Assembly: GCF_014645795.1 (NCBI RefSeq)
Contig: NZ_BMMK01000007.1
Span: 148,790 to 212,789, forward strand
Length of the DNA stretch: 64,000 nucleotides
Source: Longimycelium tulufanense
Lineage (GTDB): Bacteria > Actinomycetota > Actinomycetes > Mycobacteriales > Pseudonocardiaceae
Reading direction: 5' to 3'
Shown in pieces: positions 1 through 64,000 of the stretch; the stretch's first letter is position 1, and the number at the start of each line of letters is the position of its first letter. The translations under genes were made by a program, and so were the position numbers. Below the pieces are notes generated by a model. That model was not told where the DNA came from, did not search any database, and was given only the letters and a program-made list of their open reading frames with translations.

Positions 1-1082
1 ACATCGACGCCCCGGGCTGGGCCCGGCAACGTGGCATCCGGGCGATCGGCGGCCGCGTCCGCCTCGAACTGGCGTGGCCCGAGCTCGCTCCTTACCCCGG
101 CTTCGGCCTCACCCGCACTCGCTTCGACCTCGACGACCTCCTCGCCGACCGCGCCTGTGCGGTCGGCGCCCGCCTTCGCACCGGCGTCACCGTGACCGGC
201 CCGCTCGCCGACCCCGCCGGCCGGGTCATCGGCGTGACCGCCGAGATCTCCACAGACAACGGCAAGCCGACTTCCACCACCTTCCGCGCTCCCCTCGTGG
301 TCGGTGCCGATGGTGTCTCCGGCCGTCTTCCGCTCTCCCTGGGGCTCGCCCGGCGCCAGAATCGCCCGGTTGGCATCGCCCTGCGCCGCTACTACCGGCG
401 CTCCGGCCCACCCGACGAGTACCTGGAGGTGTGGCTGGACGTCGACCTCCCCGGCAACGGCCTGCTGCCCGGTTACGGCTGGATCTTCGACCTCGGCGAC
501 GGTCGGGTGAACGCCGGACTCGGCGTCCTGAACACCCCCGCCGTGACCAACGGCCTCGACTACCGGCGTGCCCTGTCCGACTGGCTGTCGGCCCTACCTC
601 CCGACTCCGCACTCGGCACCTCCGCACAGCCGGACAGCCCGGTCCGCGGCGCGGCCCTCCCCATGGGTTTCAACCGCACCCCGCACTACGTCCCCGGCCT
701 CATGCTCGTCGGCGACTGCGGTGGCCTGGTCAACCCGTTCAGCGGTGAGGGCATCGCCTACGCGATGGAGTCCGGGGAGCTGGCCGCCGACATCGCCGCC
801 CAGGCACTCGCCCGGCCTGAGGGGTCGGCCCGCGAGCGCGTCTTCTCCCTCTACCCCCGCGAGCTGCGCCAGCGTTATGGCCGCTACTACCGTCTGGGCC
901 TCTGGTTCCTCAGCAGCCTGCGGCAGGACTGGTTCCTCCGCGTCTACGCTCGGCACCAGCTCCGTTATCCACCGCTGGCCCGGCTCGCGTTCCGGCTGGC
1001 CGCCAACATGACCGACGGCCGCGACGGCGCCCCGATGGACCGCTTCATCCACCTCCTCGAACGGGTCGTCCCCACCGCCTGA
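1..1082 (+). CDS. Geranylgeranyl reductase-family FAD oxidoreductase (5' end cut off)
   Basis: The reading frame is already open at the window edge, so the N-terminal FAD Rossmann motif lies outside. The visible part has the family's C-terminal FAD-contact block GDCGGLVNPFSGEGI (around base 712), which in this family closes over the isoalloxazine ring, followed by a basic helical tail. Family members reduce prenyl double bonds or act as flavin monooxygenase-like dehydrogenases. In actinomycetes a copy often lies near the complex I operon, so menaquinone or isoprenoid reduction is possible, but that neighbourhood is not in view. The family call is firm; the substrate is unknown. Confidence 0.85.
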   Translation, partial: IDAPGWARQRGIRAIGGRVRLELAWPELAPYPGFGLTRTRFDLDDLLADRACAVGARLRTGVTVTGPLADPAGRVIGVTAEISTDNGKPTSTTFRAPLVVGADGVSGRLPLSLGLARRQNRPVGIALRRYYRRSGPPDEYLEVWLDVDLPGNGLLPGYGWIFDLGDGRVNAGLGVLNTPAVTNGLDYRRALSDWLSALPPDSALGTSAQPDSPVRGAALPMGFNRTPHYVPGLMLVGDCGGLVNPFSGEGIAYAMESGELAADIAAQALARPEGSARERVFSLYPRELRQRYGRYYRLGLWFLSSLRQDWFLRVYARHQLRYPPLARLAFRLAANMTDGRDGAPMDRFIHLLERVVPTA

Positions 1083-1110
1083 ACCGACGTGGCGCCACGT
1101 GACAGTCAGA

Positions 1111-1848
1111 TCAGCGATCGACCACGGTCACCTCGATGACGTAGTTGTCGGATCGATAGACGTGTTGCGCGTACTCGATGGGCGTGCTCTCGGTGTTGTA
1201 GGTGGTGCGGGTCATCGACAGCAGTGGTGCTCCGCGAGAGACCTGGAGTAGCCGGGCTTCGTTGGCCTTGGCCGACAGTGCGCCGATGCGTTGGTTCGCC
1301 ATCTTTGGGTAGATCCCGTGGGCGCGTAGGGAGCGGTACAGACCCTGCTGTTCCAGCTGCGCCCGGGTGATCTTCACGATGTTCGCCGGCAGCCAGTTCC
1401 GCATGATGGCGAGCGGTTCCGCACTGGTCAGCCGCAGCCGTTCCAGGTACAGCACGGGTGCGCCGGGTTCGAGTTCGAGTGCCTCGGCCACGGCGGCACC
1501 GGCATCCACGACGCAGTGCTCCAGCACCTCCGTCCGTGGTTGCTGACCACTGCTCTCCAGATCGTCGTAGAGGCTGGACAGCTCGACCTGACGGCTGACG
1601 CGCTGGCGAGCCACCTGCGTTCCGATCCCCCGCCGGCGGATCAACATGCCCTTGCGCACCAGTTCCTCGATCGCCCGGCGCAGGGTGGGCCGGGACAGGC
1701 CGAGCTGGTCGGCCAGCTCGATCTCGTTGGTCAGCCGGTCGCCGGGTTGCAGCGTGCCGTCCGTGATCGCCCGCTCAATCTGTTGGGAAACCTGGAAGTA
1801 CAGCGGGACAGGGCTGCTTCGATCGATGTCGAACGCGATCCTGTTCAT
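1111..1848 (-). CDS. GntR-family regulator with UTRA sensor domain (HutC subfamily)
   Basis: The protein is about 245 aa. The N-terminal winged helix (residues about 8-75) contains the typical GntR run PLYFQVSQQIERAI, then LSRPTLRRAIEELVRKGML. The C-terminal half is a UTRA ligand-binding fold (YLERLRL, PLAIMRNWLP, and the end IEYAQHVYRSDNY). I chose ATG at 1848 because homologues begin close to the DNA-binding domain; in-frame GTG codons at 1863 and 1890 would add 5 or 14 residues. It is divergent from the biosynthetic-type operon that starts at 2284, so local ligand-responsive repression of that operon is the simplest inference. The effector is unknown. Confidence 0.88.
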   Translation of the reverse strand: MNRIAFDIDRSSPVPLYFQVSQQIERAITDGTLQPGDRLTNEIELADQLGLSRPTLRRAIEELVRKGMLIRRRGIGTQVARQRVSRQVELSSLYDDLESSGQQPRTEVLEHCVVDAGAAVAEALELEPGAPVLYLERLRLTSAEPLAIMRNWLPANIVKITRAQLEQQGLYRSLRAHGIYPKMANQRIGALSAKANEARLLQVSRGAPLLSMTRTTYNTESTPIEYAQHVYRSDNYVIEVTVVDR

Positions 1849-2283
1849 GGGGTCGTTGGTCACGGCTTGGCCCCCGGCAGTCGGGGCCACCCGTGGCGCA
1901 CGGTGGCGGGCGTGGCGCCTCCGCCCGGCGGCCGCGCGTGGCTTCCCGCGCCCGGCCGGGACGACGTGCCGCTTGCCGACATGAATTCCACCCTTTCCGG
2001 ACTTCCGGCAACAAAGCGCTCCCGCGGCCCGCAGCCTAGTTGTACAGACGAAAGAACGTCATGACAGCAGGCCAGCACGCCCCGCCCGAATTCCGCCGAT
2101 CTTGCACCCCTCCAGACGGCTCCGCGCAGTCGTGTTACCCCGGACCCGCCCCGCTCGCCACCGCGATTCGCCACGAAACACCACGTCAGCGACTTTGTCT
2201 TGACATACTGACATTCGTACCGCAGGATCGGCCCCAGTGGAACGGGCCGCGATCTGGCCGTTCCCGACCTGGGGAGGATCGGC
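1849..2283. other. Divergent intergenic region between GntR regulator and operon
   Basis: About 430 bases with no supported gene. The right part carries a good vegetative-type promoter for the rightward operon (listed separately). A TTGTACAGAC stretch near 2040 and the repeated TGACA/TACTGACA elements near 2201-2213 could be contacts for the GntR protein, but no clean full palindrome stands out. The region just upstream of the regulator (1891-1980) is very G+C-rich and looks like ordinary non-coding DNA. Confidence 0.5.
2200..2228 (+). promoter_or_regulatory. Sigma70/HrdB-like promoter of the 2284-8869 operon
   Basis: TTGACA at 2200-2205, a 17-base spacer, then CAGGAT at 2223-2228. This is an exact -35 and a near-consensus -10 for an actinobacterial principal sigma factor. 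It lies about 55 bases upstream of the GTG start at 2284, which has a strong ribosome binding site (GGGGAGGA). The spacer contains TACTGACATTCG, a plausible place for a repressor to bind. Confidence 0.55.
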
Positions 2284-3204
2284 GTGATCACACGCGAGCA
2301 GTGGGCTGAACTGTTGCGGATCAGGGCTGCCGAGCCGCAGCTCGTGACCGCCGCCTACCAGCGACGCCGACGCCGGCCGCGACTGTTGTCGGAGCGGGGC
2401 ACGCTGTTCCTGGTCGCCGCCGACCACCCGGCCCGCGGCGACATCGGCATCCGGTCGGACCCGCTGGCGATGGCGGACCGCCGGTCGCTGCTGGAGCGAC
2501 TGCTCGTGGCGCTGGCCAACCCCGCCGTGGACGGCGTCCTCGGCACCCCCGACGTCATCGAGGAGCTGCTGCTCCTCGATGAGATCACCGGATTCCGTGC
2601 CCTGGACGACCGCGTCGTCATCGGTTCGATGAACCGGGGTGGCCTGGCCGATGCCGAGTGGGGCATCGACGACCGCTTCACCGCCTACTCGGCACAGTCC
2701 ATCGTGGACTGCAATCTCGACGGTGGGAAGATGTTGCTCCGCTTGGTCGACACCGACGCCGCTACGGCACCGACGATCGAGTCGTGTGCCAGGGCGGTGA
2801 CCGAGCTGGCCACGGCCAGGCGCATGGCCATGGTCGAGCCGCTGCCCTACGAGCGGGGCGAGGACGGCGCATTGCGGCTCATGCGCGAGGCCGGCCCGTT
2901 GGCCCGCGCCGCCAGCATCGCGGCGGGCCTCGGGCATACGTCCGCCTACACCTGGCTGAAGCTTCCCGCACCGGCGGAGCCGGAGGTTGTCTTCGGGTCC
3001 TCCTCGTTGCCGGTGCTCGTCCTCGGCGGGGTACCCGTTCGGGACACCGCCACCGACCTCGCCGCGTGGCAGGCAGCGGTGGCGCATCCCGCGGTCCGTG
3101 GCCTGGTTGTCGGCCGAGCACTGCTCTACCCCTCGGACGGTGACGTGGCCGCCGCCGTGGCCGCCGCGGCTTCTCTTCTCGCTCAGCCCGCACCGGTGGG
3201 CTGA
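2284..3204 (+). CDS. Class I aldolase-like (beta/alpha)8 protein, Cgl0159 type
   Basis: The protein is 306 aa with a GTG start preceded by GGGGAGGA. The sequence resembles the Cgl0159 group of DeoC/FbaB-like (beta/alpha)8 aldolases: an early FLVAADHPARG strand, a Schiff-base lysine candidate in TWLKLPAP (around residue 224), and the phosphate-loop-like PVLVLGGVPV and VVGRALLYP near the end. In Corynebacterium this family is found in a sugar/inositol catabolic cluster. Here it leads an operon with flavin and PLP enzymes and an exporter, so it may build or cleave a carbon skeleton for a small molecule. The substrate cannot be read from the sequence. Confidence 0.75.
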   Translation: MITREQWAELLRIRAAEPQLVTAAYQRRRRRPRLLSERGTLFLVAADHPARGDIGIRSDPLAMADRRSLLERLLVALANPAVDGVLGTPDVIEELLLLDEITGFRALDDRVVIGSMNRGGLADAEWGIDDRFTAYSAQSIVDCNLDGGKMLLRLVDTDAATAPTIESCARAVTELATARRMAMVEPLPYERGEDGALRLMREAGPLARAASIAAGLGHTSAYTWLKLPAPAEPEVVFGSSSLPVLVLGGVPVRDTATDLAAWQAAVAHPAVRGLVVGRALLYPSDGDVAAAVAAAASLLAQPAPVG

Positions 3205-3318
3205 GATTCTCCGACTGCACCTCCCACCGCTTCGTATATCGACGTTGCGGAGTACGAGACGTGCGCGCCAGCGTGTTACCCGTCGTGGCCGCACGTCCTC
3301 GACACGAAAGCAACCACC

Positions 3319-4788
3319 GTGAAACTGGGGATCATTGGCGGCGGTGGCGCCGCCGCATCATTGCTGGACGCACTCAACCGAACATCGTGCCGAGACCTGG
3401 AGATCACGCTCTTCGAGCCGGCGAAGAACCTGGGCCAGGGCCGTGCCTACCAGCCCGACACCGATCTCGCCCTGTTGAACGTGCCCGCGGGCCGGATGTC
3501 CCTCCGGGAGGACGATCCGCGGCACTTCGTGCGCTGGGTCGGCACCCAGCCCACCTACCGCGACCTCGGACCGGTCGACGAGAAGGGCTTCTTCCCCCGC
3601 AGGATCTTCGGTGAGTACCTGGCATCGTGCGTATCAGGTGCGATGAACGATTTTGCGGACCGTGGCCGACCGGTGCGGCTCGTCGACAGCGCCGTCATGG
3701 CGGCCCGCACCGACGGTCCTCGGCTCGACCTGCGCACCGTTGACGGGACACTGCATCGAGGATTCGACCGGATCGTCCTGTGCACCGGCACGGGTGCACC
3801 GGCCGACGTCTACCACCTGGCTGGCGAGCCAGGGTTCATTCCTGATCCCTATCCACTATGGACGCAGCTGGCGGGGATTCCAGACACCTGCAGGGTGCTG
3901 GTACTCGGTACGGGCCTCACCGCGGTCGACACGGTGCTGTTCCTGCTCCACACCGGACACCGCGGACGGATCATCATGGCGTCCAGGAAGGGACTGCTCC
4001 CCGCCGTGCGAGGAGCGACCTCCGGCCTGGAGCTTCGTCACCTGTCCTTGGCGGCGCTCCGGGCGGCGCTCGACGACCAACCGGTGATGACGTGCGCGCG
4101 TCTGCTCCACCTGCTCCGTGCCGAGCTGGTCTCGAACGGAGTTGACCTCGCCGTGGCGGCACGGGATTTCCATCCCGGTGAGGATCCGCACAGGCGTCTC
4201 CGGCGACAGGTTCGCCAGGCCGCCAGCGGTGTCAACACCTGGCAGAACGTGGTTGTCCAGGCGACGCTCAGCTCGGTCGAGACCCTCTGGCACGCCATGC
4301 CCGCCCGGGAGCGGGAGCGCTTCCTGGCCCGCTGGCACCAGACGTTCAACAGCATGCTCAGCCCCATGCCGCCACAAACGGCCGCCCGGCTGCTCACCGC
4401 CATGGACGAGGGCCAGCTGGTGGTTCGGCGGGGCTTGGTCGATGTCCGGTCCTTCGGTCGGGGATTCCTCGCCCATACCGCCTACCAGGACACTTCGGCG
4501 GACATCGTGGTGAACACCGTTCGCCCTGAGACCGGGGTGATCAGTTCCTCCGCCACCGCACTCGTGGGCAGTCTCGTCGGGCAGGGACTCGCCTCGCGGC
4601 ATCCACACGGTGGCGTGGCGGTCGATCCCGACACGGATCGCGTCCTCGGCGCGACCGGAGCCACCGGCCCCAAGGTGTTCGCACTCGGACACCTGACGTG
4701 CGGCACCCACTACTACACCAGCTCGATGCTCATGATCCGCCGGCGGGCGGCCGTCGTAGCCGACATGGCTACCAGCGACGCGCACTGA
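3319..4788 (+). CDS. FAD/NAD(P)-binding oxidoreductase (NAD_binding_9 type)
   Basis: The protein is 489 aa with a GTG start. The N-terminus has the dinucleotide fold KLGIIGGGGAAASLLDAL, followed by ALLNVPAGRMSL, which is typical of the FAD/NAD(P)-binding family including HcaT-like and YdhS-like proteins. A second Rossmann motif, VLVLGTGLTAVDTVLFLL, lies around residues 195-212, and the C-terminus has VFALGHLTCGTHYYTSSM. Related enzymes resemble N-hydroxylating monooxygenases. It is the second gene of the 2.3-8.9 kb operon, 114 bases after the aldolase. Redox tailoring of a small metabolite is an inference. Confidence 0.75.
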   Translation: MKLGIIGGGGAAASLLDALNRTSCRDLEITLFEPAKNLGQGRAYQPDTDLALLNVPAGRMSLREDDPRHFVRWVGTQPTYRDLGPVDEKGFFPRRIFGEYLASCVSGAMNDFADRGRPVRLVDSAVMAARTDGPRLDLRTVDGTLHRGFDRIVLCTGTGAPADVYHLAGEPGFIPDPYPLWTQLAGIPDTCRVLVLGTGLTAVDTVLFLLHTGHRGRIIMASRKGLLPAVRGATSGLELRHLSLAALRAALDDQPVMTCARLLHLLRAELVSNGVDLAVAARDFHPGEDPHRRLRRQVRQAASGVNTWQNVVVQATLSSVETLWHAMPARERERFLARWHQTFNSMLSPMPPQTAARLLTAMDEGQLVVRRGLVDVRSFGRGFLAHTAYQDTSADIVVNTVRPETGVISSSATALVGSLVGQGLASRHPHGGVAVDPDTDRVLGATGATGPKVFALGHLTCGTHYYTSSMLMIRRRAAVVADMATSDAH

Positions 4789-4875
4789 ATCGTGCCGGGA
4801 AGCGTCCCGGCAAACAGCCTCAAGCAGTCGACATATTCGGAATTCGCCTTCCCTTCCAGTACAAGGGGACCCCCT

Positions 4876-6243
4876 GTGACGAACACCCAGGTAGCTGTCG
4901 ACCTCTTCAACAGCACGATCAGGACCACGAACTCGGACAGCCTCATCACGAGGTACTACAACGGTGTCAAGCTCGCGTCGTCGGGGATGGGCCGGACCCC
5001 ACCCGCGGCGGGATTCGCACCGGCCCACGACTATCCCGAACTGGATGACCGCTGGGAGGAATACTTCAGCGTGGCGCGTGCGGCGTGGCGGCCGGTGCGG
5101 CCGTACCAGGACCACGACCTGGCGTTGCTCGACCTCATGCGCAACCCGGCGACACGCACGACCAAGACCACCGCGTCGCTGCTCATGGTGGCCAGAGCGG
5201 TCACCCACATCCACCGGACCGGCGAGCGCATCCTCATCTTCACCCCGTCGTCGGGAAACAAGGCTATCGCGCTACGGGACGCGGTGGCCAGGGCACTCCA
5301 GCTCGGCCTGGTGGCCCCGGATCAGCTGCGCATCGCCACCCTCACCCCGCTGAGCACGTTGCACAAGTTCCGGCGCAGCTACCTGACCGAGTCCGACGAG
5401 CTCCGCCGCCTGAACCCGGTCATGGTCTACAGCGGTGGGACGGCCAGCGACGTCAAGGAGATCGGGACGGAATTCGTGGCAGCCGCCCGACAGCGGGCGG
5501 ACGACCTCCGGATCTGGTACTCGCTGGACATCAACAACTACAAGATCGCGGATGCGTGCCGGGCGTTTTTCGAGCACGAGTTCGGTGGGAGGCCGCGCGG
5601 GCGACGGCTGCACGCGCACGCCGTGTCCAGCGCCTACGGGCTTCTCGGCTACCAGCACGGTCTCGACACAATGGCGCGGGTCGGCATCAGCGTGTCGCAA
5701 CCGGGCTTCCTGCTCGTGCAGCATATGGCCACGAGCGACATGGTTCGGCACTACCTACGCGAGGGCGTCGGCACGGATCGCCAGGTCGACTACCACCTCG
5801 ATGCCGCCACGAGCCTGTTGTGCCAGGACGCATCTCCCCACTTCCCCCAGGCGACCTGGAGCGTGGGGGAAAACCTCGAACCAACCTTCTACACAAACAA
5901 CCCGCCGACGGCACCGGAGATGACCCGGCTGATCTCCACGCACGGAGGTTCGGCCATCGTAGTCTCGCTCTACGAGTGCCTGACCCGCTACGCGACCGTT
6001 CGGAATCGGCTGGGAGGCGCGGGATGCGCGCTTCCGGCCGATCCGCGCACGCTGGGTGAGTGGTCGTTGGTGATGGGGCTGACGGGCGTGTTGAACGCCG
6101 TCGACCGCGGTCTGGTCGGCAACTTCGACGAGATCGTCCTGCACGGTTCCGGCCTCTACTTCCTTCCCGGGGAGCAGGGGATCGAACTCGGCAACGTCAC
6201 GGCGGTGGACAACGCCGACGACGTCCTGCGGACCGTGCTGTGA
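4876..6243 (+). CDS. Fold-type II PLP-dependent enzyme-like protein (DUF6002-like)
   Basis: The protein is 455 aa. I chose GTG at 4876 because AAGGGG sits just upstream; the frame is open 84 bases further up without a better start. Two elements recall the tryptophan-synthase-beta/threonine-synthase fold: NPATRTTKTTAS (around residue 96), matching the Schiff-base lysine loop NPTxSxK, and TPSSGNKAIAL (around 125), matching the SSGN cofactor loop. A late FDEIVLHGSGLYFLPG could hold the pyridine-nitrogen contact. From memory the nearest named family is DUF6002, found in natural-product loci; I cannot verify this. It lies between two redox enzymes, so beta-replacement or elimination on an amino acid is plausible. 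Confidence 0.6.
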   Translation: MTNTQVAVDLFNSTIRTTNSDSLITRYYNGVKLASSGMGRTPPAAGFAPAHDYPELDDRWEEYFSVARAAWRPVRPYQDHDLALLDLMRNPATRTTKTTASLLMVARAVTHIHRTGERILIFTPSSGNKAIALRDAVARALQLGLVAPDQLRIATLTPLSTLHKFRRSYLTESDELRRLNPVMVYSGGTASDVKEIGTEFVAAARQRADDLRIWYSLDINNYKIADACRAFFEHEFGGRPRGRRLHAHAVSSAYGLLGYQHGLDTMARVGISVSQPGFLLVQHMATSDMVRHYLREGVGTDRQVDYHLDAATSLLCQDASPHFPQATWSVGENLEPTFYTNNPPTAPEMTRLISTHGGSAIVVSLYECLTRYATVRNRLGGAGCALPADPRTLGEWSLVMGLTGVLNAVDRGLVGNFDEIVLHGSGLYFLPGEQGIELGNVTAVDNADDVLRTVL

Positions 6244-6277
6244 CCGATTGGCCCGACATCGTCGGATGGGAGCCGCT

Positions 6278-7189
6278 GTGAGACTGGGAGTTGTCATCCT
6301 CCCCGAGTACCCCTGGCCCGAGGCATGTCAGATCTGGACCGCTGCCGAGGAACTCGGCCTCCACCATGCCTGGACGTTCGACCACCTGTCCTGGCGCTCG
6401 CTCCGCGACGGCCCGTGGTACGACTCGATGACGACGTTGGGCGCCGTAGCCGCCGTGACCAGCCGGATCCGGCTCGGAACCCTGGTGGTGTCGCCGAACT
6501 TCCGCCATCCCGTCCCGACCGCCAAGCACGTGATGACATTGGACGAGGTGAGTGGTGGAAGGTTCATCTTCGGGATGGGTGCGGGTGCCGCCGGTGCCGA
6601 TGGCACGGCGCTCGGGGGAACACCGCTGGAGCCCGCGGAGCGTGTGCAACGGTTCCGCGAGTTCGTCGAGTTCTCCGACGTTCTCCTTCGACAGGACACC
6701 ATCAGCTGGCGGGGCCGCTGCTATGCCGCGGTGGACGTGAAGATGGTGCCCGGATGTGTCCAGCGGCCCCGGGTCCCCTTCGCTATCGCCGCCGCAGGAC
6801 CGCGTGCCATGCGGATCGCGGCACGACACGGCCAGACCTGGGTCACCATCGGCAACGCCGATCAACCCGGTGCGCAGCCGGAAGATACGGCGTTCGCCGT
6901 GCTCGCCGAGCAGCTGGAGCGGCTGCAGAAGGCGTGCTCCCGGGAGGACCGGGATTCGGCGCGTATCGGGAAGCTGGTCAACCTGAGCAGGATCGTTGCC
7001 GATCCGTTCGATTCACCGGAGCGTCTTGCCGACCTCGTCGGCCGGTGTCACGAACTCGGGTTCACTGATGTCCTGGTCAACTATCCCCGCACGACGGGCG
7101 TGTTCTCCGGCGGGATCGCGGAGTTCGAGCGCGCGGTGAGCCATGTGCTCGGCCTGATGGACCGACCGGATCCCGCCACAACGTCGTAG
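6278..7189 (+). CDS. LLM-class flavin-dependent oxidoreductase (luciferase-like)
   Basis: The protein is 303 aa. I chose GTG at 6278 (GGATGGGAG upstream) over the frame's earlier ATG, because the first beta strand RLGVVILPEYPW normally begins the protein. Bacterial-luciferase/F420 fold markers are visible: HAWTFDHLSW, IRLGTLVVSP, HPVPTAKHVMTLDEVSGGRF and the cofactor loop GMGAGA. Such enzymes use FMNH2 or F420. It starts 34 bases after the PLP-type gene and 25 bases before the PNPOx-like gene, so it is part of the operon. A monooxygenase or dehydrogenase step in the pathway is likely; the cofactor type is unresolved. Confidence 0.82.
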   Translation: MRLGVVILPEYPWPEACQIWTAAEELGLHHAWTFDHLSWRSLRDGPWYDSMTTLGAVAAVTSRIRLGTLVVSPNFRHPVPTAKHVMTLDEVSGGRFIFGMGAGAAGADGTALGGTPLEPAERVQRFREFVEFSDVLLRQDTISWRGRCYAAVDVKMVPGCVQRPRVPFAIAAAGPRAMRIAARHGQTWVTIGNADQPGAQPEDTAFAVLAEQLERLQKACSREDRDSARIGKLVNLSRIVADPFDSPERLADLVGRCHELGFTDVLVNYPRTTGVFSGGIAEFERAVSHVLGLMDRPDPATTS

Positions 7190-7214
7190 ATCCACATTCC
7201 GTACGAGGTGTCGT

Positions 7215-7901
7215 ATGAACGCTGTCCCCTTGTCCCCCACGGATCGCAGTACGATCAAGCGCCACAGGGATCGTGCGGTCACCGACCGCGCGGCCCTGTA
7301 CGACGTCTTGGACGCGGGACCGGTCTGCCATCTGGCTTTCGTTACCGACGATGGGAGTCCGGTTGTGTTGCCGACATGCTATGGCCGTGACGGTGACACT
7401 CTCTACGTGCACGGTTCCTCCGGGGCGCACAGTCTAGGGCTCGCCGGGGCTGGGAGTGAGATCTGCGTGGCGGTCACGGCGCTCGACGGGATCGTTTACG
7501 GGAGGTCCGTGTTCCATCATTCGGTCAACTACCGATCGGCCGTGATTCACGGTGTCGGCCGTGCTGTCGCGGACGAGGAGGGCAAGCTGCGTGGGTTGCG
7601 GGCCCTCGCCGAACACGTCGCGCCGGGATCATGGGATTACGCCCGGCGGCCGAACCGCAAGGAGCTCGCGGCGGTGTCGGTCGTGGCGCTCGATCTCACC
7701 GAGGCCGCGGTCAAGGTTCGTACCGGACCACCGCGCGACGGCACGGAGGCCAGTTCCTCCCCCGATGTGTGGGCCGGAGTCGTCCCGGTGCGTCCGGTAG
7801 CCGGGGAACCGGAGCCGTGCCCCCACGTGCCGATGGGTGTGCCGGTTCCGGAACACATCCTACGACGCGTCGGTGGCACGACCGCATCGCGCCAGCACTG
7901 A
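7215..7901 (+). CDS. Pyridoxamine 5'-phosphate oxidase-family flavoprotein
   Basis: The protein is 228 aa. The split-barrel flavin-binding fold is indicated by GPVCHLAFVTDDGSPVVLPTCY, then LYVHGSSGAHSLGLAG, and NYRSAVIHGVGRAV with the late block PGSWDYARRPNRKEL. This subgroup is related to FMN- or F420-binding nitroimidazole-resistance-type proteins rather than true PdxH. Its stop overlaps the next gene's start (TGATG), which suggests translational coupling to the exporter. Together with the LLM gene it makes two adjacent flavin/deazaflavin proteins in one operon. Confidence 0.8.
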   Translation: MNAVPLSPTDRSTIKRHRDRAVTDRAALYDVLDAGPVCHLAFVTDDGSPVVLPTCYGRDGDTLYVHGSSGAHSLGLAGAGSEICVAVTALDGIVYGRSVFHHSVNYRSAVIHGVGRAVADEEGKLRGLRALAEHVAPGSWDYARRPNRKELAAVSVVALDLTEAAVKVRTGPPRDGTEASSSPDVWAGVVPVRPVAGEPEPCPHVPMGVPVPEHILRRVGGTTASRQH

Positions 7902-8869
7902 TGGCGGGCACTACCACAAAGATGGGTTCGTCGTCGCGGTGGGTGCTCGCCGCGGCGTTGGGCGCCGCGCTCAACGGACTCTCGGCGACACTGGTTCGAC
8001 TTTCGCACGCGACACCATCGACGGCGGCGGCGTTCCGTTGCCTCTACGCACTGCCTTTCCTCGGTGTGCTGGCGTACGTCTACCACCGGGCCGCCGGGCC
8101 GACCCAGCGAGCGGCTCCGAGGTTCCGGGAGTGGACGCTCTGGCTGCTCGTGGGGTTCTTCTTCGCGTTGGACCTGGTGCTGTGGAACGTCTCGGTCGGC
8201 ATGGTCGGCGCCGGGATCGCAACCGTCCTGGTGAATGCGCAGGCGATCTTCGTCGGGCTGGCGGGCTGGCTGCTCGGGGAGCCGCCGCAGCGACGGGTGC
8301 TGGCTGCGCTGCCGATCCTGTTCGGAGCGCTCGTCATGGTTTCCGGCGTGCTCGGTGGGGGTTCCTACGGGCACGATCCGGTTGCCGGAACGGCCTTCGG
8401 CCTGGCAGCGGCGCTCGCGTACGCCGTCTACCTGATCACGTTGCGGCGGGCCACGCGAAGCCCGCGGCCGGCAACGGTGGCGTTGTTCACCACCACCACC
8501 GCCGCGGGCCTGTGGGGTACGGGTTTCGGTCTCGCGCTGGGTGATTTCCAGCTCACACCGCTCTGGCCGATGCACGGATGGCTCCTGCTACTGGCCTTCA
8601 GCGGTCAGGTTGCCGGCTGGATCCTCGTCACCCTGGCGCTGCCCCGCCTCCCCATCGCGGTCACGTCGATGGTGCTGCTCGTCCAACCCGCCACGGCACT
8701 CGTCTACGGTGCGGTGATCCTGGGTGAGCGACCCTCGCCGCTGCAGTGCGCGGGTGCGGTGCTGATCCTGGTGGTCGTGGTATGGGCGGGCCGGACCGGG
8801 CCACGGCCCGCCTCCGCGGACACCGACCCAACTCGTTCCCCGGACCGGGCGTTGTCCACATCGGACTGA
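7901..8869 (+). CDS. EamA/DMT-family membrane exporter
   Basis: The protein is 322 aa with about ten hydrophobic segments arranged as two EamA repeats. The second repeat begins around GTAFGLAAALAYAVYLITL and ends at a typical QPATALVYGAVILGERPSPLQ. I chose the ATG that overlaps the preceding stop as TGATG; the frame is open further upstream inside the previous gene. DMT proteins commonly export amino acids or small metabolites. As the last gene of a redox/PLP operon it probably exports or confers tolerance to the product. A hairpin follows. Confidence 0.88.
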   Translation: MAGTTTKMGSSSRWVLAAALGAALNGLSATLVRLSHATPSTAAAFRCLYALPFLGVLAYVYHRAAGPTQRAAPRFREWTLWLLVGFFFALDLVLWNVSVGMVGAGIATVLVNAQAIFVGLAGWLLGEPPQRRVLAALPILFGALVMVSGVLGGGSYGHDPVAGTAFGLAAALAYAVYLITLRRATRSPRPATVALFTTTTAAGLWGTGFGLALGDFQLTPLWPMHGWLLLLAFSGQVAGWILVTLALPRLPIAVTSMVLLVQPATALVYGAVILGERPSPLQCAGAVLILVVVVWAGRTGPRPASADTDPTRSPDRALSTSD

Positions 8870-8889
8870 TCCGCACCGGCCTGTTGCCC

Positions 8890-8921
8890 GGGGAGGGCCA
8901 GCCCCCGAACTGGCCCTCCTC
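8890..8921. terminator. Bidirectional hairpin between convergent genes
   Basis: GGGGAGGGCCAG, an 8-base loop, then CTGGCCCTCCTC: a 12-pair stem including one wobble. It lies between the stop of the EamA gene and the stop of the leftward DUF3037 gene, whose stop codon it touches. There is no long T run, as usual in high-G+C actinobacteria. Confidence 0.6.
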
Positions 8922-9309
8922 AGCGCACGAGGCGGTCGAGGAGACGGTCCAGGTCGGCTTCGGGATCGTCGGTCAGGCCGGTGTGCACCGGGCCGGCCTG
9001 GATCACGGTGCTGCGCGGCGCGGTCAGCCACCGGAACCGCTGGCCCAGGCTCATCTGGGCGCCGGCCGGGCCGGCGTCCTCCCCGCCGAGGCAGGTCATC
9101 TCCCAGGCGCGCAGCGCAGCCCGCATGGCGGCAACGTCCGCCGAGGGATCGAGGGCGCGCAGCCTGGTCTCGTCGAGGTGGACTCGTGCGCCGAGGAAGT
9201 CGCGGGCCTGGCAGTAGAGCAGCACCCCGGCGTTGATCTGCTCCCCGCGCTCCACCCGGGGCACGACGCGGATGAGTGCGTACTCGAAGGGGTCGCGCTC
9301 GCCGCTCAC
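8920..9309 (-). CDS. DUF3037 family protein
   Basis: The protein is 129 aa with a GTG start that overlaps the kinase gene's stop (GTGA). The sequence FEYALIRVVPRVERGEQINAGVLLYC at the start, followed by a region rich in acidic and arginine residues and the end LTDDPEADLDRLLDRLVR, is characteristic of DUF3037, a family of unknown function usually encoded beside a HipA-like kinase, as here. There are no membrane segments or signal peptide. It may be a partner or substrate of the kinase (inference from gene pairing). Confidence 0.8.
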   Translation of the reverse strand: MSGERDPFEYALIRVVPRVERGEQINAGVLLYCQARDFLGARVHLDETRLRALDPSADVAAMRAALRAWEMTCLGGEDAGPAGAQMSLGQRFRWLTAPRSTVIQAGPVHTGLTDDPEADLDRLLDRLVR

Positions 9310-10091
9310 GCCGCAGCCTCCGGCAGCCAGACCGCCGAGGCGGTGGCCCGCTCCGCGAGATGGTCGACGTAGGCACGGCGGACGGCGTCCGGACCGACGA
9401 AGCCGGGCTCGTCGGCCAGCCAGTCGGCCGGCACCAGGCCGACGACCTCGGTGAGCAGGTCGGCGGTGACCTTGTCGCGCAGCTCGCGGTCAACCTCGGC
9501 GAGGTCGTTGACGAACGGGGCGAGCACGTGGTCGCTGGCGTCGTAGGGCCGGCGCACCGCCTTCTCGGCGGTGGGCCAGTTGTGGTGGAAGATGAGCGAG
9601 GCGCCATGGTCGATCAACCACAGCTCACCGTGCCAGACCAGCATGTTGGGATTGCGCCAGCTCCGGTCGACGTTGCCGATCAGCGCGTCCAGCCACAGCA
9701 CCCGTGCCGCCCAGGCCGGCTCGGCCGAGAACGAGACCGGGTTGAAGTCCAGGGCGCCCGGGAGGAAATCCACGCCGAGGTTGGTGCCGGCGCTGGCCCG
9801 TAGCAGGTCCTGTACCTCCTGGTCGGGCTCGGCCGGGGCGAGTGCCGGGTCCAGCTCGACCAGCACCAGCTCGGGCACGCGCAGCCCGACCCGGCGGGCC
9901 AGCTCGGTGCCGACCACCTCGGCCACCAGCGCCTTGCGGCCCTGCCCGGCGCCCCGGAACTTCACGACGTAGGTGCCCAGGTCGTCGGTCTCGACGACAC
10001 CGGGCAACGACCCGCCTTCACGCAGCGGCGTGACATAGCGCAGGGCTGTCACCTGGTTCAACACTCGGCGAAGCATAGACGGGCAGGTCAT
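9306..10091 (-). CDS. HipA-like protein kinase
   Basis: The protein is 261 aa. HipA/PI-kinase-like landmarks are present: a nucleotide-binding lysine in TYVVKFRGAGQG (around residue 40), the catalytic loop NVDRSWRNPNML with Asp and Asn (around 138-150), and the metal-binding WLIDHGASLI (around 155). It is shorter than E. coli HipA (about 440 aa) and lacks the N-terminal HipB-contact domain. There is no HipB-type antitoxin gene next to it; DUF3037 is the only partner. A second possible start (ATG at 10076) would remove five residues. Whether it acts as a toxin is unknown. Confidence 0.78.
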   Translation of the reverse strand: MTCPSMLRRVLNQVTALRYVTPLREGGSLPGVVETDDLGTYVVKFRGAGQGRKALVAEVVGTELARRVGLRVPELVLVELDPALAPAEPDQEVQDLLRASAGTNLGVDFLPGALDFNPVSFSAEPAWAARVLWLDALIGNVDRSWRNPNMLVWHGELWLIDHGASLIFHHNWPTAEKAVRRPYDASDHVLAPFVNDLAEVDRELRDKVTADLLTEVVGLVPADWLADEPGFVGPDAVRRAYVDHLAERATASAVWLPEAAA

Positions 10092-10160
10092 GCCATTTTC
10101 CGCCGGAGAACGCGTGAGGAGGACCTCTCCGCGGCGGAAACCGCGCCTCGTCGCCCGGGT

Positions 10161-12212
10161 TCACGGGGCATGGGCGACCTCGTCGCGTGGCCGGGTTCCC
10201 CGCTCCCAAGCCGCCAATTCACCGGCGATCCGCCGTACCCGGGGATCCTCCCGAAACTTCTCGAGGGTCACCGGCAGGGGTAACCGCCAGTTCGGGTACT
10301 CGTCGACCGTGCCGGGCAGGTTGGGCTGACGGGTCTCCCCGAGCACGTCGTAAGGCGAGGCGAGGAGCAGGCGGCACGGGGTACGCGTCAGGAACCGGTG
10401 CATGGCCACGACGATGTCATCCTCGGTGACCATGTCCCCTGTGGTGGTGCCGTCGACGGGGATGGTGCCGTCGGTCGGCGCGTCGCCGAGCAATCCCTGG
10501 TCACGGAGCAACGCCAGCAGCTCCGTCCGTTCGGAGGCAGCCTGCCTGGCTTCTCGCGCGGGATCGTCGAGCAGTCCGAGGTCGGCGCGCACGCGGACGT
10601 GCTCGCCGCGCAGGAAGCCGTGGGCGGTGGGCAGGTCGTGGGTGGAGATGCTGGCGGCGGCCAGACTCGGCCACTGCTCGGGTGGGAGTAGTGACCGGCC
10701 CGGGGCGTCGTCGTCGCGTTGGAACCACAGCACCGCCGTACCCAGAACCTCCTGCCGCCGTAGCCGGGTGCGCACCGCTGGTTCGACGGTGCCGAGGTCC
10801 TCGCCGATGACGACTGCACCTGCCCGACGTGCCTCGAGGGTGAGCACGGCGAGCATGGCCTCGGCGTCGTAGTGGACATAGGTGCCCCGTACGGGCGGCT
10901 CGCCGGGCGGGATCCACCACATTCGCCACAGGCCCATGACGTGGTCCACCCGGATGCCGCCGGCATGGCGGAGCACTGCACGCACCATGTCGCGCAGCGG
11001 CCGGTAGCCCTCGACGGCCAGCCGGTCCGGCCGCCACGGCGCGAGCTGCCAGTCCTGGCCGCGCTGGCTGAAGGCGTCCGGCGGGGCGCCGATGGTGACA
11101 CCGGTGCCGATGACGTCCTGCAGTGCCCAGGCATCGGCGCCACCCGGGTCCACTCCGACGGCGAGGTCGTGCACGATGCCCAGCGGCATGCCGGCATTGC
11201 GAGCGGCGTGTTGGGCGGCGGCGAGCTGGCTGTCGCACTGGCGTTGCAGCCAGGCGTGGAAGGCAACGCGTGGGGCCAACTCGACGCGAGCGGCCGCGAC
11301 CTGTGAACTGGCGGGGTGGCGTAGCGGGGCGGGCCAGCCGCGCCAGTCCGGACCGTGGCGCTCCGCGAGCGCGCAAAAGGTGGCGAAGTCGGCCACCGCG
11401 TCGACAGGTGCGTCGGTGTCGGCTGTGTTCCCGTGCTGGTCGGACCGCCGCTGGTCGCGCTGCCACAGCAGCTCCAAGGCGGAGCGCTTCGCTGCCCAAA
11501 CCGCGTCGTAGTCGATCACCTCGATACTGCTCGGCCGCATCTCATCGATGCGGTGACGAGTCTCCGGATCAGCCCGGTGATAGGCCGCCGTGTCGGTGAC
11601 GCGCAGATAGAGCGGGTTGGTGCAGCGGCGGCTGGAGGGTGAGTAGGGCGAGGCGGGAACTGGGTGCAGGGGGGTGATCGCGTGCAGCGGATTGCACAAC
11701 ACCAGTCCTGCGCCCAGGCCCCGTGCCGCCCAGCGGGCGAAGTCTCGGAGGTCGCCGAGGTCGCCCATCCCCCACGATCCGGCGGAGCGGAGGGCGTAGA
11801 GCTGGAGGGCCCAGCCCCAGGAGCGAGCGGGTGGGGTCAGGCACGGCGGCGTGACGATGACCGTGGCCAGCCGGTGACCGAGGGTCAGGTGGTGGTAGCC
11901 GAGTGGGAGGTCTGGCGGGAGGCCATCGGTCAGGCGGCGCTCGGTGCCGTCCTCACAACGCAGCTCGGCGGCCGCGGGGAGGTGGCGGTGGCTGCCCTGG
12001 CGCACGACGAGCGTCGGGGGCAGCGTGGTGGGCTCGCGGGTGGCGGCCACGGCGTCCAGCTCGCGGCGCACGGCGGCCGGTGTGGCGGCGTCCACTCCCA
12101 GCCGCTCGAGCACGGCGACGACCACGTCGGGGTCGACCGTGACCCGCTGCCGCTGGTCGTTCTCGTACCAGGTGGCCACGCCGTGGGCGGCCGCGAGCCG
12201 GGCGAGCTCGGT
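10161..12212 (-). CDS. malQ: 4-alpha-glucanotransferase (amylomaltase)
   Basis: The protein is 683 aa. MalQ (GH77) transfers alpha-1,4-glucan segments between maltodextrins. Visible landmarks: SWGMGDLGDLRDFA, ASPYSPSSRR, the nucleophile-region motif GGIRVDHVMGLWRMWWIP, the acid/base region VIGEDLGTVEP, and STHDLPTAHGFLRG. An actinobacterial N-terminal extension (about 150 aa) precedes the catalytic barrel. I chose GTG at 12212 because family members begin near the run ELARLAAAHGVAT; the frame stays open to 12335 but that stretch is low-complexity. It is divergent from glgX-treY-treZ, consistent with shared glycogen/maltodextrin turnover. Confidence 0.93.
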   Translation of the reverse strand, partial: TELARLAAAHGVATWYENDQRQRVTVDPDVVVAVLERLGVDAATPAAVRRELDAVAATREPTTLPPTLVVRQGSHRHLPAAAELRCEDGTERRLTDGLPPDLPLGYHHLTLGHRLATVIVTPPCLTPPARSWGWALQLYALRSAGSWGMGDLGDLRDFARWAARGLGAGLVLCNPLHAITPLHPVPASPYSPSSRRCTNPLYLRVTDTAAYHRADPETRHRIDEMRPSSIEVIDYDAVWAAKRSALELLWQRDQRRSDQHGNTADTDAPVDAVADFATFCALAERHGPDWRGWPAPLRHPASSQVAAARVELAPRVAFHAWLQRQCDSQLAAAQHAARNAGMPLGIVHDLAVGVDPGGADAWALQDVIGTGVTIGAPPDAFSQRGQDWQLAPWRPDRLAVEGYRPLRDMVRAVLRHAGGIRVDHVMGLWRMWWIPPGEPPVRGTYVHYDAEAMLAVLTLEARRAGAVVIGEDLGTVEPAVRTRLRRQEVLGTAVLWFQRDDDAPGRSLLPPEQWPSLAAASISTHDLPTAHGFLRGEHVRVRADLGLLDDPAREARQAASERTELLALLRDQGLLGDAPTDGTIPVDGTTTGDMVTEDDIVVAMHRFLTRTPCRLLLASPYDVLGETRQPNLPGTVDEYPNWRLPLPVTLEKFREDPRVRRIAGELAAWERGTRPRDEVAHAP

Positions 12213-12413
12213 GTCCACGGGTGCGGATGCTGCCAGTGGTGGTGTCCGGGGACCGGCGGTGTCATCCAGACGTCGGCATGTCGGGGTCGGGCCTGGACGC
12301 CCGCCGGGCTCGGCCGCGCGCCTCCGGTCGTGCACCGGGTCGGGTGGACCTCGCGGTGGGCCGGGTCGCGTGCCGCGCGGAGTGGGCGGGTGTCTGGTAC
12401 GTCAGATCGTGTG

Positions 12414-14570
12414 ATGCGCTGGCCGGGGTCGCCCTATCCGCTGGGCGCGACGTACGACGGGGCCGGGACGAACTTCGCCCTGTTCTCCGAGGTCGCCGAG
12501 CGGGTCGAGCTGTGTCTGTTCGACGAGGACGGCCACGAGACCCGGGTGCGGCTGACCGAGGTCGACGGGTTCGTCTGGCACGTCTACCTGCCACGGGTCG
12601 GTCCGGGACAGTGCTACGGCTACCGGGTGTACGGCCCGCACGATCCCGCTCAGGGGCTGCGATGCAACCCGGACAAGCTGCTGCTGGACCCCTACGCGAA
12701 GGCGATCTCCGGTGAGCTGTGCTGGCACTCGGCGTTGTTCGACTACGACCTGGACGGCGGCCCGGACCGCAACGACCTGGACTCCGCGCCGTACCTGCCG
12801 AAGTCGGTGGTGGTGACGCCGTTCTTCGACTGGGGTGACGACCATCCGCCGCGTCAACCCTATGACGAGACGGTGATCTACGAGGCACATGTGCGGGGCC
12901 TGACCATCCGGCACCCCGAGCTCCCCCAGGAGCTGCGCGGCACCTACGCCGCACTGGGCCATCCCACCGTCATCGAGTACCTGCAGCGGCTCGGTGTGAC
13001 GGCGATCGAGCTGATGCCGGTGCACCAGTTCATCGACGATCACCAGCTGGTGCTTCGCGGGATGACCAACTACTGGGGCTACAACACGGTCGGCTTCTTC
13101 GCGCCGCACGAGGCGTACTCGTCCACCCGTGGACAGGCGCGGCAGGTGCAGGAGTTCAAGTGGATGGTGCGGTCGCTGCACCGCGCGGGGATCGAGGTCA
13201 TCCTCGACGTCGTCTACAACCACACTGCCGAGGGCAACCACCTCGGTCCGACGCTGTGCTGGCGGGGCATCGACAACCGGGCCTACTACCGGCTCGTCGA
13301 CGACGACCCCAGCTACTACATGGATTACACGGGCACCGGAAACTCGCTCAACGCCCGTGATCCGCACACCCTGCAACTCATCATGGACTCGCTGCGGTAC
13401 TGGGTCAGCGAGATGCACGTCGACGGGTTCCGGTTCGATCTGGCCGCGACGCTGGCCCGCGAGTTCTACGACGTGGACCGGCTGAGCGCCTTCTTCGACA
13501 TCGTCCAACAGGATCCGGTGATCAGCCAGGTCAAACTCATCGCCGAACCCTGGGATGTCGGTCCGGGCGGCTACCAGGTGGGAAACTTCCCGCCCCTGTG
13601 GACGGAGTGGAACGGTCAGTTCCGGGACACGGTCCGGGATTTCTGGCGTGGGCAGCCGGCCACGCTGGGCGAGTTCGCCTCCCGCATCACCGGATCCTCC
13701 GACCTCTACCAGGACGACGGCCGCCGCCCCTACGCCTCCATCAACTTCGTTACCGCCCACGACGGTTTCACCCTCGCCGACCTGGTCTCCTACAACGACA
13801 AGCACAACGACGCCAACGGCGAGGGCAACCGCGACGGTCATTCCGACAACCGGTCCTGGAACTGCGGCGCCGAGGGACCAACCGACGATGCTGCCGTCAA
13901 CAAGCTGCGTTCCCAGCAGCGTCGAAACTTCCTGACCACCTTGTTCCTGTCCCAGGGTGTGCCGATGCTGTCACACGGGGACGAGTTGGGGCGTACCCAG
14001 CGTGGCAACAACAATGCCTACTGCCAGGACAATGAGCTCTCCTGGATGGACTGGTCGCTGGCGGAGAAGAACCAGGACCTGCTGGACTTCACCCGCGCCG
14101 TGGCCGAGATGCGCCGCGCGCACCCCGTGTTCCGGCGGCGGCGGTTCTTCGGTGGCCGCCCCATCCGCAAGGGTGACGAGCTGCGGGACATCGCCTGGTT
14201 CACCCCACGCGGGACGGAGATGACCGAGCAGGACTGGGAATCCGGGTTCGGGCGCTCCATCACCGTGTTCCTCAATGGGAACGGCATTCCGGACGTCGAC
14301 CGGTACGGCCGGCGCATCCGAGACGACTCGTTCCTGCTGTGCTTCAACGCGCACGACGACACGATGAACTTCACGATGCCCAGCGCCGAGTACGGCGGTG
14401 AGTGGACCGTGGTGCTCGACACGAACACCGGTGAGGTGCTCAGCTGCGGCGGCGGGCAGGTGACCGGTGTGATCGCGGGCGGAGCCCCCGCCACGCCGCG
14501 CTCGGTGCTGGCCGGCCGCGCGTTGCCGGTCAACGGGCGCTCCCTCGTGCTGCTGGAACGGACCGGGTGA
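12414..14570 (+). CDS. glgX: Glycogen debranching enzyme GlgX/TreX
   Basis: The protein is 718 aa, the usual GlgX length. An N-terminal CBM48-like domain (YPLGATYDGAGTNFALFSE) precedes a GH13 barrel with the conserved blocks VIYEAHVRGLT, VILDVVYNHTAEGN, the nucleophile in DGFRFDLAATLARE, the acid LIAEPWDVG and NFVTAHDGFTLADLVSYN. It hydrolyses alpha-1,6 branches of glycogen or limit dextrins and supplies linear maltodextrins to TreY. Start: ATG at 12414 directly after a GTG at 12411; both are possible. The next gene begins six bases after its stop, so the three genes form one operon. Confidence 0.95.
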   Translation: MRWPGSPYPLGATYDGAGTNFALFSEVAERVELCLFDEDGHETRVRLTEVDGFVWHVYLPRVGPGQCYGYRVYGPHDPAQGLRCNPDKLLLDPYAKAISGELCWHSALFDYDLDGGPDRNDLDSAPYLPKSVVVTPFFDWGDDHPPRQPYDETVIYEAHVRGLTIRHPELPQELRGTYAALGHPTVIEYLQRLGVTAIELMPVHQFIDDHQLVLRGMTNYWGYNTVGFFAPHEAYSSTRGQARQVQEFKWMVRSLHRAGIEVILDVVYNHTAEGNHLGPTLCWRGIDNRAYYRLVDDDPSYYMDYTGTGNSLNARDPHTLQLIMDSLRYWVSEMHVDGFRFDLAATLAREFYDVDRLSAFFDIVQQDPVISQVKLIAEPWDVGPGGYQVGNFPPLWTEWNGQFRDTVRDFWRGQPATLGEFASRITGSSDLYQDDGRRPYASINFVTAHDGFTLADLVSYNDKHNDANGEGNRDGHSDNRSWNCGAEGPTDDAAVNKLRSQQRRNFLTTLFLSQGVPMLSHGDELGRTQRGNNNAYCQDNELSWMDWSLAEKNQDLLDFTRAVAEMRRAHPVFRRRRFFGGRPIRKGDELRDIAWFTPRGTEMTEQDWESGFGRSITVFLNGNGIPDVDRYGRRIRDDSFLLCFNAHDDTMNFTMPSAEYGGEWTVVLDTNTGEVLSCGGGQVTGVIAGGAPATPRSVLAGRALPVNGRSLVLLERTG

Positions 14571-14576
14571 GGCGCC

Positions 14577-16886
14577 ATGCCGCCGCCCTCCGCCACCTAT
14601 CGTCTGCAGCTCGGTCCGTTGATGAGCTTTCGCGATGCCGCAGCGCTCGCCGACTACCTCGTGGAACTGGGAGTCGGCGCACTGTATGTCTCTCCGGTGC
14701 TCCAGGCCGCGCCCGGCTCGACCCATGGTTACGACGTCACCGACCCAACGCAGCCTTCGGAAGCGCTGGGTGGCGAGGACGGATGGCGGCTGCTGACCGC
14801 CCGGCTCGGGCAGCGTGCTCTGGGGCTGGTGGTGGACGTCGTGCCCAACCACATGGGTGTGGGGGATGCACCCGCCAACCCGTGGTGGTGGGACGTGTTG
14901 CGGGAGGGGCGTGGCTCGGAGTACGCGCATTTCTTCGACGTCGACTGGGATTCCGGCCCGTTGTTGCTGCCGGTCCTGGCCGACGATGGGGACGGTGAGG
15001 CAGTCGCGCTGGGTGATCTGCGGGTCGAGGGTGACTGTCTCGTCTACCGCGATCACCGCTTTCCTGTTGCCCCGGGAACGGGTAACAGTGATCCACGCAG
15101 AGTCCACGAGCGCCAGCACTACCGGTTGGTGTCGTGGCGGCGCGGCAACCGAGAACTGAATTACCGACGGTTCTTCGACATCACCGACCTGGCCGCGGTT
15201 CGGGTGGAGGATCCGGTGGTCTTTGCCGCGACACACGCGACCTTGCTGCGGTGGGTCGAGGATGGTGCGGTGACCGGGTTGCGGATCGACCACCCCGACG
15301 GGCTGGCCGATCCCGGTGGTTACGTACGGCGACTCCGGTCCAGTGCCCCGGATGTCTGGCTGGTGGTCGAGAAGATCCTCGGGGTGGACGAGGATCTGCC
15401 CGCATCGTGGCCGGTAGATGGCACGACCGGATATGACGCGCTGCGCGAGGTGTGTGGGCTGTTCGTCGACTGTACCGGGGAGGAGTCGCTGACCAATCTT
15501 TACGTGGCCGAGTGCAATGACCTGGATCCTCGGCGACTGAGCTGGGAGTGCCGGATCATGGTGGCCAGCCGTGTCCTACGTGCTGAGGTCCGGCGCATCG
15601 CTGCCCTGTTGCCGAATCTGGATCGGGAGCGAACCGAGGAGGCTGTCGTCGCCGTACTGGCGTCATTCCCGGTGTATCGCTCCTACCTGCCCGAAGGGCG
15701 AGGATACTTCGAGGAAGCTGTCATGACGGCACGGCAGGCACGTCCCGAGTTCGCCGTCGAAATCGATGCCGTGGCTGATGCGGCGCTTGCCGTTCCTGAT
15801 GGCGAGCTGGCCCGGCGGATCCAGCAGACCTCGGGAATGGTGATGGCCAAGGGCATCGAGGACACCCTGCTCTACCGCTATCCCCGGCTGGTGGCGCTCA
15901 ACGAGGTCGGTGGCGATCTTCTGCGTTTCGGTGTGGAAGTCACGGAGTTTCATCAACGTGCGGCGGCACGGGCGGCTGGTTGGCCGCACACGATGACGGC
16001 GCTTTCCACGCACGACACCAAGCGTTCGGAGGACGTGCGTGCTCGCATCGCAGTGCTGTCGGAGCTGGCGGATGAGTTCTCGGCGTTGGTGCGCAGGTGG
16101 TCGGCGCGATGCGCGCTTCCCGAGCCGACGCTGAATCTGCTGGGTTGGCAGACCTTGCTCGGAGCCTGGCCGATCGGGATCGAGCGGCTGCGGGAGTACC
16201 TGCTCAAGGCGGCACGGGAGGCCAAGCTCGGCACGAGCTGGACCGACCGGAACGCGGACTTCGAGGCGGCCGTGGCCAACTGGCCCGTCGAGGTGCACGA
16301 GGACGAGGACCTGCTGTCCGAGGTGGCCGCGTTCGCTTCGCGCCTGCAGCAGCCGGGCTGGTCGAACTCCCTGGGACAGAAGCTGCTCCAGCTAGCCGGG
16401 CCCGGTGTTCCCGACATCTACCAGGGAACCGAACTGTGGGACTTTTCCCTGGTGGATCCGGACAACCGTCGGCGGGTGGACTTCGACGAACGACGTCGGT
16501 TGCTGGCGCGGATTGCGGACGGCTGGCTACCGCCGGTCGACGAGACGGGAGCGGCCAAGTTGCTGGTGACGACCCGGGTGCTGCGACTTCGTCGGAACCG
16601 TCCGGAGCTCTTCCACGGTTACCGACCGCTGTGGGCGGAGGGAGTCGCGGCGCGGCATGTCGTGGCGTTCGCTCGCGGTCCTGCCGCCGAACTGGTGGCG
16701 GTGGCTACCCGGCTTTCGGTGGGCCTGGCACGGTCCGGTGGCTGGCGGGACACACTGCTTCCGCTTCCGTGGGGCTCTGGCCGTTGGGTTGACGTACTCA
16801 GCGGACGTGCTGTGGCGCCAGCGACGCCGCCGTTGGCCGAACTCCTGGTCGACTACCCCGTTGCCCTGCTGCTCCGGGAGAAGTGA
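14577..16886 (+). CDS. treY: Malto-oligosyltrehalose synthase
   Basis: The protein is 769 aa. TreY isomerises the reducing-end alpha-1,4 bond of maltodextrins to alpha-1,1, giving maltooligosyl-trehalose. GH13 family landmarks: PPSATYRLQLGPLMSFRDA at the very N-terminus, VDVVPNHMGVG, TGLRIDHPDGLADPGGY (nucleophile), VVEKILG (acid/base) and ALSTHDTKRSEDVRARI. The stop overlaps the treZ start (GTGA), giving coupled translation of the two halves of the TreYZ pathway. Confidence 0.96.
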   Translation: MPPPSATYRLQLGPLMSFRDAAALADYLVELGVGALYVSPVLQAAPGSTHGYDVTDPTQPSEALGGEDGWRLLTARLGQRALGLVVDVVPNHMGVGDAPANPWWWDVLREGRGSEYAHFFDVDWDSGPLLLPVLADDGDGEAVALGDLRVEGDCLVYRDHRFPVAPGTGNSDPRRVHERQHYRLVSWRRGNRELNYRRFFDITDLAAVRVEDPVVFAATHATLLRWVEDGAVTGLRIDHPDGLADPGGYVRRLRSSAPDVWLVVEKILGVDEDLPASWPVDGTTGYDALREVCGLFVDCTGEESLTNLYVAECNDLDPRRLSWECRIMVASRVLRAEVRRIAALLPNLDRERTEEAVVAVLASFPVYRSYLPEGRGYFEEAVMTARQARPEFAVEIDAVADAALAVPDGELARRIQQTSGMVMAKGIEDTLLYRYPRLVALNEVGGDLLRFGVEVTEFHQRAAARAAGWPHTMTALSTHDTKRSEDVRARIAVLSELADEFSALVRRWSARCALPEPTLNLLGWQTLLGAWPIGIERLREYLLKAAREAKLGTSWTDRNADFEAAVANWPVEVHEDEDLLSEVAAFASRLQQPGWSNSLGQKLLQLAGPGVPDIYQGTELWDFSLVDPDNRRRVDFDERRRLLARIADGWLPPVDETGAAKLLVTTRVLRLRRNRPELFHGYRPLWAEGVAARHVVAFARGPAAELVAVATRLSVGLARSGGWRDTLLPLPWGSGRWVDVLSGRAVAPATPPLAELLVDYPVALLLREK

Positions 16887-18685
16887 TGACGCAGCTCGCC
16901 GAGGGCGTTCCTGCCGGCTCGGGCCTGCCCCGGACGGGCACGGACTTCACCGTGTGGGCGCCGGAGCGGTCCCGGGTCCGGCTGTGGCTGGACGGTGCCG
17001 AGTACAAGATGGTTCGGGACGAGCGCGGGTGGTGGCGGGTGACGGTGCCCATCGCGGCCCCGGGGATGGACTACGGCTTCCTGCTCGACGACAACCCGCA
17101 GCCGCTGCCTGATCCGCGTTCCCTGTGGCAGCCCGATGGGGTGCATCGTCCATCGCGCCGTTACGACCACGATTTCTTCCGGTGGACGGATGAGTCCTGG
17201 GCTGGGCGTTCGCTTCCGGGGTCGGTGGTGTACGAGCTGCATGTCGGGACGTTCACCGATGCGGGTACGTTCGATGCCGCGGTCAGTCGGCTGGATCACC
17301 TGAGGGGCTTGGGTGTCGACTTCGTCGAGGTCATGCCGGTCAACGCCTTTGACGGCCCGTACGGCTGGGGCTACGACGGGGTCCTGTGGTACGCGGTGCA
17401 CGAGCCGTACGGCGGGCCAGACGGATTCAAGCAGTTCGTCGATGCCTGCCATACGCGGGGGCTGGGTGTGCTGCTGGATGTGGTCTACAACCACCTCGGG
17501 CCCTCCGGTGCCCATCTTGCCGACTATGGCCCCTATTTCACCGGCCGCACGATCTGGGGCCCGGCGTTGAACGTCGACGGACCGGACTCGGACGAGGTGC
17601 GCCGTTACGTGATTGACAATGCACTGAGCTGGCTGCGCGACTTCCACGTCGACGGGCTGCGGCTGGACGCGGTGCACGCGCTTGTTGATCGACGTGCGGT
17701 GCACCTGCTGGAGGAGCTGGCGAGTGAAGTCGAGGCGTTGTCCGCGCACTTGCGGCGACCCTTGACGTTGATCGCTGAATCGGATCTCAACGACCCGCGC
17801 CTGGTGACGGCTAGGGAGGCCGGCGGCTACGGGCTGCACGCGCAGTGGAACGACGACCTTCATCACTGCCTGCACACGGCGTTGACTGGGGAGAGGCAGG
17901 GTTACTACACGGACTTCGGTTCGCTGCAGGCGTTGGCGGACACCCTGCGCGAGGTGTTCTTCCACGCCGCGACCTGGTCATCCTTCCGCGGGCGGACGCA
18001 CGGTCGGCCGGTGGATACCCACCGGCTGCCCGCACATCGTTTTCTTTTCTCCGCGCAGAATCACGACCAAGTCGGCAACCGGGCGGCTGGGGACCGGCTC
18101 AGCGCCGTCCTCTCCCCCGGTCTGCTGGGCTGCGCCGCCGCCCTACTGTTGTGCTCTCCCTATACGCCGATGCTGTTCATGGGCGAGGAGTGGGGCGCCA
18201 GCACCCCGTGGCAGTTCTTCGCATCCTTCCCGGACCCGAAGCTGGCCGAAAAGGTGCGGCGGGGCCGCCGCAAGGAGTTTGCCGAGCACGGCTGGGGGCC
18301 GTCCGAGGTGCCCGATCCACTGGCACCGGCCACCCTGGAACGTTCCCGACTAAACTGGTCGGAGACCGGCCAGGGTTGGCATGCCGAGTTGTTGGGGACG
18401 TATCGGGCGCTGGTGGCGTTGCGGCGGGCCCGCCCCGCGTTGTCCGACCCCTGGTTGGACCGGCTCGTTGTGGACCACGACGAGTCCAGGCGATGGATCG
18501 TGCTTCATCGGAACGATGGTCGTGGGGACCGGCTGTACGTGGCCTGCAACCTGGGCTCCGTGCCTGCCCGAGTCCCCTTGCCTGACAGGGCTGACGTGCT
18601 ACTCACCAATGGTCAGGCAAGCGTCGGTCCGGGCGGGGTCGAGCTGGGTCCGGAGACGTTCGCCGTACTCGACCCGGTCCGCTGA
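16883..18685 (+). CDS. treZ: Malto-oligosyltrehalose trehalohydrolase
   Basis: The protein is 600 aa. TreZ cleaves trehalose from the maltooligosyl-trehalose made by TreY. The order of domains is a CBM48-like N-terminus (GTDFTVWAPERSRVRLWLDG), then a GH13 barrel with DVVYNHLGPSG, GLRLDAVHALVD, LIAESDLNDPRLV and NHDQVGNRAAGDRL. The GTG start overlaps treY's stop; an ATG three bases later is equally usable. The operon glgX-treY-treZ is complete and intact, so this strain can make trehalose from glycogen. Confidence 0.96.
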   Translation: MMTQLAEGVPAGSGLPRTGTDFTVWAPERSRVRLWLDGAEYKMVRDERGWWRVTVPIAAPGMDYGFLLDDNPQPLPDPRSLWQPDGVHRPSRRYDHDFFRWTDESWAGRSLPGSVVYELHVGTFTDAGTFDAAVSRLDHLRGLGVDFVEVMPVNAFDGPYGWGYDGVLWYAVHEPYGGPDGFKQFVDACHTRGLGVLLDVVYNHLGPSGAHLADYGPYFTGRTIWGPALNVDGPDSDEVRRYVIDNALSWLRDFHVDGLRLDAVHALVDRRAVHLLEELASEVEALSAHLRRPLTLIAESDLNDPRLVTAREAGGYGLHAQWNDDLHHCLHTALTGERQGYYTDFGSLQALADTLREVFFHAATWSSFRGRTHGRPVDTHRLPAHRFLFSAQNHDQVGNRAAGDRLSAVLSPGLLGCAAALLLCSPYTPMLFMGEEWGASTPWQFFASFPDPKLAEKVRRGRRKEFAEHGWGPSEVPDPLAPATLERSRLNWSETGQGWHAELLGTYRALVALRRARPALSDPWLDRLVVDHDESRRWIVLHRNDGRGDRLYVACNLGSVPARVPLPDRADVLLTNGQASVGPGGVELGPETFAVLDPVR

Positions 18686-18836
18686 CGCCCTCCCGTGGAC
18701 CACCACCTGTCCCCATCCCCCGAAGTTATCCACAGCCCACGATCTTGGTCTTGATTCGCGCTTCCACAGCTCAGTAAGCTCGCCCTGGGCTGCGCAGACC
18801 CGGGCGGGCGGGGGCTGCACTCCCACTAGGGCTGTC

Positions 18837-18877
18837 GCGGGTGGTGGCGGGCCGCTGGAAACCCGCCTACCGCCCGC
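18837..18877. terminator. Hairpin between treZ and the convergent aldo/keto reductase gene
   Basis: CGGGTGGTGGCGGG, a 10-base loop, then CCCGCCTACCGCCCG: a long G+C stem with one bulged T and one wobble. It sits nine bases from the reductase stop and about 150 bases after treZ, and would serve both directions. Confidence 0.55.
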
Positions 18878-18885
18878 GGACCGTC

Positions 18886-19716
18886 TTACTCGACGAAGGT
18901 GTCCGGGTGGGGGCCGGTGCGTTCCCCGGTCTCCAAGACGGCGATGGCGGCGAGATCGTCGGCATCCAGGTCGAAATCGAAGACCGCAATGTTCTCCCGC
19001 ACCCGCTGCGGGTTGGCGGACTTGGGGATCACGACGTTGCCGAGCTGGATGTGCCAGCGCAGGATCACCTGGGCCGGCGTGCGGCCATGTTTGTCCGCAA
19101 TAGTCACGATCGTCGGGTTCGCCAGCACCTCGCCGCCCTTGGCCAGCGGGCTCCACGCCTCGGTCAGAATGCCGTGCCTGGCGTGGAACGCACGCAGCTC
19201 TTCCTGCTGCAGGCGGGGATGCAGCTCGATCTGGTTGGTGACCGGGACGACACCGGTCTCGTCCAGCAGCCGTTGCAGGTGCGGGACCTGGAAGTTGGAC
19301 ACCCCGATCGCCCGAGCGCGTCCGTCGCCATGAATTTCTCGGAGTGCTTTCCAGCTCTCGACGTACCTGTCCCGGGTAGGCACGGGCCAGTGGATCAGAT
19401 ACAGATCGACGTAGTCCAGCTTCAACCGGTCGAGGCTGGCGTCGAAGGCCCGCAGCGTCGAGTCGTATCCATGGTCGGTGTTCCACAGCTTGGTCGCCAG
19501 GAACAACTCGTGCCGGGGAATGTCGGACTCGGCGATCGCCCGGCCGACTCCCCGCTCGTTGCCGTAGAACGCCGCGGTGTCGAAACTGCGGTAGCCCGCG
19601 TCGATCGCCGCACGCACGACCGGAGGCACCTCGTCGTCGGTGAGCGGGAACAATCCCAGTCCGAGCTGGGGAATCGTGACGTCGTTTGTCAGCTTGATGG
19701 CGGGAACAGTCGTCAT
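18886..19716 (-). CDS. Aldo/keto reductase
   Basis: The protein is 276 aa. I chose ATG at 19716 because AAGGAAAG lies nine bases upstream and the alignment begins with VPAIKLTNDVTIPQLGLG. The NADPH-dependent AKR tetrad is visible: Asp and Tyr in SFDTAAFYGNERGVGRAI, Lys in FLATKLWNTD and His in LYLIHWPVP. The cofactor-binding C-terminal block VVIPKSANPQRVRENI is intact. It resembles the 2,5-diketo-gluconate reductase-like subgroup common in actinomycetes. Substrate is not predictable; it is monocistronic between two convergent or divergent neighbours. Confidence 0.92.
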   Translation of the reverse strand: MTTVPAIKLTNDVTIPQLGLGLFPLTDDEVPPVVRAAIDAGYRSFDTAAFYGNERGVGRAIAESDIPRHELFLATKLWNTDHGYDSTLRAFDASLDRLKLDYVDLYLIHWPVPTRDRYVESWKALREIHGDGRARAIGVSNFQVPHLQRLLDETGVVPVTNQIELHPRLQQEELRAFHARHGILTEAWSPLAKGGEVLANPTIVTIADKHGRTPAQVILRWHIQLGNVVIPKSANPQRVRENIAVFDFDLDADDLAAIAVLETGERTGPHPDTFVE

Positions 19717-20122
19717 CGCCAGGCTTTCCTTCACGTTGGGGGTCCACAACGGACGCTTCCGAGTCAACCAGTTACCTCGCCGGTCACGTCACCGCACGTG
19801 CCGCACACCACATCCCAACACGAGAGGTTTCCGTCCGCCATTCGAAACCAACTGGTTCCGTATTTCCGGAACCGCAACCTCCGGCCCGACGCGACCGCCC
19901 GGGCCGGCCGCCCGCCATTCCCCCGTGCGAATCATCTGGTCAAGTGCTGTTGAGCGATCTCGACGCGGGAAGCGCCCAGCCGCAGGATCATGGATGGTCA
20001 CGGCAACGGCTGGCCGCAAGCCAGCGTCACGTGTTGGTAGGGAGGTGGCGTCGAGCGTGGCTCTTCCGCAGCCCGGGAAGGACAGCGCCAAACAAACATT
20101 CTCCACCGAGGGCATTCCCCCG
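19717..20122. other. Intergenic region upstream of the aldo/keto reductase and the broken hydroxylase gene
   Basis: About 400 bases. One forward frame stays open across it, but its codon choice and amino-acid composition look like chance and it resembles no family I know. I see no clear palindrome or promoter. The region probably contains both divergent promoters. Confidence 0.4.
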
Positions 20123-20849
20123 ATGGGTCGACCGAGTCTGGTCGTCCGTGTGCTGATGCGCATCGTCAAGTGGGCCGAACGGCTCAACACTCGTTGCTCG
20201 AAGGTGGGAAACGAACCGGTTCCCGACAACACCGTCTTCGGTTGGGCCACGATGTCGAGCGGGAGTGGCAGGCCATCCGCTCCGAGCTGGAAGGTGTACT
20301 CACGCGGCGTGACGAGCTGCCCGCGTTCCAGGACATCGTCACCGACGTTCGGACGATCACCGAAGACCAGGCATGGAAGGTCTTCCTCCTGCACGCCTAC
20401 GGCTCCTCCTCGGAGCGCAACATCACGTGCTGCCCACGGACCTGGGACACCGTCCGGCGCATCCCCGGCTTCAAGTCCGCGATGTTCTCGATTTTCGAAC
20501 CGGGTAAACACCTGCCACCGCATCGCGGGCCTACAACGGCGTGCTGCGGCTCCACCTCGGTCTGATCGTGCCGCGCGAGCGGGACAAGGTGGCGATCCGG
20601 GTCGATGACAAGGTGTGTCGCTGGGAGGAGGGCCAGGTTCTCATCTTCGACGACGCGTACGAGCACGAGGCGTGGAATCACTCCGACGAGACACGCGTGG
20701 TGTTGTTCGTCGACTTCGTCAAGCCACTCCGGTTTCCCGCCAATGTGGTCAACTGGATGTTGCTGAACCTGGCCCTGTTCACGCCCTTCATCCGGGAAGG
20801 TGCGCAGAATCACCGGAAGTGGGAGAAGCGCTTCTACGAGTCGGGCTGA
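20123..20849 (+). pseudogene. Aspartyl/asparaginyl beta-hydroxylase-like gene with two frameshifts
   Basis: Three overlapping frames together spell one protein of about 242 aa. Frame A (from ATG 20123) gives MRIVKWAERLNTR and PVPDNTVFGWA. Frame B (from about 20250) gives DVEREWQAIRSELEGVL through FSIFEPGKHLPPHRGP. Frame C (from about 20532) gives NGVLRLHLGLIVP and the second half with YEHEAWNHSDETRVVLFVD. The iron-binding histidines of this 2-oxoglutarate oxygenase family (HRG and EHE) survive. Each shift equals loss of one base, and both fall at GGGCC, where GGGCCC would restore the frame. It may be a true pseudogene or two homopolymer errors in the assembly. Confidence 0.75.
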
Positions 20850-21045
20850 TCCCGATGCTGGGCGGGTTGTTCTCCGGGCGTGGTCGCCAGCGAGACCGGA
20901 GACTCCACACCCGGAGGGCAACCCGTTCGCTCCCCCGGTCCACCAGAGAAGAGTGGCCGATCCAGTAGGCCGTTCGAGCGGTGCGCCGGTGACGGGGCAA
21001 AGGGCAGAATGTTCCCGTTCCGAACGGTTTCGCGGTGGAGGCTGT

Positions 21046-21837
21046 ATGGACCGGTTGGCAGGCAAGGTCGCCATCGTGACAGGGGCGGGTCAAGGGATCG
21101 GACGAGGGATCGCTCGACGGTTCGCGGCGGAGCGCGCGAACGTCATGGTCGCCGAGATCGACGAAGAGACCGGCCAGCGCACCGCCGCCGAGTTGGCGGA
21201 TGGCTTCGGAGTGGACGTTCTCTTCCTCCGCACTGACGTGTCCGACAGAGCGGCGGTCGAGAACATGGTCGACGTCACCAGGCAGCGGTTCGGTAGCGTG
21301 GACATCCTCGTCAACAACGCGTGGGGCGGTGGTTCGTTCTCCGGACTCGAGAAGAAGAGCGACGCGGACATGGAACGGGGCTGGCGTGTCGGCTGCATGA
21401 GCGCCTTCTGGTCGATGCGGAAGGTGTTCCCGCTGATGTGCGAGCAGGGTGGTGGCCGAATCATCAACATCTGCTCGCTGAACGGCGTGAACGCCCACAT
21501 GTTCACGGCCGAGTACAACACCGCCAAGGAGGCGCTGCGCACCCTTACCCGGACCGCGGCCCGCGAGTGGGCAGGGCACAACATTCTCGCCAACGTCATC
21601 TGCCCGGCCGCGGCGACTCCCGCGTACGAGGCGTTCGCCAGGTCGAGCCCCGAGAATGCCGCGGAGTTGTTGAAGCAGAACCCCATGGGGCGCATGGGCG
21701 ATCCCGAACTGGACATCGGTGGCGTGGCGCTGTTCCTGGCCAGCGACGATGCGCGTTACGTCACCGGCAACACGCTCTTCGTCGACGGCGGCAGCCACAT
21801 CAACGGCGTGGCCTGGGCACCGGTGCCTCCCGGCTAG
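21046..21837 (+). CDS. Short-chain dehydrogenase/reductase
   Basis: The protein is 263 aa. I chose ATG at 21046 since GGTGGAGG lies just upstream; the open frame extends further left without homology. Classical SDR motifs are present: the cofactor loop TGAGQGIGRGIA (residues about 12-23), DILVNNAWGG, the catalytic serine in NICSLNG, YNTAKEAL with Tyr and Lys, and FLASDDARYVTGNTLFVDGG at the C-terminus. It uses NAD(P)H to oxidise or reduce an alcohol or ketone. It follows the broken hydroxylase gene by about 200 bases; no pathway can be assigned. Confidence 0.92.
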   Translation: MDRLAGKVAIVTGAGQGIGRGIARRFAAERANVMVAEIDEETGQRTAAELADGFGVDVLFLRTDVSDRAAVENMVDVTRQRFGSVDILVNNAWGGGSFSGLEKKSDADMERGWRVGCMSAFWSMRKVFPLMCEQGGGRIINICSLNGVNAHMFTAEYNTAKEALRTLTRTAAREWAGHNILANVICPAAATPAYEAFARSSPENAAELLKQNPMGRMGDPELDIGGVALFLASDDARYVTGNTLFVDGGSHINGVAWAPVPPG

Positions 21838-21877
21838 CGCCCATCTTCGAAGGATCTTGGTGCGGATTCCAGCATCG

Positions 21878-22240
21878 TGCGGTCCCACCAGCAAGATCCA
21901 TCTGGTCAGTGAGGGCCATGGCCGACCGCTGTCGATCCTGGCACACCAGCGGCAATGTACACGACTGCACCCATTTCAGGCGGTCTTGTCGGCATCAGGG
22001 TGCCGCGGTCGGGTGCGGAACGCTCGCACCCGACCGGACCATGTGATCGCTGACAAGGGCTACAGCTCTCGGGCCTTCCGCGCGCACCTGCGCCAGCGCG
22101 GCATATCGCGCACCATCCCCGAGCGCGGCGGCCAGCCAACTCACACGGTGGCGAGGCATCGCCACTACGACAATCGAGCTCGGTCCTACCTCGCTGTCCT
22201 CGCCATGGCCAGCATCCTGGGCTCCACGAACGGGCGCCAG
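21878..22240 (+). mobile_element. Degenerate IS5-type transposase fragment
   Basis: A frame without a start codon reads GPTSKIHLVSEGHGRPLSIL, then RNARTRPDHVIADKGYSSRA and FRAHLRQRGISRTIPERG, matching the DDE domain of IS5-group transposases (GGxTTKIHL, DKAYSSxAIRAHLRRRGI). A later piece, VARHRHYDNRARSYLAVL, matches the RGIATRYDK...Y region, but about 20 residues before it are missing, and the N-terminal part is absent. I see no terminal inverted repeats. It lies directly before the arsenic genes and suggests past insertion next to them. Confidence 0.7.
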
Positions 22241-22241
22241 G

Positions 22242-22670
22242 TCAGCTGCAGCAGCCTGCCGCCGCCCGGGGCTGACCCGCCGGGCTGACCTTGTCCGCGG
22301 TGGGCGCGTCGGCCTTCACCACGTACACCTCCCACGGCTCCTTACCGGGGCCGTGCACCCACACCTTGTCCTGTACGGCGTAGCAGCAGGTGGTGTTCTC
22401 CTCCACCGCGGTGTCCATGCCCTCCGCGGCCAGACGGCGGGTGGCCGCGGTGACCTCCTCGGTGCTCTCCACCTCGACACCGAGGTGGTCCAGAGCGGTC
22501 TCCTGCCCGCGCTCGCCCTCCAGCAGCACCAGCTTGAGCGGCGGCTCGGCGACGGCGAAGTTGGCGTAGCCGGGCCGGCGCTTGGCCGGTTCGACGCCGA
22601 ACAGCCGGCGGTAGAAGTCCACGGACCCCTCCAGGTCACCCACGCGTAGCGCGAGCTGCACTCGGGACAT
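22242..22670 (-). CDS. arsI: ArsI/CadI-type metalloenzyme, C-As lyase-like
   Basis: The protein is 142 aa, vicinal-oxygen-chelate fold. ArsI cleaves the carbon-arsenic bond of trivalent organoarsenicals such as methylarsenite. The expected residues are in place when counted from ATG 22670: the metal ligands Gln5, His62 and Glu114, and the adjacent arsenic-binding pair Cys95-Cys96 in TTCCYAVQDKVWV. A perfect AAAGGAGG ribosome site precedes it; a GTG three bases upstream is an alternative. The C-terminal tail ends in CCS. It is divergent from arsR across an inverted repeat, so it is presumably ArsR-controlled. CadI (cadmium-induced) proteins are close relatives and remain an alternative. Confidence 0.85.
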   Translation of the reverse strand: MSRVQLALRVGDLEGSVDFYRRLFGVEPAKRRPGYANFAVAEPPLKLVLLEGERGQETALDHLGVEVESTEEVTAATRRLAAEGMDTAVEENTTCCYAVQDKVWVHGPGKEPWEVYVVKADAPTADKVSPAGQPRAAAGCCS

Positions 22671-22685
22671 CACGAACGCCTCCTT

Positions 22686-22703
22686 TATCGAAGGTTATCG
22701 ATA
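22686..22703. promoter_or_regulatory. Putative ArsR operator between arsI and arsR
   Basis: TATCGA-AGGTTA-TCGATA, a perfect 6+6 inverted repeat with a 6-base spacer, just upstream of the arsI ribosome binding site and about 50 bases before arsR. Size and A/T-rich arms fit SmtB/ArsR-family operators. Binding here would block arsI and probably also arsR-acr3-arsC. Confidence 0.6.
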
Positions 22704-22752
22704 TTGCGTGACACAGCTTGCGCCCTGAATCGACAGCTGTCAACATAGGCCC

Positions 22753-23103
22753 ATGTCGATACAGCCTGGTGCACCCGGGGGATGCTGCTCACCGCTGGTC
22801 CGCGAGCCGGTGGGCGAGGCGGACGCGGCGGAGCTGGCGCGGGTCTTCAAGGCGTTGTCGGACCCGGTGCGGCTGCGTCTGCTCTCGCTGGTCGCCGCGC
22901 GCAGCGGCGGTGAGGCGTGCGTGTGCGAGTTGGTCGAGCCGTTCGACCTCAGCCAGCCGACGATCTCCCACCACCTGAAGGTGCTCCGGGAGGCCGGCCT
23001 GGTCACCGCCGAGCGGCGTGGGACCTGGGTGTACTACCGCGCGGTGCCGGCGACGCTGGGCCGGCTGGCCGCGGTGCTGACGCCGGAGGCGGTCACCGCA
23101 TGA
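22753..23103 (+). CDS. arsR: ArsR-family metalloregulator
   Basis: The protein is 116 aa. The winged helix includes LARVFKALSDPVRLRLLSLV, and the recognition region is DLSQPTISHHLKVLREAGLV, ending RRGTWVYYRAVP. A cysteine pair in EACVCELV matches the As(III) site (CxC) of classical ArsR, and an extra CC lies near the N-terminus (GGCCSPLV), a possible third ligand. As(III) binding would release the protein from DNA. The stop overlaps the start of acr3 (ATGA). Confidence 0.93.
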   Translation: MSIQPGAPGGCCSPLVREPVGEADAAELARVFKALSDPVRLRLLSLVAARSGGEACVCELVEPFDLSQPTISHHLKVLREAGLVTAERRGTWVYYRAVPATLGRLAAVLTPEAVTA

Positions 23104-24209
23104 CGGCCACCGAACAGCACGCCGCCGAGCGCGGCGTGGTTGCGAAGCTGTCCACGCTGGACCGGTTCCTGCCGGTGTGGATCGGTGCGGCGATGCTCGT
23201 CGGGCTGGCCGCCGGGCGGTGGATCCCGTCGCTGGGCAGCCTGCTCGGCGCCGTGGAGGTGGGTGGGGTCTCGCTGCCCATCGCGGTGGGGCTGCTGGTG
23301 ATGATGTACCCGGTGCTGGCCAAGGTCCGCTACGACCGGCTGGACACCGTGACCCGCGACCGCCGCATGATGGTCGCCTCGCTGGTGCTGAACTGGCTGG
23401 TCGGGCCGGCCCTGATGTTCGCGTTGGCCTGGATGTTCCTGCCCGATCTCCCGGAGTACCGGACCGGGCTGGTCATCGTCGGGCTGGCCCGCTGCATCGC
23501 GATGGTCATCATCTGGAACGACCTGGCCCGTGGCGACCGGGAGGCCACCGCCGTCCTGGTGGCGTTGAACTCGGTGTTCCAGGTGGTGGCGTTCGCCGGG
23601 CTGGGATGGCTCTACCTGCACGCGCTACCCGGCTGGCTGGGCCTGCCGCAGGCCGAGCTCGACGTCTCCGCGTGGGAGATCGCCCGGGCGGTGCTGGTGT
23701 TCCTCGGTATCCCGCTGGTGGCCGGCTACCTCACCCGCCGGCTCGGGGAGCGGACGCGCGGCCGCGACTGGTACGAGCGGCGGTTTCTCCCGCGCATCGG
23801 CCCGGCCGCGTTGTACGGGTTGCTGTTCACCATCGTCGTCCTGTTCGCACTGCAAGGTGAGCAGATCGTCGCCCAGCCCTGGGACGTCGCCCGGATCGCG
23901 TTGCCGCTGCTCGCCTACTTCGGGCTGATGTGGGCCGGCTCGTTCGCCCTCGGCAAGGCGCTCGGGATGGGCTACGCGCGCACGACCACGTTGGCGTTCA
24001 CCGCCGCCGGCAACAACTTCGAGCTGGCCATCGCCGTCGCCGTCGCGACGTTCGGCGTCGCCTCCGGCCAGGCCCTGGCCGGAGTGGTGGGACCACTCAT
24101 CGAGGTGCCGGTCCTCGTAGCGCTCGTCTACGCGGCCCTGGCCGCCCGCAGGTTCTTCCCCGCTCCCGCCGCCGAGCCCGTGGAGGAGACCCGTGTCCCA
24201 CGATCCTGA
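23100..24209 (+). CDS. acr3: ACR3-family arsenite efflux permease
   Basis: The protein is 369 aa with about ten membrane segments. Family blocks: LSTLDRFLPVWIGAAMLVG at the start, MMYPVLAKVRY, the essential cysteine in GLARCIAMVIIWNDLARGD, and TTTLAFTAAGNNFELAIAV. It exports As(OH)2O-, driven by the proton gradient. The ATG overlaps arsR's stop and its end overlaps the arsC start by 17 bases, so the three genes are one transcript. Confidence 0.95.
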   Translation: MTATEQHAAERGVVAKLSTLDRFLPVWIGAAMLVGLAAGRWIPSLGSLLGAVEVGGVSLPIAVGLLVMMYPVLAKVRYDRLDTVTRDRRMMVASLVLNWLVGPALMFALAWMFLPDLPEYRTGLVIVGLARCIAMVIIWNDLARGDREATAVLVALNSVFQVVAFAGLGWLYLHALPGWLGLPQAELDVSAWEIARAVLVFLGIPLVAGYLTRRLGERTRGRDWYERRFLPRIGPAALYGLLFTIVVLFALQGEQIVAQPWDVARIALPLLAYFGLMWAGSFALGKALGMGYARTTTLAFTAAGNNFELAIAVAVATFGVASGQALAGVVGPLIEVPVLVALVYAALAARRFFPAPAAEPVEETRVPRS

Positions 24210-24861
24210 CCGTTCCTGCCGCGACCCGGAGGAGGGTCGCGACACCGACGTCGACCCCCGCCTCGAGCGTGCCGTCACCGACCTGACCCGTCGCTTCGAC
24301 GGCACCTTCTCCCCCGACGCCGTGCGCGGGTGTGTGCTCGAGGCCCACAACGAGCTCGCCGCCGCGGCAACCGTGCACAGCCACCTCCCCGTACTGGCCG
24401 CCCGGCTCGCACGCGAGCGTCTGGAAGCCACCGCCACGAATCTGGGAAGCACCATGTCGCACACCCCGGAAGTCCTGTTCGTCTGCGTCCACAACGCCGG
24501 CCGCTCCCAGATGGCCGCCGCGCTGCTGCACCATCACGCACGGGGGCGGGTCACCGTGCGCTCGGCCGGCTCGGCACCGGCCGAGACGATCAATCCGGCC
24601 GTGGTCGAGGTGATGGCGGAGCTGGGGATCGACCTGTCCCGGGAGTTCCCCAAGCCGCTCACCACCGATGCGGTTCAGGCCGCCGACGTCGTCATCACGA
24701 TGGGTTGTGGCGACGCGTGCCCGGTCCTTCCCGGGAAGCGGTACCTGGACTGGCAGCTCGACGACCCGGCAGGGAAGCCCGCGGCCGAGATCCGGCCGAT
24801 CCGCGACGAGATCGACCGCCGGGTCCGTGCCCTGCTGGCCGACCTGGTGCCCAGCGCCTGA
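24193..24861 (+). CDS. arsC: Arsenate reductase (LMW-PTPase fold) with N-terminal helical domain
   Basis: The protein is 222 aa. Residues about 92-220 form the LMW-phosphatase-like arsenate reductase domain: P-loop LFVCVHNAGRSQMAAALL (Cys, Arg), GSAPAETINPAVVEVM, ITMGCGDACPVLPGKRY with the resolving-type cysteine, and DWQLDDPAGK. Residues about 20-80 are an added helical domain (RLERAVTDLTRRFDGTFSP) of the type annotated as a three-helix-bundle dimerisation domain in actinobacterial proteins. It starts with GTG inside the end of acr3. It reduces arsenate to arsenite for Acr3; whether thioredoxin or mycothiol/mycoredoxin supplies electrons is not visible. Confidence 0.92.
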   Translation: MSHDPDRSCRDPEEGRDTDVDPRLERAVTDLTRRFDGTFSPDAVRGCVLEAHNELAAAATVHSHLPVLAARLARERLEATATNLGSTMSHTPEVLFVCVHNAGRSQMAAALLHHHARGRVTVRSAGSAPAETINPAVVEVMAELGIDLSREFPKPLTTDAVQAADVVITMGCGDACPVLPGKRYLDWQLDDPAGKPAAEIRPIRDEIDRRVRALLADLVPSA

Positions 24862-24939
24862 TCCCCCTGTCCGGGCCGCCGGGAGCAGGGGCCCGGCCGC
24901 CCACTCCTGTCCGCCCAAATTGCACCGTTGTCGCGGTGC

Positions 24940-25749
24940 TTACCGCGTCGCCTCGATCATGATGTCGTGGTCCCGGTGGGTCTCGAGCCAGTCCGCAGCC
25001 GAGCCGCCGTTGCGGGCGATCGCGACGAGGTCGGCCGAGTCGACGAACACCACCAGTTCGCCGATGGGGACATCGCCGAACGTGGTACCGACGGTCGCCG
25101 GGACCGTGGTGGTGCCGACGCTGACCTGCACCGGGCTTCCCGGGCGCAGCCCAGCCTCGGCCAGATGGGCTCGTGACGCAGCGAGCTGGACGTTGCCGAA
25201 GTGGTCCGTGGAGAGCACCTCCGCCGTGAGCCGACCCGGCCGCGCACGCGCCACCGGCTCGGGCAGTCGAACCAGGTCGTCCGCGTCGAGGACCGGTCCG
25301 AAGCGCATGGGCGGCACGCCCAGGACCAGGTGGGCGGTGACCGGGGCGAACATGTCCCGACCATGGAAGGTCGAGGACACGGTGGGCGCCCAGTAGGTCG
25401 GGTCGGCCAGCTCGTGGGCGGCGGTGACTCCACCCAGCGCCTCGGCGGCCGGGAGGAGAAGACCGTTGTCCGGCCCGACCAGCACCCCGCCGGGCGTTGC
25501 CACCACGATCCCCCGCCGGCTGGTCCCGACGCCGGGATCCACGACGGCGAGGTGCACGGCCGGCGGCAGTGCGGGCACTGTCTGGGCCAGCACCGCCGCG
25601 CCCCGCCGTACGTCCTGCGGTGGTACCAGGTGCGTCACGTCGATCACGCGTGCTCGCGGCGCCAGCCGGGCCAGGACACCATGGCATGCGGCAACAAACC
25701 CGTCGTCCAGACCGTAGTCCGTCGTGAACGACACCCACTCGTAGCCCAT
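24940..25749 (-). CDS. SAM hydroxide adenosyltransferase (DUF62 family)
   Basis: The protein is 269 aa. I chose ATG at 25749, where the homologous sequence begins (VSFTTDYGLDDGF); the open frame extends far upstream only as a shadow of the regulator gene. Family landmarks: TDYGLDDGFVAACHGV, VVDPGVGTSRRGIVV, VGPDNGLLLP, TFHGRDMFAPVTAHL and the C-terminal DHFGNVQL. Members split S-adenosylmethionine into adenosine and methionine using hydroxide; relatives (SalL, FlA) use chloride or fluoride. The chlorinase loop cannot be told apart by eye, so hydroxide is the default. It lies 112 bases downstream of the AfsR-like gene on the same strand. Confidence 0.85.
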   Translation of the reverse strand: MGYEWVSFTTDYGLDDGFVAACHGVLARLAPRARVIDVTHLVPPQDVRRGAAVLAQTVPALPPAVHLAVVDPGVGTSRRGIVVATPGGVLVGPDNGLLLPAAEALGGVTAAHELADPTYWAPTVSSTFHGRDMFAPVTAHLVLGVPPMRFGPVLDADDLVRLPEPVARARPGRLTAEVLSTDHFGNVQLAASRAHLAEAGLRPGSPVQVSVGTTTVPATVGTTFGDVPIGELVVFVDSADLVAIARNGGSAADWLETHRDHDIMIEATR

Positions 25750-25861
25750 GCCCCAGTCTCCCGCATCGGGCCGGGCATCCGGTGGAGGCAGCTCCTGGGC
25801 TGCGGTCCCCGCCTCCCGGGTCAGCTGGGTGGCCGGGCCGGACCCGGCCGAGGTCCGAGGG

Positions 25862-27346
25862 CTAGGCGGATGTCGGCGACATTTCGTCGGCCAAGACCGA
25901 AAGCGGGAGATCCGGGTATGTCGCTGCGCGTGCGGCGACAACACCAACAGCAAGGGGAATGCCGGCACACCCTCGAAGCAAATCGGCTGCGGCACCGGGC
26001 TCGGCGGCCACCCGCTGCGCACCAAGCCGCCGTACCAGCAGCTCCCACGCATCGTCAGGGGGCAACGCCTCCAGATCGACGGCATGGGCCCCATGCACAC
26101 GTAGGCTGGTGAGCTGGCTTCGGCTGGTGACCAACACCGCGCAGTCGGCGGCACCGGGCAGCAGCGGCTCCACTTGGGCGGTGTCGTGGGCGTCATCCAA
26201 CAGGACGAGCATTCGCCTACCGGCTATCAGGCTGCGGTACAGACCGACCTGCGCATCCATGTCCGGTGGGATCGTGTCCGGTGACACCCCGAGTCCGTAC
26301 AACAGGGTCCGCACGCTTGTCTCCGGTGGGACCGGTCTTCGCGAGGAGCCACGGAGGTCGAGGTACAGCTGTCCGTCTGGAAACCGGTCGATATTCTGGC
26401 ACGCCCAGTGCAGGGCCAGGTGGGTCTTTCCCACACCACCCCTACCGGCAATCACGGAAATCACCACCCGGCACGAACGGGTAGAGCTGTTGCGCGCCGC
26501 GGTGAGCCGGTCCAGTTGCGGACCCCGACCGACAAGGACCGCGGGTTCGGCCGGGAGCTGACGGGGAACCGGCGACGGAGGGGAGGACCCGGTGATCATG
26601 GGACCGGCGAGGGTCCGGTCGCCGAGGAGCATCCGCTGGTACAACTCCTGCAGGGTGGGTTCCGGGTCGACCCCCAGCTCGTCGGCCAGGCGCCGCCTGA
26701 CCCGTTGGTAGTGCTCCAGCGCATCGGCTTGGCGACCGCAGCGGAACAGGGCGAGCATGAGTTGTCCGGCGGATCGCTCGTCCAACGGATGTGCGGCGGC
26801 CTGCGCGGACAGCCGGGCGAGCAGCTCCCGGTGCCGGCCCAACCGCAACCCGAGTTCGTTGCGGTCCAGCTCGGCCACCAGCCGCTCCTGCCCCAGGCGT
26901 TCCCGCACCGAACTGAGCCAGGAGCTGTCCAGCCCGGCGAACGCCTCGCCCCGCCACAGGCTCAGTGCCCTGTCGTACAGGGTCAACGCCCGGTCGTCCG
27001 AGTCAGCTGTACGAGCCTGCACCACCAACCGGCGAAACAGGTGCAGGTCCAGCTCCTCGGCATCGGCACTCAGCACGTAGCCGGCCCGTCGCCGCTCAAT
27101 ACCGATCGCGCCCGTCCTGCCCAGGGCGTGCCGGAGCCGGCACACATAGCTGGAGAGCACACGCGGGGCCCGGCGTGGCAGCGACTCACCCCACACCCGG
27201 TCGGCGAGCTGCTGCCACGACACCGGTCGGTTGACATCGACCGCCAGGGCGGCGAGTACGCACCGCTGCCGGGCATGTCCGAGATCGACAGGTCGATCGT
27301 CGGTCCAGCACTCCACCTCACCCAGAACGCCAATACTCGTCGCCAT
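25862..27346 (-). CDS. AfsR/SARP-type regulator with NB-ARC ATPase, lacking the TPR half
   Basis: The protein is 494 aa. Order: OmpR-type winged helix (about residues 1-95; SIGVLGEVE to RRAGYVLS), bacterial transcriptional activation domain (about 96-245; LFRRLVVQAR to RLADELGVDPEPTLQELYQRML), then NB-ARC with Walker A VIAGRGGVGKTHLALHWA (about 295), Walker B MLVLLDDAHD, and VLVTSRSQL. AfsR-type proteins normally run on for several hundred residues of TPR repeats, but this one stops within the GIPLAV region at LADEMSPTSA. No continuation is visible in other frames. SARPs activate antibiotic genes; here the target is unknown. Confidence 0.85.
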   Translation of the reverse strand: MATSIGVLGEVECWTDDRPVDLGHARQRCVLAALAVDVNRPVSWQQLADRVWGESLPRRAPRVLSSYVCRLRHALGRTGAIGIERRRAGYVLSADAEELDLHLFRRLVVQARTADSDDRALTLYDRALSLWRGEAFAGLDSSWLSSVRERLGQERLVAELDRNELGLRLGRHRELLARLSAQAAAHPLDERSAGQLMLALFRCGRQADALEHYQRVRRRLADELGVDPEPTLQELYQRMLLGDRTLAGPMITGSSPPSPVPRQLPAEPAVLVGRGPQLDRLTAARNSSTRSCRVVISVIAGRGGVGKTHLALHWACQNIDRFPDGQLYLDLRGSSRRPVPPETSVRTLLYGLGVSPDTIPPDMDAQVGLYRSLIAGRRMLVLLDDAHDTAQVEPLLPGAADCAVLVTSRSQLTSLRVHGAHAVDLEALPPDDAWELLVRRLGAQRVAAEPGAAADLLRGCAGIPLAVGVVAARAATYPDLPLSVLADEMSPTSA

Positions 27347-27674
27347 TTACGGCACGCTCCCCCAGTCCGGCAGCTTCCCGCAGCCGCCGTATTCGTCCGT
27401 GGTGACCAGCAGATCAACCGTCTCACAACACGTTCTGCACATGGAGCGGCCACAGTGGTGAAGGCACTGTCGCATACAGCCGGAACCGGGTGGTGGATGG
27501 ATTCCGATGCGTACGCAGGAGAGCTGTCACCCGAGCAAGCCACCGGTTGGTAACTGCACGCACGAACCCGTCTTGCTACGACCGGAGTCGTGAGTACCGC
27601 CCGCATGTTCCGGTGTCATGACGGGTCCAACCGGTCGGGTTCACGTTGGAAAGTCACGAGAGGAGCTGTATCTC
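27347..27674. other. Divergent intergenic region, nothing recognised
   Basis: About 330 bases between the AfsR-like gene and the secreted I36-type gene. It must contain promoters for both. The only regularity I see is a short CGAC-4-GTCG dyad near 27580, which is too small to mean much. Confidence 0.35.
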
Positions 27675-28136
27675 ATGGGTATCCGTGGCGTCGGTTCGGC
27701 ACTGGCTGGTAGGGCGGCCCGTGGCACGGCGGTGGCCGCGATGGCACTCGTCATGGCCGCAGGCGGGGTCACCGCAGCGGCCGCTGAGCGCCCCGCTGCC
27801 GCACCGGGCGCACAGGAGACGGAAGTGACGGCCCAACCCAGACCCTCCTGTCCCAGAGGATGGGTGTGCTTCTGGACCAAGCACGGTTTCCGCGGACATC
27901 GCGGAAAAGTGGCCGGCAACAACCGCAACTGGCAGGCTTTCCCGGAAAGGTACTGCCGCAGCGGCACTTGGGACAACTGTGCCTCATCCGCATACAACAA
28001 CGGTCGTACCCACCATGTGCGCTTCTATCAGCACCCCAACTACAGGGGACGTGGTATCAACATCTACAAGGGGCAGAGCCGGTCCAGCCTCGGGTGGATG
28101 AACGACCGGACGAGCTCCAACAAGTGGTTCCGCTGA
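27675..28136 (+). CDS. Secreted peptidase-inhibitor I36-like / crystallin-fold protein
   Basis: The protein is 153 aa. I chose ATG at 27675 with GAGGAG upstream. A signal peptide (arginines, then AVAAMALVMAAGGVTAAAA) is followed by a short Ala/Pro linker. The mature domain holds two beta-gamma-crystallin-like strand motifs (CFWTKHGFRGHRGKV and RFYQHPNYRGRGINIYKG) and four cysteines (CPRGWVC, YC, NC), as in Streptomyces metalloproteinase inhibitor and family I36. It probably acts outside the cell, binding a protease or calcium; that role is inferred from the family. Confidence 0.78.
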   Translation: MGIRGVGSALAGRAARGTAVAAMALVMAAGGVTAAAAERPAAAPGAQETEVTAQPRPSCPRGWVCFWTKHGFRGHRGKVAGNNRNWQAFPERYCRSGTWDNCASSAYNNGRTHHVRFYQHPNYRGRGINIYKGQSRSSLGWMNDRTSSNKWFR

Positions 28137-28179
28137 GTACCGGACGGCCGCCCGTCATCGCCCGACCGTAGGGACCGAA

Positions 28180-29085
28180 ATGTCGAGTCTCAAACTCCTC
28201 GCGGCGGCTACGCGGGCGGCACTCCTCATCGTGCTTGCTGGTTGCACGGGCGCGCAACCAGCAAGCACACCCGTCGAGGATCCGCACGTCACGCTCGGCG
28301 AAGCCGATCTGAAACTGCTCACCATGGAGGAACCCTACGCCGCAGAACGGGAGCGGCTCGCAGCGGTCGATCTCGATGAGACCAAGCGCTGCATGAGGAA
28401 GGAAGGATTCGACTACCCGGTGGCGAGCCCGGATTCCGCTCCCGATTACTGGTGGCGGCCGAACATGGCTGAGCGTCGGCGTGACGGTTACGGTTTCCAC
28501 AAACAAGGTGCCACACCACCCCGCACCGCCGTGGACGACTACGTGGAGGCGCTGCCCGATGGCGAGCGGGCGCGCTACGACCAAGTATTGTTCGGCCGGG
28601 AGGAAGACTACGCATCGATCGATCTGGTCACTGGCCAGCGGTACTCGTTTCCGACCGACGGGTGCACGGCAGCCGCTGCCGAACGGTTGTACGGCAGCCC
28701 CGCCAAGGCCGCGCTCGTCTACTACCTCCCGCAGGAGGTCCGGAACAACCTCCTCGATCGCATCGAGGCTGATCCCGTATACCACGAGGTGGTCGGTCGA
28801 TGGAGTCAATGTATGAAGGCACGTGGCTACGAGCTCGCGACGCCTTCAGATGCACGACAGACCGTGGGAGCACGGGTTGACGACGCTCCACGACATACCG
28901 CACCGGAGCAGTGGGAAGTCGAGATCGCGGTTGCCGACGGCGAGTGCGTGCTCGAGACCGATGTACCGGCGTCAGTTTCTGCGCTGCTTCGTCGTTACGC
29001 CGACACCCTCAACGCGGATGAACGGCGTCAGCTGGTGGAGGCTGGGCGAGCACACACCGAAGCGGTTCGCAAGCTCGGTGGCTGA
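28180..29085 (+). CDS. Putative lipoprotein of unknown function
   Basis: The protein is 301 aa. The N-terminus is a lipoprotein signal with lipobox LAGC (cysteine at about residue 22), followed by a mature region rich in charged residues. Several cysteines (KRCMRKEGFDYP, TDGCTAAAAERLYG, WSQCMKARGYE, GECVLETD) recall a class of actinobacterial lipoproteins with paired Cys in repeated 'C-M-x-x-x-G-Y/F' motifs. No catalytic motif recognised. It follows the I36-type gene by 43 bases and may be co-transcribed. Confidence 0.7.
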   Translation: MSSLKLLAAATRAALLIVLAGCTGAQPASTPVEDPHVTLGEADLKLLTMEEPYAAERERLAAVDLDETKRCMRKEGFDYPVASPDSAPDYWWRPNMAERRRDGYGFHKQGATPPRTAVDDYVEALPDGERARYDQVLFGREEDYASIDLVTGQRYSFPTDGCTAAAAERLYGSPAKAALVYYLPQEVRNNLLDRIEADPVYHEVVGRWSQCMKARGYELATPSDARQTVGARVDDAPRHTAPEQWEVEIAVADGECVLETDVPASVSALLRRYADTLNADERRQLVEAGRAHTEAVRKLGG

Positions 29086-29168
29086 TCCCGACGTCCCCTC
29101 ACCCGACGCTACGGAGGTTCGGTCGGTTCGGTAGCTCCATCATCCGACCACCACTGTGTAGCGGCGAG

Positions 29169-29214
29169 CCACAACTGGGTTGGAGTCAAAGGCAGTTCGA
29201 CCCCAACCCAGTGG
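29169..29214. terminator. Hairpin between convergent lipoprotein and DUF6986 genes
   Basis: CTGGGTTGG (29175-29183) pairs with CCAACCCAG (29203-29211), and flanking CCAC/GTGG and AGTC/GACC extend the stem. It lies 13 bases from the leftward gene's stop and 84 bases past the rightward one. Confidence 0.5.
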
Positions 29215-29226
29215 TTCGGGCCAGCG

Positions 29227-30510
29227 TCAGGAGGTGGGAAGCGGTTCGCGGTGGACGAGAGCGCGTAGGCCCGCGGCGGACAACCCGGTGAGGTGTTCCA
29301 CCTCATCGGGTTCCATGGCCCCACAGTCCACGGCGCGCTGCATCGACATCGCCAACGCCTGGGCGGTAGCCGGCTCGTCGAGCACCGCTCCCCCGGCGCG
29401 CTCCACGTAACGGCGCAGCCGGGTGCCATCTGCCTCGGCGGCGGAGCGGAAGAAGGCGAAGACGGTGGCGTACCGGCTCACCAGCTGCGCGGGATGCAGG
29501 TCCCAGCCCTGGTAGAAGCCGTGTACCAGACTGCGTCGGACCAGGGTCGCGTGCGTACGCCAACCCAGGCGTACCCGGGTAGCCTCGCCCACGGGCAGCA
29601 CGTTCGTCGAGCCGTCGGACAGTCGTACCCCCGTACCGGCGGCGGAGAGCTGCATGACGTGCCGGGCGAAGTCACAGGCGCTGTGCGCCATGTGTTGCTG
29701 GGCCGCAGAAAGCCCGCATGCAGCGGTGTAGTCGTAGGTACCGAAGTGCAGTCCACTCACTCGGCCCTGGCCTGCCTCGATCCAGGACGGTAGGGCAAGG
29801 CGACCGGAATGGTCCATGATGGACTGTATCGTCTCCACCTGGATCTCGAAGCGCAGTGCGCCTTCCGGCAACCCCAGAGCCTGCTCGGTCAGCTGGAGCA
29901 CGTTCACCAACGTCGTGACCTGCGCGGTCGCGGTCACCTTCGGGAACGTGAGGACGAACCCTTCGGGCAGGCGTCCCTCCGTGCGCTCCAGCAAGGCAGT
30001 GAGTAGGACGTCGAGCGTGCGCACACTGCGTTCGCGTAGCACCGGCGTGTCAAAGGACTTGACCCGAACGCCGAACCAGGGCGGGCACAGGCTCGAGCCG
30101 GTCCAGGTCACGAGGTGCTCGGCCGTGCGGACCGCGTCGGCGTCCTCCCGCTCGTCCCCCGGTGCACCGTAGCCGTCCTCGAAGTCCACGCGGAAGTCCT
30201 CGACGGGCTCGCGGGCGAGCTTGCTGCGTACCCGCGGGTGCACCACCTCGGCCAGCTCCACGGGCAGGTCCAGTGCGTTCGCCAGATCCGCGGGGGATGC
30301 TGCGTGGTCCTCCATCGCGGCCAGCGCCGTGTTACCCCACTGGCACGGCAGGTCGGCGGTGACCTGGTCCGCGGGCACGTAGCAGGTGTGCACCGGCTGC
30401 CGGCCGCCCGGGTCACCGGGGTAACGCCGCGACCGCGCGTCGTCCACTTCGGACAGTTGGGCCAGCGTGGCGCGCACTGTCTCCTGGTCCAGCGACATCC
30501 GTACCGTCAT
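29227..30510 (-). CDS. HpcH/HpaI aldolase/citrate lyase-like protein (DUF6986)
   Basis: The protein is 427 aa. A TIM-barrel lyase-like sequence: DFRVDFEDGYGAPGDERED (metal/acid cluster), WFGVRVKSFD, FVLTFPKVTATAQV and RFEIQVETIQSIMD. This corresponds to the family annotated as DUF6986 in actinomycetes, usually found next to malate synthase. Its ATG overlaps the stop of aceB (TGATG), so the two are translationally coupled. It may act on a C2/C3-CoA or oxo-acid linked to glyoxylate, but the reaction is not established. Confidence 0.8.
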   Translation of the reverse strand: MTVRMSLDQETVRATLAQLSEVDDARSRRYPGDPGGRQPVHTCYVPADQVTADLPCQWGNTALAAMEDHAASPADLANALDLPVELAEVVHPRVRSKLAREPVEDFRVDFEDGYGAPGDEREDADAVRTAEHLVTWTGSSLCPPWFGVRVKSFDTPVLRERSVRTLDVLLTALLERTEGRLPEGFVLTFPKVTATAQVTTLVNVLQLTEQALGLPEGALRFEIQVETIQSIMDHSGRLALPSWIEAGQGRVSGLHFGTYDYTAACGLSAAQQHMAHSACDFARHVMQLSAAGTGVRLSDGSTNVLPVGEATRVRLGWRTHATLVRRSLVHGFYQGWDLHPAQLVSRYATVFAFFRSAAEADGTRLRRYVERAGGAVLDEPATAQALAMSMQRAVDCGAMEPDEVEHLTGLSAAGLRALVHREPLPTS

Positions 30511-32111
30511 CAGTCGATCCGCTCGTAGGCTGGCAGGGTCAGAAAGTCCACGAAGTCCTCGGCGAGCGCGACCTCCTCGAACACCTCACGGGCGTCCTTG
30601 AACCGTCCGGTCTCGAAGGCGGCCGAACCCAGCTCGTCGGAAATCCCGGCCAGCTCCTCGTCGAGGATCCGGCGCACCAGCTCGACGGTGACCGGTTCGC
30701 CGTTGCTGAGCCGGACGCCGTTACGGATCCACTGCCACACCTGGGACCGGGCGATCTCGGCGGTGGCCACGTCCTCCATCAGGTTCTGGATGCCGGCCGC
30801 ACCCACGCCGCGCAGCCAGGACTCGATGTAGCGCAGGCCGACGTTGACGTCGCTGCGCAGGCCCTGCTCGGTGATCTCACCCGGGGTCGCGGCCACGTCA
30901 AGCAGGTCGGCCGCGGTGACGGACACCTCCGGGCGCTGGCGGTCCACCTGGTTGGGCCGCTCCCCCAGCACGTCGTCGAACACCTCGGCGCAGACCGGCA
31001 CCAGGTCGGGGTGGGCCACCCAGGAACCGTCGAAGCCGTCCCCGGCCTCGCGCCGTTTGTCCTCGCCCACCTTGGCCAGCGCGCGGGCGTTGACCTCGGG
31101 GTCGCGGCGGCTCGGGATGAAGGCCGCCATACCGCCGATGGCGAACGCACCACGCTTGTGGCAGGTCTGCACCAGCAGCTCGGTGTAGGCGCGCATGAAG
31201 GGGGCGGTCATCGTGACCGAGTTGCGGTCGGGCAACACGAAGTCGCGCCCGGCATCCCGGAAGTTCTTGATGACGCTGAAGAGATAGTCCCAGCGACCCG
31301 CGTTCAGCCCCGAGGCGTGCTCGCGCAGCTCGTAGAGGATCTCCTCCATCTCGAAGGCCGCGGTGATGGTCTCGATGAGCACGGTGGCACGGATCGTGCC
31401 GTGCGGGATTCCCAGCGCCTGCTCGGCGTGGGTGAACACGTCGTTCCACAACCGCGCTTCGGCGTGCCCCTCCATCTTGGGCAGGTAGAAGTACGGGCCG
31501 CTGCCCTTGTCGAGCAGTCGGCGCGCGTTGTGGAAGAAGTAGAGCCCGAAGTCGAACAGTGACGCGCTGACCTGCTCGCCGTCGACCAGCACGTGTCGTT
31601 CCACCAGGTGCCAGCCCCGGGGGCGGAACACGATGGCCGGGGTGCGCTCGACGGTGAGCCGGTAGTGCTTGCCCTCCGGGCCGGTGTAGTCGATGCGGCG
31701 CTCGATGGCGTCGATCAGGTTCACCTGACCGGCGACCATGTTGTACCAGGTCGGTGCGTTGGCGTCCTCGTGGTCGGCGAGCCAGACCCGGGCGCCGGAG
31801 TTCAGCGCGTTGATGGTCATCTTGCGCTCGGTGGGCCCGGTGATCTCCACCCGGCGGTCCCGCAGGTCGGCCGGTGCCTCGGCGACCCGCCAGTCACCGG
31901 CCCGGACGTCGGCGGTCTGCGGGAGGAAGTCCAGCCGTCCGCTGCGGGCGATCTCGTCGCGGCGCCCGGCCCGGGCCGCGAGCACCTCGACGCGGCGGGG
32001 GCCGAACCGTCGCTGCAGGTCGGCGACGAAGGCCAACGCCTGTGCGGTGAGCACCTCCTCCCCGCGCTCGACGGATGGTCCGACGACGGTCACGCCGTTG
32101 TGGTCGCTCAC
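30510..32111 (-). CDS. aceB: Malate synthase A
   Basis: The protein is 533 aa, standard for the A isoform. It condenses glyoxylate with acetyl-CoA to malate. Landmarks: [28 protein letters not shown] block near residue 95-120, [13 protein letters not shown] with the catalytic arginine, [35 protein letters not shown], and the family signature [20 protein letters not shown]. No isocitrate lyase gene lies in the window. In actinomycetes such an aceB with an IclR neighbour often serves allantoin/ureidoglycolate-derived glyoxylate; this is an inference from gene order. Confidence 0.96.
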
Positions 32112-32283
32112 GGTCCGCTCCTCAGCAGTACGAGCGTCATCCTTCTATTATCCGGAGCTTAGATTTTGTATCGTGGAAGTCAATGGCTGGCGAGCCTCGC
32201 GTGGGGTAGGTGTAGCGCACGCCACGTCGGCGCGCACTCCCTAGAATCCGCGCGAAGGTTCGCCCTGGCGAGAGGAGACGGCC

Positions 32284-33063
32284 GTGGCGCCGCAGAAGAC
32301 GGAGCGCGGCTCGGGCGGCGGCGTGCAGTCGCTGGAGCGTGCCTTCGCGCTGCTCGAGCAGCTGGCGGACGCCGGCGGCGAGGCCGGCCTCTCCGAGTTG
32401 GCCGCCTCCTCGGGGCTGCCGTTGCCCACCATCCACCGGCTGGTGCGCACCCTGGTCGCGTTGGGCTACGTCCGGCAGGACTCCTCCCGCCGCTACGCGC
32501 TGGGCCCGCGGCTGATCCGGCTCGGCGAGATGGCCAGCCGCCAGTTCGGCTCCTGGGCCCGCCCGCTGCTCGCCGAGCTGGTCCAGCAGGTCGGCGAGAC
32601 CGCGAACCTGGCCATCCTGGACGGTGACGAGATCGTCTACGTCGCCCAGGCCCCGTCGCGGCACTCGATGCGGATGTTCACCGAGGTCGGTCGGCGCGTG
32701 CTGCCGCACGGCACCGGGGTGGGCAAGGCGGTGTTGTCCCGTCTGCCCCGCGAGGAGGTGGCGGCGATCCTGGACCGCACCGGGATGCCCGCCTACACCC
32801 CGCACACCATCACCGACCGGGACAAGCTGCTTCGCCAGCTCGCCCAGGTCGCGCGCCAGGGGTACGCGACGGACGAGGGCGAGCAGGAGATCGGCGTGCG
32901 GTGCGTCGCCGTGCCGCTGACCGGCGGGCCGGCCCGGGCGGCCATCTCGGTCTCCGGCCCCGAGGGCCGGCTCACCAAGGCAACGGTCGACCGCATCGTC
33001 CCCCTGATGCGCCGCACCGCCGAGCAGCTGAGCCAGCAGCTGTCCAACGCCGCCTCCGCCTGA
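32284..33063 (+). CDS. IclR-family regulator
   Basis: The protein is 259 aa with a GTG start after GAGAGGAG. The N-terminal winged helix has GVQSLERAFALLEQLAD and LSELAASSGLPLPTIHRLVR; the C-terminal effector domain contains the small-molecule pocket region HGTGVGKAVLSRLP and YATDEGEQEIGVRCVAVPL. Divergent from aceB with 172 bases between, so it very probably controls aceB and DUF6986. Glyoxylate-type effectors are known for AllR-like members, which makes this the first guess. Confidence 0.9.
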   Translation: MAPQKTERGSGGGVQSLERAFALLEQLADAGGEAGLSELAASSGLPLPTIHRLVRTLVALGYVRQDSSRRYALGPRLIRLGEMASRQFGSWARPLLAELVQQVGETANLAILDGDEIVYVAQAPSRHSMRMFTEVGRRVLPHGTGVGKAVLSRLPREEVAAILDRTGMPAYTPHTITDRDKLLRQLAQVARQGYATDEGEQEIGVRCVAVPLTGGPARAAISVSGPEGRLTKATVDRIVPLMRRTAEQLSQQLSNAASA

Positions 33064-33113
33064 GCCGGCGCGCAACCGCCGTACCGCGACGGACCCCACC
33101 GTGACGACAGTGG

Positions 33114-33132
33114 TTAGGCGAGACTAACCTCA
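33114..33132. promoter_or_regulatory. Iron box (DtxR/IdeR/DmdR operator)
   Basis: TTAGGCGAGACTAACCTCA closely matches the 19-base consensus TTAGGTTAGGCTAACCTAA, with TTAGG and CTAACCT arms intact. It is about 60 bases upstream of the siderophore-binding lipoprotein gene, which should therefore be repressed when iron is plentiful. Confidence 0.85.
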
Positions 33133-33188
33133 AGTGGATCTCCTTGCTGAGGTGCGTTGTCGTCGTTAGAGATGGGGGTAGGACGCCG

Positions 33189-34208
33189 ATGCCACAGATC
33201 CACTTCGCTCCGTTCTCCCGCCGCAGCCTGCTCGCCGCGGCCGGTGCCTTGGGGCTTGGTGCCCTCGTCGCGGGCTGTACCGGTCGTGGCGGTCCGGGGC
33301 GAGAGCGTGGGGACGGCTGGTCGTTCACCGACGACCGGAACACGAGGGTGACCGCGGATGGCCGGCCGACGCGCGTGGTCGCCTACATCGGTGCGGCCGC
33401 CGCGTTGCACGACTTCGGGGTCACCGACCAGATCGTCGGTGTGTTCGGGCCGACCAGAGGTAAGGACGGCGGCCCGGACCCGCAGGCCGGTGATCTGGAC
33501 GTCAACCGGGTGACGGTTCTCGGGAACACCTACGGCGAGTTCAATCTGGAGAAATACGCGGCGCTCCAGCCCGATCTGCTGGTGACGAACATGTTCCAGC
33601 CCGGAGTTCTCTGGTATGTACCGGATGCCAGCAAGGACAAGGTTCTCGAGTTCGCGCCCAGTCTCGCCATCACCGCGACGCGGGTCTTTCTGCCCGAACC
33701 CGTCCGCCGCTACGCCGAGCTGGCCGAGGCCCTCGGGGCCGACCTGAAGTCGGAGAAGGTCACCGCGGCCAAGGCTCGGTTCGACAGTGCCGGCGAGGCG
33801 CTGCGCACCGCGGTCAAGGAGAGGGCCGGGATCAAGGTGATGGCTGCCTCCGCCCGGACCGACATGTTCTATGTCTCCGATCCCAAGGTCTATGCGGACC
33901 TGAGCTACTTTCGGGATCTCGGCGTGGAGTTCGTCGGACCGGAGAAGGCGGAGGCTGATGGCTTCTGGGAGCCCGTCAGTTGGGAGAACGCCCACAAGTA
34001 CGCGGCGGACGTGATCCTGCTCGACAGCCGGACGGGGTCGTTGAAACCCGAGGACATGGCGTCGATGCCCACCTGGTCACAGCTTCCCGCCGCACGCGCG
34101 GGGCAGGTGACGCCGTGGCAGAGCGAGCCGCGGTTCTCCTACCAGGGCGCGGCAACCGCCCTGGGGTCGCTGACGAAGGCCATCCGCGGCGCCGAGAAGG
34201 TGGCCTGA
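33189..34208 (+). CDS. Iron-siderophore ABC transporter substrate-binding lipoprotein
   Basis: The protein is 339 aa. I chose ATG at 33189 (GTAGGA upstream). The N-terminus FSRRSLLAAAGALGLGALVAGC combines a twin-arginine-like motif with a lipobox, so it is likely Tat-exported and lipid-anchored. The rest is a type III periplasmic-binding fold (TRVVAYIGAAAALHDFGV, YAALQPDLLVTN, DVILLDSR, LPAARAGQVTPWQ). It captures a ferric siderophore for an ABC importer. No permease or ATPase gene is adjacent, so it must work with components encoded elsewhere. The iron box upstream supports iron control. Confidence 0.9.
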   Translation: MPQIHFAPFSRRSLLAAAGALGLGALVAGCTGRGGPGRERGDGWSFTDDRNTRVTADGRPTRVVAYIGAAAALHDFGVTDQIVGVFGPTRGKDGGPDPQAGDLDVNRVTVLGNTYGEFNLEKYAALQPDLLVTNMFQPGVLWYVPDASKDKVLEFAPSLAITATRVFLPEPVRRYAELAEALGADLKSEKVTAAKARFDSAGEALRTAVKERAGIKVMAASARTDMFYVSDPKVYADLSYFRDLGVEFVGPEKAEADGFWEPVSWENAHKYAADVILLDSRTGSLKPEDMASMPTWSQLPAARAGQVTPWQSEPRFSYQGAATALGSLTKAIRGAEKVA

Positions 34209-34579
34209 GCCAAGCACCGTGCCGGGTCGGCTGCGCCGTCGCGGCCGACCTGCTCCACGGCACCGCCGGTCGTCAGGAGCCGGATCTGGTTGGTGGGACG
34301 AGGCACAACCGCCGCCGGCTTCCCACCGAACAGCGTATTACTGAGCGCGTTCACCCCGAAGATCCGCGCTCTTCGCCCCCTCGCGTCCACCGCGAGTCGA
34401 GATACCCGATCTTCACCTATGTGAGTGATATGAGGAACCGGTGCCGCACGTCCGGCGCCGCAGCCGCGACGGCTCCGTCCGGCGGCCGGACCGGGCGGAT
34501 AGTTGGTCCCGCAACATCGGGCCCACGGGTTTACGCTAAGTGATGAGGGGCACGTCGCCGCAGCGAGGAGCCCGGAGTC
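34209..34579. other. Intergenic region before nfeD, nothing recognised
   Basis: About 370 bases between the siderophore-binding gene and the nfeD gene. No frame resembles a family. I see no strong hairpin directly after the upstream stop. The nfeD promoter is presumably in its right half, where the sequence is somewhat less G+C-rich (ACCTATGTGAGTGATATGAG near 34415). Confidence 0.35.
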
Positions 34580-35902
34580 ATGGCCCTGTGCCGACGGATG
34601 CGACGGATGCTGTTGCTCCTGGGCCTGCTGGCCCTGGGGTTGGCCGGCCTGGTCACCACCGCCGCACCGGCGCCAGCCCAGCAGCAGAGCATCCTCACGA
34701 CCCGGGTGGACGGTGCGATCACGCCGGTCACCGCCGAGCACGCCGTCGACGCCCTGGAGGCCGCCCGGTCCGGCGGGCACCAGGCGCTGCTGGTCGAGAT
34801 GGACACCCCGGGCGGGCTGGACACCTCGATGCGGGACATCATCAAGAACTTCCTCGGCGCCCGGGTCCCGGTGATCGTGTACGTGACCCCGTCCGGGGGT
34901 CGTGCCGCCTCTGCCGGCGCGTTGATCACGTTCTCCGCGCACATCGCGGCGATGGCCCCGGGAACCACCATCGGGGCGGCCACGCCGGTGGACCCGCAGG
35001 GTGGGGAAATCAGCGACAAGATCCTCAATGACGCGGCGTCGTACGCCCGATCGGTGGCCGAGCAACGGGGCCGGAACGCCGACTTCGCCGAGGAGACCGT
35101 CCGCAAGGGACGGTCGGTGCCGGCCGACGAGGCCAAGGAACTCAACGCGGTCGACCTGGTGGTGCCGGACCGAGGTGCGTTGCTGTCCGCAGTGGATGGC
35201 CGCACGGTGTCGTTGGCTGGTGGGGGCGAGGTCACGTTGCAGACCAAGGGTGCGCCGGTCGTCGAGTTCGAGATGGGCGCCTTCGCCAAGTTGCGGCAGC
35301 TGTTGGCCGATCCGAACCTGGCCTTCCTGTTCATGTCGATCGCGATGCTGGCAATCCTCTACGAACTGGCCAACCCGGGCATCGGGCTCGGCGGGATCGT
35401 CGGCGTCGTGCTGCTGATGCTGGGTCTGGTCGCGTTGAGCGTGCTCCCGGTCAACCTCGCCGGGGTGGCGCTGCTGCTGCTCGCCGCCGCGTTGTTCGTC
35501 ACCGAGCTGTTCACCCCCGGTGTCGGGGTGTTTGCCGTGGGCGGGGTGATCGCGTTGCTTCTGGCCGGGCTCTTCCTGTTCGACGGGCCGTTCGCGGTGG
35601 ACCCGGCGGTGCTGTGGCCGGTGGTCATCATCGTCGGCGCCGGGGCGTTGATCGCCGGACGGCTGGCGCTGCGGGCGCGGTTGTCCAAGCCGGTCAGCGG
35701 GATCGAGGGCCTGATTGGGCAGGAGACCGTGGTGCAGGACGTCTCGGCGGACACCGGCCGGGCGCAGGTCGAGGGCGCGTGGTGGACCGTGCGCGGCCGG
35801 CACGGCGGGCTGCAGGTTGGCCAGCACGTCCGGGTCGTCGCGGTCCAGGGGCTCACCCTGCTCGTCGAGCCCCTCCCGCCAGGACAGGAGGAGGAGCAAT
35901 GA
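34580..35902 (+). CDS. NfeD-family membrane serine protease (ClpP-class)
   Basis: The protein is 440 aa, long NfeD form. A signal/anchor (MLLLLGLLALGLAGLVTT) is followed by a ClpP-class serine protease domain with VEMDTPGGLDTSM, the nucleophile in TPSGGRAASAGALI (around residue 110) and a lysine in GEISDKILND as candidate base. Then come four or five membrane segments (about 240-365) and a C-terminal OB-fold (GIEGLIGQETVVQDV...TVRGRHGGLQVGQHVRV). Such proteins cooperate with stomatins; the stop overlaps the stomatin start (ATGA). Confidence 0.93.
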   Translation: MALCRRMRRMLLLLGLLALGLAGLVTTAAPAPAQQQSILTTRVDGAITPVTAEHAVDALEAARSGGHQALLVEMDTPGGLDTSMRDIIKNFLGARVPVIVYVTPSGGRAASAGALITFSAHIAAMAPGTTIGAATPVDPQGGEISDKILNDAASYARSVAEQRGRNADFAEETVRKGRSVPADEAKELNAVDLVVPDRGALLSAVDGRTVSLAGGGEVTLQTKGAPVVEFEMGAFAKLRQLLADPNLAFLFMSIAMLAILYELANPGIGLGGIVGVVLLMLGLVALSVLPVNLAGVALLLLAAALFVTELFTPGVGVFAVGGVIALLLAGLFLFDGPFAVDPAVLWPVVIIVGAGALIAGRLALRARLSKPVSGIEGLIGQETVVQDVSADTGRAQVEGAWWTVRGRHGGLQVGQHVRVVAVQGLTLLVEPLPPGQEEEQ

Positions 35903-36687
35903 ACCCCACCGTCACCCTGATCGTGAGCTTGGCCGTGCTCCTGATGCTGTTCTGGGCGTCGGTCCGGGTCGTGCCGGAGTACGAGCGTGGCGTGATCTTC
36001 CGGCTGGGCCGGGTGATCGCGGCCAAGGGGCCGGGGCTGTTCTTCATCATCCCGATCGTCGACCGGATGGTCCGGGTGTCCCTGCGCACGGTCACGATGG
36101 ATATTCCGCCGCAGGACGTCATCACCCGGGACAACGTCACGGTCAAGGTCAACGCCGTCACCTACTTCAACGTTGTCGACCCGGTGCGCTCGGTCATCGC
36201 GATCGAGGACCACGTGGTGGGCACCTCGCAGATCGCGCAAACCACACTGCGCAGCATTCTCGGTCGGGCGCAGCTGGACGAGCTGCTGGTGAACCGGGAG
36301 GAAATCAACCAGCAACTGCAGCAGATCATCGACGATGCCACCAACCCGTGGGGCGTCAAGGTCAGCCACGTCGAGGTCAAGCACGTGGAGCTGCCGGACG
36401 CGATGCGGCGGGCCATGGCCCGGCAGGCGGAAGCCGAGCGGGAACGTCGCGCCAAGGTCATCCACGCCAAGGGCGAGCAGGAGGCGGCCGAGACGCTCTC
36501 CCAGGCCGCGGTCGTCCTGGAACGGCACCCCGCCGCGCTGCAGCTGCGGGTGTTGTCCACCATGACCGAGATCGCCGCCGAGCGGACGTCGACGCTCATC
36601 TTCCCATTGCCCATGGAGCTGCTGCGGCTCGCCGACACGTTGCAACAACGCCTCGAACGAAGCGCTCCGCGCCCGGAGGCAAGCTAG
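35899..36687 (+). CDS. Stomatin/SPFH-family membrane protein (slipin)
   Basis: The protein is 262 aa. One N-terminal membrane helix (TVTLIVSLAVLLMLFWASV) precedes the SPFH domain (VVPEYERGVIFRLGRV, GPGLFFIIPIVDRMVRVSLR, ITRDNVTVKVNAVTYFNV) and a helical C-terminal region (ARQAEAERERRAKVIHAKGEQEA) that mediates oligomers. The ATG overlaps nfeD's stop; AGGAGGAGCA gives an excellent ribosome site. Known partnership: stomatin serves as scaffold and substrate of the NfeD protease, together organising membrane microdomains. Confidence 0.95.
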   Translation: MNPTVTLIVSLAVLLMLFWASVRVVPEYERGVIFRLGRVIAAKGPGLFFIIPIVDRMVRVSLRTVTMDIPPQDVITRDNVTVKVNAVTYFNVVDPVRSVIAIEDHVVGTSQIAQTTLRSILGRAQLDELLVNREEINQQLQQIIDDATNPWGVKVSHVEVKHVELPDAMRRAMARQAEAERERRAKVIHAKGEQEAAETLSQAAVVLERHPAALQLRVLSTMTEIAAERTSTLIFPLPMELLRLADTLQQRLERSAPRPEAS

Positions 36688-36830
36688 CCCAGCTTCTCGG
36701 ATCAGCACGCGTTCACGCTCGACCGACGGCACCCAGCGGCCGGACAAAGAGTTCGGAACACGTTCTGTTGTCGTGGACCAAAGCCGCCACCGTCGGGTTT
36801 GGTCGTGTTCTGCACCCACTGTCATCGCTG

Positions 36831-36875
36831 CCTTCGAACACCTCGCCGGCCCGTTGCCGACGAGGTGTTCGAAGG
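36831..36875. terminator. Perfect 15-base inverted repeat between convergent stomatin and glpD genes
   Basis: CCTTCGAACACCTCG, a 15-base spacer, then CGAGGTGTTCGAAGG. The arms are perfectly complementary over 15 pairs. It is about 145 bases after the stomatin stop and 18 bases after the leftward glpD stop, so it best fits glpD termination, probably both ways. The arms also contain TTCGAA, so a protein-binding role cannot be excluded. Confidence 0.65.
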
Positions 36876-36892
36876 TGGGTTGGCGCACGCGG

Positions 36893-38602
36893 TCACGGCA
36901 CCGGGAGCAGCTCCGCGGCGCTGCGTCGAACCCGGTCGGCAGTGGTGTCATCGGGCTGTTCCTGGGAACGTAGTTCGGCCTCCACCCGTGCGGTGTAGGC
37001 CGCGACCTCCTCGCGGATCCGGTCGTCGGTCCAACCGAGTGCCCGGCCGGCGAGTTCGGCCGCGGGCGTGGCCGCGGCGCGGCCACGATCGCGTTCCTCG
37101 ATGGAGATGTGGGTGCGTCGGGTGAGGATGTCGTCGAGGTGGCGGGCGTCCTCATGGGTTGCCGCGTACACGATCTCGGCGCGCAGGTAGCCGGGGCCGC
37201 CGGGCAGCGGCTCGGCGAGGGCCGGGTCGGTGGCGATCAGTTCGCGCAGTTCGGGCAGCAGGTCCCCGTAGCGCCCGAGCAGCCGCTCGACAGTCTCTTC
37301 CGTCGTTCCCAGCTCATCGGCCAGTTCCCGTACCCGCCTGCGCAGTGCGGGATAGCCCTCGGCGCCGGCCAGCGGCACCCGGTCGGTGATCGAGGGCGGC
37401 ACCTCACCGAGTTCCCGGGCGGCCTCGTCCACCGCGTCCGCGGCCATCACGCGATAGGTGGTGTATTTGCCGCCCGCCACGGTGACCAGTCCCGGCACCG
37501 GATGCGTGACGCTGTGGTCGCGGGACAGCTTCGCGGTCGTGCTCGACTTCCCGGCCAGCAACGGTCGCAGGCCGGCATAGACGCCGATGATGTCGTCCCG
37601 GGTCAATGGACGTCGCAGGAGCCGGTTGGCTTGGCCGAGGAGGTAGTCGATGTCGGTGGCGGTGGCGGCCGGATGCGCCTTGTTCAGATCCCAGTCGGTG
37701 TCGGTACTGCCGATCAGCCAGTACCGGTCGTGTGGGACGACGAAAAGCACGCTCTTCTCGGTTCGGGTGATCAGCCCGCTCTCCGCATCCAGCCGGTCCC
37801 TGGGCACGACGATGTGGATGCCCTTGGAGGCACGGACATGGATACTGTCGTGGCCGCCGGCCAACGCATCGATATCGCCGGACCACACGCCGGTGGCGTT
37901 GATGACGACGCGCGCCGAAATCGTGTACTGCGCGCCGGTTTCCAGGTCTTCCACCCTGGCCCCGGTGACCCGCCGTCCGTCCCGCAGGAGCTCGACGGCT
38001 CGGGTGCGGTTGGCAGCCAACGCGCCGTAGCCGACCGCGGTGCGCACGATCGTCATGGTGTGCCGGGCGTCGTCGACCTGGGCCTCCCAGAACTGGACGC
38101 CACCGACCAGCACGTCCGGTCGCAGGTCCGGGAACTGCGCCAGCGCGCCGCGTCGGCTGTAGTGGCGGTGACGCGGCAGCCCGCGAGGATTGCGGCGGGA
38201 CAGGCCCATCGTGTCGTAGAGGGTCAGCCCGGCCCCGACATAGGGGCGTTCCCAGACGTGGTGGGTCAGGGGGTAGAGGAACGGCACCGGCCGGACCAGG
38301 TGCGGGGCGATCTTCTGCAGCAGCAGGGCACGGTCGAGTAGGGCCTCCCGGACCAGCTTGAAGTCGAACATCTCCAGGTAGCGCAGGCCACCGTGGATGA
38401 GCTTGGTGGACCGGCTGGAGGTGCCGCTGGCCCAGTCCCGGGCCTCCACGATGCCCACCCGCAGGCCACGGGTGGCCGCGTCCAGCGCGGTCCCGGCCCC
38501 AACCACTCCACCGCCGATCACGAGCACGTCGAGTGGTTCGTCCTCCGACATCGCGCGCAGGGCTTCGGCGCGAGCCTGGGGGGACAGTGTGGCCGCCTTC
38601 AT
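36893..38602 (-). CDS. glpD: Aerobic glycerol-3-phosphate dehydrogenase
   Basis: The protein is 569 aa. It oxidises sn-glycerol-3-phosphate to dihydroxyacetone phosphate and passes electrons to menaquinone. FAD motif DVLVIGGGVVGAGTALDAATRG, then GTSSRSTKLIHGGLRYLE, a middle block HVRASKGIHIVVPRDRL, FVVPHDRYWLIGSTDTDW, and TVAGGKYTTYRVMA near the C-terminal helical domain. No glpK or glpF lies nearby. It is divergent from a SorC-type regulator across two palindromes, suggesting local control. Confidence 0.95.
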   Translation of the reverse strand: MKAATLSPQARAEALRAMSEDEPLDVLVIGGGVVGAGTALDAATRGLRVGIVEARDWASGTSSRSTKLIHGGLRYLEMFDFKLVREALLDRALLLQKIAPHLVRPVPFLYPLTHHVWERPYVGAGLTLYDTMGLSRRNPRGLPRHRHYSRRGALAQFPDLRPDVLVGGVQFWEAQVDDARHTMTIVRTAVGYGALAANRTRAVELLRDGRRVTGARVEDLETGAQYTISARVVINATGVWSGDIDALAGGHDSIHVRASKGIHIVVPRDRLDAESGLITRTEKSVLFVVPHDRYWLIGSTDTDWDLNKAHPAATATDIDYLLGQANRLLRRPLTRDDIIGVYAGLRPLLAGKSSTTAKLSRDHSVTHPVPGLVTVAGGKYTTYRVMAADAVDEAARELGEVPPSITDRVPLAGAEGYPALRRRVRELADELGTTEETVERLLGRYGDLLPELRELIATDPALAEPLPGGPGYLRAEIVYAATHEDARHLDDILTRRTHISIEERDRGRAAATPAAELAGRALGWTDDRIREEVAAYTARVEAELRSQEQPDDTTADRVRRSAAELLPVP

Positions 38603-38681
38603 CTCGGCTCACCCCTCGCTTTCCGGTGCTTTCGGTTACTCGTCGACCGTGCGCCTGCTCTGAACTATCGGTCAATCTCTC

Positions 38682-38695
38682 TGCACGAACGTGCA
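38682..38695. promoter_or_regulatory. SorC-type operator copy 1 (TGCACGAACGTGCA)
   Basis: A 14-base palindrome TGCACG-AA-CGTGCA, 80 bases upstream of glpD. Its centre is exactly 63 bases from the second copy, which is six helical turns, so both face the same side of the DNA. This suits a tetrameric SorC/DeoR regulator that loops or bridges two sites. Confidence 0.7.
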
Positions 38696-38744
38696 GACAT
38701 CACTGCTCCCGAACGTGCCGAGCGGACGCTGGGACGCGCGGGGG

Positions 38745-38758
38745 TGCACGATCGTGCA
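38745..38758. promoter_or_regulatory. SorC-type operator copy 2 (TGCACGATCGTGCA)
   Basis: TGCACG-AT-CGTGCA, 46 bases upstream of the regulator's ATG and differing from copy 1 only at one central base. A degenerate half-site (GAACGTGCCG) lies between the copies at 38711. The arrangement implies autoregulation together with glpD control. Confidence 0.7.
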
Positions 38759-38803
38759 GATCTGGTGCGACAATCGGTCGGGACGACGGTGCGGGAGGCC
38801 AGG

Positions 38804-39751
38804 ATGGCGGAGAACAGGCTGGAAGACGCCGTGCGCGCCGTACGGATGCACTACCTGCAGGACATGACCATGGAGGCCATCGCGCGGGAGATGGGCGTCT
38901 CCCGGTCGACGGTGTCCAGGTTGATCAGTTTTGCACGGGAGTCCGGGCTGATCGAGTTCCGGCTGCACCTGCCGGACGAACACGTGCCCAACATCGAGCA
39001 ACGCATCGGCACACAGTTCGGGATCACCGCACACGTTGTTCCGGTGCCGGACACCGTCAGCGAACTGGAACGGCTGGAACGCACCGCCATGGTCGCCGCC
39101 CGAGTGTTGAACAACCTGTTCGGTTCGGACATGGTGCTCGCCGTGGCCTGGGGAAACACCGTCGAGGCGATCAGCCGTCGCCTGGTACCCAAGACCACGC
39201 ACAACTCCCAGATCGTCCAACTCAACGGGGCAGGCAGCACCGAGGCGACCGGGATCAGCTACGCCAGCGAGATCCTCTCCCGGTTCGGCAAGGCGTACGG
39301 TGCGCGGATCGAGCAGTTCCTGGTCCCCGCGTTCTTCGACTACGCCGACACCAAACGCGCGCTGTGGAGGGAGCGCTCGGTGCGTCGCATCCTCGATCTG
39401 CAGCGCCGCGCCGACGTCGCGTTGTTCAGCATCGGCAGCTCCACGGGCGACGTGCCCAGCCACGTCTACCGTGCGGGGTACCTGAACAAGGCCGAACTGC
39501 GAACGCTGAAACAGCAGGACGTGGCCGGAGACATCGCCACGGTGTTCTTCCGCCGGGACGGCTCCTCGACGGGGATCGAGCTGAACGAGCGGGCCAGCGG
39601 GCCGAACCTGTCCACGCTGAAACGGCTACGCCGCCGGCTGTGCGTAGCCGCGGGCAACCACAAACTGCCCGGCCTCCGCGCAGCGCTCGAGGGCGGACTC
39701 ATCACCGACCTGGTCATCGATGACGGCACCGCCCGCCGACTCCTCACTTGA
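38804..39751 (+). CDS. SorC-family sugar-binding regulator
   Basis: The protein is 315 aa. I chose ATG at 38804 with GGGAGGCC upstream. Residues 1-55 carry a helix-turn-helix (MTMEAIAREMGVSRSTVSRL). The rest is a SorC sugar-phosphate-binding Rossmann domain: VLAVAWGNTVEAISRRLV, QIVQLNGAGSTEATGISYAS, VALFSIGSSTGDVPSHVY, GDIATVFFRRDGSSTGIELN and CVAAGNHKLPGLRAALEGG. Effectors of this family are phosphorylated sugars; glycerol-3-phosphate or dihydroxyacetone phosphate would fit its neighbour glpD. In Streptomyces glycerol genes are usually under IclR-type GylR, so this pairing is a different solution. Confidence 0.9.
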   Translation: MAENRLEDAVRAVRMHYLQDMTMEAIAREMGVSRSTVSRLISFARESGLIEFRLHLPDEHVPNIEQRIGTQFGITAHVVPVPDTVSELERLERTAMVAARVLNNLFGSDMVLAVAWGNTVEAISRRLVPKTTHNSQIVQLNGAGSTEATGISYASEILSRFGKAYGARIEQFLVPAFFDYADTKRALWRERSVRRILDLQRRADVALFSIGSSTGDVPSHVYRAGYLNKAELRTLKQQDVAGDIATVFFRRDGSSTGIELNERASGPNLSTLKRLRRRLCVAAGNHKLPGLRAALEGGLITDLVIDDGTARRLLT

Positions 39752-39883
39752 CGGACGCGGGTAGGGGTCAGGACAGCCCGGACGCTGAGCTCACATCTGG
39801 AAGACGCCGGCTCCGTGATCGGACACGACTATGCTGCCATCCTTACCCGATGGCCCGGACAGGTCCGTGACGAGGAGGGAGAC

Positions 39884-40076
39884 GTGCCCTACTTCGTGCC
39901 GGAATACCAGGTGGTCGAGGACTGTCTCCAACGGCGGGCGCAGTACCGCCAGGAGCACCTCGAGCTGGCTCGACGGGCCCAGCGAGCGGGGCGACTTGGT
40001 CCTCGCCGGAGCGTTCGCCGACCCCACCGACCGGGCACAGCGGCTGGTAGGTATCCCTGGTGACCGACGCGAGTGG
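39884..40076 (+). pseudogene. YciI-like gene remnant with a frameshift
   Basis: After a strong ribosome site (GAGGAGGGAGAC) a GTG start leads into PYFVPEYQVVEDCLQRRAQY and RQEHLELARRAQ, the N-terminal half of YciI-like dimeric alpha-beta-barrel proteins. Near 39985 the reading continues in another frame as RGDLVLAGAFADPTDRA, the next conserved block (one extra base). After GDRREW the family's remaining half is not recognisable. It is a shortened, decayed copy; YciI function is poorly defined in general. Confidence 0.65.
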
Positions 40077-40154
40077 ACAGCACACGGCAACCGCCCGGAG
40101 GTCATCTCGGTATCGGTGCCGGCTGGCGCCCCCGGTCGGCCCAAGGCAGTGGGT

Positions 40155-40394
40155 TCAACGCCAGTGCACCGACCTGCGCGGGTCACGGTGGCGGTGCCAC
40201 AGCCCGGCCCCCAACGTCAGGGCCAGGGCGAGGGTGAACACCAGCAGGATCGGGAACGCTGGCTCGCCCCGCTGCCAGGCGACGACGCAGTACCCCACGA
40301 AGAAGCCCAGGACGAGCAGGCCCGCCACGACCTCGGCGCGGAACAACCTCCGATTCGGGCCCTCCTGCCAGTGCAGCCCGGTATTCCAAGCCAT
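40155..40394 (-). CDS. Small two-helix membrane protein
   Basis: The protein is 79 aa. I chose ATG at 40394 because GGAAGGAGAG precedes it by six bases; the open frame runs further upstream. Two hydrophobic segments, AEVVAGLLVLGFFVGYCVVA and PAFPILLVFTLALALTLGAG, are joined by a short WQRGE loop, and the tail is histidine/arginine-rich (WHRHRDPRR). No family is recognised. It is isolated between the YciI remnant and the divergent LAL regulator. Confidence 0.7.
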   Translation of the reverse strand: MAWNTGLHWQEGPNRRLFRAEVVAGLLVLGFFVGYCVVAWQRGEPAFPILLVFTLALALTLGAGLWHRHRDPRRSVHWR

Positions 40395-40720
40395 GGCCGC
40401 TCTCCTTCCGCCGCCCGCACTGTCCAACCCCCGGTGTACCCCTTGTCGAGCTTGATCACCGCACGACCGGGGTCCTGGCGTGCGGAACCGCCGGGGCCGC
40501 CTGGTGGATCCGCCGGCACGACCGGGCAATCACCACAGGATTATGAAATTTCTTCGGGTTCAACCACGGGGTTCTCAACCAGTGGTAAGCGAGCGCCGGG
40601 ATGTCACCGCCCACTGTTTCAATGCGCCTGTCATCGAAATATGGGCCGATCAGCCGGCTACGGCCTACTGTGGGAGGTCGACGATTCGGCCCTCCACCGG
40701 GGCGGAGCTTGCTCGGCCGG
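40395..40720. other. Divergent intergenic region between the small membrane protein and the LAL gene
   Basis: About 325 bases. It contains one clearly A/T-rich patch (GGATTATGAAATTTCTTCGG near 40540) that is unusual here and is a likely promoter area for the rightward LAL operon. Some GGTT/AACC dyads follow, but I see no convincing operator. Confidence 0.4.
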
Positions 40721-43627
40721 ATGGTTTCCGTCGCCGCTGTAGGAGCCGACCAAGCTGTTGGAGAGCGAGGCACGATCGACCGGCAGGCGTACCGCGGTCC
40801 CGACCCCGTCGCCCTCGTGGACCGCGCCGAGGAACTCGAGCGGCTGTGCGAGCTGGTCGAGCGGGTGGCGTCCGGCCGTGGCGGGGCCGGTGTCATCGAG
40901 GCCGAGCCCGGGCTGGGCAAGACCGCGCTGCTGGGCGCCGTGATCGCCAGCGCCCGCGACCGCGAGCTGCGGGTGTTGCACAGTCAGGCCGAGGAGCTGG
41001 AGCAGCGCCTGCCGTTCGGGGCCATCGCGACCGCGCTCGGCCTCGGCCTGGGTTCCCCGGACCCCCGGCTCGCCGAGATCGAGCGGCTGCTCCGCGGCGG
41101 CCCCGGCAACCGGCACAGCGGAACCACCGACGCGCAGTACGGCCTGGTCGAGGCCGTACTGGACCTGGTGGACGACTGGTGCGCGGAGGGCCCGCTGGTG
41201 CTGGCCGTGGACGACCTGCAGTGGGCGGACCGGCTGAGCCTGCTGATCCTGCACCGGCTGGGCCGGCTGGTGGAGCAGCTCCCGCTGCTGCTGCTCGGCG
41301 CCTGCCGGACCGTGCCGCGCAGCCCGGACCTGGACCAGTTCCGGCGCGGCATGCAGGCCCACTCCGCCACCTGGCTGCGCCTGCCACCGCTGGGCGAGCC
41401 GGCCACCATCGAGCTCATCGCCAGGCTCGTCGGCCACCCACCGGGCCCCGAGCTCGCCGGCCTGGTGGCGCGGACCGCGGGCGGCAACCCGCTCTACATC
41501 ACCGAGCTGGTCGACGCGCTGGCCCGGGACGGCCGGATCGAGCCGCGCCAAGGGCAGGTCGAGGCCACCGTCACGGAGGTGCCGCCCTCCCTGGGCGAGG
41601 CCATCCTGCACCGGCTGAGCTTCCTGCCCCGCCCCACCTTCGACGTGCTGCGGATGGCGTCCCTGCTCGGCTCGACCTTCGACAGCGCCGACCTGGCCAC
41701 CGTGCTGGACCGCCCGCCGACGACGCTGGTGGAGCCACTGCAGGAGGCCATCGCCGCAGGCGTGCTCACCACCTCCGGCAAGCACCTGGTGTTCCGGCAC
41801 GACCTCATCCGGCACGCGCTCTACGACGACGTCCCGGCGTCGTTGCGGGCCGCGCTGCACATGCAGGCGGGGCAGGCGCTGGCCGGGTCGGGCGCACCGG
41901 TGGAACGGGTGGCCGAGCACCTGCTGCAGGGCACCGCCTCCCCCGGCGAGGCGATCGTCGGCTGGCTGGAGACTGAGGGGGACCGGCTCATCGCGCGGGC
42001 GCCGGCGCTGGCGGTGGAGCTGCTGCGCCGGGTGCTGAACCTGTTCGGCGCGGGCGAGGAGCGGGCGGCGGCGCTGCGGGTCAAGCTGTGCACCGCGTTG
42101 CTGTCCAGCGGTCAGCTCAAGGCGGCCGAGCAGGAGGCACGCGACACCCTGCCCACCGTCACCGATCCGCGCTTGGAGGCGGAACTGCGGTGGGTCCTGG
42201 TACGTGCTGCCTTCGAGGGGGGCTCCCCGGAGGCACTACACGAGGTGGAGCTCGCGCTCGCCTCCGGCCGCCTCGGCCCGGTGGAGGCGGCCCGGCTGCA
42301 GGCCTACGGCGCGATCACGATGTACACCGTCGGCCGGACCGAGGACGCGGAGGCGATGGCCTACCGGGCCCAGGAGACGGCCCGGGCGTACGGGGATGAG
42401 CCGGGTATCCCGGAGACCCTGCTGAGCGTGGGCACCATCCGCTACCTGGCCGGGCACTATGACGAGGCGATCGAGCTGCTGGCCGAGTGCCGGCGGCGGG
42501 CCAGCCCCGAGCACACCGAACCGGAACAGTTGCTGATGCTGCACATCGTGCTCGGCTTCGCCCTGCGGGACAGCGACCGGCTGGCCGAGGCCGACGAGGC
42601 GTTCGAGGCGGGAATGCGTATCGCCCCCGGGATCGGCGGCACCTACCTGTCCAACTACCACGTCGGCAAGGCGGTCGCCCGGTACCTTCTCGGTGGTTGG
42701 GACGACGCGGTGGCCGAGCTGGAGGCCGCCCGGCAGACCCTCGACCTGTTCGGCGTCACCCGGGCGGGGATCAACGGGCTGCAGGCATTGATCGCCGTGC
42801 ACCGGGGTGATCTCGCGATGTTGTCGCGCTGCCTGCGGGAAGCGGAGGCGGCGCCGCTGACCGGCACCGGTGGCCGGCTCTACGAGTACTGGCTGGTGTG
42901 GGCCAGGGGGCTGGCCCTGGAGGCGGAGGGGCACCCCGAGCAGGCGCTCGACCAGCTGTTCGATGCCTGGCACCAGGGGGTGGCCGGCGTGCCCCAGGCA
43001 CGGCTACACCACGTCAGCCCGGATGTGGCACGGCTGGCCGCGGCACTGGGCGACCGGGACCGGCTGCGCATCGTCGCCGAGGCCCTGGACGACCACCCGA
43101 CCGGGCAACGCACGCCCAGCATCCTCGGCTCCGGCGAGCTGGCCCGGGGCCTGCTCGAGGAGAGCCCGGACCGGCTGCTGGCCGCGGCCGGCCACTTCCG
43201 CCGCGCCAACCGCCCGCTCTACCAGGCCCTCGCCTACGAGCACGCGGCGGTGCTGCTGGCCCGGGCCGGCGACACCGCGCGGGCGCGGGACGCGGCGAGC
43301 AACGCACTGGACCGATACACCCAGCTCGACGCGGCGTGGGACCTGGCCCGCGCCGAGGCCCGGCTCCGCGACGCCGGCCTGCGGCACGGGATCCGCGCGC
43401 CCCGGCGTCGGCCGAAGACGGGGTGGGCGGCGCTCACCGACACCGAGCGCAAGGTGGCCCGCTACGTCACCGAGGGGCTGTCCAACCCGGCCATCGCCAA
43501 CCGGATGTACCTGTCCCGGCGCACGGTCCAGTCCCACGTCTCCAGCATCCTGGGCAAGCTGGGGCTGTCCTCCCGCGTCGAGCTCGCGGCCACCGTCTCC
43601 CGGCTGCAGGCGGCCGCCCACGACTGA
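40721..43627 (+). CDS. LAL-type LuxR-family ATPase regulator
   Basis: The protein is about 968 aa from ATG 40721; the frame is open further left, and no strong ribosome site fixes the start. An N-terminal AAA/NACHT-like ATPase has VDRAEELERL, Walker A IEAEPGLGKTALLGAV, Walker B LVLAVDDLQWADRLSLL and sensor GNPLYITELVDALA. A long TPR-like middle (about 430-880) follows. The C-terminal LuxR helix-turn-helix is LTDTERKVARYVTEGLSNPA with YLSRRTVQSHVSSILGKLGL. LALs activate secondary-metabolite or sugar genes. The two downstream genes may be targets or co-transcribed. Confidence 0.92.
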   Translation: MVSVAAVGADQAVGERGTIDRQAYRGPDPVALVDRAEELERLCELVERVASGRGGAGVIEAEPGLGKTALLGAVIASARDRELRVLHSQAEELEQRLPFGAIATALGLGLGSPDPRLAEIERLLRGGPGNRHSGTTDAQYGLVEAVLDLVDDWCAEGPLVLAVDDLQWADRLSLLILHRLGRLVEQLPLLLLGACRTVPRSPDLDQFRRGMQAHSATWLRLPPLGEPATIELIARLVGHPPGPELAGLVARTAGGNPLYITELVDALARDGRIEPRQGQVEATVTEVPPSLGEAILHRLSFLPRPTFDVLRMASLLGSTFDSADLATVLDRPPTTLVEPLQEAIAAGVLTTSGKHLVFRHDLIRHALYDDVPASLRAALHMQAGQALAGSGAPVERVAEHLLQGTASPGEAIVGWLETEGDRLIARAPALAVELLRRVLNLFGAGEERAAALRVKLCTALLSSGQLKAAEQEARDTLPTVTDPRLEAELRWVLVRAAFEGGSPEALHEVELALASGRLGPVEAARLQAYGAITMYTVGRTEDAEAMAYRAQETARAYGDEPGIPETLLSVGTIRYLAGHYDEAIELLAECRRRASPEHTEPEQLLMLHIVLGFALRDSDRLAEADEAFEAGMRIAPGIGGTYLSNYHVGKAVARYLLGGWDDAVAELEAARQTLDLFGVTRAGINGLQALIAVHRGDLAMLSRCLREAEAAPLTGTGGRLYEYWLVWARGLALEAEGHPEQALDQLFDAWHQGVAGVPQARLHHVSPDVARLAAALGDRDRLRIVAEALDDHPTGQRTPSILGSGELARGLLEESPDRLLAAAGHFRRANRPLYQALAYEHAAVLLARAGDTARARDAASNALDRYTQLDAAWDLARAEARLRDAGLRHGIRAPRRRPKTGWAALTDTERKVARYVTEGLSNPAIANRMYLSRRTVQSHVSSILGKLGLSSRVELAATVSRLQAAAHD

Positions 43628-43765
43628 GCGTGGTGATGTCACCACCCGTATCTCCGCCACCTGACGGATGTCTTTACTCCAAGTGCGGGGCAGCCTCGTT
43701 ACTGACCGACGAATCCGACACCGCTCCCCCACTAACCGGGACCCACCCCGGACGGAGTGACAGAG

Positions 43766-43948
43766 ATGTACATCGACTCGACGCCCCAGCCCTGCCACCG
43801 CTGCGTACGGCCCACGGTCCTCGCCACGTACTCGTGGGGCCGGCAGTGGGTGCACGTCGGGAGCTGGCGCAAGGAGTGCGAGGCGCCTCTGTCCGACCCG
43901 CGGGACCTGCTCCCCTCCCCCGTTCACGCCAGCAGGGACCCGCGATGA
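43766..43948 (+). CDS. Small cysteine-containing protein of unknown function
   Basis: The protein is 60 aa from ATG 43766 (a GTG nine bases upstream would give 63 aa; GGAG and AGAG lie nearby). A CHRC pair near the N-terminus and one later cysteine (KECEAPL) could form part of a metal or redox site. The stop overlaps the next gene's start (ATGA), which supports that it is translated. It follows the LAL gene by 138 bases. No family recognised. Confidence 0.6.
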   Translation: MYIDSTPQPCHRCVRPTVLATYSWGRQWVHVGSWRKECEAPLSDPRDLLPSPVHASRDPR

Positions 43949-44700
43949 CTCCCCCGCTGTCCGCCCACGGCCCCGTCGCACTGCAGGAGCGTCGCCCCAC
44001 CCCGATGGGCCGCACCTGGACGAACGAGGCCACCCCCACCCCCGACGGGGCCTCCCCCGCCATGGACGGGCCGTGGGCGGACTACCTCGCGGCCGCGAGC
44101 CGGGCCGACACCGTGCTCTCCGCCGCGGCCCGCGGGGTCGCCGACGTCCTGCCCGACTCCGAGGGGGACCGGCTGCGCGCCGTGCTGCCCCGGCTGGCCG
44201 ACGCCACCGATGACCCGGATTCCGGACCCGGGCACCGCACCGCACCGGGGTCCGCCGAGAGCGGCCGACTGCTGGCCTGGTGCCTGCGGCAGCTGCCCAC
44301 CGCCGTCACCCGGGACTGGTGGGACGCCGTGGTCGAGGCGGTGGAGACGGCACGCTCGCTGCTGACCGGCACCCCGGTGCACACCTGCCTGGTCAGCGAC
44401 GCCTACCAGTACCTGCAGGGGCTGCGGCACCAGGCCGTGGTCGGCGCGCCGGCGTGGCTGGCCACCGAGGCGGTCATCCGCGCCCTGGACGCCGGCACCT
44501 GCCCCGATGGCTGCCAGGCCCAGCCGCACGCCAACGCCTCCGCCTACCTGTGTGCCCGGGCCGTTCCGGACCCACTGGCCCTGCTGTCCGGCCTGCTCGA
44601 CTTCCACCTGCTCATCACCGGGCGCAAGCCGGAGGCGGCGCCGGGACACGCCGAGCCGCGCATCCCGGCGGCCCGCGGCACACCCGTCCCCTCCCCCTAG
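43945..44700 (+). CDS. Hypothetical helical protein, LAL operon
   Basis: The protein is 251 aa. The start overlaps the preceding stop as ATGA. The sequence is mostly alpha-helical and Ala-rich, with conserved-looking tryptophans and cysteines (GRLLAWCLRQLPTAV, DWWDAVVEAVETA, HTCLVSDAYQYLQGLRHQ, GTCPDGCQAQPH). No signal peptide, membrane segment or catalytic motif was recognised. Coding potential is supported by strong third-position G/C and by coupling to its neighbour. A hairpin follows. Confidence 0.65.
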   Translation: MTPPLSAHGPVALQERRPTPMGRTWTNEATPTPDGASPAMDGPWADYLAAASRADTVLSAAARGVADVLPDSEGDRLRAVLPRLADATDDPDSGPGHRTAPGSAESGRLLAWCLRQLPTAVTRDWWDAVVEAVETARSLLTGTPVHTCLVSDAYQYLQGLRHQAVVGAPAWLATEAVIRALDAGTCPDGCQAQPHANASAYLCARAVPDPLALLSGLLDFHLLITGRKPEAAPGHAEPRIPAARGTPVPSP

Positions 44701-44792
44701 CCAACCGCTGCCGGCCCGGCTCTCCCCTCGTTGGGAGCGCGCCCACCTCCCTCCCCCTGCGCCAAGAGGTATCGGGCCGGCGCGGTGGAAAT

Positions 44793-44837
44793 GGGCCCCG
44801 GAGCGACTGTTTTGGCCCCCCGGTCGCTCCGGGGCCC
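44793..44837. terminator. Bidirectional terminator, 15-pair stem
   Basis: GGGCCCCGGAGCGAC, a 15-base loop containing TTTT, then GTCGCTCCGGGGCCC. The arms are perfectly complementary. It lies between two genes that end facing each other (hypothetical protein and FMN oxidase), about 95 bases from each. Confidence 0.75.
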
Positions 44838-44919
44838 TGCTATGTCCCGTGTGGGGATCTTCCGGCCGGTGCCCCCGGCCTCCACGGCACGGGGCGGAAA
44901 ATCTTGCCGTCCTGCCCCA

Positions 44920-46092
44920 TCACGCTCGGGGCGCCCTAATGAGAGCGTCGGGGCCCAGTTCGGTGGGGGTGCGGTATCCGGCGAGTCCGAGGGTCTGGTC
45001 GAGGTCGGCGAGGATGGATCGCAGGACGTGTCGTACCCCGGCTTCGCCGCCGAGGGCGAGCCCGTAGACGTAGGGGCGTCCCAGCAGCACCGCGCGGGCG
45101 CCCAAGGCCAACGCCTTGATGACGTCGGCTCCGGTGCGCACGCCGGAGTCGAACAACACCTCCAGCTTGTCCCCGACCGCGTCGACGATGGAGGGCAGGG
45201 CGTCCAACGACCCGATGACCCCGTCGACTTGGCGGCCGCCGTGATTGGAGACCACGATGCCGTCCATGCCGGCCTCGACGGCGCGGCGGGCGTCGTCGAC
45301 ATGCTGGATGCCCTTGAGCACGATGGGGCCGTCCCAGTGTTGACGGAGGAAGGGAAGCTCATCCCAGCCACGGCAGGTGCGGCTGATCATGGGGATCCAG
45401 CGCAGCGACGCCCCGACAGGGTCCTCCTCCGGTGACCGGTCCAACATCGTGCGGAAGACGGGGTCGGAGAAGGCGACGGCGGTGCCGATTCCGCGGATGA
45501 ACGGCAGGTAGGCCTGGTCGAGGTCGGATGGCCGCCAAGCCAGGGTCCAGGTGTCCAGGGTGACCACCAGGGTGGTGAATCCGGCGTCCCGGGCGCGGCG
45601 CAGGATGCTGACGCAGACCGCGTCGTCGTCGGGCCAGTACAGCTGAAACCAGCGTGGTCCGTCGCCGCCGGCGGCGGCCACGTCCTCGATGGAATATGAG
45701 GACGCCGTGGACATCACCATGGTGATGCCGAGGCTCGCCGCCGCGCGGGCGGCGGCGGGTTCCCCGTGGGGGTGGGCGATGGAGTTGACCCCGATCGGTG
45801 CCAGCAGGATCGGGGCCGGCATGGTCTGGCCGAGGACGGTCGTAGTGAGGTCCCGCGTGGTGGCGCCGGTCAGCATGCGGGGCACGATCCGCCAGTGGTC
45901 GAAGGCTTCCCGGTTGGCCCGCATGGTCGCGCCGGTGGAGGCGCCACCGGCGATGTAGCCGAACGGGCCGGGCTCCAGGTGGCTGCGTGCCGCGTCTTCC
46001 AGAGCCTCGAGATTACAGGTGATCTCGGGAGTGTGCCCCTGGAGTCCCTGCGCGTAGATTTCGTGCTGGTAGGCAGCGAAGGATGCTTGCAT
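44920..46092 (-). CDS. FMN-dependent alpha-hydroxy acid oxidase (lactate 2-monooxygenase-like)
   Basis: The protein is 390 aa. Family landmarks: YIAGGASTGATMRANREAF, LLAPIGVNSIAHPHGEPAAA, RWFQLYWPDDDAV, VVTLDTWTLAWRP, IVLKGIQHVDDA with the FMN lysine, and the active-site VSNHGGRQVDGVIGSLDALP with catalytic His and Arg. The split loop with WIPMISRTCRGWDEL resembles lactate 2-monooxygenase more than L-lactate cytochrome reductase. A ribosome site AAAGGA precedes it. It is 78 bases downstream of the FAD dehydrogenase gene, with a small hairpin (GGCCGCG-6-CGCGGCC) in the gap. The substrate is not determined. Confidence 0.88.
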   Translation of the reverse strand: MQASFAAYQHEIYAQGLQGHTPEITCNLEALEDAARSHLEPGPFGYIAGGASTGATMRANREAFDHWRIVPRMLTGATTRDLTTTVLGQTMPAPILLAPIGVNSIAHPHGEPAAARAAASLGITMVMSTASSYSIEDVAAAGGDGPRWFQLYWPDDDAVCVSILRRARDAGFTTLVVTLDTWTLAWRPSDLDQAYLPFIRGIGTAVAFSDPVFRTMLDRSPEEDPVGASLRWIPMISRTCRGWDELPFLRQHWDGPIVLKGIQHVDDARRAVEAGMDGIVVSNHGGRQVDGVIGSLDALPSIVDAVGDKLEVLFDSGVRTGADVIKALALGARAVLLGRPYVYGLALGGEAGVRHVLRSILADLDQTLGLAGYRTPTELGPDALIRAPRA

Positions 46093-46170
46093 GAGATGTC
46101 CTTTTCAGTGGTACGGATGCTGGGAAGGGCTGGCCGCGCGAGGACGCGGCCGTGCGGCCACCCCGGTCCG

Positions 46171-47823
46171 TCAGGCAAGCGCACGCGCGAGCGCGCGGCC
46201 GGCGGTGCGGCCGGAGAAGATGCACCCGCCGAGGAAGGTTCCTTCCAAAGCGTTGTGGCCGTGGACGCCGCCGCCACCGAACCCGGCGACCTCGCCCGCG
46301 GCGTAGAGGCCGTCGAAGGTGCTGCCGTCGGGGCGGATGACCTGGGAGTCCAGGTTGGTCTCCAGGCCACCCAGGGTCTTGCGGGTCAGCGGCCGCAGCC
46401 GTACCGCGATCAGTGGGCCGTGTCGCGGGTCGAGCAGCCGGTGTGGCTTGACGACCCGGACCAGGCGGTCACTGTAGAAACGCCGCGCCATCTGGATGGC
46501 GGCAATCTGCAGGTCCTTGCCGTAGCTGTTGCCCAGCTCGCGGTCGTGGGCCAGCACCTCCCGCGCGACCCGCTCGTAGCTCAGCAGGGGCTCTGCGGTG
46601 ACGGCGTTCATCCCGTCCACCAACTCCCGCAGGGTGCTGCGGACCACGAAGTCCTCCCCATGGCGCAAAAACGCCGCGATCGGACCGGGAGCCCCCTTGC
46701 GGATGCGGCCGAGCGCCGCAGTACGGCTCTTGCTGGTGATATCCGGGTTCTGTTCGGAGCCGGAGAGCGCGAACTCCTTCTCGACGATCGTCTGGTCCAG
46801 CACGAACCACGTGTGGTCGTAGCCGGTGTCACGGATGTACTTGAAGGTGGCCATGTTGTCGAAACCTGGGAAGTACGGTGCGGGCAGCCGTTGTCCGGTC
46901 GCGTCCAGCCACAACGAGGAGGGGCCGGGGAGGATCCGGATGGCGTGGTTCGGCCAGATCGGGTTCCAGTTGGCAACACCTTCGGTGTAGTGCCACATCC
47001 GGTCCCGGTTGACGATGTTGGCGCCCGCGGTCTCGGCGATCTCCAGCATCCGCCCGTCGACGTGCGCGGGCACACCGGTCAGCATGTTCCGGGGTGGTGT
47101 GCCGAGCCAGCTGGGCCAGTTTTTCCTGACGAGCTCCTGGTTTCCGCCGATGCCGCCGGAGGTGACCAGAACCGCCTGCGCGTGCAACTCGAAGGTCCCC
47201 ACCGGGGTACGCGAGGACCGCACACCTCGCGGGGCCGTCGACGGCTCCAGCACGGTCCCACACACCCCGTGGACGGCTCCGTCGGTCACCAGCAACTCGT
47301 CCACCTGATGCCGGTACCGGAACGAGACCAGACCGGCCCGGGCCGCCTCCAGGACACGGTCGCGGAACACCTCCAGCACACCGGGTCCGGTTCCCCAGGC
47401 CATGTGGAAGCGCGGCACCGAGTTGCCATGCCCTGCCGCGGTGCCACTCCCGCGCTCGGCCCATCCCACCGTGGGCACGATCCGCACCCCGAGGTGGTGC
47501 AGATACGCCCACTTCTCCCCCGCGGCGAACTCGACATAGCGCTGCGCCCACTGCCGCGGCCAGTGATCCTCCCGCTCACGATCGAAGCCGGCGGAACTGA
47601 ACCAGTCCTGCAGCGCCAGCTCGTAGGAGTCCCTGATCCCCAGCCGTCGCTGCGCCGGGCTGTTCACGAAGAACAGCCCACCCAGTGACCAGAACGCCTG
47701 CCCACCCAGGTTGTTCTCGTTCTCCTGCTCCACGACGAGCACCGACCGACCGGCCCGCACCAGCTCATAGGTGGCCACCAGGCCGGCCAGGCCCGCACCC
47801 ACCACGATGACATCGGCATCCAT
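46171..47823 (-). CDS. FAD-binding dehydrogenase (ketosteroid-dehydrogenase-like)
   Basis: The protein is 550 aa. FAD Rossmann motif DVIVVGAGLAGLVATYELVR at the N-terminus, then ENNLGGQAFWSLGGLF, a strand VLVTSGGIGGNQELV, and the C-terminal cap EVAGFGGGGVHGHNALEG with TFLGGCIFSGRTAGRALA. This is the family annotated as FAD-binding dehydrogenase, related to 3-ketosteroid delta1-dehydrogenase and fumarate-reductase flavoproteins. It is the first gene of the TetR-facing operon and probably dehydrogenates an alicyclic or hydroxy-keto substrate, then handed to the FMN oxidase; this order is an inference. Confidence 0.87.
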   Translation of the reverse strand: MDADVIVVGAGLAGLVATYELVRAGRSVLVVEQENENNLGGQAFWSLGGLFFVNSPAQRRLGIRDSYELALQDWFSSAGFDREREDHWPRQWAQRYVEFAAGEKWAYLHHLGVRIVPTVGWAERGSGTAAGHGNSVPRFHMAWGTGPGVLEVFRDRVLEAARAGLVSFRYRHQVDELLVTDGAVHGVCGTVLEPSTAPRGVRSSRTPVGTFELHAQAVLVTSGGIGGNQELVRKNWPSWLGTPPRNMLTGVPAHVDGRMLEIAETAGANIVNRDRMWHYTEGVANWNPIWPNHAIRILPGPSSLWLDATGQRLPAPYFPGFDNMATFKYIRDTGYDHTWFVLDQTIVEKEFALSGSEQNPDITSKSRTAALGRIRKGAPGPIAAFLRHGEDFVVRSTLRELVDGMNAVTAEPLLSYERVAREVLAHDRELGNSYGKDLQIAAIQMARRFYSDRLVRVVKPHRLLDPRHGPLIAVRLRPLTRKTLGGLETNLDSQVIRPDGSTFDGLYAAGEVAGFGGGGVHGHNALEGTFLGGCIFSGRTAGRALARALA

Positions 47824-47941
47824 AGCCTTGGTCCACTCCCTCCCAGGCTGACCTACAACCCGTATTCAGAGCCCGTAGCGGCGGGCGGTCAACCGCTCCA
47901 CGACGCCTCGGGACAGCAGGGACTCCAACGAATACGTCTCC

Positions 47942-47952
47942 GTATCGGATAC
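47942..47952. promoter_or_regulatory. TetR operator candidate, copy 1 (GTATCGGATAC)
   Basis: GTATC-G-GATAC, a perfect dyad around one central base, 119 bases upstream of the FAD dehydrogenase start. It is followed by GTGAGTGTAT, and this flank reappears in inverted orientation beside copy 2 (ATACACTCAC), so the full site is longer than the core. Confidence 0.6.
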
Positions 47953-48065
47953 GTGAGTGTATGCCCTCTCTTCGGGCGGAGGCCAATGGCCCATGTCACA
48001 CCGAGAACGGTCAAGCCGCACCTTAGCGATCGCGAACCGCCTTCCACCTGCATCGATACGACTGG

Positions 48066-48076
48066 GTATCGGATAC
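48066..48076. promoter_or_regulatory. TetR operator candidate, copy 2 (GTATCGGATAC)
   Basis: An identical 11-base core, 52 bases upstream of the tetR start and 124 bases from copy 1. One copy near each divergent promoter fits a TetR protein that represses its own gene and the FAD/FMN operon. Confidence 0.6.
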
Positions 48077-48128
48077 ACTCACGTGGAATCCATGCTCCAG
48101 AACAGCGTGCTCAACCGGGGAGACGACG

Positions 48129-48740
48129 ATGCCGAAGGGTCCGACGAAGCGGCGTCCAGAGACGCTGGCCAGGCTGCTCGACGCGGCCCTGGACGTGTTC
48201 GCCGAACGCAGCTTCTACGGCGCGTCCATCGAGGAGATCTGCGACCGCGCCGGCTACACACGGGGCGCGTTCTACTCGAACTTCACGAGCAAGGAAGAAC
48301 TGTTCCTGGCCCTGTTCGACCGGCACAGCAAGCAAACCCTGGACGATCTGACCGAGGCACTGGTCCGTGCCACGAACGCCACGGATCCGGGCAAGGCACT
48401 GACGGAGTGGGCCAGCGTGCGCGACCCCGACGAACGCCGGTGGTACCTGGTGTCCACCGAGTTCTCCCTGTACGCCGCACGCAACCCGGAGACGGCAGCC
48501 CGACTCGCCGAGCACGAGGCACAGGTGCGCGACAGGATCGTGCGGATACTCGAGCTGCTGTTCGAACACATCGGCGCGAAACCACCGGTGGACCTGGTCA
48601 TGGTGGCACGGCTGGCCACGGCGATCCGCGAGGGCGGGATCCTGCAGTCCCTCGTGGAACCGGACGAGCTGCCCGTCGGCGAGCTGGAGCGGCAGTTCCT
48701 GCCGCTGTTCGTGCGAGCCGTCACTGCCGGGATCCGGTGA
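48129..48740 (+). CDS. TetR-family regulator
   Basis: The protein is 203 aa. The N-terminal helix-turn-helix is typical (RRPETLARLLDAALDVFAER, then ASIEEICDRAGYTRGAFYSN and FTSKEELFLALFD). The C-terminal ligand domain (about 70-200) is diverse. Divergent from the FAD dehydrogenase/FMN oxidase operon with matching dyads at both promoters, so local repression is likely. The effector is probably the pathway substrate. Confidence 0.92.
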   Translation: MPKGPTKRRPETLARLLDAALDVFAERSFYGASIEEICDRAGYTRGAFYSNFTSKEELFLALFDRHSKQTLDDLTEALVRATNATDPGKALTEWASVRDPDERRWYLVSTEFSLYAARNPETAARLAEHEAQVRDRIVRILELLFEHIGAKPPVDLVMVARLATAIREGGILQSLVEPDELPVGELERQFLPLFVRAVTAGIR

Positions 48741-48845
48741 ACCGGACGTCTGCGTGCTGCCCGGCCTGGCCGGGCACGCTTTGCACCCGGCCGGCCGCGG
48801 GTAGTCCCACAGGGGGCAGCGGACAGTCGAGCCGGGGGTCACATC

Positions 48846-50183
48846 ATGGGCACCACGATCAACCGGGTACCGCAACGTCGTCGTCCGCGGGTTCTCGTCC
48901 TCGGCGTGGGCTTCGCCGGCTACCACTGCCTGCGGGAGCTCGAGCGCCGGCTGCCGGCTGACGCCGCCGAGCTGGTGGCGGTGAACCCGGCGGACTACAT
49001 GCTGTACGTCCCGCTCCTACCCGAGGTGTCGGCCGGGGTGCTGGACCCACGCCGGGTGGCGGTCCCGTTGCGTAACACCCTCCAGCGAACCCGCCTGCTG
49101 CTCGGGGAGGCCCGCGACATCGACACCCGGGACCGCACCTGCACGATGGTCGACGCCGACGGCCAGCCGCATCAGCTCGGTTGGGACCGCCTCGTCGTGA
49201 CCTGCGGCGCCGTGACACGCCTGCTGTCCGTACCCGGGGTGGCCGAGCACGCCAAGGGCTTCAAGTCGATCGCGGAGAGCATCTACCTGCGTGACCACGT
49301 GCTGCGCCAGCTCGAGCTCGCGGCGATGACCGACGACCCCGCCGAGCGTGCCGCCCGCATGACCTTCGTCGCGGTGGGCGCCGGGTACACCGGCACCGAG
49401 GTGGTGGCGCAGGGTGAGCTGCTCACCCGCGAGGCGCTACAGCACCACCCGGAACTGCGTCATGACGAGGTGCGGTGGGTGCTGGTCGACGTGGCGCCCC
49501 GGGTGCTGCCCAACCTGGACGAGCGGTTGTCGGGCCCGGCGTTGAAGGTGCTGCGCGAGCGTGGCGTGGACGTCCGGCTGGAGACCACCGTGACCGAGGT
49601 GACGGCGACCCACGTCCGGCTCAGCGACGGCAGCGACATCCCGGCCAGGACCACGGTGTGGTGCGTCGGCGTGCGCCCGGACCCGCTGGTCGACGCGCTC
49701 GGGCTGCCCACCCGCAAGGGGCGGGTGGAAGTCGATCGCAGGCTCGCGGTGCCGGGGCGGGCGGACATCTTCGCGGCCGGTGACGCGGCGGCGGTGCCCG
49801 ATCCCGCCAAGCCGGACGAGCCCACCCCGATGACGGCGCAGCACGCGCAGCGTCAGGGGCGACTGGCCGGCCGGAACGTGGCCGCCTCGCTCGGGCACGG
49901 TGTGTCGGGCCGGTACCGGTACCGCGAGCGCGGGTTCGTCGTCGACCTCGGGGGTGGCCAAGCCGTCGCCAATCCGTTTCACGTGCCGATCTCGGGCAGG
50001 TTGGCGTGGGTGGTGGCACGCGGGTATCACCTGCTCGCGCTGCCGTCCGGGCGGGCCCGGGTGGCCGCCGACTGGCTGCTCGGAGGCGTGGGCCGGCGGC
50101 CCCTGGTGCAGTTCGGCCTGGTGCCCGAGCGCGGCGTGACGCTGAGCGAGACGGACAGGTTGCCCCAGGTCGAGGCACGCTGA
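48846..50183 (+). CDS. ndh: Type II NADH dehydrogenase
   Basis: The protein is 445 aa. NDH-2 passes electrons from NADH to menaquinone without pumping protons. Two Rossmann motifs are present: RVLVLGVGFAGYHCLRELE (FAD) and MTFVAVGAGYTGTEVVAQ (NADH). Also seen: ADYMLYVPLLPEVSAGVLDP (quinone-site region), DRLVVTCGAVTRLLSVPGV, and DIFAAGDAAAVPDP with the quinone-facing TPMTAQHAQRQG. A C-terminal amphipathic stretch (SGRLAWVVARGYHLLALP) would hold it to the membrane. Single gene, ending six bases before a convergent stop. Confidence 0.92.
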   Translation: MGTTINRVPQRRRPRVLVLGVGFAGYHCLRELERRLPADAAELVAVNPADYMLYVPLLPEVSAGVLDPRRVAVPLRNTLQRTRLLLGEARDIDTRDRTCTMVDADGQPHQLGWDRLVVTCGAVTRLLSVPGVAEHAKGFKSIAESIYLRDHVLRQLELAAMTDDPAERAARMTFVAVGAGYTGTEVVAQGELLTREALQHHPELRHDEVRWVLVDVAPRVLPNLDERLSGPALKVLRERGVDVRLETTVTEVTATHVRLSDGSDIPARTTVWCVGVRPDPLVDALGLPTRKGRVEVDRRLAVPGRADIFAAGDAAAVPDPAKPDEPTPMTAQHAQRQGRLAGRNVAASLGHGVSGRYRYRERGFVVDLGGGQAVANPFHVPISGRLAWVVARGYHLLALPSGRARVAADWLLGGVGRRPLVQFGLVPERGVTLSETDRLPQVEAR

Positions 50184-50189
50184 ACGGGA

Positions 50190-50600
50190 TCAGAGATCGA
50201 GCCGGCCGGCCTTCACGCTCCGGATGAGGGAGGTGAAGGCGGAGGGGTTGATCAGGAGGACTGGGCCTCCCGGGTTCTTGCTGTCGCGGAGGGCAGTGAA
50301 GCACTCGACGGCACCGACCTCGACGCACTCGCCGTTCTGGCCACTGGACTGACTCGACTTCCGCCAGCCATGATCAGGCGAGTACCCGACCTCGACACAT
50401 GCGGCATTGCCAGCACTGCGGCTCGACTTCCGCCAGCCGACCCCGGCCAAGTGGGCCACCTCGACGCACTGACCGTTCTGGCCGCTGGACCGGCTCGACT
50501 TCCGCCAACCAGGCCGACGTAAGTACCCCACCTCGACGCACTCACCCTGGGACCCGCTGCGGGTGGACTTCCGCCACTTTGCCCGACCTGAAGCCCTCAT
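50190..50600 (-). CDS. DUF397 protein with four tandem repeats
   Basis: The protein is 136 aa. The DUF397 N-terminal motif, WRKSxRSxxxxxCVEVG, occurs four times in a row (starting near residues 9, 32, 56 and 79), but only the last copy continues into the complete domain with ALRDSKNPGGPVLLINPSAF and FTSLIRSVKAGRLDL. DUF397 proteins are small partners of DUF5753 helix-turn-helix regulators (the WhiJ/AbaA-like systems of Streptomyces). Its start overlaps the regulator's stop (ATGA). One or two motif copies are usual, so this expansion is notable. Confidence 0.9.
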   Translation of the reverse strand: MRASGRAKWRKSTRSGSQGECVEVGYLRRPGWRKSSRSSGQNGQCVEVAHLAGVGWRKSSRSAGNAACVEVGYSPDHGWRKSSQSSGQNGECVEVGAVECFTALRDSKNPGGPVLLINPSAFTSLIRSVKAGRLDL

Positions 50601-51436
50601 CCGTCCTCCATCTCGTCAGCGCACGCAGCTACCAGCCCCACCGACTCGGCAGGGCTCAACGCGGTACGGCGGAGGCTATCCGTGGCCTCAACGAACGGCG
50701 CAACATCGTCGGGATCATCCAGGAACAACCCACAACTCCGATGTTCGAGGTACACGATCGGTCGTGCCTTCGGAAACTCCAGCAAGACATGGCCGCCATC
50801 GAGACCCGTGTGCGCCCCGCACCCGAAGGGAACCACCTGAATCGTGACGTTCGGTAGCCGCGAGACGGTGATGATGTGACGTAACTGCGCAACCATGACC
50901 TTGCGACCGCCTACAGGTCGACGCAGCACCGCTTCATCGATGATCACCCGGAACTCCGGAGGCTCCTCCTGAGCGAGGACGGTCTGCCGGCCTCGCCGGA
51001 TGGTCACCAGTGGCTCGACTTCGTTGGCCGGCACCCCTGCAGCGCTCAAGATCGCACGACTGTAGTCCGGGGTCTGAAGCAATCCCGAGATCCGCAGAAC
51101 GGCGAGGTGCTCGATGCGCACGGCATCCCGTTCAAACTCGATCAACGCAGTGAGCTGTGTAGGGAGCCCGGGATGGCCGACCTCCCACCAACGCGGTTCG
51201 TCGGCCTTCTGAGCGAGCACCAGCAATCGGTCACGTGTGTCGCCATCGACGCGAAGGGCTTCCAGGATGGCGGCGATCTCGGCCTCGGTGATCTCGCGAA
51301 GGCCGGTCTCGATACGGCTGATCGTCGCCTCTGACAGTCCGACCCGAACCCCGACTTCCTTCATGCTCAGCCCAGTCGCCCGCCGGAGCTCCCGAAGCTC
51401 CGCTCCCAGCCCGCGTGCACGTGCGCTGCCTGTCAT
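50597..51436 (-). CDS. XRE-type regulator with DUF5753 domain
   Basis: The protein is 279 aa. I chose ATG at 51436 with AGGGTGA upstream; the frame is open 108 bases further left. The N-terminal XRE helix-turn-helix is LGAELRELRRATGLSMKEVG and LSEATISRIETGLREI. The remainder is DUF5753: ALIEFERDAVRIEHLAVLRI, VVTIRRGRQ-type core (PLVTIRRGRQTVL), and VPFGCGAHTGLDGGHVLLEF. These regulators act with a DUF397 partner in development or antibiotic control in actinomycetes. Three palindromic sites lie directly upstream. Confidence 0.9.
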   Translation of the reverse strand: MTGSARARGLGAELRELRRATGLSMKEVGVRVGLSEATISRIETGLREITEAEIAAILEALRVDGDTRDRLLVLAQKADEPRWWEVGHPGLPTQLTALIEFERDAVRIEHLAVLRISGLLQTPDYSRAILSAAGVPANEVEPLVTIRRGRQTVLAQEEPPEFRVIIDEAVLRRPVGGRKVMVAQLRHIITVSRLPNVTIQVVPFGCGAHTGLDGGHVLLEFPKARPIVYLEHRSCGLFLDDPDDVAPFVEATDSLRRTALSPAESVGLVAACADEMEDG

Positions 51437-51497
51437 AGCGATCACCCTAGGCCGCCCGTAAGAGCGGCACTCGTTCCCCAAAAGTGGCATTGCCGAT

Positions 51498-51545
51498 CTT
51501 GCTGCAAGGTAGCAGCCTTGCAGCAAGTTCAGGGCTTGCTGCAAG
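51498..51545. promoter_or_regulatory. Triple palindrome CTTGCWGCAAG, likely DUF5753 regulator operator
   Basis: Three copies of the 11-base dyad: CTTGCTGCAAG (51498-51508), CTTGCAGCAAG (51517-51527) and CTTGCTGCAAG (51535-51545), centred 19 and 18 bases apart. The first two also make one long 12+12 inverted repeat with a six-base loop. The block sits midway in the divergent gap between the DUF5753 gene and the 51602 gene, 62-109 bases and 57-104 bases from their starts. Confidence 0.7.
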
Positions 51546-51601
51546 TCCTCCGAAGACCTCGGAAATCGGTCTCAGATCCTTCAGCTCCGTGAAAGGCAGC
51601 C

Positions 51602-51919
51602 ATGTACCGCCATGACTGGCATCGTCTGGAGTTCTTCCGGGTGGTGCGGGGACGTCGTCAGCTCGTCACTCACCAAGACGTCAACGACCACGGCTTCTAC
51701 CTGTGGCGCAAGCGCGGCCAACCGCTCGCCGACGTGGCCGGGCCCTACGCCCGCGAGGTGGCCACCGAGTTCCTCGTCCTCCGCCCGCATCTGCACGACT
51801 CCGGCAACCCGCGCTGGCGCATCGTCCTGTGGCGGCTCGACGATGATCGCAACGCCGTCATCCGCGTCTGCGAGGTCGAGCTCACCCTCCGACCAACGCC
51901 CGCCGAGGCGCCCGTATGA
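51602..51919 (+). CDS. Small hypothetical protein divergent from the DUF5753 regulator
   Basis: The protein is 105 aa with GAAAGGC upstream of its ATG. It is a compact alpha/beta-looking sequence, strongly basic and aromatic (YRHDWHRLEFFRVVRGRRQL, GFYLWRKRGQPLADVAG, HLHDSGNPRWRIVLWRLDDD). Neither a signal peptide nor a known motif is present. Its promoter shares the CTTGCWGCAAG array with the regulator, so it may belong to the same control unit. Its stop abuts the stop of the convergent VWA gene. Confidence 0.65.
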   Translation: MYRHDWHRLEFFRVVRGRRQLVTHQDVNDHGFYLWRKRGQPLADVAGPYAREVATEFLVLRPHLHDSGNPRWRIVLWRLDDDRNAVIRVCEVELTLRPTPAEAPV

Positions 51920-52891
51920 CTACGGAATCCGGCCTCCGGTCAGCAACGCCGCACCCACCGCGACGATGGCGCTCAACGTCCCCAGCACAACCCAGGGCCG
52001 GCTCGCGTCAATCTGCTTGTTCTCGTACCCGATCTGCTCCCCCAGGGTGTCGTACACCCTGTGCAGCTGCTCGGCGCTGGCCGCCTTGTGGAACTCCCCG
52101 CCCGAGATCTCCGCGATCTCCCGCATCGCGTCGTCGTCAACCGGCACCGGCACGCGCTTCCCCTCGATGTCCACCACGCCGCCCGACGTCCCGAACGAGA
52201 TCGTCGAGATCGGGATCCGTGCCTTGGCGGCATCCCGCGCCGCCGCCGAGGCGGTCGTGGTGCCGGTCATCTCCTTGCCGTCCGTCATCAGCACGATGCG
52301 GGCCGGTGGCGGGCCCTCCGCCCCGGCAAGGACTTTCCCGAACTGCTCGATGGTGTTCAGGCACGCGACAATCGCGTCACCGGTCGCTGTCGACTCGGCC
52401 AACCGCAACCCGTCGATCGCCTGCCGGACACCTTCGCGATCCGTCGTGGGCGACACCAACACCGTTGCGGTACCGGCGAAAGTCACCAGTCCGAGATTCA
52501 CCCCGGGCGTCAGGTCGTCCACAAAGGACCGTGCCGCGACCTGGGCGGCCTCCAGGCGGGTGGGCTGTACGTCGGTGGCCTTCATCGACAGCGACACGTC
52601 GATGGCCAGCATCACCACCGCCCGGTTGCGCGGCACGCGCTCGGTCGTGGTCGGCCCGGCCAGCGACACCGTCAACAACAACAGCGCCACGCCCAACAAC
52701 GCCGCCGGGAGGTGCCGGTACCAGCCCTGCCTCCGTGGCGCCACCTTCTCCAGCAGCTCCAGGTTGGTGAACCGCATGACGTTGCGCCGGCGCCGCACCT
52801 GCGCCCACACGTACCCACCCGCAAGCACACCGAGCACCAACAGCAGGGCGAACCACCACGGGGCGGTGAAACCGCCCAGGGCCAGGCCCAT
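51920..52891 (-). CDS. Membrane-anchored VWA-domain protein (BatA-like)
   Basis: The protein is 323 aa. I chose ATG at 52891, which overlaps the DUF58 gene's stop (TGATG). Two N-terminal membrane helices (WWFALLLVLGVLAGGYVW; LLGVALLLLTVSLAG) and one at the C-terminus (VVLGTLSAIVAVGAALL) frame a von Willebrand A domain. Its metal-ion-dependent adhesion site is intact: AIDVSLSMKATD (DxSxS), the threonine-containing VTFAGTATVLV, and VLMTDGKEMTG. With MoxR and DUF58 it forms the classical MoxR-DUF58-VWA chaperone-like set. Confidence 0.92.
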   Translation of the reverse strand: MGLALGGFTAPWWFALLLVLGVLAGGYVWAQVRRRRNVMRFTNLELLEKVAPRRQGWYRHLPAALLGVALLLLTVSLAGPTTTERVPRNRAVVMLAIDVSLSMKATDVQPTRLEAAQVAARSFVDDLTPGVNLGLVTFAGTATVLVSPTTDREGVRQAIDGLRLAESTATGDAIVACLNTIEQFGKVLAGAEGPPPARIVLMTDGKEMTGTTTASAAARDAAKARIPISTISFGTSGGVVDIEGKRVPVPVDDDAMREIAEISGGEFHKAASAEQLHRVYDTLGEQIGYENKQIDASRPWVVLGTLSAIVAVGAALLTGGRIP

Positions 52892-53883
52892 CAAGCCACT
52901 CCTCCAGACCAGCGCCGCTTCCGCGACATCACGAACCGGACCACGTCGGCCACCCAGTCCGAGTCGGTCCGCAACGTCAGGTGCCCGGCGCCGGCCCGGC
53001 GCAGCGCGCCCGCCACCCGCTCCCGGTGTGCCCCGGCGGCGGCCGCGAACTCCCGCCGCAACAGCGGCGTGGTGCGGACCTCGCGCTGCTTGCCCGACTC
53101 CGGGTCGGCGAGCACCACCGTGCCCACTTCGGGAAGGTCGATATCGCGCGGGTCGAGCACCTCCACCGCGAGCATGTCGTGCCGCGCGGCCAGCGCCCGC
53201 AACGGCCGCTCCCACGCAAGGGGTCCGAGGAAGTCCGAGATCACCACGGCCAGCCCGCGCCGGCGCGGCGGTCGGCGCAGCTGCTCGAGCAGCGCGGCCA
53301 GGTCGCCACGGGTTCCCTCCGGCGCTCGGGGCAGCTCGGCGATGCGCCGCACCAGGCCGCGCGCGTACGCCATGCCCCCGCGCGCGGGCACCCGCTCGAT
53401 CCGCTCGCCGGTGGACACCAGCGCGCCCACCCGGTTCCCGCCACCCCGGGTCAGGTGCGCGACGGCCGCGACCGCCGCCACCGCCAGCTCCCGCTTCTCG
53501 CAGGCCACCGTGCCGAAGTCGAGGCTGGGCGAGAGATCCACCGCCAGCCATGTCTCCAGCTCGCGGTCGGCGACCGTCTCCCGGATGTGCGGCTCGGTGG
53601 TGCGGGCGGTGACCGCCCAGTCCATCCGCCGGACATCGTCGCCGGGCTGGTAGACCCGCGCCTCACCGGGCTCGCTGCCCGGCCCGGGCACCAAGCCCAG
53701 GTGGTTGCCCTGCAGCAGGCCGTCCAACCGGCCGCGCACGGTCAGCTCCAGGGCGCGCAGTGCCGCCTCCATCCGGCCCTCGGCCAGCGCCGGAGGAGCC
53801 CAGGACGGCCGGGACGGCCGCTCCCCACGCCCCGGCCCGGTGGATGTCGCCTCGGGTGCCACCGCGGCCCCCTCCCCCGTCAC
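52891..53883 (-). CDS. DUF58 domain protein
   Basis: The protein is 330 aa. The DUF58 signature YQPGDDVRRMDWAVTART lies around residue 78-95, followed by WLAVDLSPSLDFG and a VWA-like fold with LAVVISDFLGPLAWERPL. No membrane segment. The start overlaps the moxR stop (ATGA). DUF58 proteins accompany MoxR ATPases in complex maturation or envelope stress; the client is unknown. Confidence 0.92.
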   Translation of the reverse strand: MTGEGAAVAPEATSTGPGRGERPSRPSWAPPALAEGRMEAALRALELTVRGRLDGLLQGNHLGLVPGPGSEPGEARVYQPGDDVRRMDWAVTARTTEPHIRETVADRELETWLAVDLSPSLDFGTVACEKRELAVAAVAAVAHLTRGGGNRVGALVSTGERIERVPARGGMAYARGLVRRIAELPRAPEGTRGDLAALLEQLRRPPRRRGLAVVISDFLGPLAWERPLRALAARHDMLAVEVLDPRDIDLPEVGTVVLADPESGKQREVRTTPLLRREFAAAAGAHRERVAGALRRAGAGHLTLRTDSDWVADVVRFVMSRKRRWSGGVA

Positions 53884-55040
53884 TGCCGGTGCTGGACGTT
53901 GGCCGGTGCCGCACCGTGCTGGCCCTGCGCGGTGGCCTGGTTCTGCACCGCCTGGCCGGGCGCCGGGTGCTGCTGCGCCGCGCCGTGCGGCGCCGGCTGC
54001 TGGCCCGGGTAGGCCGGCTGCGGCCGGGCCGACACCTGCGGCAGCGGCACGGTCTGCAGGACACGGGTGACGATGTGGTCGACCGGCACGCCGTCGGCCA
54101 GCGCGTCGTAGGACAGCACCAGGCGGTGCCGGAAGACGTCCGGCACGACGTCGACGATGTCCTGCGGCAACACGTAGTCCCGGCCGCGCACCAGCGCCAG
54201 CGCCCGGGCGGCGGCGACCACGCCGAGGGTGGCCCGGGGCGAGGCGCCGTAGGCGATCCAGGAGGCGACGTCGGACAGCCCGTTCTCGTTCGGCGACCGG
54301 GTGGCCACCACGAGGCGGACCACGTAGTCGACCAGGGCGTGGTGCACGAACACCCGGGAGGCCACGCCCTGCAGGCGGGTCAGCTCTTCCGGGGTGAGCA
54401 CCTGCTGGGCCGCCGGGGGCTGCACACCCATCCGGTAGACGATCTCCCGCTCCTCCTCGGCCGAGGGGTACTCGACCACGATCTTGAACAGGAACCGGTC
54501 GCGCTGGGCCTCCGGCAGCGGGTACACGCCCTCGTTCTCGATCGGGTTCTGGGTGGCCAGGACCAGGAACGGGTCGGGCATCGGGAAGGTCTGGCCGCCG
54601 ATCGACACGTGTCGCTCGGCCATGACCTCCAGCAGCGCCGACTGCACCTTGGCCGGGGCGCGGTTGATCTCGTCGGCGAGCACGAAGTTGGCCACCACCG
54701 GGCCCAGCTCGACGTCGAAGGTCTCGCTGCCCTGCCGGTAGATGCGGGTGCCCAGGATGTCGGCGGGCACCAGGTCGGGGGTGAACTGCAGGCGTGCGTA
54801 GGAGCCGCCGATGACGTGAGCGAAGGTCTCCACGGCCAGCGTCTTGGCCACGCCGGGGACGCCCTCCAGCAGCAGGTGGCCGCGGGAGAGCAGGCCGACC
54901 AGCATCCGCTCGACCAGCCGGTCCTGGCCGACGATCACCCGCTTGACCTCGAACACGGTGCGTTCGAGCAGCTGGGCGTCGCGTGCGGGGGTGGTGGTCG
55001 TGCTGGTCCCCGCGGCCTCGGCGTGCCCGGGCTCGGTCAC
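53880..55040 (-). CDS. MoxR-family AAA+ ATPase
   Basis: The protein is 386 aa with a GTG start behind a perfect AGGAGGT. AAA+ motifs: Walker A LLEGVPGVAKTLAVETFA, Walker B NFVLADEINRAPAKVQSALL, sensor 1 VLATQNPIENEG and the arginine-finger region LPEAQRDRFLFKI. The last 50 residues are a Pro/Gln/Ala-rich tail (PAYPGQQPAPHGAAQQHPA), probably disordered. It leads the moxR-DUF58-VWA operon and supplies ATP-driven remodelling. Upstream lies a twice-repeated TACGGCCCT(A/G)CTG near 55058-55085, of unknown role. Confidence 0.94.
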   Translation of the reverse strand: MTEPGHAEAAGTSTTTTPARDAQLLERTVFEVKRVIVGQDRLVERMLVGLLSRGHLLLEGVPGVAKTLAVETFAHVIGGSYARLQFTPDLVPADILGTRIYRQGSETFDVELGPVVANFVLADEINRAPAKVQSALLEVMAERHVSIGGQTFPMPDPFLVLATQNPIENEGVYPLPEAQRDRFLFKIVVEYPSAEEEREIVYRMGVQPPAAQQVLTPEELTRLQGVASRVFVHHALVDYVVRLVVATRSPNENGLSDVASWIAYGASPRATLGVVAAARALALVRGRDYVLPQDIVDVVPDVFRHRLVLSYDALADGVPVDHIVTRVLQTVPLPQVSARPQPAYPGQQPAPHGAAQQHPAPGQAVQNQATAQGQHGAAPANVQHRQ

Positions 55041-55281
55041 TGGCTACCTCCTATTACGGCCCTACTGCCTGCTACGGCCCTGCTGGGGCGGCTCACGGCT
55101 GCGCTGCGGCGTTCCCCCACTCCAGCGAACCAGCAAAGCGGACGAGCGGTATGACGCCGGTGAAGACCCTAATGGGCAAGGTCCGGTCGGGCAGGACCAC
55201 ACCCGTGACGTGCGGCCGGGTGGCCGAGGTCGGCAGCCGGTGCACCGGGGGTCCACAACCGCCCGTCCACCGTCGACCACA

Positions 55282-56235
55282 TCACGTGCGCCGGGCCACA
55301 GCGCCGAGCGCTGCCCGTAGCTGTGGTCCCACCAGGACCGCTGCATTCGCCGCCAGCACCACCGCCACGCCGAGCAGGGCGAGAACCGTCCAGCAATATC
55401 CCTCGAAGAGGGTGGACAGCGTCAGCGACACCAGCGGGAACACCACGGTGGCGAAGGCCGCGCGATCCGGCCCGATCCGGCCCAGCAAGGTCAGGTACGC
55501 CACGAACGCCACCGCCGACCCGAACACCGCCAGATATGCCAGTCCGACCAGATATCGCACGCTGAACTCCACGGTGAACTCCTGGCCCGTCGCCAGACAT
55601 CCCACCGTCGTGAGAAGACCGCCGTAGAGCATGCTCCAGGCCGTGGCGGGCACGATCGGCAACCCGGCCTGCTGGTTCTTCGACGACGCGATGTTGCCGA
55701 ACGAGAACGACAGGGTCCCGGCCACGCCCAGGATCACCCCGAGAACAGCCGCACCAGAGGCCCCGGTGACGCCGATCTCATCGGAGAACACCAGCACCAG
55801 GCCAAGAACCCCGACCAGCGCCGCCACCACGACCGACGGCCGCACCCGTCGACCCAGGAACAGGTACCCGTTGACGATGTTGCAGCCGACCGACAACGCG
55901 AAGATGATCGACACCAGTCCGGACACCAGGTGCTCGGACGAGTAGTAGAACAGCACATAGTTGGTGCAGTACTGGAGTAACCCGACCAGGGCGAACCGCG
56001 CGTGCGCCCCCGCCGGGAACCGCAGCTGGAGCCGACGTGCCGCACACCATGCGAACAGGCAGGCCGCGGCAAGCAGGAACCGGTAGGCCACCGAGACCGC
56101 CGGTGACACCGTGCCCAGCTGGAGCTTGATCCCGATCCATGTCGAGCCCCACAACAGCACGACCAGCGTGAACAACGCGACCGTCCAGGCTGTGGCACGT
56201 CGCTCGCCCAGCCCGGACGGTACCGCCACCCCCAT
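55282..56235 (-). CDS. EamA/DMT-family exporter, last gene of the hydroxyphenylglycine operon
   Basis: The protein is 317 aa with about ten membrane segments in two EamA repeats (LFTLVVLLWGSTWIGIKLQL first; LGVAGTLSFSFGNIASSKNQ second). I chose ATG at 56235, which overlaps the stop of the tautomerase gene (TGATG) with no room for a separate promoter. This coupling to arylglycine genes suggests export of the pathway product, most simply an amino acid; RhtA-type members of this superfamily export amino acids. Confidence 0.88.
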   Translation of the reverse strand: MGVAVPSGLGERRATAWTVALFTLVVLLWGSTWIGIKLQLGTVSPAVSVAYRFLLAAACLFAWCAARRLQLRFPAGAHARFALVGLLQYCTNYVLFYYSSEHLVSGLVSIIFALSVGCNIVNGYLFLGRRVRPSVVVAALVGVLGLVLVFSDEIGVTGASGAAVLGVILGVAGTLSFSFGNIASSKNQQAGLPIVPATAWSMLYGGLLTTVGCLATGQEFTVEFSVRYLVGLAYLAVFGSAVAFVAYLTLLGRIGPDRAAFATVVFPLVSLTLSTLFEGYCWTVLALLGVAVVLAANAAVLVGPQLRAALGAVARRT

Positions 56236-56429
56236 CAGCTGTCCCTCGGCTCCGAGGAGAGTCGGCCCCCGACCGCCCAGTGCTCGCGGGGCACCTCGTC
56301 GATCACAACCCACACGCCTTCACGTTTCCCACCGCAGGTGCGCAGGAACGCTTCGGTCAGCTCAGCGACCAGCTCCCGCTTCTGTTCCTCGGTCCGGCCA
56401 GGAAACATCGACACCCTGATCAGCGGCAC
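56235..56429 (-). CDS. 4-oxalocrotonate tautomerase-family protein
   Basis: The protein is 64 aa, the normal size of a 4-OT subunit. It begins Met-Pro (PLIRVSMFPGRTEEQKRELV), so removal of Met exposes the catalytic Pro1; the C-terminal strand VWVVIDEVPREHWAVGG is also typical. The superfamily includes enzymes that tautomerise phenylpyruvate or 4-hydroxyphenylpyruvate. In this operon it could equilibrate the HmaS substrate between keto and enol forms; that is an inference. Confidence 0.88.
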   Translation of the reverse strand: MPLIRVSMFPGRTEEQKRELVAELTEAFLRTCGGKREGVWVVIDEVPREHWAVGGRLSSEPRDS

Positions 56430-56453
56430 GACCGGCTCCCCTCACACATCATT

Positions 56454-56492
56454 GTCATCGCGGTCATCGCGGTCATCGCGCTCGTCATCGCG
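56454..56492. repeat. Tandem 9-base repeat in the gap between hpgT and the tautomerase gene
   Basis: GTCATCGCG occurs three times head to tail (56454-56480) and a fourth time after a three-base CTC interruption (56484-56492). It lies immediately downstream of the hpgT stop on the other strand (reading CGCGATGAC). In one frame it would encode an Asp-Arg-rich tail (RDDERDDRDDRDD), so a slippage event could lengthen HpgT. Confidence 0.75.
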
Positions 56493-56493
56493 T

Positions 56494-57837
56494 TCACCCG
56501 TCCTGTTCGCCTTCCTGATCCACGCCGACGCACCAGCGTTGCTCGTCGACCAGGTTGGCGAGTCGGTCCAACCCGTCATCGATCTGTTCCGGCGTGAGCA
56601 CGCTGCACGACAGGCGGAGTTGGTTCTCGCCACCTGCGCCGTCGTAGAAGTGACTCATCGGTGTCCACAGCACCCCGTGTCGACGGGCGGAGTGCTCCAG
56701 CAACGTGTCATCGACTCGGAACGGCACGGTCACTACCACGAAGAAGCCACCGCTCGGGGTGTTCCACCCCAGGTCGGGTGCCGAGTGGAACCGCTTCTCC
56801 AAGCCCTCCAAAAGGTGGGTGAGGTTGCGGCGGTACACCTCGATCTCCATCCAGTTGGCGCGCAGCAGGCTTCCATGGTGCTCGAGGAGCTTCCCACCGA
56901 CCATCGCCTGGCTGATCGGTGCCGTGTTGACCGTCAACATACTCTTGATCTTGGACAGCTCGTCTGCGAACAAGCTCGTGCTGCCGTCATCGTGCGCCAC
57001 CAGCTGGTCGGCGACCGCGAAACCCACCCTGGCGCCCGGAAAACAGGTCTTGGCCAGCGAACCGAGGTAGACGACACGGCGCTCGGTGTCGAGCGCCTTG
57101 AGGGTGGGCACTCGCTCACCGCTGGCACGGAAGAATCCGTAGGGGTTGTCCTCCAGCAACAGTAGCTGTTCCTCGGCCGCAATACGGAGCAATGTCCGCC
57201 GGGCCTCGATGCTCAGTGTCACGCCACTCGGGTTGGCGAAGTCCGGGACCAAATAGCAGGCACGGGGATTCAGTCCTGCTGCGCGGGCGGCGCGGATCTG
57301 CACGACCAGGTCGTCCAGGTCCACCCCGACCTCGGAGTCCCGTACCGGACAGACCGTCATGTCGAGCAGGCGAGCAGCCCCGGTCAGCCCGACATAGGTC
57401 GGGCTGACCGCCAGGACGGTGTCCCGTTCGTCGCGCCGCAGCGCGCGGAGCACCAGGAACAACGCCTCCTGGCAGCCCACGGTGACCACGACGGACTCCG
57501 GGTCGACCTCGATCCCCTCGTCGACGTGGAGGTGACGGGCGATCAGATCGTGCACGATCCCCTTGGTGCGTCCATATTGGAACAGGGTCCGTCGCACCTG
57601 TGCGGGGTCCTGGCCGCGCTCCTTTTCCAGATAGTTGCAGAATGCGTGGAGGTACCGGTGCAACGCCTCGGTGTCGAAGGACTCCTCGTAGGGCCGGCCC
57701 GGCGCGAAGGAGATCGCGTCCGGAAACCGGTTCGCCACCTCGTTGAGGAAGTTCATCGACAGCAACGCCGGATCCTCGAGCGCGGAGTGCAGGTCGGCCC
57801 GGCGAAGCGCAGGGCGGCTCTCGACGTTCGTGGTCAC
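56494..57837 (-). CDS. hpgT: 4-hydroxyphenylglycine aminotransferase (HpgT-like)
   Basis: The protein is 447 aa from GTG 57837, which overlaps the preceding stop (GTGA) and has GACGGAG upstream; a GTG at 57855 is the alternative. A fold-type I PLP enzyme of the MocR-like aminotransferase group without the DNA-binding domain. The N-terminal block MNFLNEVANRFPDAISFAPG and RPYEESFD is the hallmark of HpgT from glycopeptide clusters. Also present: VVVTVGCQEALFLVLRAL, VPDFANPSGVTLS, LLLEDNPYGFF, and the PLP lysine in YLGSLAKTCFPGARVGF. HpgT converts 4-hydroxyphenylglyoxylate to L-4-hydroxyphenylglycine with tyrosine as donor, returning 4-hydroxyphenylpyruvate. Confidence 0.9.
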   Translation of the reverse strand: MTTNVESRPALRRADLHSALEDPALLSMNFLNEVANRFPDAISFAPGRPYEESFDTEALHRYLHAFCNYLEKERGQDPAQVRRTLFQYGRTKGIVHDLIARHLHVDEGIEVDPESVVVTVGCQEALFLVLRALRRDERDTVLAVSPTYVGLTGAARLLDMTVCPVRDSEVGVDLDDLVVQIRAARAAGLNPRACYLVPDFANPSGVTLSIEARRTLLRIAAEEQLLLLEDNPYGFFRASGERVPTLKALDTERRVVYLGSLAKTCFPGARVGFAVADQLVAHDDGSTSLFADELSKIKSMLTVNTAPISQAMVGGKLLEHHGSLLRANWMEIEVYRRNLTHLLEGLEKRFHSAPDLGWNTPSGGFFVVVTVPFRVDDTLLEHSARRHGVLWTPMSHFYDGAGGENQLRLSCSVLTPEQIDDGLDRLANLVDEQRWCVGVDQEGEQDG

Positions 57838-58748
57838 GCTGTCCGCTCCGTCCACACCACCGGGCAGAAGTTCGGGTCGGTGTAGTCGGGATCGCCATCC
57901 TCGTCACGACGCACGACATAGTCGTGGTTGTAGGTCAGCGTCGATCCGTCGGACAGCGGGAAACGCCGCCAGCGGTTGTCCCCGTCCTGCAGGTGCAGCG
58001 AGATGGCGCGCCGCGGCGCGGCTGCCCGGTTGGCACCACTGCCGTGGTAGGTCCGGCAGTGGTGGAAGCTCATGTGTCCCTTGGGAATCATCATCGGGAC
58101 CTTGCACACCTCGGTGCCGTTGTACGCGGCGTTCTCCCGCAGTAGATCCTCCAGCTCGGACTTGTCACGATCGGCGAAGTGCCGGGTCACCGTGTCGTTC
58201 GCGCCGATCTCCTGCCAGCGTTGGCTGCCATCCACCATCGTGATGGTGCCCATCTGCTCGTCGCAGTCATGGAACGGGATGAAGGCCGTTAACATGCGGT
58301 CCGACGTGCTGGTGGACCAGTAGTGCTTGTCGAAGTGCCACGGCACGATGTTGCTCTCCTCCTCGGGCCGTGGTGGTTTGTAGATGAGGGTGGACTGGAA
58401 CACACGGACCAGCTCCGCACCGGCGAGCCTCGCGGCGACGGCACCGATGAGCGGTTTGGTCAGGATGCGGCGGATCGCGTCGCTCTCGTAGTGGATGTAG
58501 TCGTTGTGGCGCTGCCGGTCTCCTTCCTCCGGGGTCCAGTACGCGATGCGCGGCGGATGGATGGGCAGCTCGCGGTCACGATGCCCCGCATAGAAGCGTT
58601 CGCTCTCGATGACGAGCGTGTTCACCTCGTCGTCGGTCAGCAGTTTCTTGGCGAGGTACCAGCCATGTTCCTGGTAGAAGAGCACGTCTTCGTTGGAGGG
58701 AAGTAACTCCACCTCGTCGGCGGAGAGGGTGAAGGACACGGTGTTCAT
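57834..58748 (-). CDS. Phytanoyl-CoA dioxygenase-family Fe(II)/2-oxoglutarate oxygenase
   Basis: The protein is 304 aa. I chose ATG at 58748 because it overlaps the hmo stop (TGATG) and GGAAGGA precedes it. The iron facial triad is visible: H-x-D in VPWHFDKHYWST (around residue 140) and the distal His in HHCRTYHGSGANRA (around 239), with the 2-oxoglutarate-binding Arg in RRAISLHLQ. The aspartate argues for a hydroxylase rather than a halogenase (which would have Ala or Gly). It is placed between hmo and hpgT, which is not the arrangement in known glycopeptide clusters, and could oxidise the arylglycine or an intermediate. The substrate is unknown. Confidence 0.85.
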   Translation of the reverse strand: MNTVSFTLSADEVELLPSNEDVLFYQEHGWYLAKKLLTDDEVNTLVIESERFYAGHRDRELPIHPPRIAYWTPEEGDRQRHNDYIHYESDAIRRILTKPLIGAVAARLAGAELVRVFQSTLIYKPPRPEEESNIVPWHFDKHYWSTSTSDRMLTAFIPFHDCDEQMGTITMVDGSQRWQEIGANDTVTRHFADRDKSELEDLLRENAAYNGTEVCKVPMMIPKGHMSFHHCRTYHGSGANRAAAPRRAISLHLQDGDNRWRRFPLSDGSTLTYNHDYVVRRDEDGDPDYTDPNFCPVVWTERTA

Positions 58749-59893
58749 CAGATTCCTTCCCATCGATCCGAACCGTCGGGCCGGGAGTCGGCGACCACGC
58801 GGAGACGCCGGGTGGTCGGGACGTCGGGGCAGCCGGCGAGGGTCATCGCGGAGCTGAGTTCCGCACTCAGCATCGACAGGGCCTCGCGGACCCCGTACTC
58901 ACCATCGAGAGCGAGCCCCCACAGCACCGGCCTGCCGAGCAGGACCCCGGATGCGCCGAGGGCAAGCGCCTTGAGCACGTCTTCTCCGCTCCGTATCCCG
59001 CTGTCGAGCAGGAGTGCACAGCGTCCGGCGACCGCGTCGCGCACCGCCGGCAACGCCTCGATGCTGGGGATCGCACCGTCGAGCTGGCGGCCACCGTGGT
59101 TGGACACCACCAGCCCCGCCACGCCCAACGTCGCGGCAAGATCGGCGTCGTCGGGATCGAGAACTCCCTTCAGCACCAAGGGAAGGCGGGTTCGTTCCCG
59201 TAGCCACGCCAGGTCGTCCCAGGTGACACCGGGATGGAAGAGAGCGCGGGTGTGGGTGGCCAGCGCCGAGCCGGTGCCGCCACGCTCGTGCGCCCCGGAT
59301 GCGTTTTGGGGTGCGAGGTTCGCCGCCGTAACCTCGGGTGGCAACGCGAAGCCGTTACGCAGGTCCCGAAACCGCCGCCCCATCTCGGACACGTCGACGG
59401 TCACCAGCAACGCCCGGCACCCGCTGTCCTCGGCCCGCCGGACCAGCTCGGTGACCAGGCCCCTGTCCCGGAGCCAGTAGAGCTGGAACCAGGTCACGCC
59501 ACCGACCGCGGCGATGTCCTCCATCCGGTAGCTGCTGAGGGTGCTCACCGTGAACGGGATGCCGGCCGCGGCGGCCGCCGCGGCCGAGGCGAGCTCCCCC
59601 TCGGGGTGGAGCAACCGTTGGTAGGCCATGGGCGCCACCGCCACCGGCAGCGACGCCTTCGTGCCGAGCAACTCGGTTCCCATGGTCACCGCGGAGACGT
59701 CGGTCATCACCCGTGGCATGACGTAGAGCCGGTCCAGTGCGGCCCGGTTCGCGGCAAGGGTGCGTTCCCGTCCGCTGCCCCCGGCCACGAAGTCCCACAC
59801 CTGGGAGGGCAGGACGTGGGCGGCGGCGACCTGCAGGTCGTCCAGGTGGAACCGGGTGACCGCGGAGTCGTCCTCGACCGGTATCCGGCTCAT
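58748..59893 (-). CDS. hmo: 4-hydroxymandelate oxidase (Hmo-like, FMN-dependent)
   Basis: The protein is 381 aa. Alpha-hydroxy acid oxidase family: WDFVAGGSGRERTLAANRAA, LPVAVAPMAYQRLLHPEGEL, WFQLYWLRDRGLVTELV, VDVSEMGRRFRDLRNGFALP, the FMN lysine in LVLKGVLDPDDA and catalytic His/Arg in VSNHGGRQLDGAIPS. The blocks AYQRLLHPEGEL and MGRRFRDLRNGFALP are shared with Hmo of vancomycin-type clusters, distinguishing it from lactate oxidases such as the paralogue at 44920. It oxidises 4-hydroxymandelate to 4-hydroxyphenylglyoxylate. The start overlaps the hmaS stop (ATGA). Confidence 0.9.
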   Translation of the reverse strand: MSRIPVEDDSAVTRFHLDDLQVAAAHVLPSQVWDFVAGGSGRERTLAANRAALDRLYVMPRVMTDVSAVTMGTELLGTKASLPVAVAPMAYQRLLHPEGELASAAAAAAAGIPFTVSTLSSYRMEDIAAVGGVTWFQLYWLRDRGLVTELVRRAEDSGCRALLVTVDVSEMGRRFRDLRNGFALPPEVTAANLAPQNASGAHERGGTGSALATHTRALFHPGVTWDDLAWLRERTRLPLVLKGVLDPDDADLAATLGVAGLVVSNHGGRQLDGAIPSIEALPAVRDAVAGRCALLLDSGIRSGEDVLKALALGASGVLLGRPVLWGLALDGEYGVREALSMLSAELSSAMTLAGCPDVPTTRRLRVVADSRPDGSDRWEGI

Positions 59894-60969
59894 CCGGCCA
59901 GCTCCGCAGGCCGCACCCGCTCGGCCTCGACCGCCTCGTAGAGCGCCCTGATGTTGCCGCTACCGAAGGTACGGGCGCCCATACGCTCGACAACCTCGTA
60001 GAACAGCGTCCGCCGAGGATGGGTGGAGCGGGTGAAGATCTGGAACAGCTGGCCGTCGTGGTCCTCGTCCACGAGGATGCTCAGCCTGCGGAGGTCGGCC
60101 GTGTCGTACCCGGCCGGCCGCAGCCGCTGGTCCAGCATGTCGTAGTAGGCGCCGGGAGTGGACAGGAACTCCACGCCGCGGTCACGCAGCAGCCCCACGG
60201 CGCGGACAATGTTGTCGGTGCCGAACGCGACGTGCTGGACGCCGGCGCCACCGTGGTCCTTGACGAAGTCGTCGATCTGGCCCGGGTCGGCGGTCGTGTC
60301 GGGCTCGATCAGGGTCAGGGTGACCCGGCCGGATTCGCTCTGCACCACCTTGGAATCCATGGCCTGGCTGCCGACGGTGATGCGCTCCGCGTAGATCATC
60401 CGGAAGCCGAGCACCTGCTCGTAGAACCGCACCGTGGGCTCGAGCTGACCGGGCTCCAGGCACACCGCGAAGTGGTCGATCCCGGTGAACAGGGCCGGGC
60501 CAACCGGTTCGTCAGCGTCCGGCATCGGGGTGCAGCCGGCGGGGACGGCCGTGCCGGTCTCCGCCGGTTGGACGAAGGTGTGCACGACGTCGCCGAACGC
60601 GGCGATCGTGGCGGTGACCCGACCGTCGGGCCCCGTGGCCGGCCCGGCGACCGGTTGCGCGCCATGGGCCACCGCGGTGGTGAACGCGGCGCCGGGATCT
60701 GGTGTCGACAGGGCGATGTCGGCGACACCGCCCCCATGTGTCTGGACGTAACTGGTTGCCGGGTGCCGGTCAGTGAGCCCCTTGGTTAACAGCAGGTCGA
60801 TACCGCCCTGCCGGAGGGCGAGCGAGTAGCCGTCCCGGCTGGTGCCTTGGAAACCGGCCCAGCCGATGGGACGGAAGCCGTACTGGCTGATCAGGGACGC
60901 GGCCGTGGTGGCCACGTTGGCGACGTGGAACTCGACGTGCCCGAGGCCGAGTTCGGTTGATAACGCCAT
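59890..60969 (-). CDS. hmaS: 4-hydroxymandelate synthase
   Basis: The protein is 359 aa with GGGAGGA eight bases before ATG. It is a two-domain vicinal-oxygen-chelate enzyme like 4-hydroxyphenylpyruvate dioxygenase (HPPD). Iron ligands: His in FTGIDHFAVCLE, His in GAGVQHVAFGTDN and Glu in FYEVVERMGARTF. The C-terminal helix reads FGSGNIRALYEAV: the Ile after GN is the HmaS-type residue (HPPD has Phe, FGxGNFKALFE), known to direct benzylic hydroxylation instead of ring attack. The strand MDSKVVQSESGRVTLTLIEP also matches HmaS. It makes 4-hydroxymandelate from 4-hydroxyphenylpyruvate and is the first gene of the operon. Confidence 0.93.
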   Translation of the reverse strand: MALSTELGLGHVEFHVANVATTAASLISQYGFRPIGWAGFQGTSRDGYSLALRQGGIDLLLTKGLTDRHPATSYVQTHGGGVADIALSTPDPGAAFTTAVAHGAQPVAGPATGPDGRVTATIAAFGDVVHTFVQPAETGTAVPAGCTPMPDADEPVGPALFTGIDHFAVCLEPGQLEPTVRFYEQVLGFRMIYAERITVGSQAMDSKVVQSESGRVTLTLIEPDTTADPGQIDDFVKDHGGAGVQHVAFGTDNIVRAVGLLRDRGVEFLSTPGAYYDMLDQRLRPAGYDTADLRRLSILVDEDHDGQLFQIFTRSTHPRRTLFYEVVERMGARTFGSGNIRALYEAVEAERVRPAELAG

Positions 60970-61061
60970 CGCAGAAGTCCTCCCAGTGCACGGTGCGTAG
61001 GAGCACCGCCATTCCCCCAGGTGCCCGCACCGTTCGACTTGCCCCCAACGTATTCGAACCT

Positions 61062-61080
61062 TGTTCGACTATGTCGAACA
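61062..61080. promoter_or_regulatory. hmaS operator candidate, copy 1
   Basis: TGTTCGAC-TAT-GTCGAACA, a perfect 8+8 inverted repeat with a three-base spacer, centred about 100 bases upstream of hmaS. Size and symmetry suit a TetR, MarR or LysR-type dimer. No regulator gene is adjacent. Confidence 0.7.
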
Positions 61081-61226
61081 TCGGCACCGACGAGTGTTCT
61101 GTCCGACGCGCCGCGATGTCAAGAGGAGATGTTCTCGATGAAGGCCCGACACGCAGCGCACCCCAAAACGCGAGCCCTCCTCGCGTCAGATGGCGAGCCA
61201 CCCGGTCCGCGGCCACCGCCGGCATC

Positions 61227-61245
61227 TATTCGACAATGTCGAACA
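61227..61245. promoter_or_regulatory. hmaS operator candidate, copy 2
   Basis: TATTCGAC-AAT-GTCGAACA, the same site with one arm position changed and a different spacer, 165 bases from copy 1. It lies roughly midway between hmaS and the divergent CPBP protease gene. Confidence 0.65.
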
Positions 61246-61506
61246 TCAACGGTGGTTTCCCGATCGCATGCACGGGCCGCATCGGACCTCGTTTGTCAGC
61301 GGCTGAACGGGGTCGCCGGGCCGTGTGTGGCGCGGGTGCCTTCCGAAGGCGCTGCCCGCCGAACTTCAGCGGTCACCCTCGCCACCCGTCCTCGTGATCT
61401 TGCTGGTTCCGTGGCACGTCCTGCGGCGTGGCGGGGATGCGGAACGCCGGAGCCGACGACATCGTGACGATCGCGTTCGTCCCTGCCGCGACCGCCAGGA
61501 GGCATC

Positions 61507-62445
61507 ATGAGCACCGACCAGCCCGACGCGACTCGCGGTCCGCTGCCGAGCGAGCTGCTGCGCGGGATGTCCCTGGCCCGCCGTCCGACCGGGCCGATCG
61601 TGGCGATCCTCGTGGTGGTGCTCGCCTTCGTCATCGGGCAGACGCTCGGGGTGATCGTCCTCGTCCCGCTGCTCGGTGCCGAGCTGCGGGTGGTCGGCGG
61701 TGGGTCGATGTCGCTGGCCGACCAGCTCGCCTTCACCCTTGCGTTCCTGGGGCCCGCCCTCCTGCTGTTCGTGTGGGTCCGGTGGAAGGAGCGGCGCCCG
61801 TTCAGCAGCGTGGGTTTCCTGCCCGCACAACGGATCGGTGGTTCGATCCTGCTCGGCGTCGCCGTGGCCGTCGTGCTGATGTCCGTCCCGGTCCTGTTGA
61901 ACGTGCTGCTCGGGCAGGCCCACTTCGACAGCAGCGATGGCGGTCTTTTCCACGCCGCACAACTGGGTGCGGTCGTGCTGGCCCTGGTGGGCTTCACGAT
62001 CCAGGCGAGTACCGAGGAGGTTTTCACCCGCGGCTATCTGCTGCAGGCGACGTTCCGGAAGTGGGGGCTGGTCGCGGCCGTGATCGTCCAGATGCTGGTC
62101 TTCACGGTGCTGCACGCCCTCAACGGCGGGCTCGCCCTGTTCCCGCTGCTCAACCTTATCCTGGTTGGTCTGCTGCTGGCACTGTGGGCTCTGGCCGAGG
62201 GAAGCCTGTGGGGCGTGTGTGCCTTCCACGCGGTGTGGAACTGGATGCAGGGGAACGTCTACGGCGTGCCGGTTTCCAACCTGAAGCTCGAGGCGTCGCT
62301 GCTGAGCTTCCGCACCAACGAGGACAGCGCTGCCGTGCTGACCGGTGGTGGGTTCGGCATCGAGGGCAGCGCGTTCACCACGGTCCTACTGCTCGTGTCA
62401 GCCGGCGTAGCGTTCCGCGCCTACCGGCGCCGGTCGGGTGCCTGA
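61507..62445 (+). CDS. CPBP-family intramembrane metalloprotease
   Basis: The protein is 312 aa with a perfect AGGAGG before its ATG. About seven membrane helices. The Abi/CAAX-protease motifs are intact: STEEVFTRGYLLQ (EExxxR, around residue 172-178), FTVLHALNGG (FxxxH, around 200) and CAFHAVWNW (HxxxN, around 240). These glutamates and histidines bind zinc. Roles in the family range from prenyl-protein processing to bacteriocin immunity. It is divergent from hmaS, so a link to that operon is possible but unproven. Confidence 0.9.
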   Translation: MSTDQPDATRGPLPSELLRGMSLARRPTGPIVAILVVVLAFVIGQTLGVIVLVPLLGAELRVVGGGSMSLADQLAFTLAFLGPALLLFVWVRWKERRPFSSVGFLPAQRIGGSILLGVAVAVVLMSVPVLLNVLLGQAHFDSSDGGLFHAAQLGAVVLALVGFTIQASTEEVFTRGYLLQATFRKWGLVAAVIVQMLVFTVLHALNGGLALFPLLNLILVGLLLALWALAEGSLWGVCAFHAVWNWMQGNVYGVPVSNLKLEASLLSFRTNEDSAAVLTGGGFGIEGSAFTTVLLLVSAGVAFRAYRRRSGA

Positions 62446-62458
62446 CGGTCGGGGACAA

Positions 62459-62488
62459 GTCCGCTGCGGACAGGCGTCCGCAGTGGAC
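62459..62488. terminator. Bidirectional hairpin between CPBP gene and ctaD
   Basis: GTCCGCTGCGGAC, a four-base loop AGGC, then GTCCGCAGTGGAC: a 13-pair stem with one G-T wobble, placed exactly in the 47-base gap between the two facing stops. No T run follows. Confidence 0.7.
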
Positions 62489-62492
62489 CAGC

Positions 62493-64000
62493 TCAGCTCT
62501 CGCCGGATTGCTTGTCCCCACCAGGGTTCTTGCCCTCGTCCTCGTCGGGCGTCACGGCGTCGGCGGCAGCCTCGGAAGGAGCCTTCGGGTGCTCTGCCTC
62601 CGCACGAGCGCCCCGAAGCCCGCTATGCGCCTCGGCCCGCATGCGCTCGGCCATGTGCGGGTAGTGCAGTTCGAACGCGGGACGCTCGGAACGGATCCGG
62701 GGCAGCTCGGTGAAGTTGTGTCGCGGGGGCGGGCAGGAGGTGGCCCACTCCAGCGAGTTGCCGAAACCCCACGGATCATCCACGTCGGCGACCTCGCCGA
62801 ACCGGTAGCTCTTGAACACGTTGTAGAGCAGGGGAAGTACCGACAGGCCCAACACGAACGCTCCGATCGTTGAGATCGTGTGGAGCGTGGTGAACCCGTC
62901 GCTGGGAAGGTAGTCGATGTAGCGCCGCGGCATGCCCTCGTTACCCAGCCAGTGCTGGACCAGGAACGTGCCGTGGAAGCCGAGGAAGGTGGTCCAGAAG
63001 TGCAGCTTGCCCAGCCGCTCGTCGAGCATGCGCCCGGTCATCTTCGGGAACCAGAAGTAGATGCCGGCGAAGGTGGCGAAGGCGATCGTGCCGTAGAGCA
63101 CGTAGTGGAAGTGGGCCACCACGAAGTAGGTGTCCGAGACGTGGAAGTCCAAGGGTGGCGCGGCCAGCAGCACACCCGACAGGCCACCGAAGAGGAACGT
63201 CACCAGGAACCCGATACTGAACAGCATCGGGGTCTCGAATGTCACCGATCCCCGCCACATCGTGCCGATCCAGTTGAAGAACTTCACCCCGGTCGGCACG
63301 GCGATGAGGAACGTGGTGAAGGCGAAGAACGGCAGCAGCACCGCACCGGTGGCGTACATGTGGTGTGCCCAGACCACCACCGACAGGGCCGTGATACTCA
63401 GCGTCGCAAAGACCAGGCCCTTGTAGCCGAAGATGGGCTTTCGGCTGAAGACCGGGATGATCTCGGTGATGATGCCGAAGAACGGCAACGCCACGATGTA
63501 GACCTCGGGGTGACCGAAGAACCAGAACAGGTGTTGCCACAGGATCGGGCCACCGTGCTCGGGGGCGAAGACTTGGGCGCCCACCAGGCGGTCGGCGAGT
63601 AGCCCCAACAGGGCCGCGGTCAGGATCGGGAACGCCAGTAGCACCAGCAGGCTGGTCAGCAGGATGTTCCAGGTGAACAGGGGCATCCGGAACATCGTCA
63701 TGCCCGGGCCCCGCAGGCAGACCACCGTGGTCACCATGTTGACCGCGCCCAGAATTGTGCCCAAACCGGACACGGCCAGCCCGGCGATCCACAGGTTGCC
63801 CCCCGGGCCGGGGGAGTGCACCACGTCGGACAGCGGGGTGTAGGCGAACCAGCCGAAGTCGGCCGCCCCACCCGGGGTCAGAAACCCGGCCATGACCAAC
63901 AGGCCACCGAAGAGGAACAGCCAGAAGGAGAAGGCGTTCAACCGGGGGAACGCCACGTCCGGGGAGCCGATCTGCAACGGCAGGATGTAGTTGGCGAACC
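62493..64000 (-). CDS. ctaD: Cytochrome c oxidase subunit I (aa3 type), N-terminal end cut off
   Basis: The frame is open to the window edge ([20 protein letters not shown]), so about the first 80 residues are outside. Subunit I landmarks: the helix VI Cu-B site [14 protein letters not shown] with cross-linked His and Tyr, [10 protein letters not shown] with the His-His pair, the K-channel region, and heme ligand helix [18 protein letters not shown]. The C-terminus carries a long charged tail ([20 protein letters not shown]) typical of actinobacterial CtaD. It reduces oxygen to water as part of the bcc-aa3 supercomplex. Confidence 0.96.

Follow-up and report, generated by a model that had tools for sequence, protein, structure and literature searches.

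A 64,000-nt stretch of the Longimycelium tulufanense genome (hereafter the window) carries an operon in which homologues of HmaS, Hmo and HpgT, the three enzymes of the 4-hydroxyphenylglycine (Hpg) route, are encoded together with a PhyH-family Fe(II)/2-oxoglutarate oxygenase, and close relatives of this oxygenase (at least 66% identity) are near-obligate partners of arylglycine genes. The operon consists of six genes on the minus strand in the order hmaS-hmo-phyH-hpgT-tautomerase-eamA. Four of its five junctions overlap, by 4, 1, 4 and 1 nt, the sole exception being a 64-nt gap between hpgT and the tautomerase gene. The encoded proteins are HmaS, an HPPD-family dioxygenase of the (S)-4-hydroxymandelate synthase type (59890..60969, 359 aa; TIGR01263, 343 bits, above the cut-off); Hmo, an FMN-dependent 4-hydroxymandelate oxidase (58748..59893, 381 aa; FMN_dh, 430 bits); PhyH (57834..58748, 304 aa; PF05721); HpgT, an arylglycine aminotransferase (56494..57837, 447 aa; PF00155, Aminotran_1_2); a 4-oxalocrotonate-tautomerase-like protein (56235..56429, 64 aa; PF01361, 67 bits); and an EamA/DMT-family transporter predicted to be an exporter (55282..56235, 317 aa counted from the ATG overlapping the tautomerase stop; PF00892 in two stretches). 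The first-pass annotation had described six mostly overlapping genes on one strand, with homologues of all three Hpg-route enzymes and an Fe/2-oxoglutarate oxygenase among them. This description was confirmed in each part by the gene layout, the protein families, the position of PhyH between Hmo and HpgT, and the nearest structures of HmaS and Hmo. A predicted operator, the palindrome TTCGAC-N3-GTCGAA, is located at 61064..61078 with a second copy at 61229..61243 (neither assigned to a strand), and these are the only two exact sites in the whole 6.83-Mb genome.

The association of PhyH with arylglycine genes was evident in genomes of both the class and the family. Among 394 genomes of the class, including that of the host, PhyH was found in 7 and HpgT in 16, with both present in all 7 (Fisher 4e-11). 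Within 297 genomes of the family, the 27 carrying a PhyH of at least 66% identity all possess HpgT (Fisher 1.6e-20), located within 25 kb of PhyH in 25 of them; HpgT is found in 39 of the 270 family genomes without a close PhyH, and is absent from four of the five genomes having only a distant one (38-61%). An HmaS match adjoins PhyH, or is one gene away from it, in all 80 fetched loci. Junctions were counted in 80 loci in which both genes had been called, with the window among them and L071 excluded: 46 were head-to-tail overlaps, 28 were gaps of 2-500 nt and 6 had Hmo in between; the position of PhyH varies, lying ahead of HmaS in L104. An apparent HmaS-PhyH fusion in Micromonospora lupini (L071) was dropped as evidence of a shared substrate because reading three frames revealed that HmaS is frameshifted close to its end. 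The notion that PhyH travels with HmaS and not with Hmo and HpgT also proved wrong: HpgT was present in all 26 genomes behind the chosen loci, 25 of which had shown none in the fetched flank, and where it could be viewed it lay beyond that 10-kb flank; in two class genomes (L143 and L144) HpgT belongs to the same cluster as PhyH, at a distance of about 15-16 kb. PhyH itself is absent from the 11 PhyH-less HpgT loci opened for comparison. Two family loci (L173 and L174) contain PhyH with no local HmaS, Hmo or HpgT, and have HmaS and HpgT elsewhere in their genomes. Since PhyH paralogues of about 61% identity occur in unrelated clusters (L175-L177), in genomes that lack a close HpgT and whose sole relative of HmaS is HPPD-like (35-36%), the PhyH family is not restricted to a single substrate. 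Taken together, the co-occurrence counts suggest that, in one branch of arylglycine biosynthesis, PhyH is a constant fourth enzyme.

The PhyH sequence contains the HxD...H triad and the 2-oxoglutarate-binding Arg expected of the family, with H138, D140, H235 and R246 present in all 49 aligned rows. Because this triad is HxD...H, and the HxG/A that replaces HxD in PhyH-type halogenases was not seen in any of these rows, the reaction would presumably be a hydroxylation. Residues H81, I122, H142, L199, N206 and N274 separate the arylglycine clade from five outgroup rows, H142 not being universal within the clade (Asp in L104). The AlphaFold model of PhyH (pLDDT 89) has SnoK/SnoN, MysH, proline hydroxylase H11, GriE and EctD as fold neighbours, which gave no substrate; EctD, GriE, the trans-proline hydroxylase H11 and SnoK/SnoN share only 16-24% identity with PhyH and act on unrelated substrates, so their functions are not transferable. 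Regarding the two enzymes encoded on either side of PhyH, the nearest solved structure of Hmo is the 4-hydroxymandelate oxidase 5zzp (398 bits), and HpgT was placed in a tree among the HpgT proteins of arylglycine clusters, being 48-58% identical to those of the PhyH-less loci.

The four enzyme genes occur together in many other actinobacteria, and most PhyH-carrying arylglycine relatives sit with assembly-line genes. Nonetheless, nine loci (the window, L015, L026, L034, L040, L088, L102, L103 and L208, one of them on a plasmid of Streptomyces angustmyceticus) have HmaS-Hmo-PhyH-HpgT in that order and on one strand, and their flanks showed no assembly-line gene, a check that was repeated for six of the nine. 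An EamA gene follows HpgT in five of these stand-alone loci and is missing in four; that of Wenjunlia vitaminophila is 71% identical to the gene in the window. Thus, a neighbourhood search in other actinomycetes recovered the EamA-bearing stand-alone order in four further loci, and the arrangement initially remarked upon is recurrent, although it is the exception among relatives that mostly place the arylglycine set beside assembly-line genes. The HpgT and HmaS trees, from which L208 was left out, pair the window operon with that of W. vitaminophila and separate both from the remaining stand-alone loci, and so do not support the view that the stand-alone form arose only once; the PhyH tree decides neither way. 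The tautomerase, for which a pathway role had been suggested, is a weak candidate for one. It keeps Pro1 and Arg11 and has Trp at residue 39, where 4-oxalocrotonate tautomerase has Arg (Pro1, Arg11 and Arg39 in its numbering), and is therefore not a canonical member. Searches with tblastn found no copy in the W. vitaminophila operon and no relative of this type in the 80 loci (E<=1e-4). As tautomerase-superfamily genes occur in only three of the nine stand-alone loci, and belong to two different families, a universal tautomerase partner was rejected.

The Hpg cassettes of glycopeptide and related NRPS clusters share the HmaS, Hmo and HpgT homologues with it, whereas the window has PhyH and EamA in addition and no adjoining NRPS, MbtH or TyrA. 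The arylglycine clusters of Micromonospora, Kribbella, Saccharothrix, Actinokineospora and Streptomyces share the same gene set, the PhyH clade included, but they also contain assembly-line genes (KS/AMP-ligase/ACP, ATP-grasp or condensation), which are missing from the window operon. Nine of the 11 PhyH-less HpgT loci carry NRPS-type or type III PKS (DpgA-like) genes and the other two (L132 and L137) an Hmo-HpgT fusion with chorismate mutase, the genes being named partly by Pfam and otherwise from BLAST labels or a reading of the neighbourhoods; an amidinotransferase guessed in L136 had no Pfam support and was discarded. The PglA-E route to the phenylglycine of pristinamycin likewise ends in a related aminotransferase, but, unlike the window operon, it proceeds through the E1-type PglB/C without HmaS or Hmo. 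Such an operon was not found described in titles or abstract openings of the openly licensed literature (subscription journals being outside the scope), where we also found no paper joining hydroxymandelate synthase or hydroxyphenylglycine with phytanoyl-CoA dioxygenase, and none joining hydroxymandelate with ATP-grasp in Streptomyces. One annotated related record names the genes generically, as HPPD, alpha-hydroxy acid oxidase, aminotransferase and DMT transporter.

On this basis, we propose, with about even confidence, that the operon is self-contained. HmaS, then Hmo and then HpgT would convert 4-hydroxyphenylpyruvate into L-4-hydroxyphenylglycine, PhyH would oxidise either this amino acid in its free form or an acid that precedes it in the route, and EamA would export the product, which might serve as an antimetabolite or signal. 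The assignment of PhyH to a free pathway acid is suggested because no carrier protein or AMP ligase was found in the stand-alone operons. Judged from sequence, a free, oxidised and exported arylglycine is plausible; a ring-hydroxylated mandelate or arylglycine is our first guess at its identity, with a low chance of being the right one.

The route depends on HmaS forming hydroxymandelate. If the dioxygenase were instead an HPPD, the operon would serve tyrosine catabolism via homogentisate, and HPPD is indeed the name given to it by NCBIfam and by the annotation of a related operon. HmaS does belong to the HPPD superfamily, keeping H166, H246 and E325, which we take to be its metal ligands (two His and one Glu), in 79-80 of 80 aligned rows. 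However, its I221 and I340 are replaced by Asn and Phe in a separate HPPD-type protein encoded in the same genome (contig C23). In the 80 HmaS rows, Ile or Leu occupies the first position in all 80 and Ile the second in 79, the remaining row having a gap there. For L102, L103 and L208, read separately, the two residues are Val and Ile. A Phe-to-Ile change is known to alter the product of an HPPD-superfamily enzyme, and I221 presumably occupies the position of N282 in AtHPPD. This Asn is described as important in AtHPPD (PMC6750108). The nearest solved structure of HmaS is 2r5v (391 bits, against 200 bits for 1t47), and these are named as hydroxymandelate synthase and as the HPPD of Streptomyces avermitilis, respectively (PMC6750108). 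Its sequence marks HmaS as of the hydroxymandelate-synthase type at both product-determining positions (Ile/Leu for Asn, Ile for Phe), in support of the Hpg-type route originally put forward. These residues, the structural match and the existing HPPD-type gene make the homogentisate reading highly improbable; moreover, that route has no role for Hmo or HpgT.

Two further explanations accept the Hpg route and differ in its destination or in the role of PhyH. The operon could feed ordinary Hpg in trans to a synthetase elsewhere, EamA being incidental. Condensation domains do occur on contigs C1, C5, C7 and C8 of this 114-contig draft genome (C34 and C49 add two weak matches), and two other genomes (G684 and G559) have arylglycine genes far from the PhyH cluster. 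Within the window, 20 queries gave no match at E<=1e-3; three each stood for prephenate dehydrogenase and MbtH, and the rest for condensation, AMP ligases, KS, E1, ATP-grasp, DpgA and others. A repeat with the operon's own proteins as positive control found only these; the earlier statement that synthetase, MbtH and prephenate dehydrogenase genes are lacking there, with no NRPS beside the cassette, therefore holds. The Hpg adenylation code is DIFHLGLLCK. The genome search for this code, which had been recommended, found nothing like it in nine complete adenylation domains from the four principal loci (two with a Ser-type code and one with a hydroxyornithine-like code) or in four further AMP-binding ORFs, the incomplete domain L107_12566 on C7 and the weak places on C34 and C49 being outside this reading. 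Given also that operons without assembly-line genes recur in eight other loci, we regard supply in trans as improbable. Somewhat less so, yet still unlikely, is that the substrate of PhyH is another amino acid made alongside the arylglycine, or a product formed later, so that cluster membership and not substrate links PhyH to the arylglycine genes. L173 and L174, which keep PhyH with the arylglycine genes elsewhere, the L175 paralogue, which adjoins an ATP-grasp ligase with no arylglycine genes, and the several fold neighbours that hydroxylate free proline, leucine or ectoine would fit this explanation. Against it, the stand-alone operons offer PhyH no other obvious substrate and place it between Hmo and HpgT, most of the remaining loci have it overlapping HmaS or directly after it, and the arylglycine clade has conserved residues of its own.

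Extending the self-contained reading to its relatives, we tentatively suggest, at somewhat less than even confidence, that HmaS, PhyH, Hmo and HpgT may yield an undescribed oxidised arylglycine used as a common block by assembly lines of four or more kinds (discrete KS/ACP/AMP-ligase, condensation, ATP-grasp, and multidomain KS and adenylation-condensation proteins), made alone by the nine stand-alone loci and released through EamA in five of them as an antimetabolite or signal. The phyH gene also serves as a probe with which many clusters of actinobacteria can be found. Arylglycines have been known mainly as components from which peptide antibiotics are built, and free L-4-hydroxyphenylglycine is oxfenicine. 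Since oxfenicine inhibits carnitine palmitoyltransferase-1 (PMC3724909), a secreted relative of Hpg could be bioactive. With its extra oxygenase, an operon predicted to produce and secrete an arylglycine on its own suggests that both a small molecule and an enzymatic step are new here.

The six-gene, one-strand operon described in the first-pass annotation is real, and that reading was correct in outline. Assigned to families with Pfam and NCBIfam, its genes all lie on the minus strand: HmaS (60969-59890), Hmo (59893-58748), PhyH (58748-57834), HpgT (57837-56494), a 64-aa tautomerase (56429-56235) and EamA (56235-55282). The oxygenase noted inside the operon is PhyH, situated between Hmo and HpgT. 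Four of the five junctions overlap and the remaining one is a 64-nt gap; the HpgT-tautomerase gap (56440-56495) contains GCGATGAC four times on the minus strand. The surroundings are housekeeping-like (names from reading): one flank has MoxR/DUF58-type genes, and the other a cytochrome-oxidase subunit separated from the operon by a CPBP protease. A search of the 64-kb window with 20 assembly-line and precursor queries (E<=1e-3) gave no match, which agrees with the annotated absence of synthetase genes; the operon proteins, added to the same query file as a positive control, recovered nothing beyond the operon and a single Hmo relative. About 9 kb past the operon end, 44920-46092 on the minus strand encodes a second FMN-dependent alpha-hydroxy-acid dehydrogenase-like protein that shares 40% identity with Hmo.

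Sequence comparison supports the assignment of the three enzymes to an Hpg-type route. HmaS is closest to structure 2r5v (391 bits), with 1t47 far behind (200 bits); these are named as hydroxymandelate synthase (HMS) and Streptomyces avermitilis HPPD, respectively, in PMC6750108. The closest match of Hmo is 4-hydroxymandelate oxidase, and HpgT is 48-58% identical to HpgT from PhyH-less loci. Two positions set the HMS and HPPD types apart, namely the Asn of the HPPD FPxNEP motif, which we take to be N282 of AtHPPD, and the Phe of GNF. The N282A substitution in AtHPPD is described as costing about 160-fold (PMC6750108), and conserved residues are reported to tell HMS and HPPD activities apart, in passages that do not name these two positions (PMC3720870). 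HmaS of the window carries Ile in both places (I221, I340), and the separate HPPD of the genome, on contig C23, carries Asn and Phe. Of 80 HmaS rows, all have Ile or Leu in the first position and 79 have Ile in the second, with one gap; Val occupies the first position in HmaS from the loci L102, L103 and L208.

PhyH of the close clade looks like a fixed, near-obligate partner of the arylglycine genes. A scan of genome contigs retained the best 80 of 188 PhyH relatives, and HmaS was present in all 80 of those loci. In the spacing set of 80 loci with both genes called (window counted, L071 excluded), HmaS and PhyH overlapped in 46, were separated by 2-500 nt in 28 and had Hmo between them in 6. 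An apparent HmaS-PhyH fusion in Micromonospora lupini (L071, 8891-10909) proved false, HmaS being frameshifted near its end in the assembly. Because Hmo and HpgT clusters appeared in only 27 and 22 PhyH-locus flanks, respectively (window counted), the whole genomes behind 26 loci were searched for HpgT, which was found in 26/26 at E<=1e-60; the flank had already shown it in one (L034) and not in the other 25. In the class genomes with L143 and L144, whose genes are mostly >90% identical to those of Micromonospora loci, a single cluster holds the set, HpgT being about 15-16 kb from PhyH.

Per-genome searches, in which the best four to seven candidates were scored, extended this association. Of 394 class genomes, 7 carried PhyH (E<=1e-40) and 16 carried HpgT (E<=1e-70), all seven PhyH genomes having both (Fisher 4e-11). 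Among 297 family genomes, PhyH was found in 32, in 27 of them at >=66% identity, a split chosen after the data were seen; HpgT was present in 27/27 of the latter (in 25 on the contig of PhyH, no more than 25 kb away) and in 39/270 other family genomes (Fisher 1.6e-20, leaving out of the count five genomes with distant PhyH of 38-61%), and species kinship means that both p-values overstate independence. HpgT was absent from four of those five genomes. In one family genome (G712), the genes of locus L181 are 100% identical to Saccharothrix deserti L033, a member of Pseudonocardiaceae, which makes this the probable family of the window.

HmaS stood beside PhyH in 23 of 28 short-flank family loci, and the other five were opened. 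In the L173 and L174 clusters, PhyH is accompanied by genes for an AMP-ligase, ACP and E1, and HmaS, Hmo and HpgT are all missing locally; most shared genes are 74-92% identical to Saccharothrix-type clusters, and HmaS and HpgT are encoded elsewhere in both genomes. In L175-L177, a PhyH of about 61% lies next to other genes, including an ATP-grasp ligase in L175 and, by Pfam, thymidylate-synthase-like and radical SAM proteins in L177, and matches to HpgT and HmaS in these genomes reach only 35-36%. Across these three paralogue clusters, a thymidylate-synthase-like protein, a B12/radical SAM protein and transporter-type genes were seen. In a 49-row alignment, H81, I122, H142, L199, N206 and N274 separate the close PhyH clade from 5/5 outgroup rows, and the metal triad and Arg are identical in both; H142 is replaced by Asp in L104, outside the 49 rows. 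These clade-specific residues fit a common substrate within the clade, as judged from sequence. On two Planktothrix agardhii plasmids (L209, L210), a PhyH of 42-43% has genes for asparagine synthase, an aminotransferase and an alkene reductase in its vicinity.

The neighbourhood search proposed in the first-pass annotation recovered the HmaS-Hmo-PhyH-HpgT order, with no assembly-line gene found in flanks assessed through shared gene clusters, BLAST labels or annotation rather than a full family scan, in nine loci: the window, L015 (Wenjunlia vitaminophila), L026, L034, L040 and L088 (Streptomyces and Streptantibioticus), L102 and L103 (class genomes) and L208 (Streptomyces angustmyceticus plasmid p1, NZ_CP104318.1). 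EamA follows HpgT in five (window, L015, L102, L103, L208), in the window with the tautomerase between. Prephenate dehydrogenase is an additional gene in L103 and L208, as is a tautomerase-superfamily protein of CHMI type, and in L208 the complete operon and predicted exporter, annotated with generic names only, reside on a 616-kb plasmid with an ISL3 transposase nearby. The four EamA-less loci continue with prephenate dehydrogenase, zinc alcohol dehydrogenase, PhzF-like, MFS transporter and YjgF-like genes in turn (names from Pfam for L034 only), a 65-aa ORF being interposed in L040. In the HpgT and HmaS trees, the window operon groups with L015 and not with the remaining stand-alone loci, which makes more than one origin of this arrangement probable; the PhyH tree leaves the grouping undecided.

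A search of the genome for Hpg-coded adenylation domains, likewise proposed earlier, found none among the codes read. Condensation domains occur on contigs C1, C5, C7 and C8, with two further weak places on C34 and C49. The four main loci hold 10 adenylation motifs, 9 of full length, and four additional AMP-binding ORFs were read, two of them unlike amino-acid adenylation domains. No code resembling DIFHLGLLCK, which we take to be that for Hpg, was present among the nine full domains and four ORFs of this draft assembly (114 contigs). DVWHFSLVDK, presumably a Ser code, was read in 2/9 full domains, and another of the nine is, we assume, hydroxyornithine-like. The AMP ligase of KS-type clusters has a top-scoring match of 29% identity (53 bits) in this genome.

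Upstream of HmaS, TTCGAC-N3-GTCGAA occurs at 61064-61078 and 61229-61243, 95 and 260 bp from the start, respectively. These are exactly the two occurrences in the 6.83-Mb genome, where the reversed control pattern occurs once; among 144 loci, L012, a fragment of the window's own locus, was the only one in which the palindrome appeared. The pair looks like a dedicated operator pair, a prediction from sequence.

As controls, 11 HpgT loci without PhyH (L132-L142) were opened, and NRPS-type or DpgA-like genes were found in nine and an Hmo-HpgT fusion in two (L132, L137). By Pfam, L133 and L136 encode a DpgA-like type III PKS, L135 and L141 have adenylation-carrier proteins, L139 has a carrier-reductase protein, and L132 has both an FMN_dh-aminotransferase fusion and a chorismate mutase; genes in L134, L137, L138, L140 and L142 were named from BLAST labels and reading of the loci. 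The fusions are single ORFs of 836 aa (L132) and 822 aa (L137) neighboured by HmaS, prephenate dehydrogenase and chorismate mutase (Pfam for L132).

Other arylglycine clusters take further forms. In three Streptomyces loci (L065, L068, L074), arylglycine-set genes and prephenate dehydrogenase are joined to ATP-grasp (L-amino-acid-ligase-like) genes, together with a luciferase-like monooxygenase and a flavin reductase (Pfam for L065); an arylglycine dipeptide is a possible product. A widespread cluster (L077, L063, L143, L144 and other Micromonospora, Salinispora and Kribbella loci) contains two KS genes, a Ketoacyl-synt_2 protein, two AMP ligases, a DUF3050 protein, E1 alpha/beta-like genes and a weak CP_ATPgrasp match. 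The wider PhyH-containing arylglycine gene set, of which no description was found in the literature searched, includes the window operon as one of its members.
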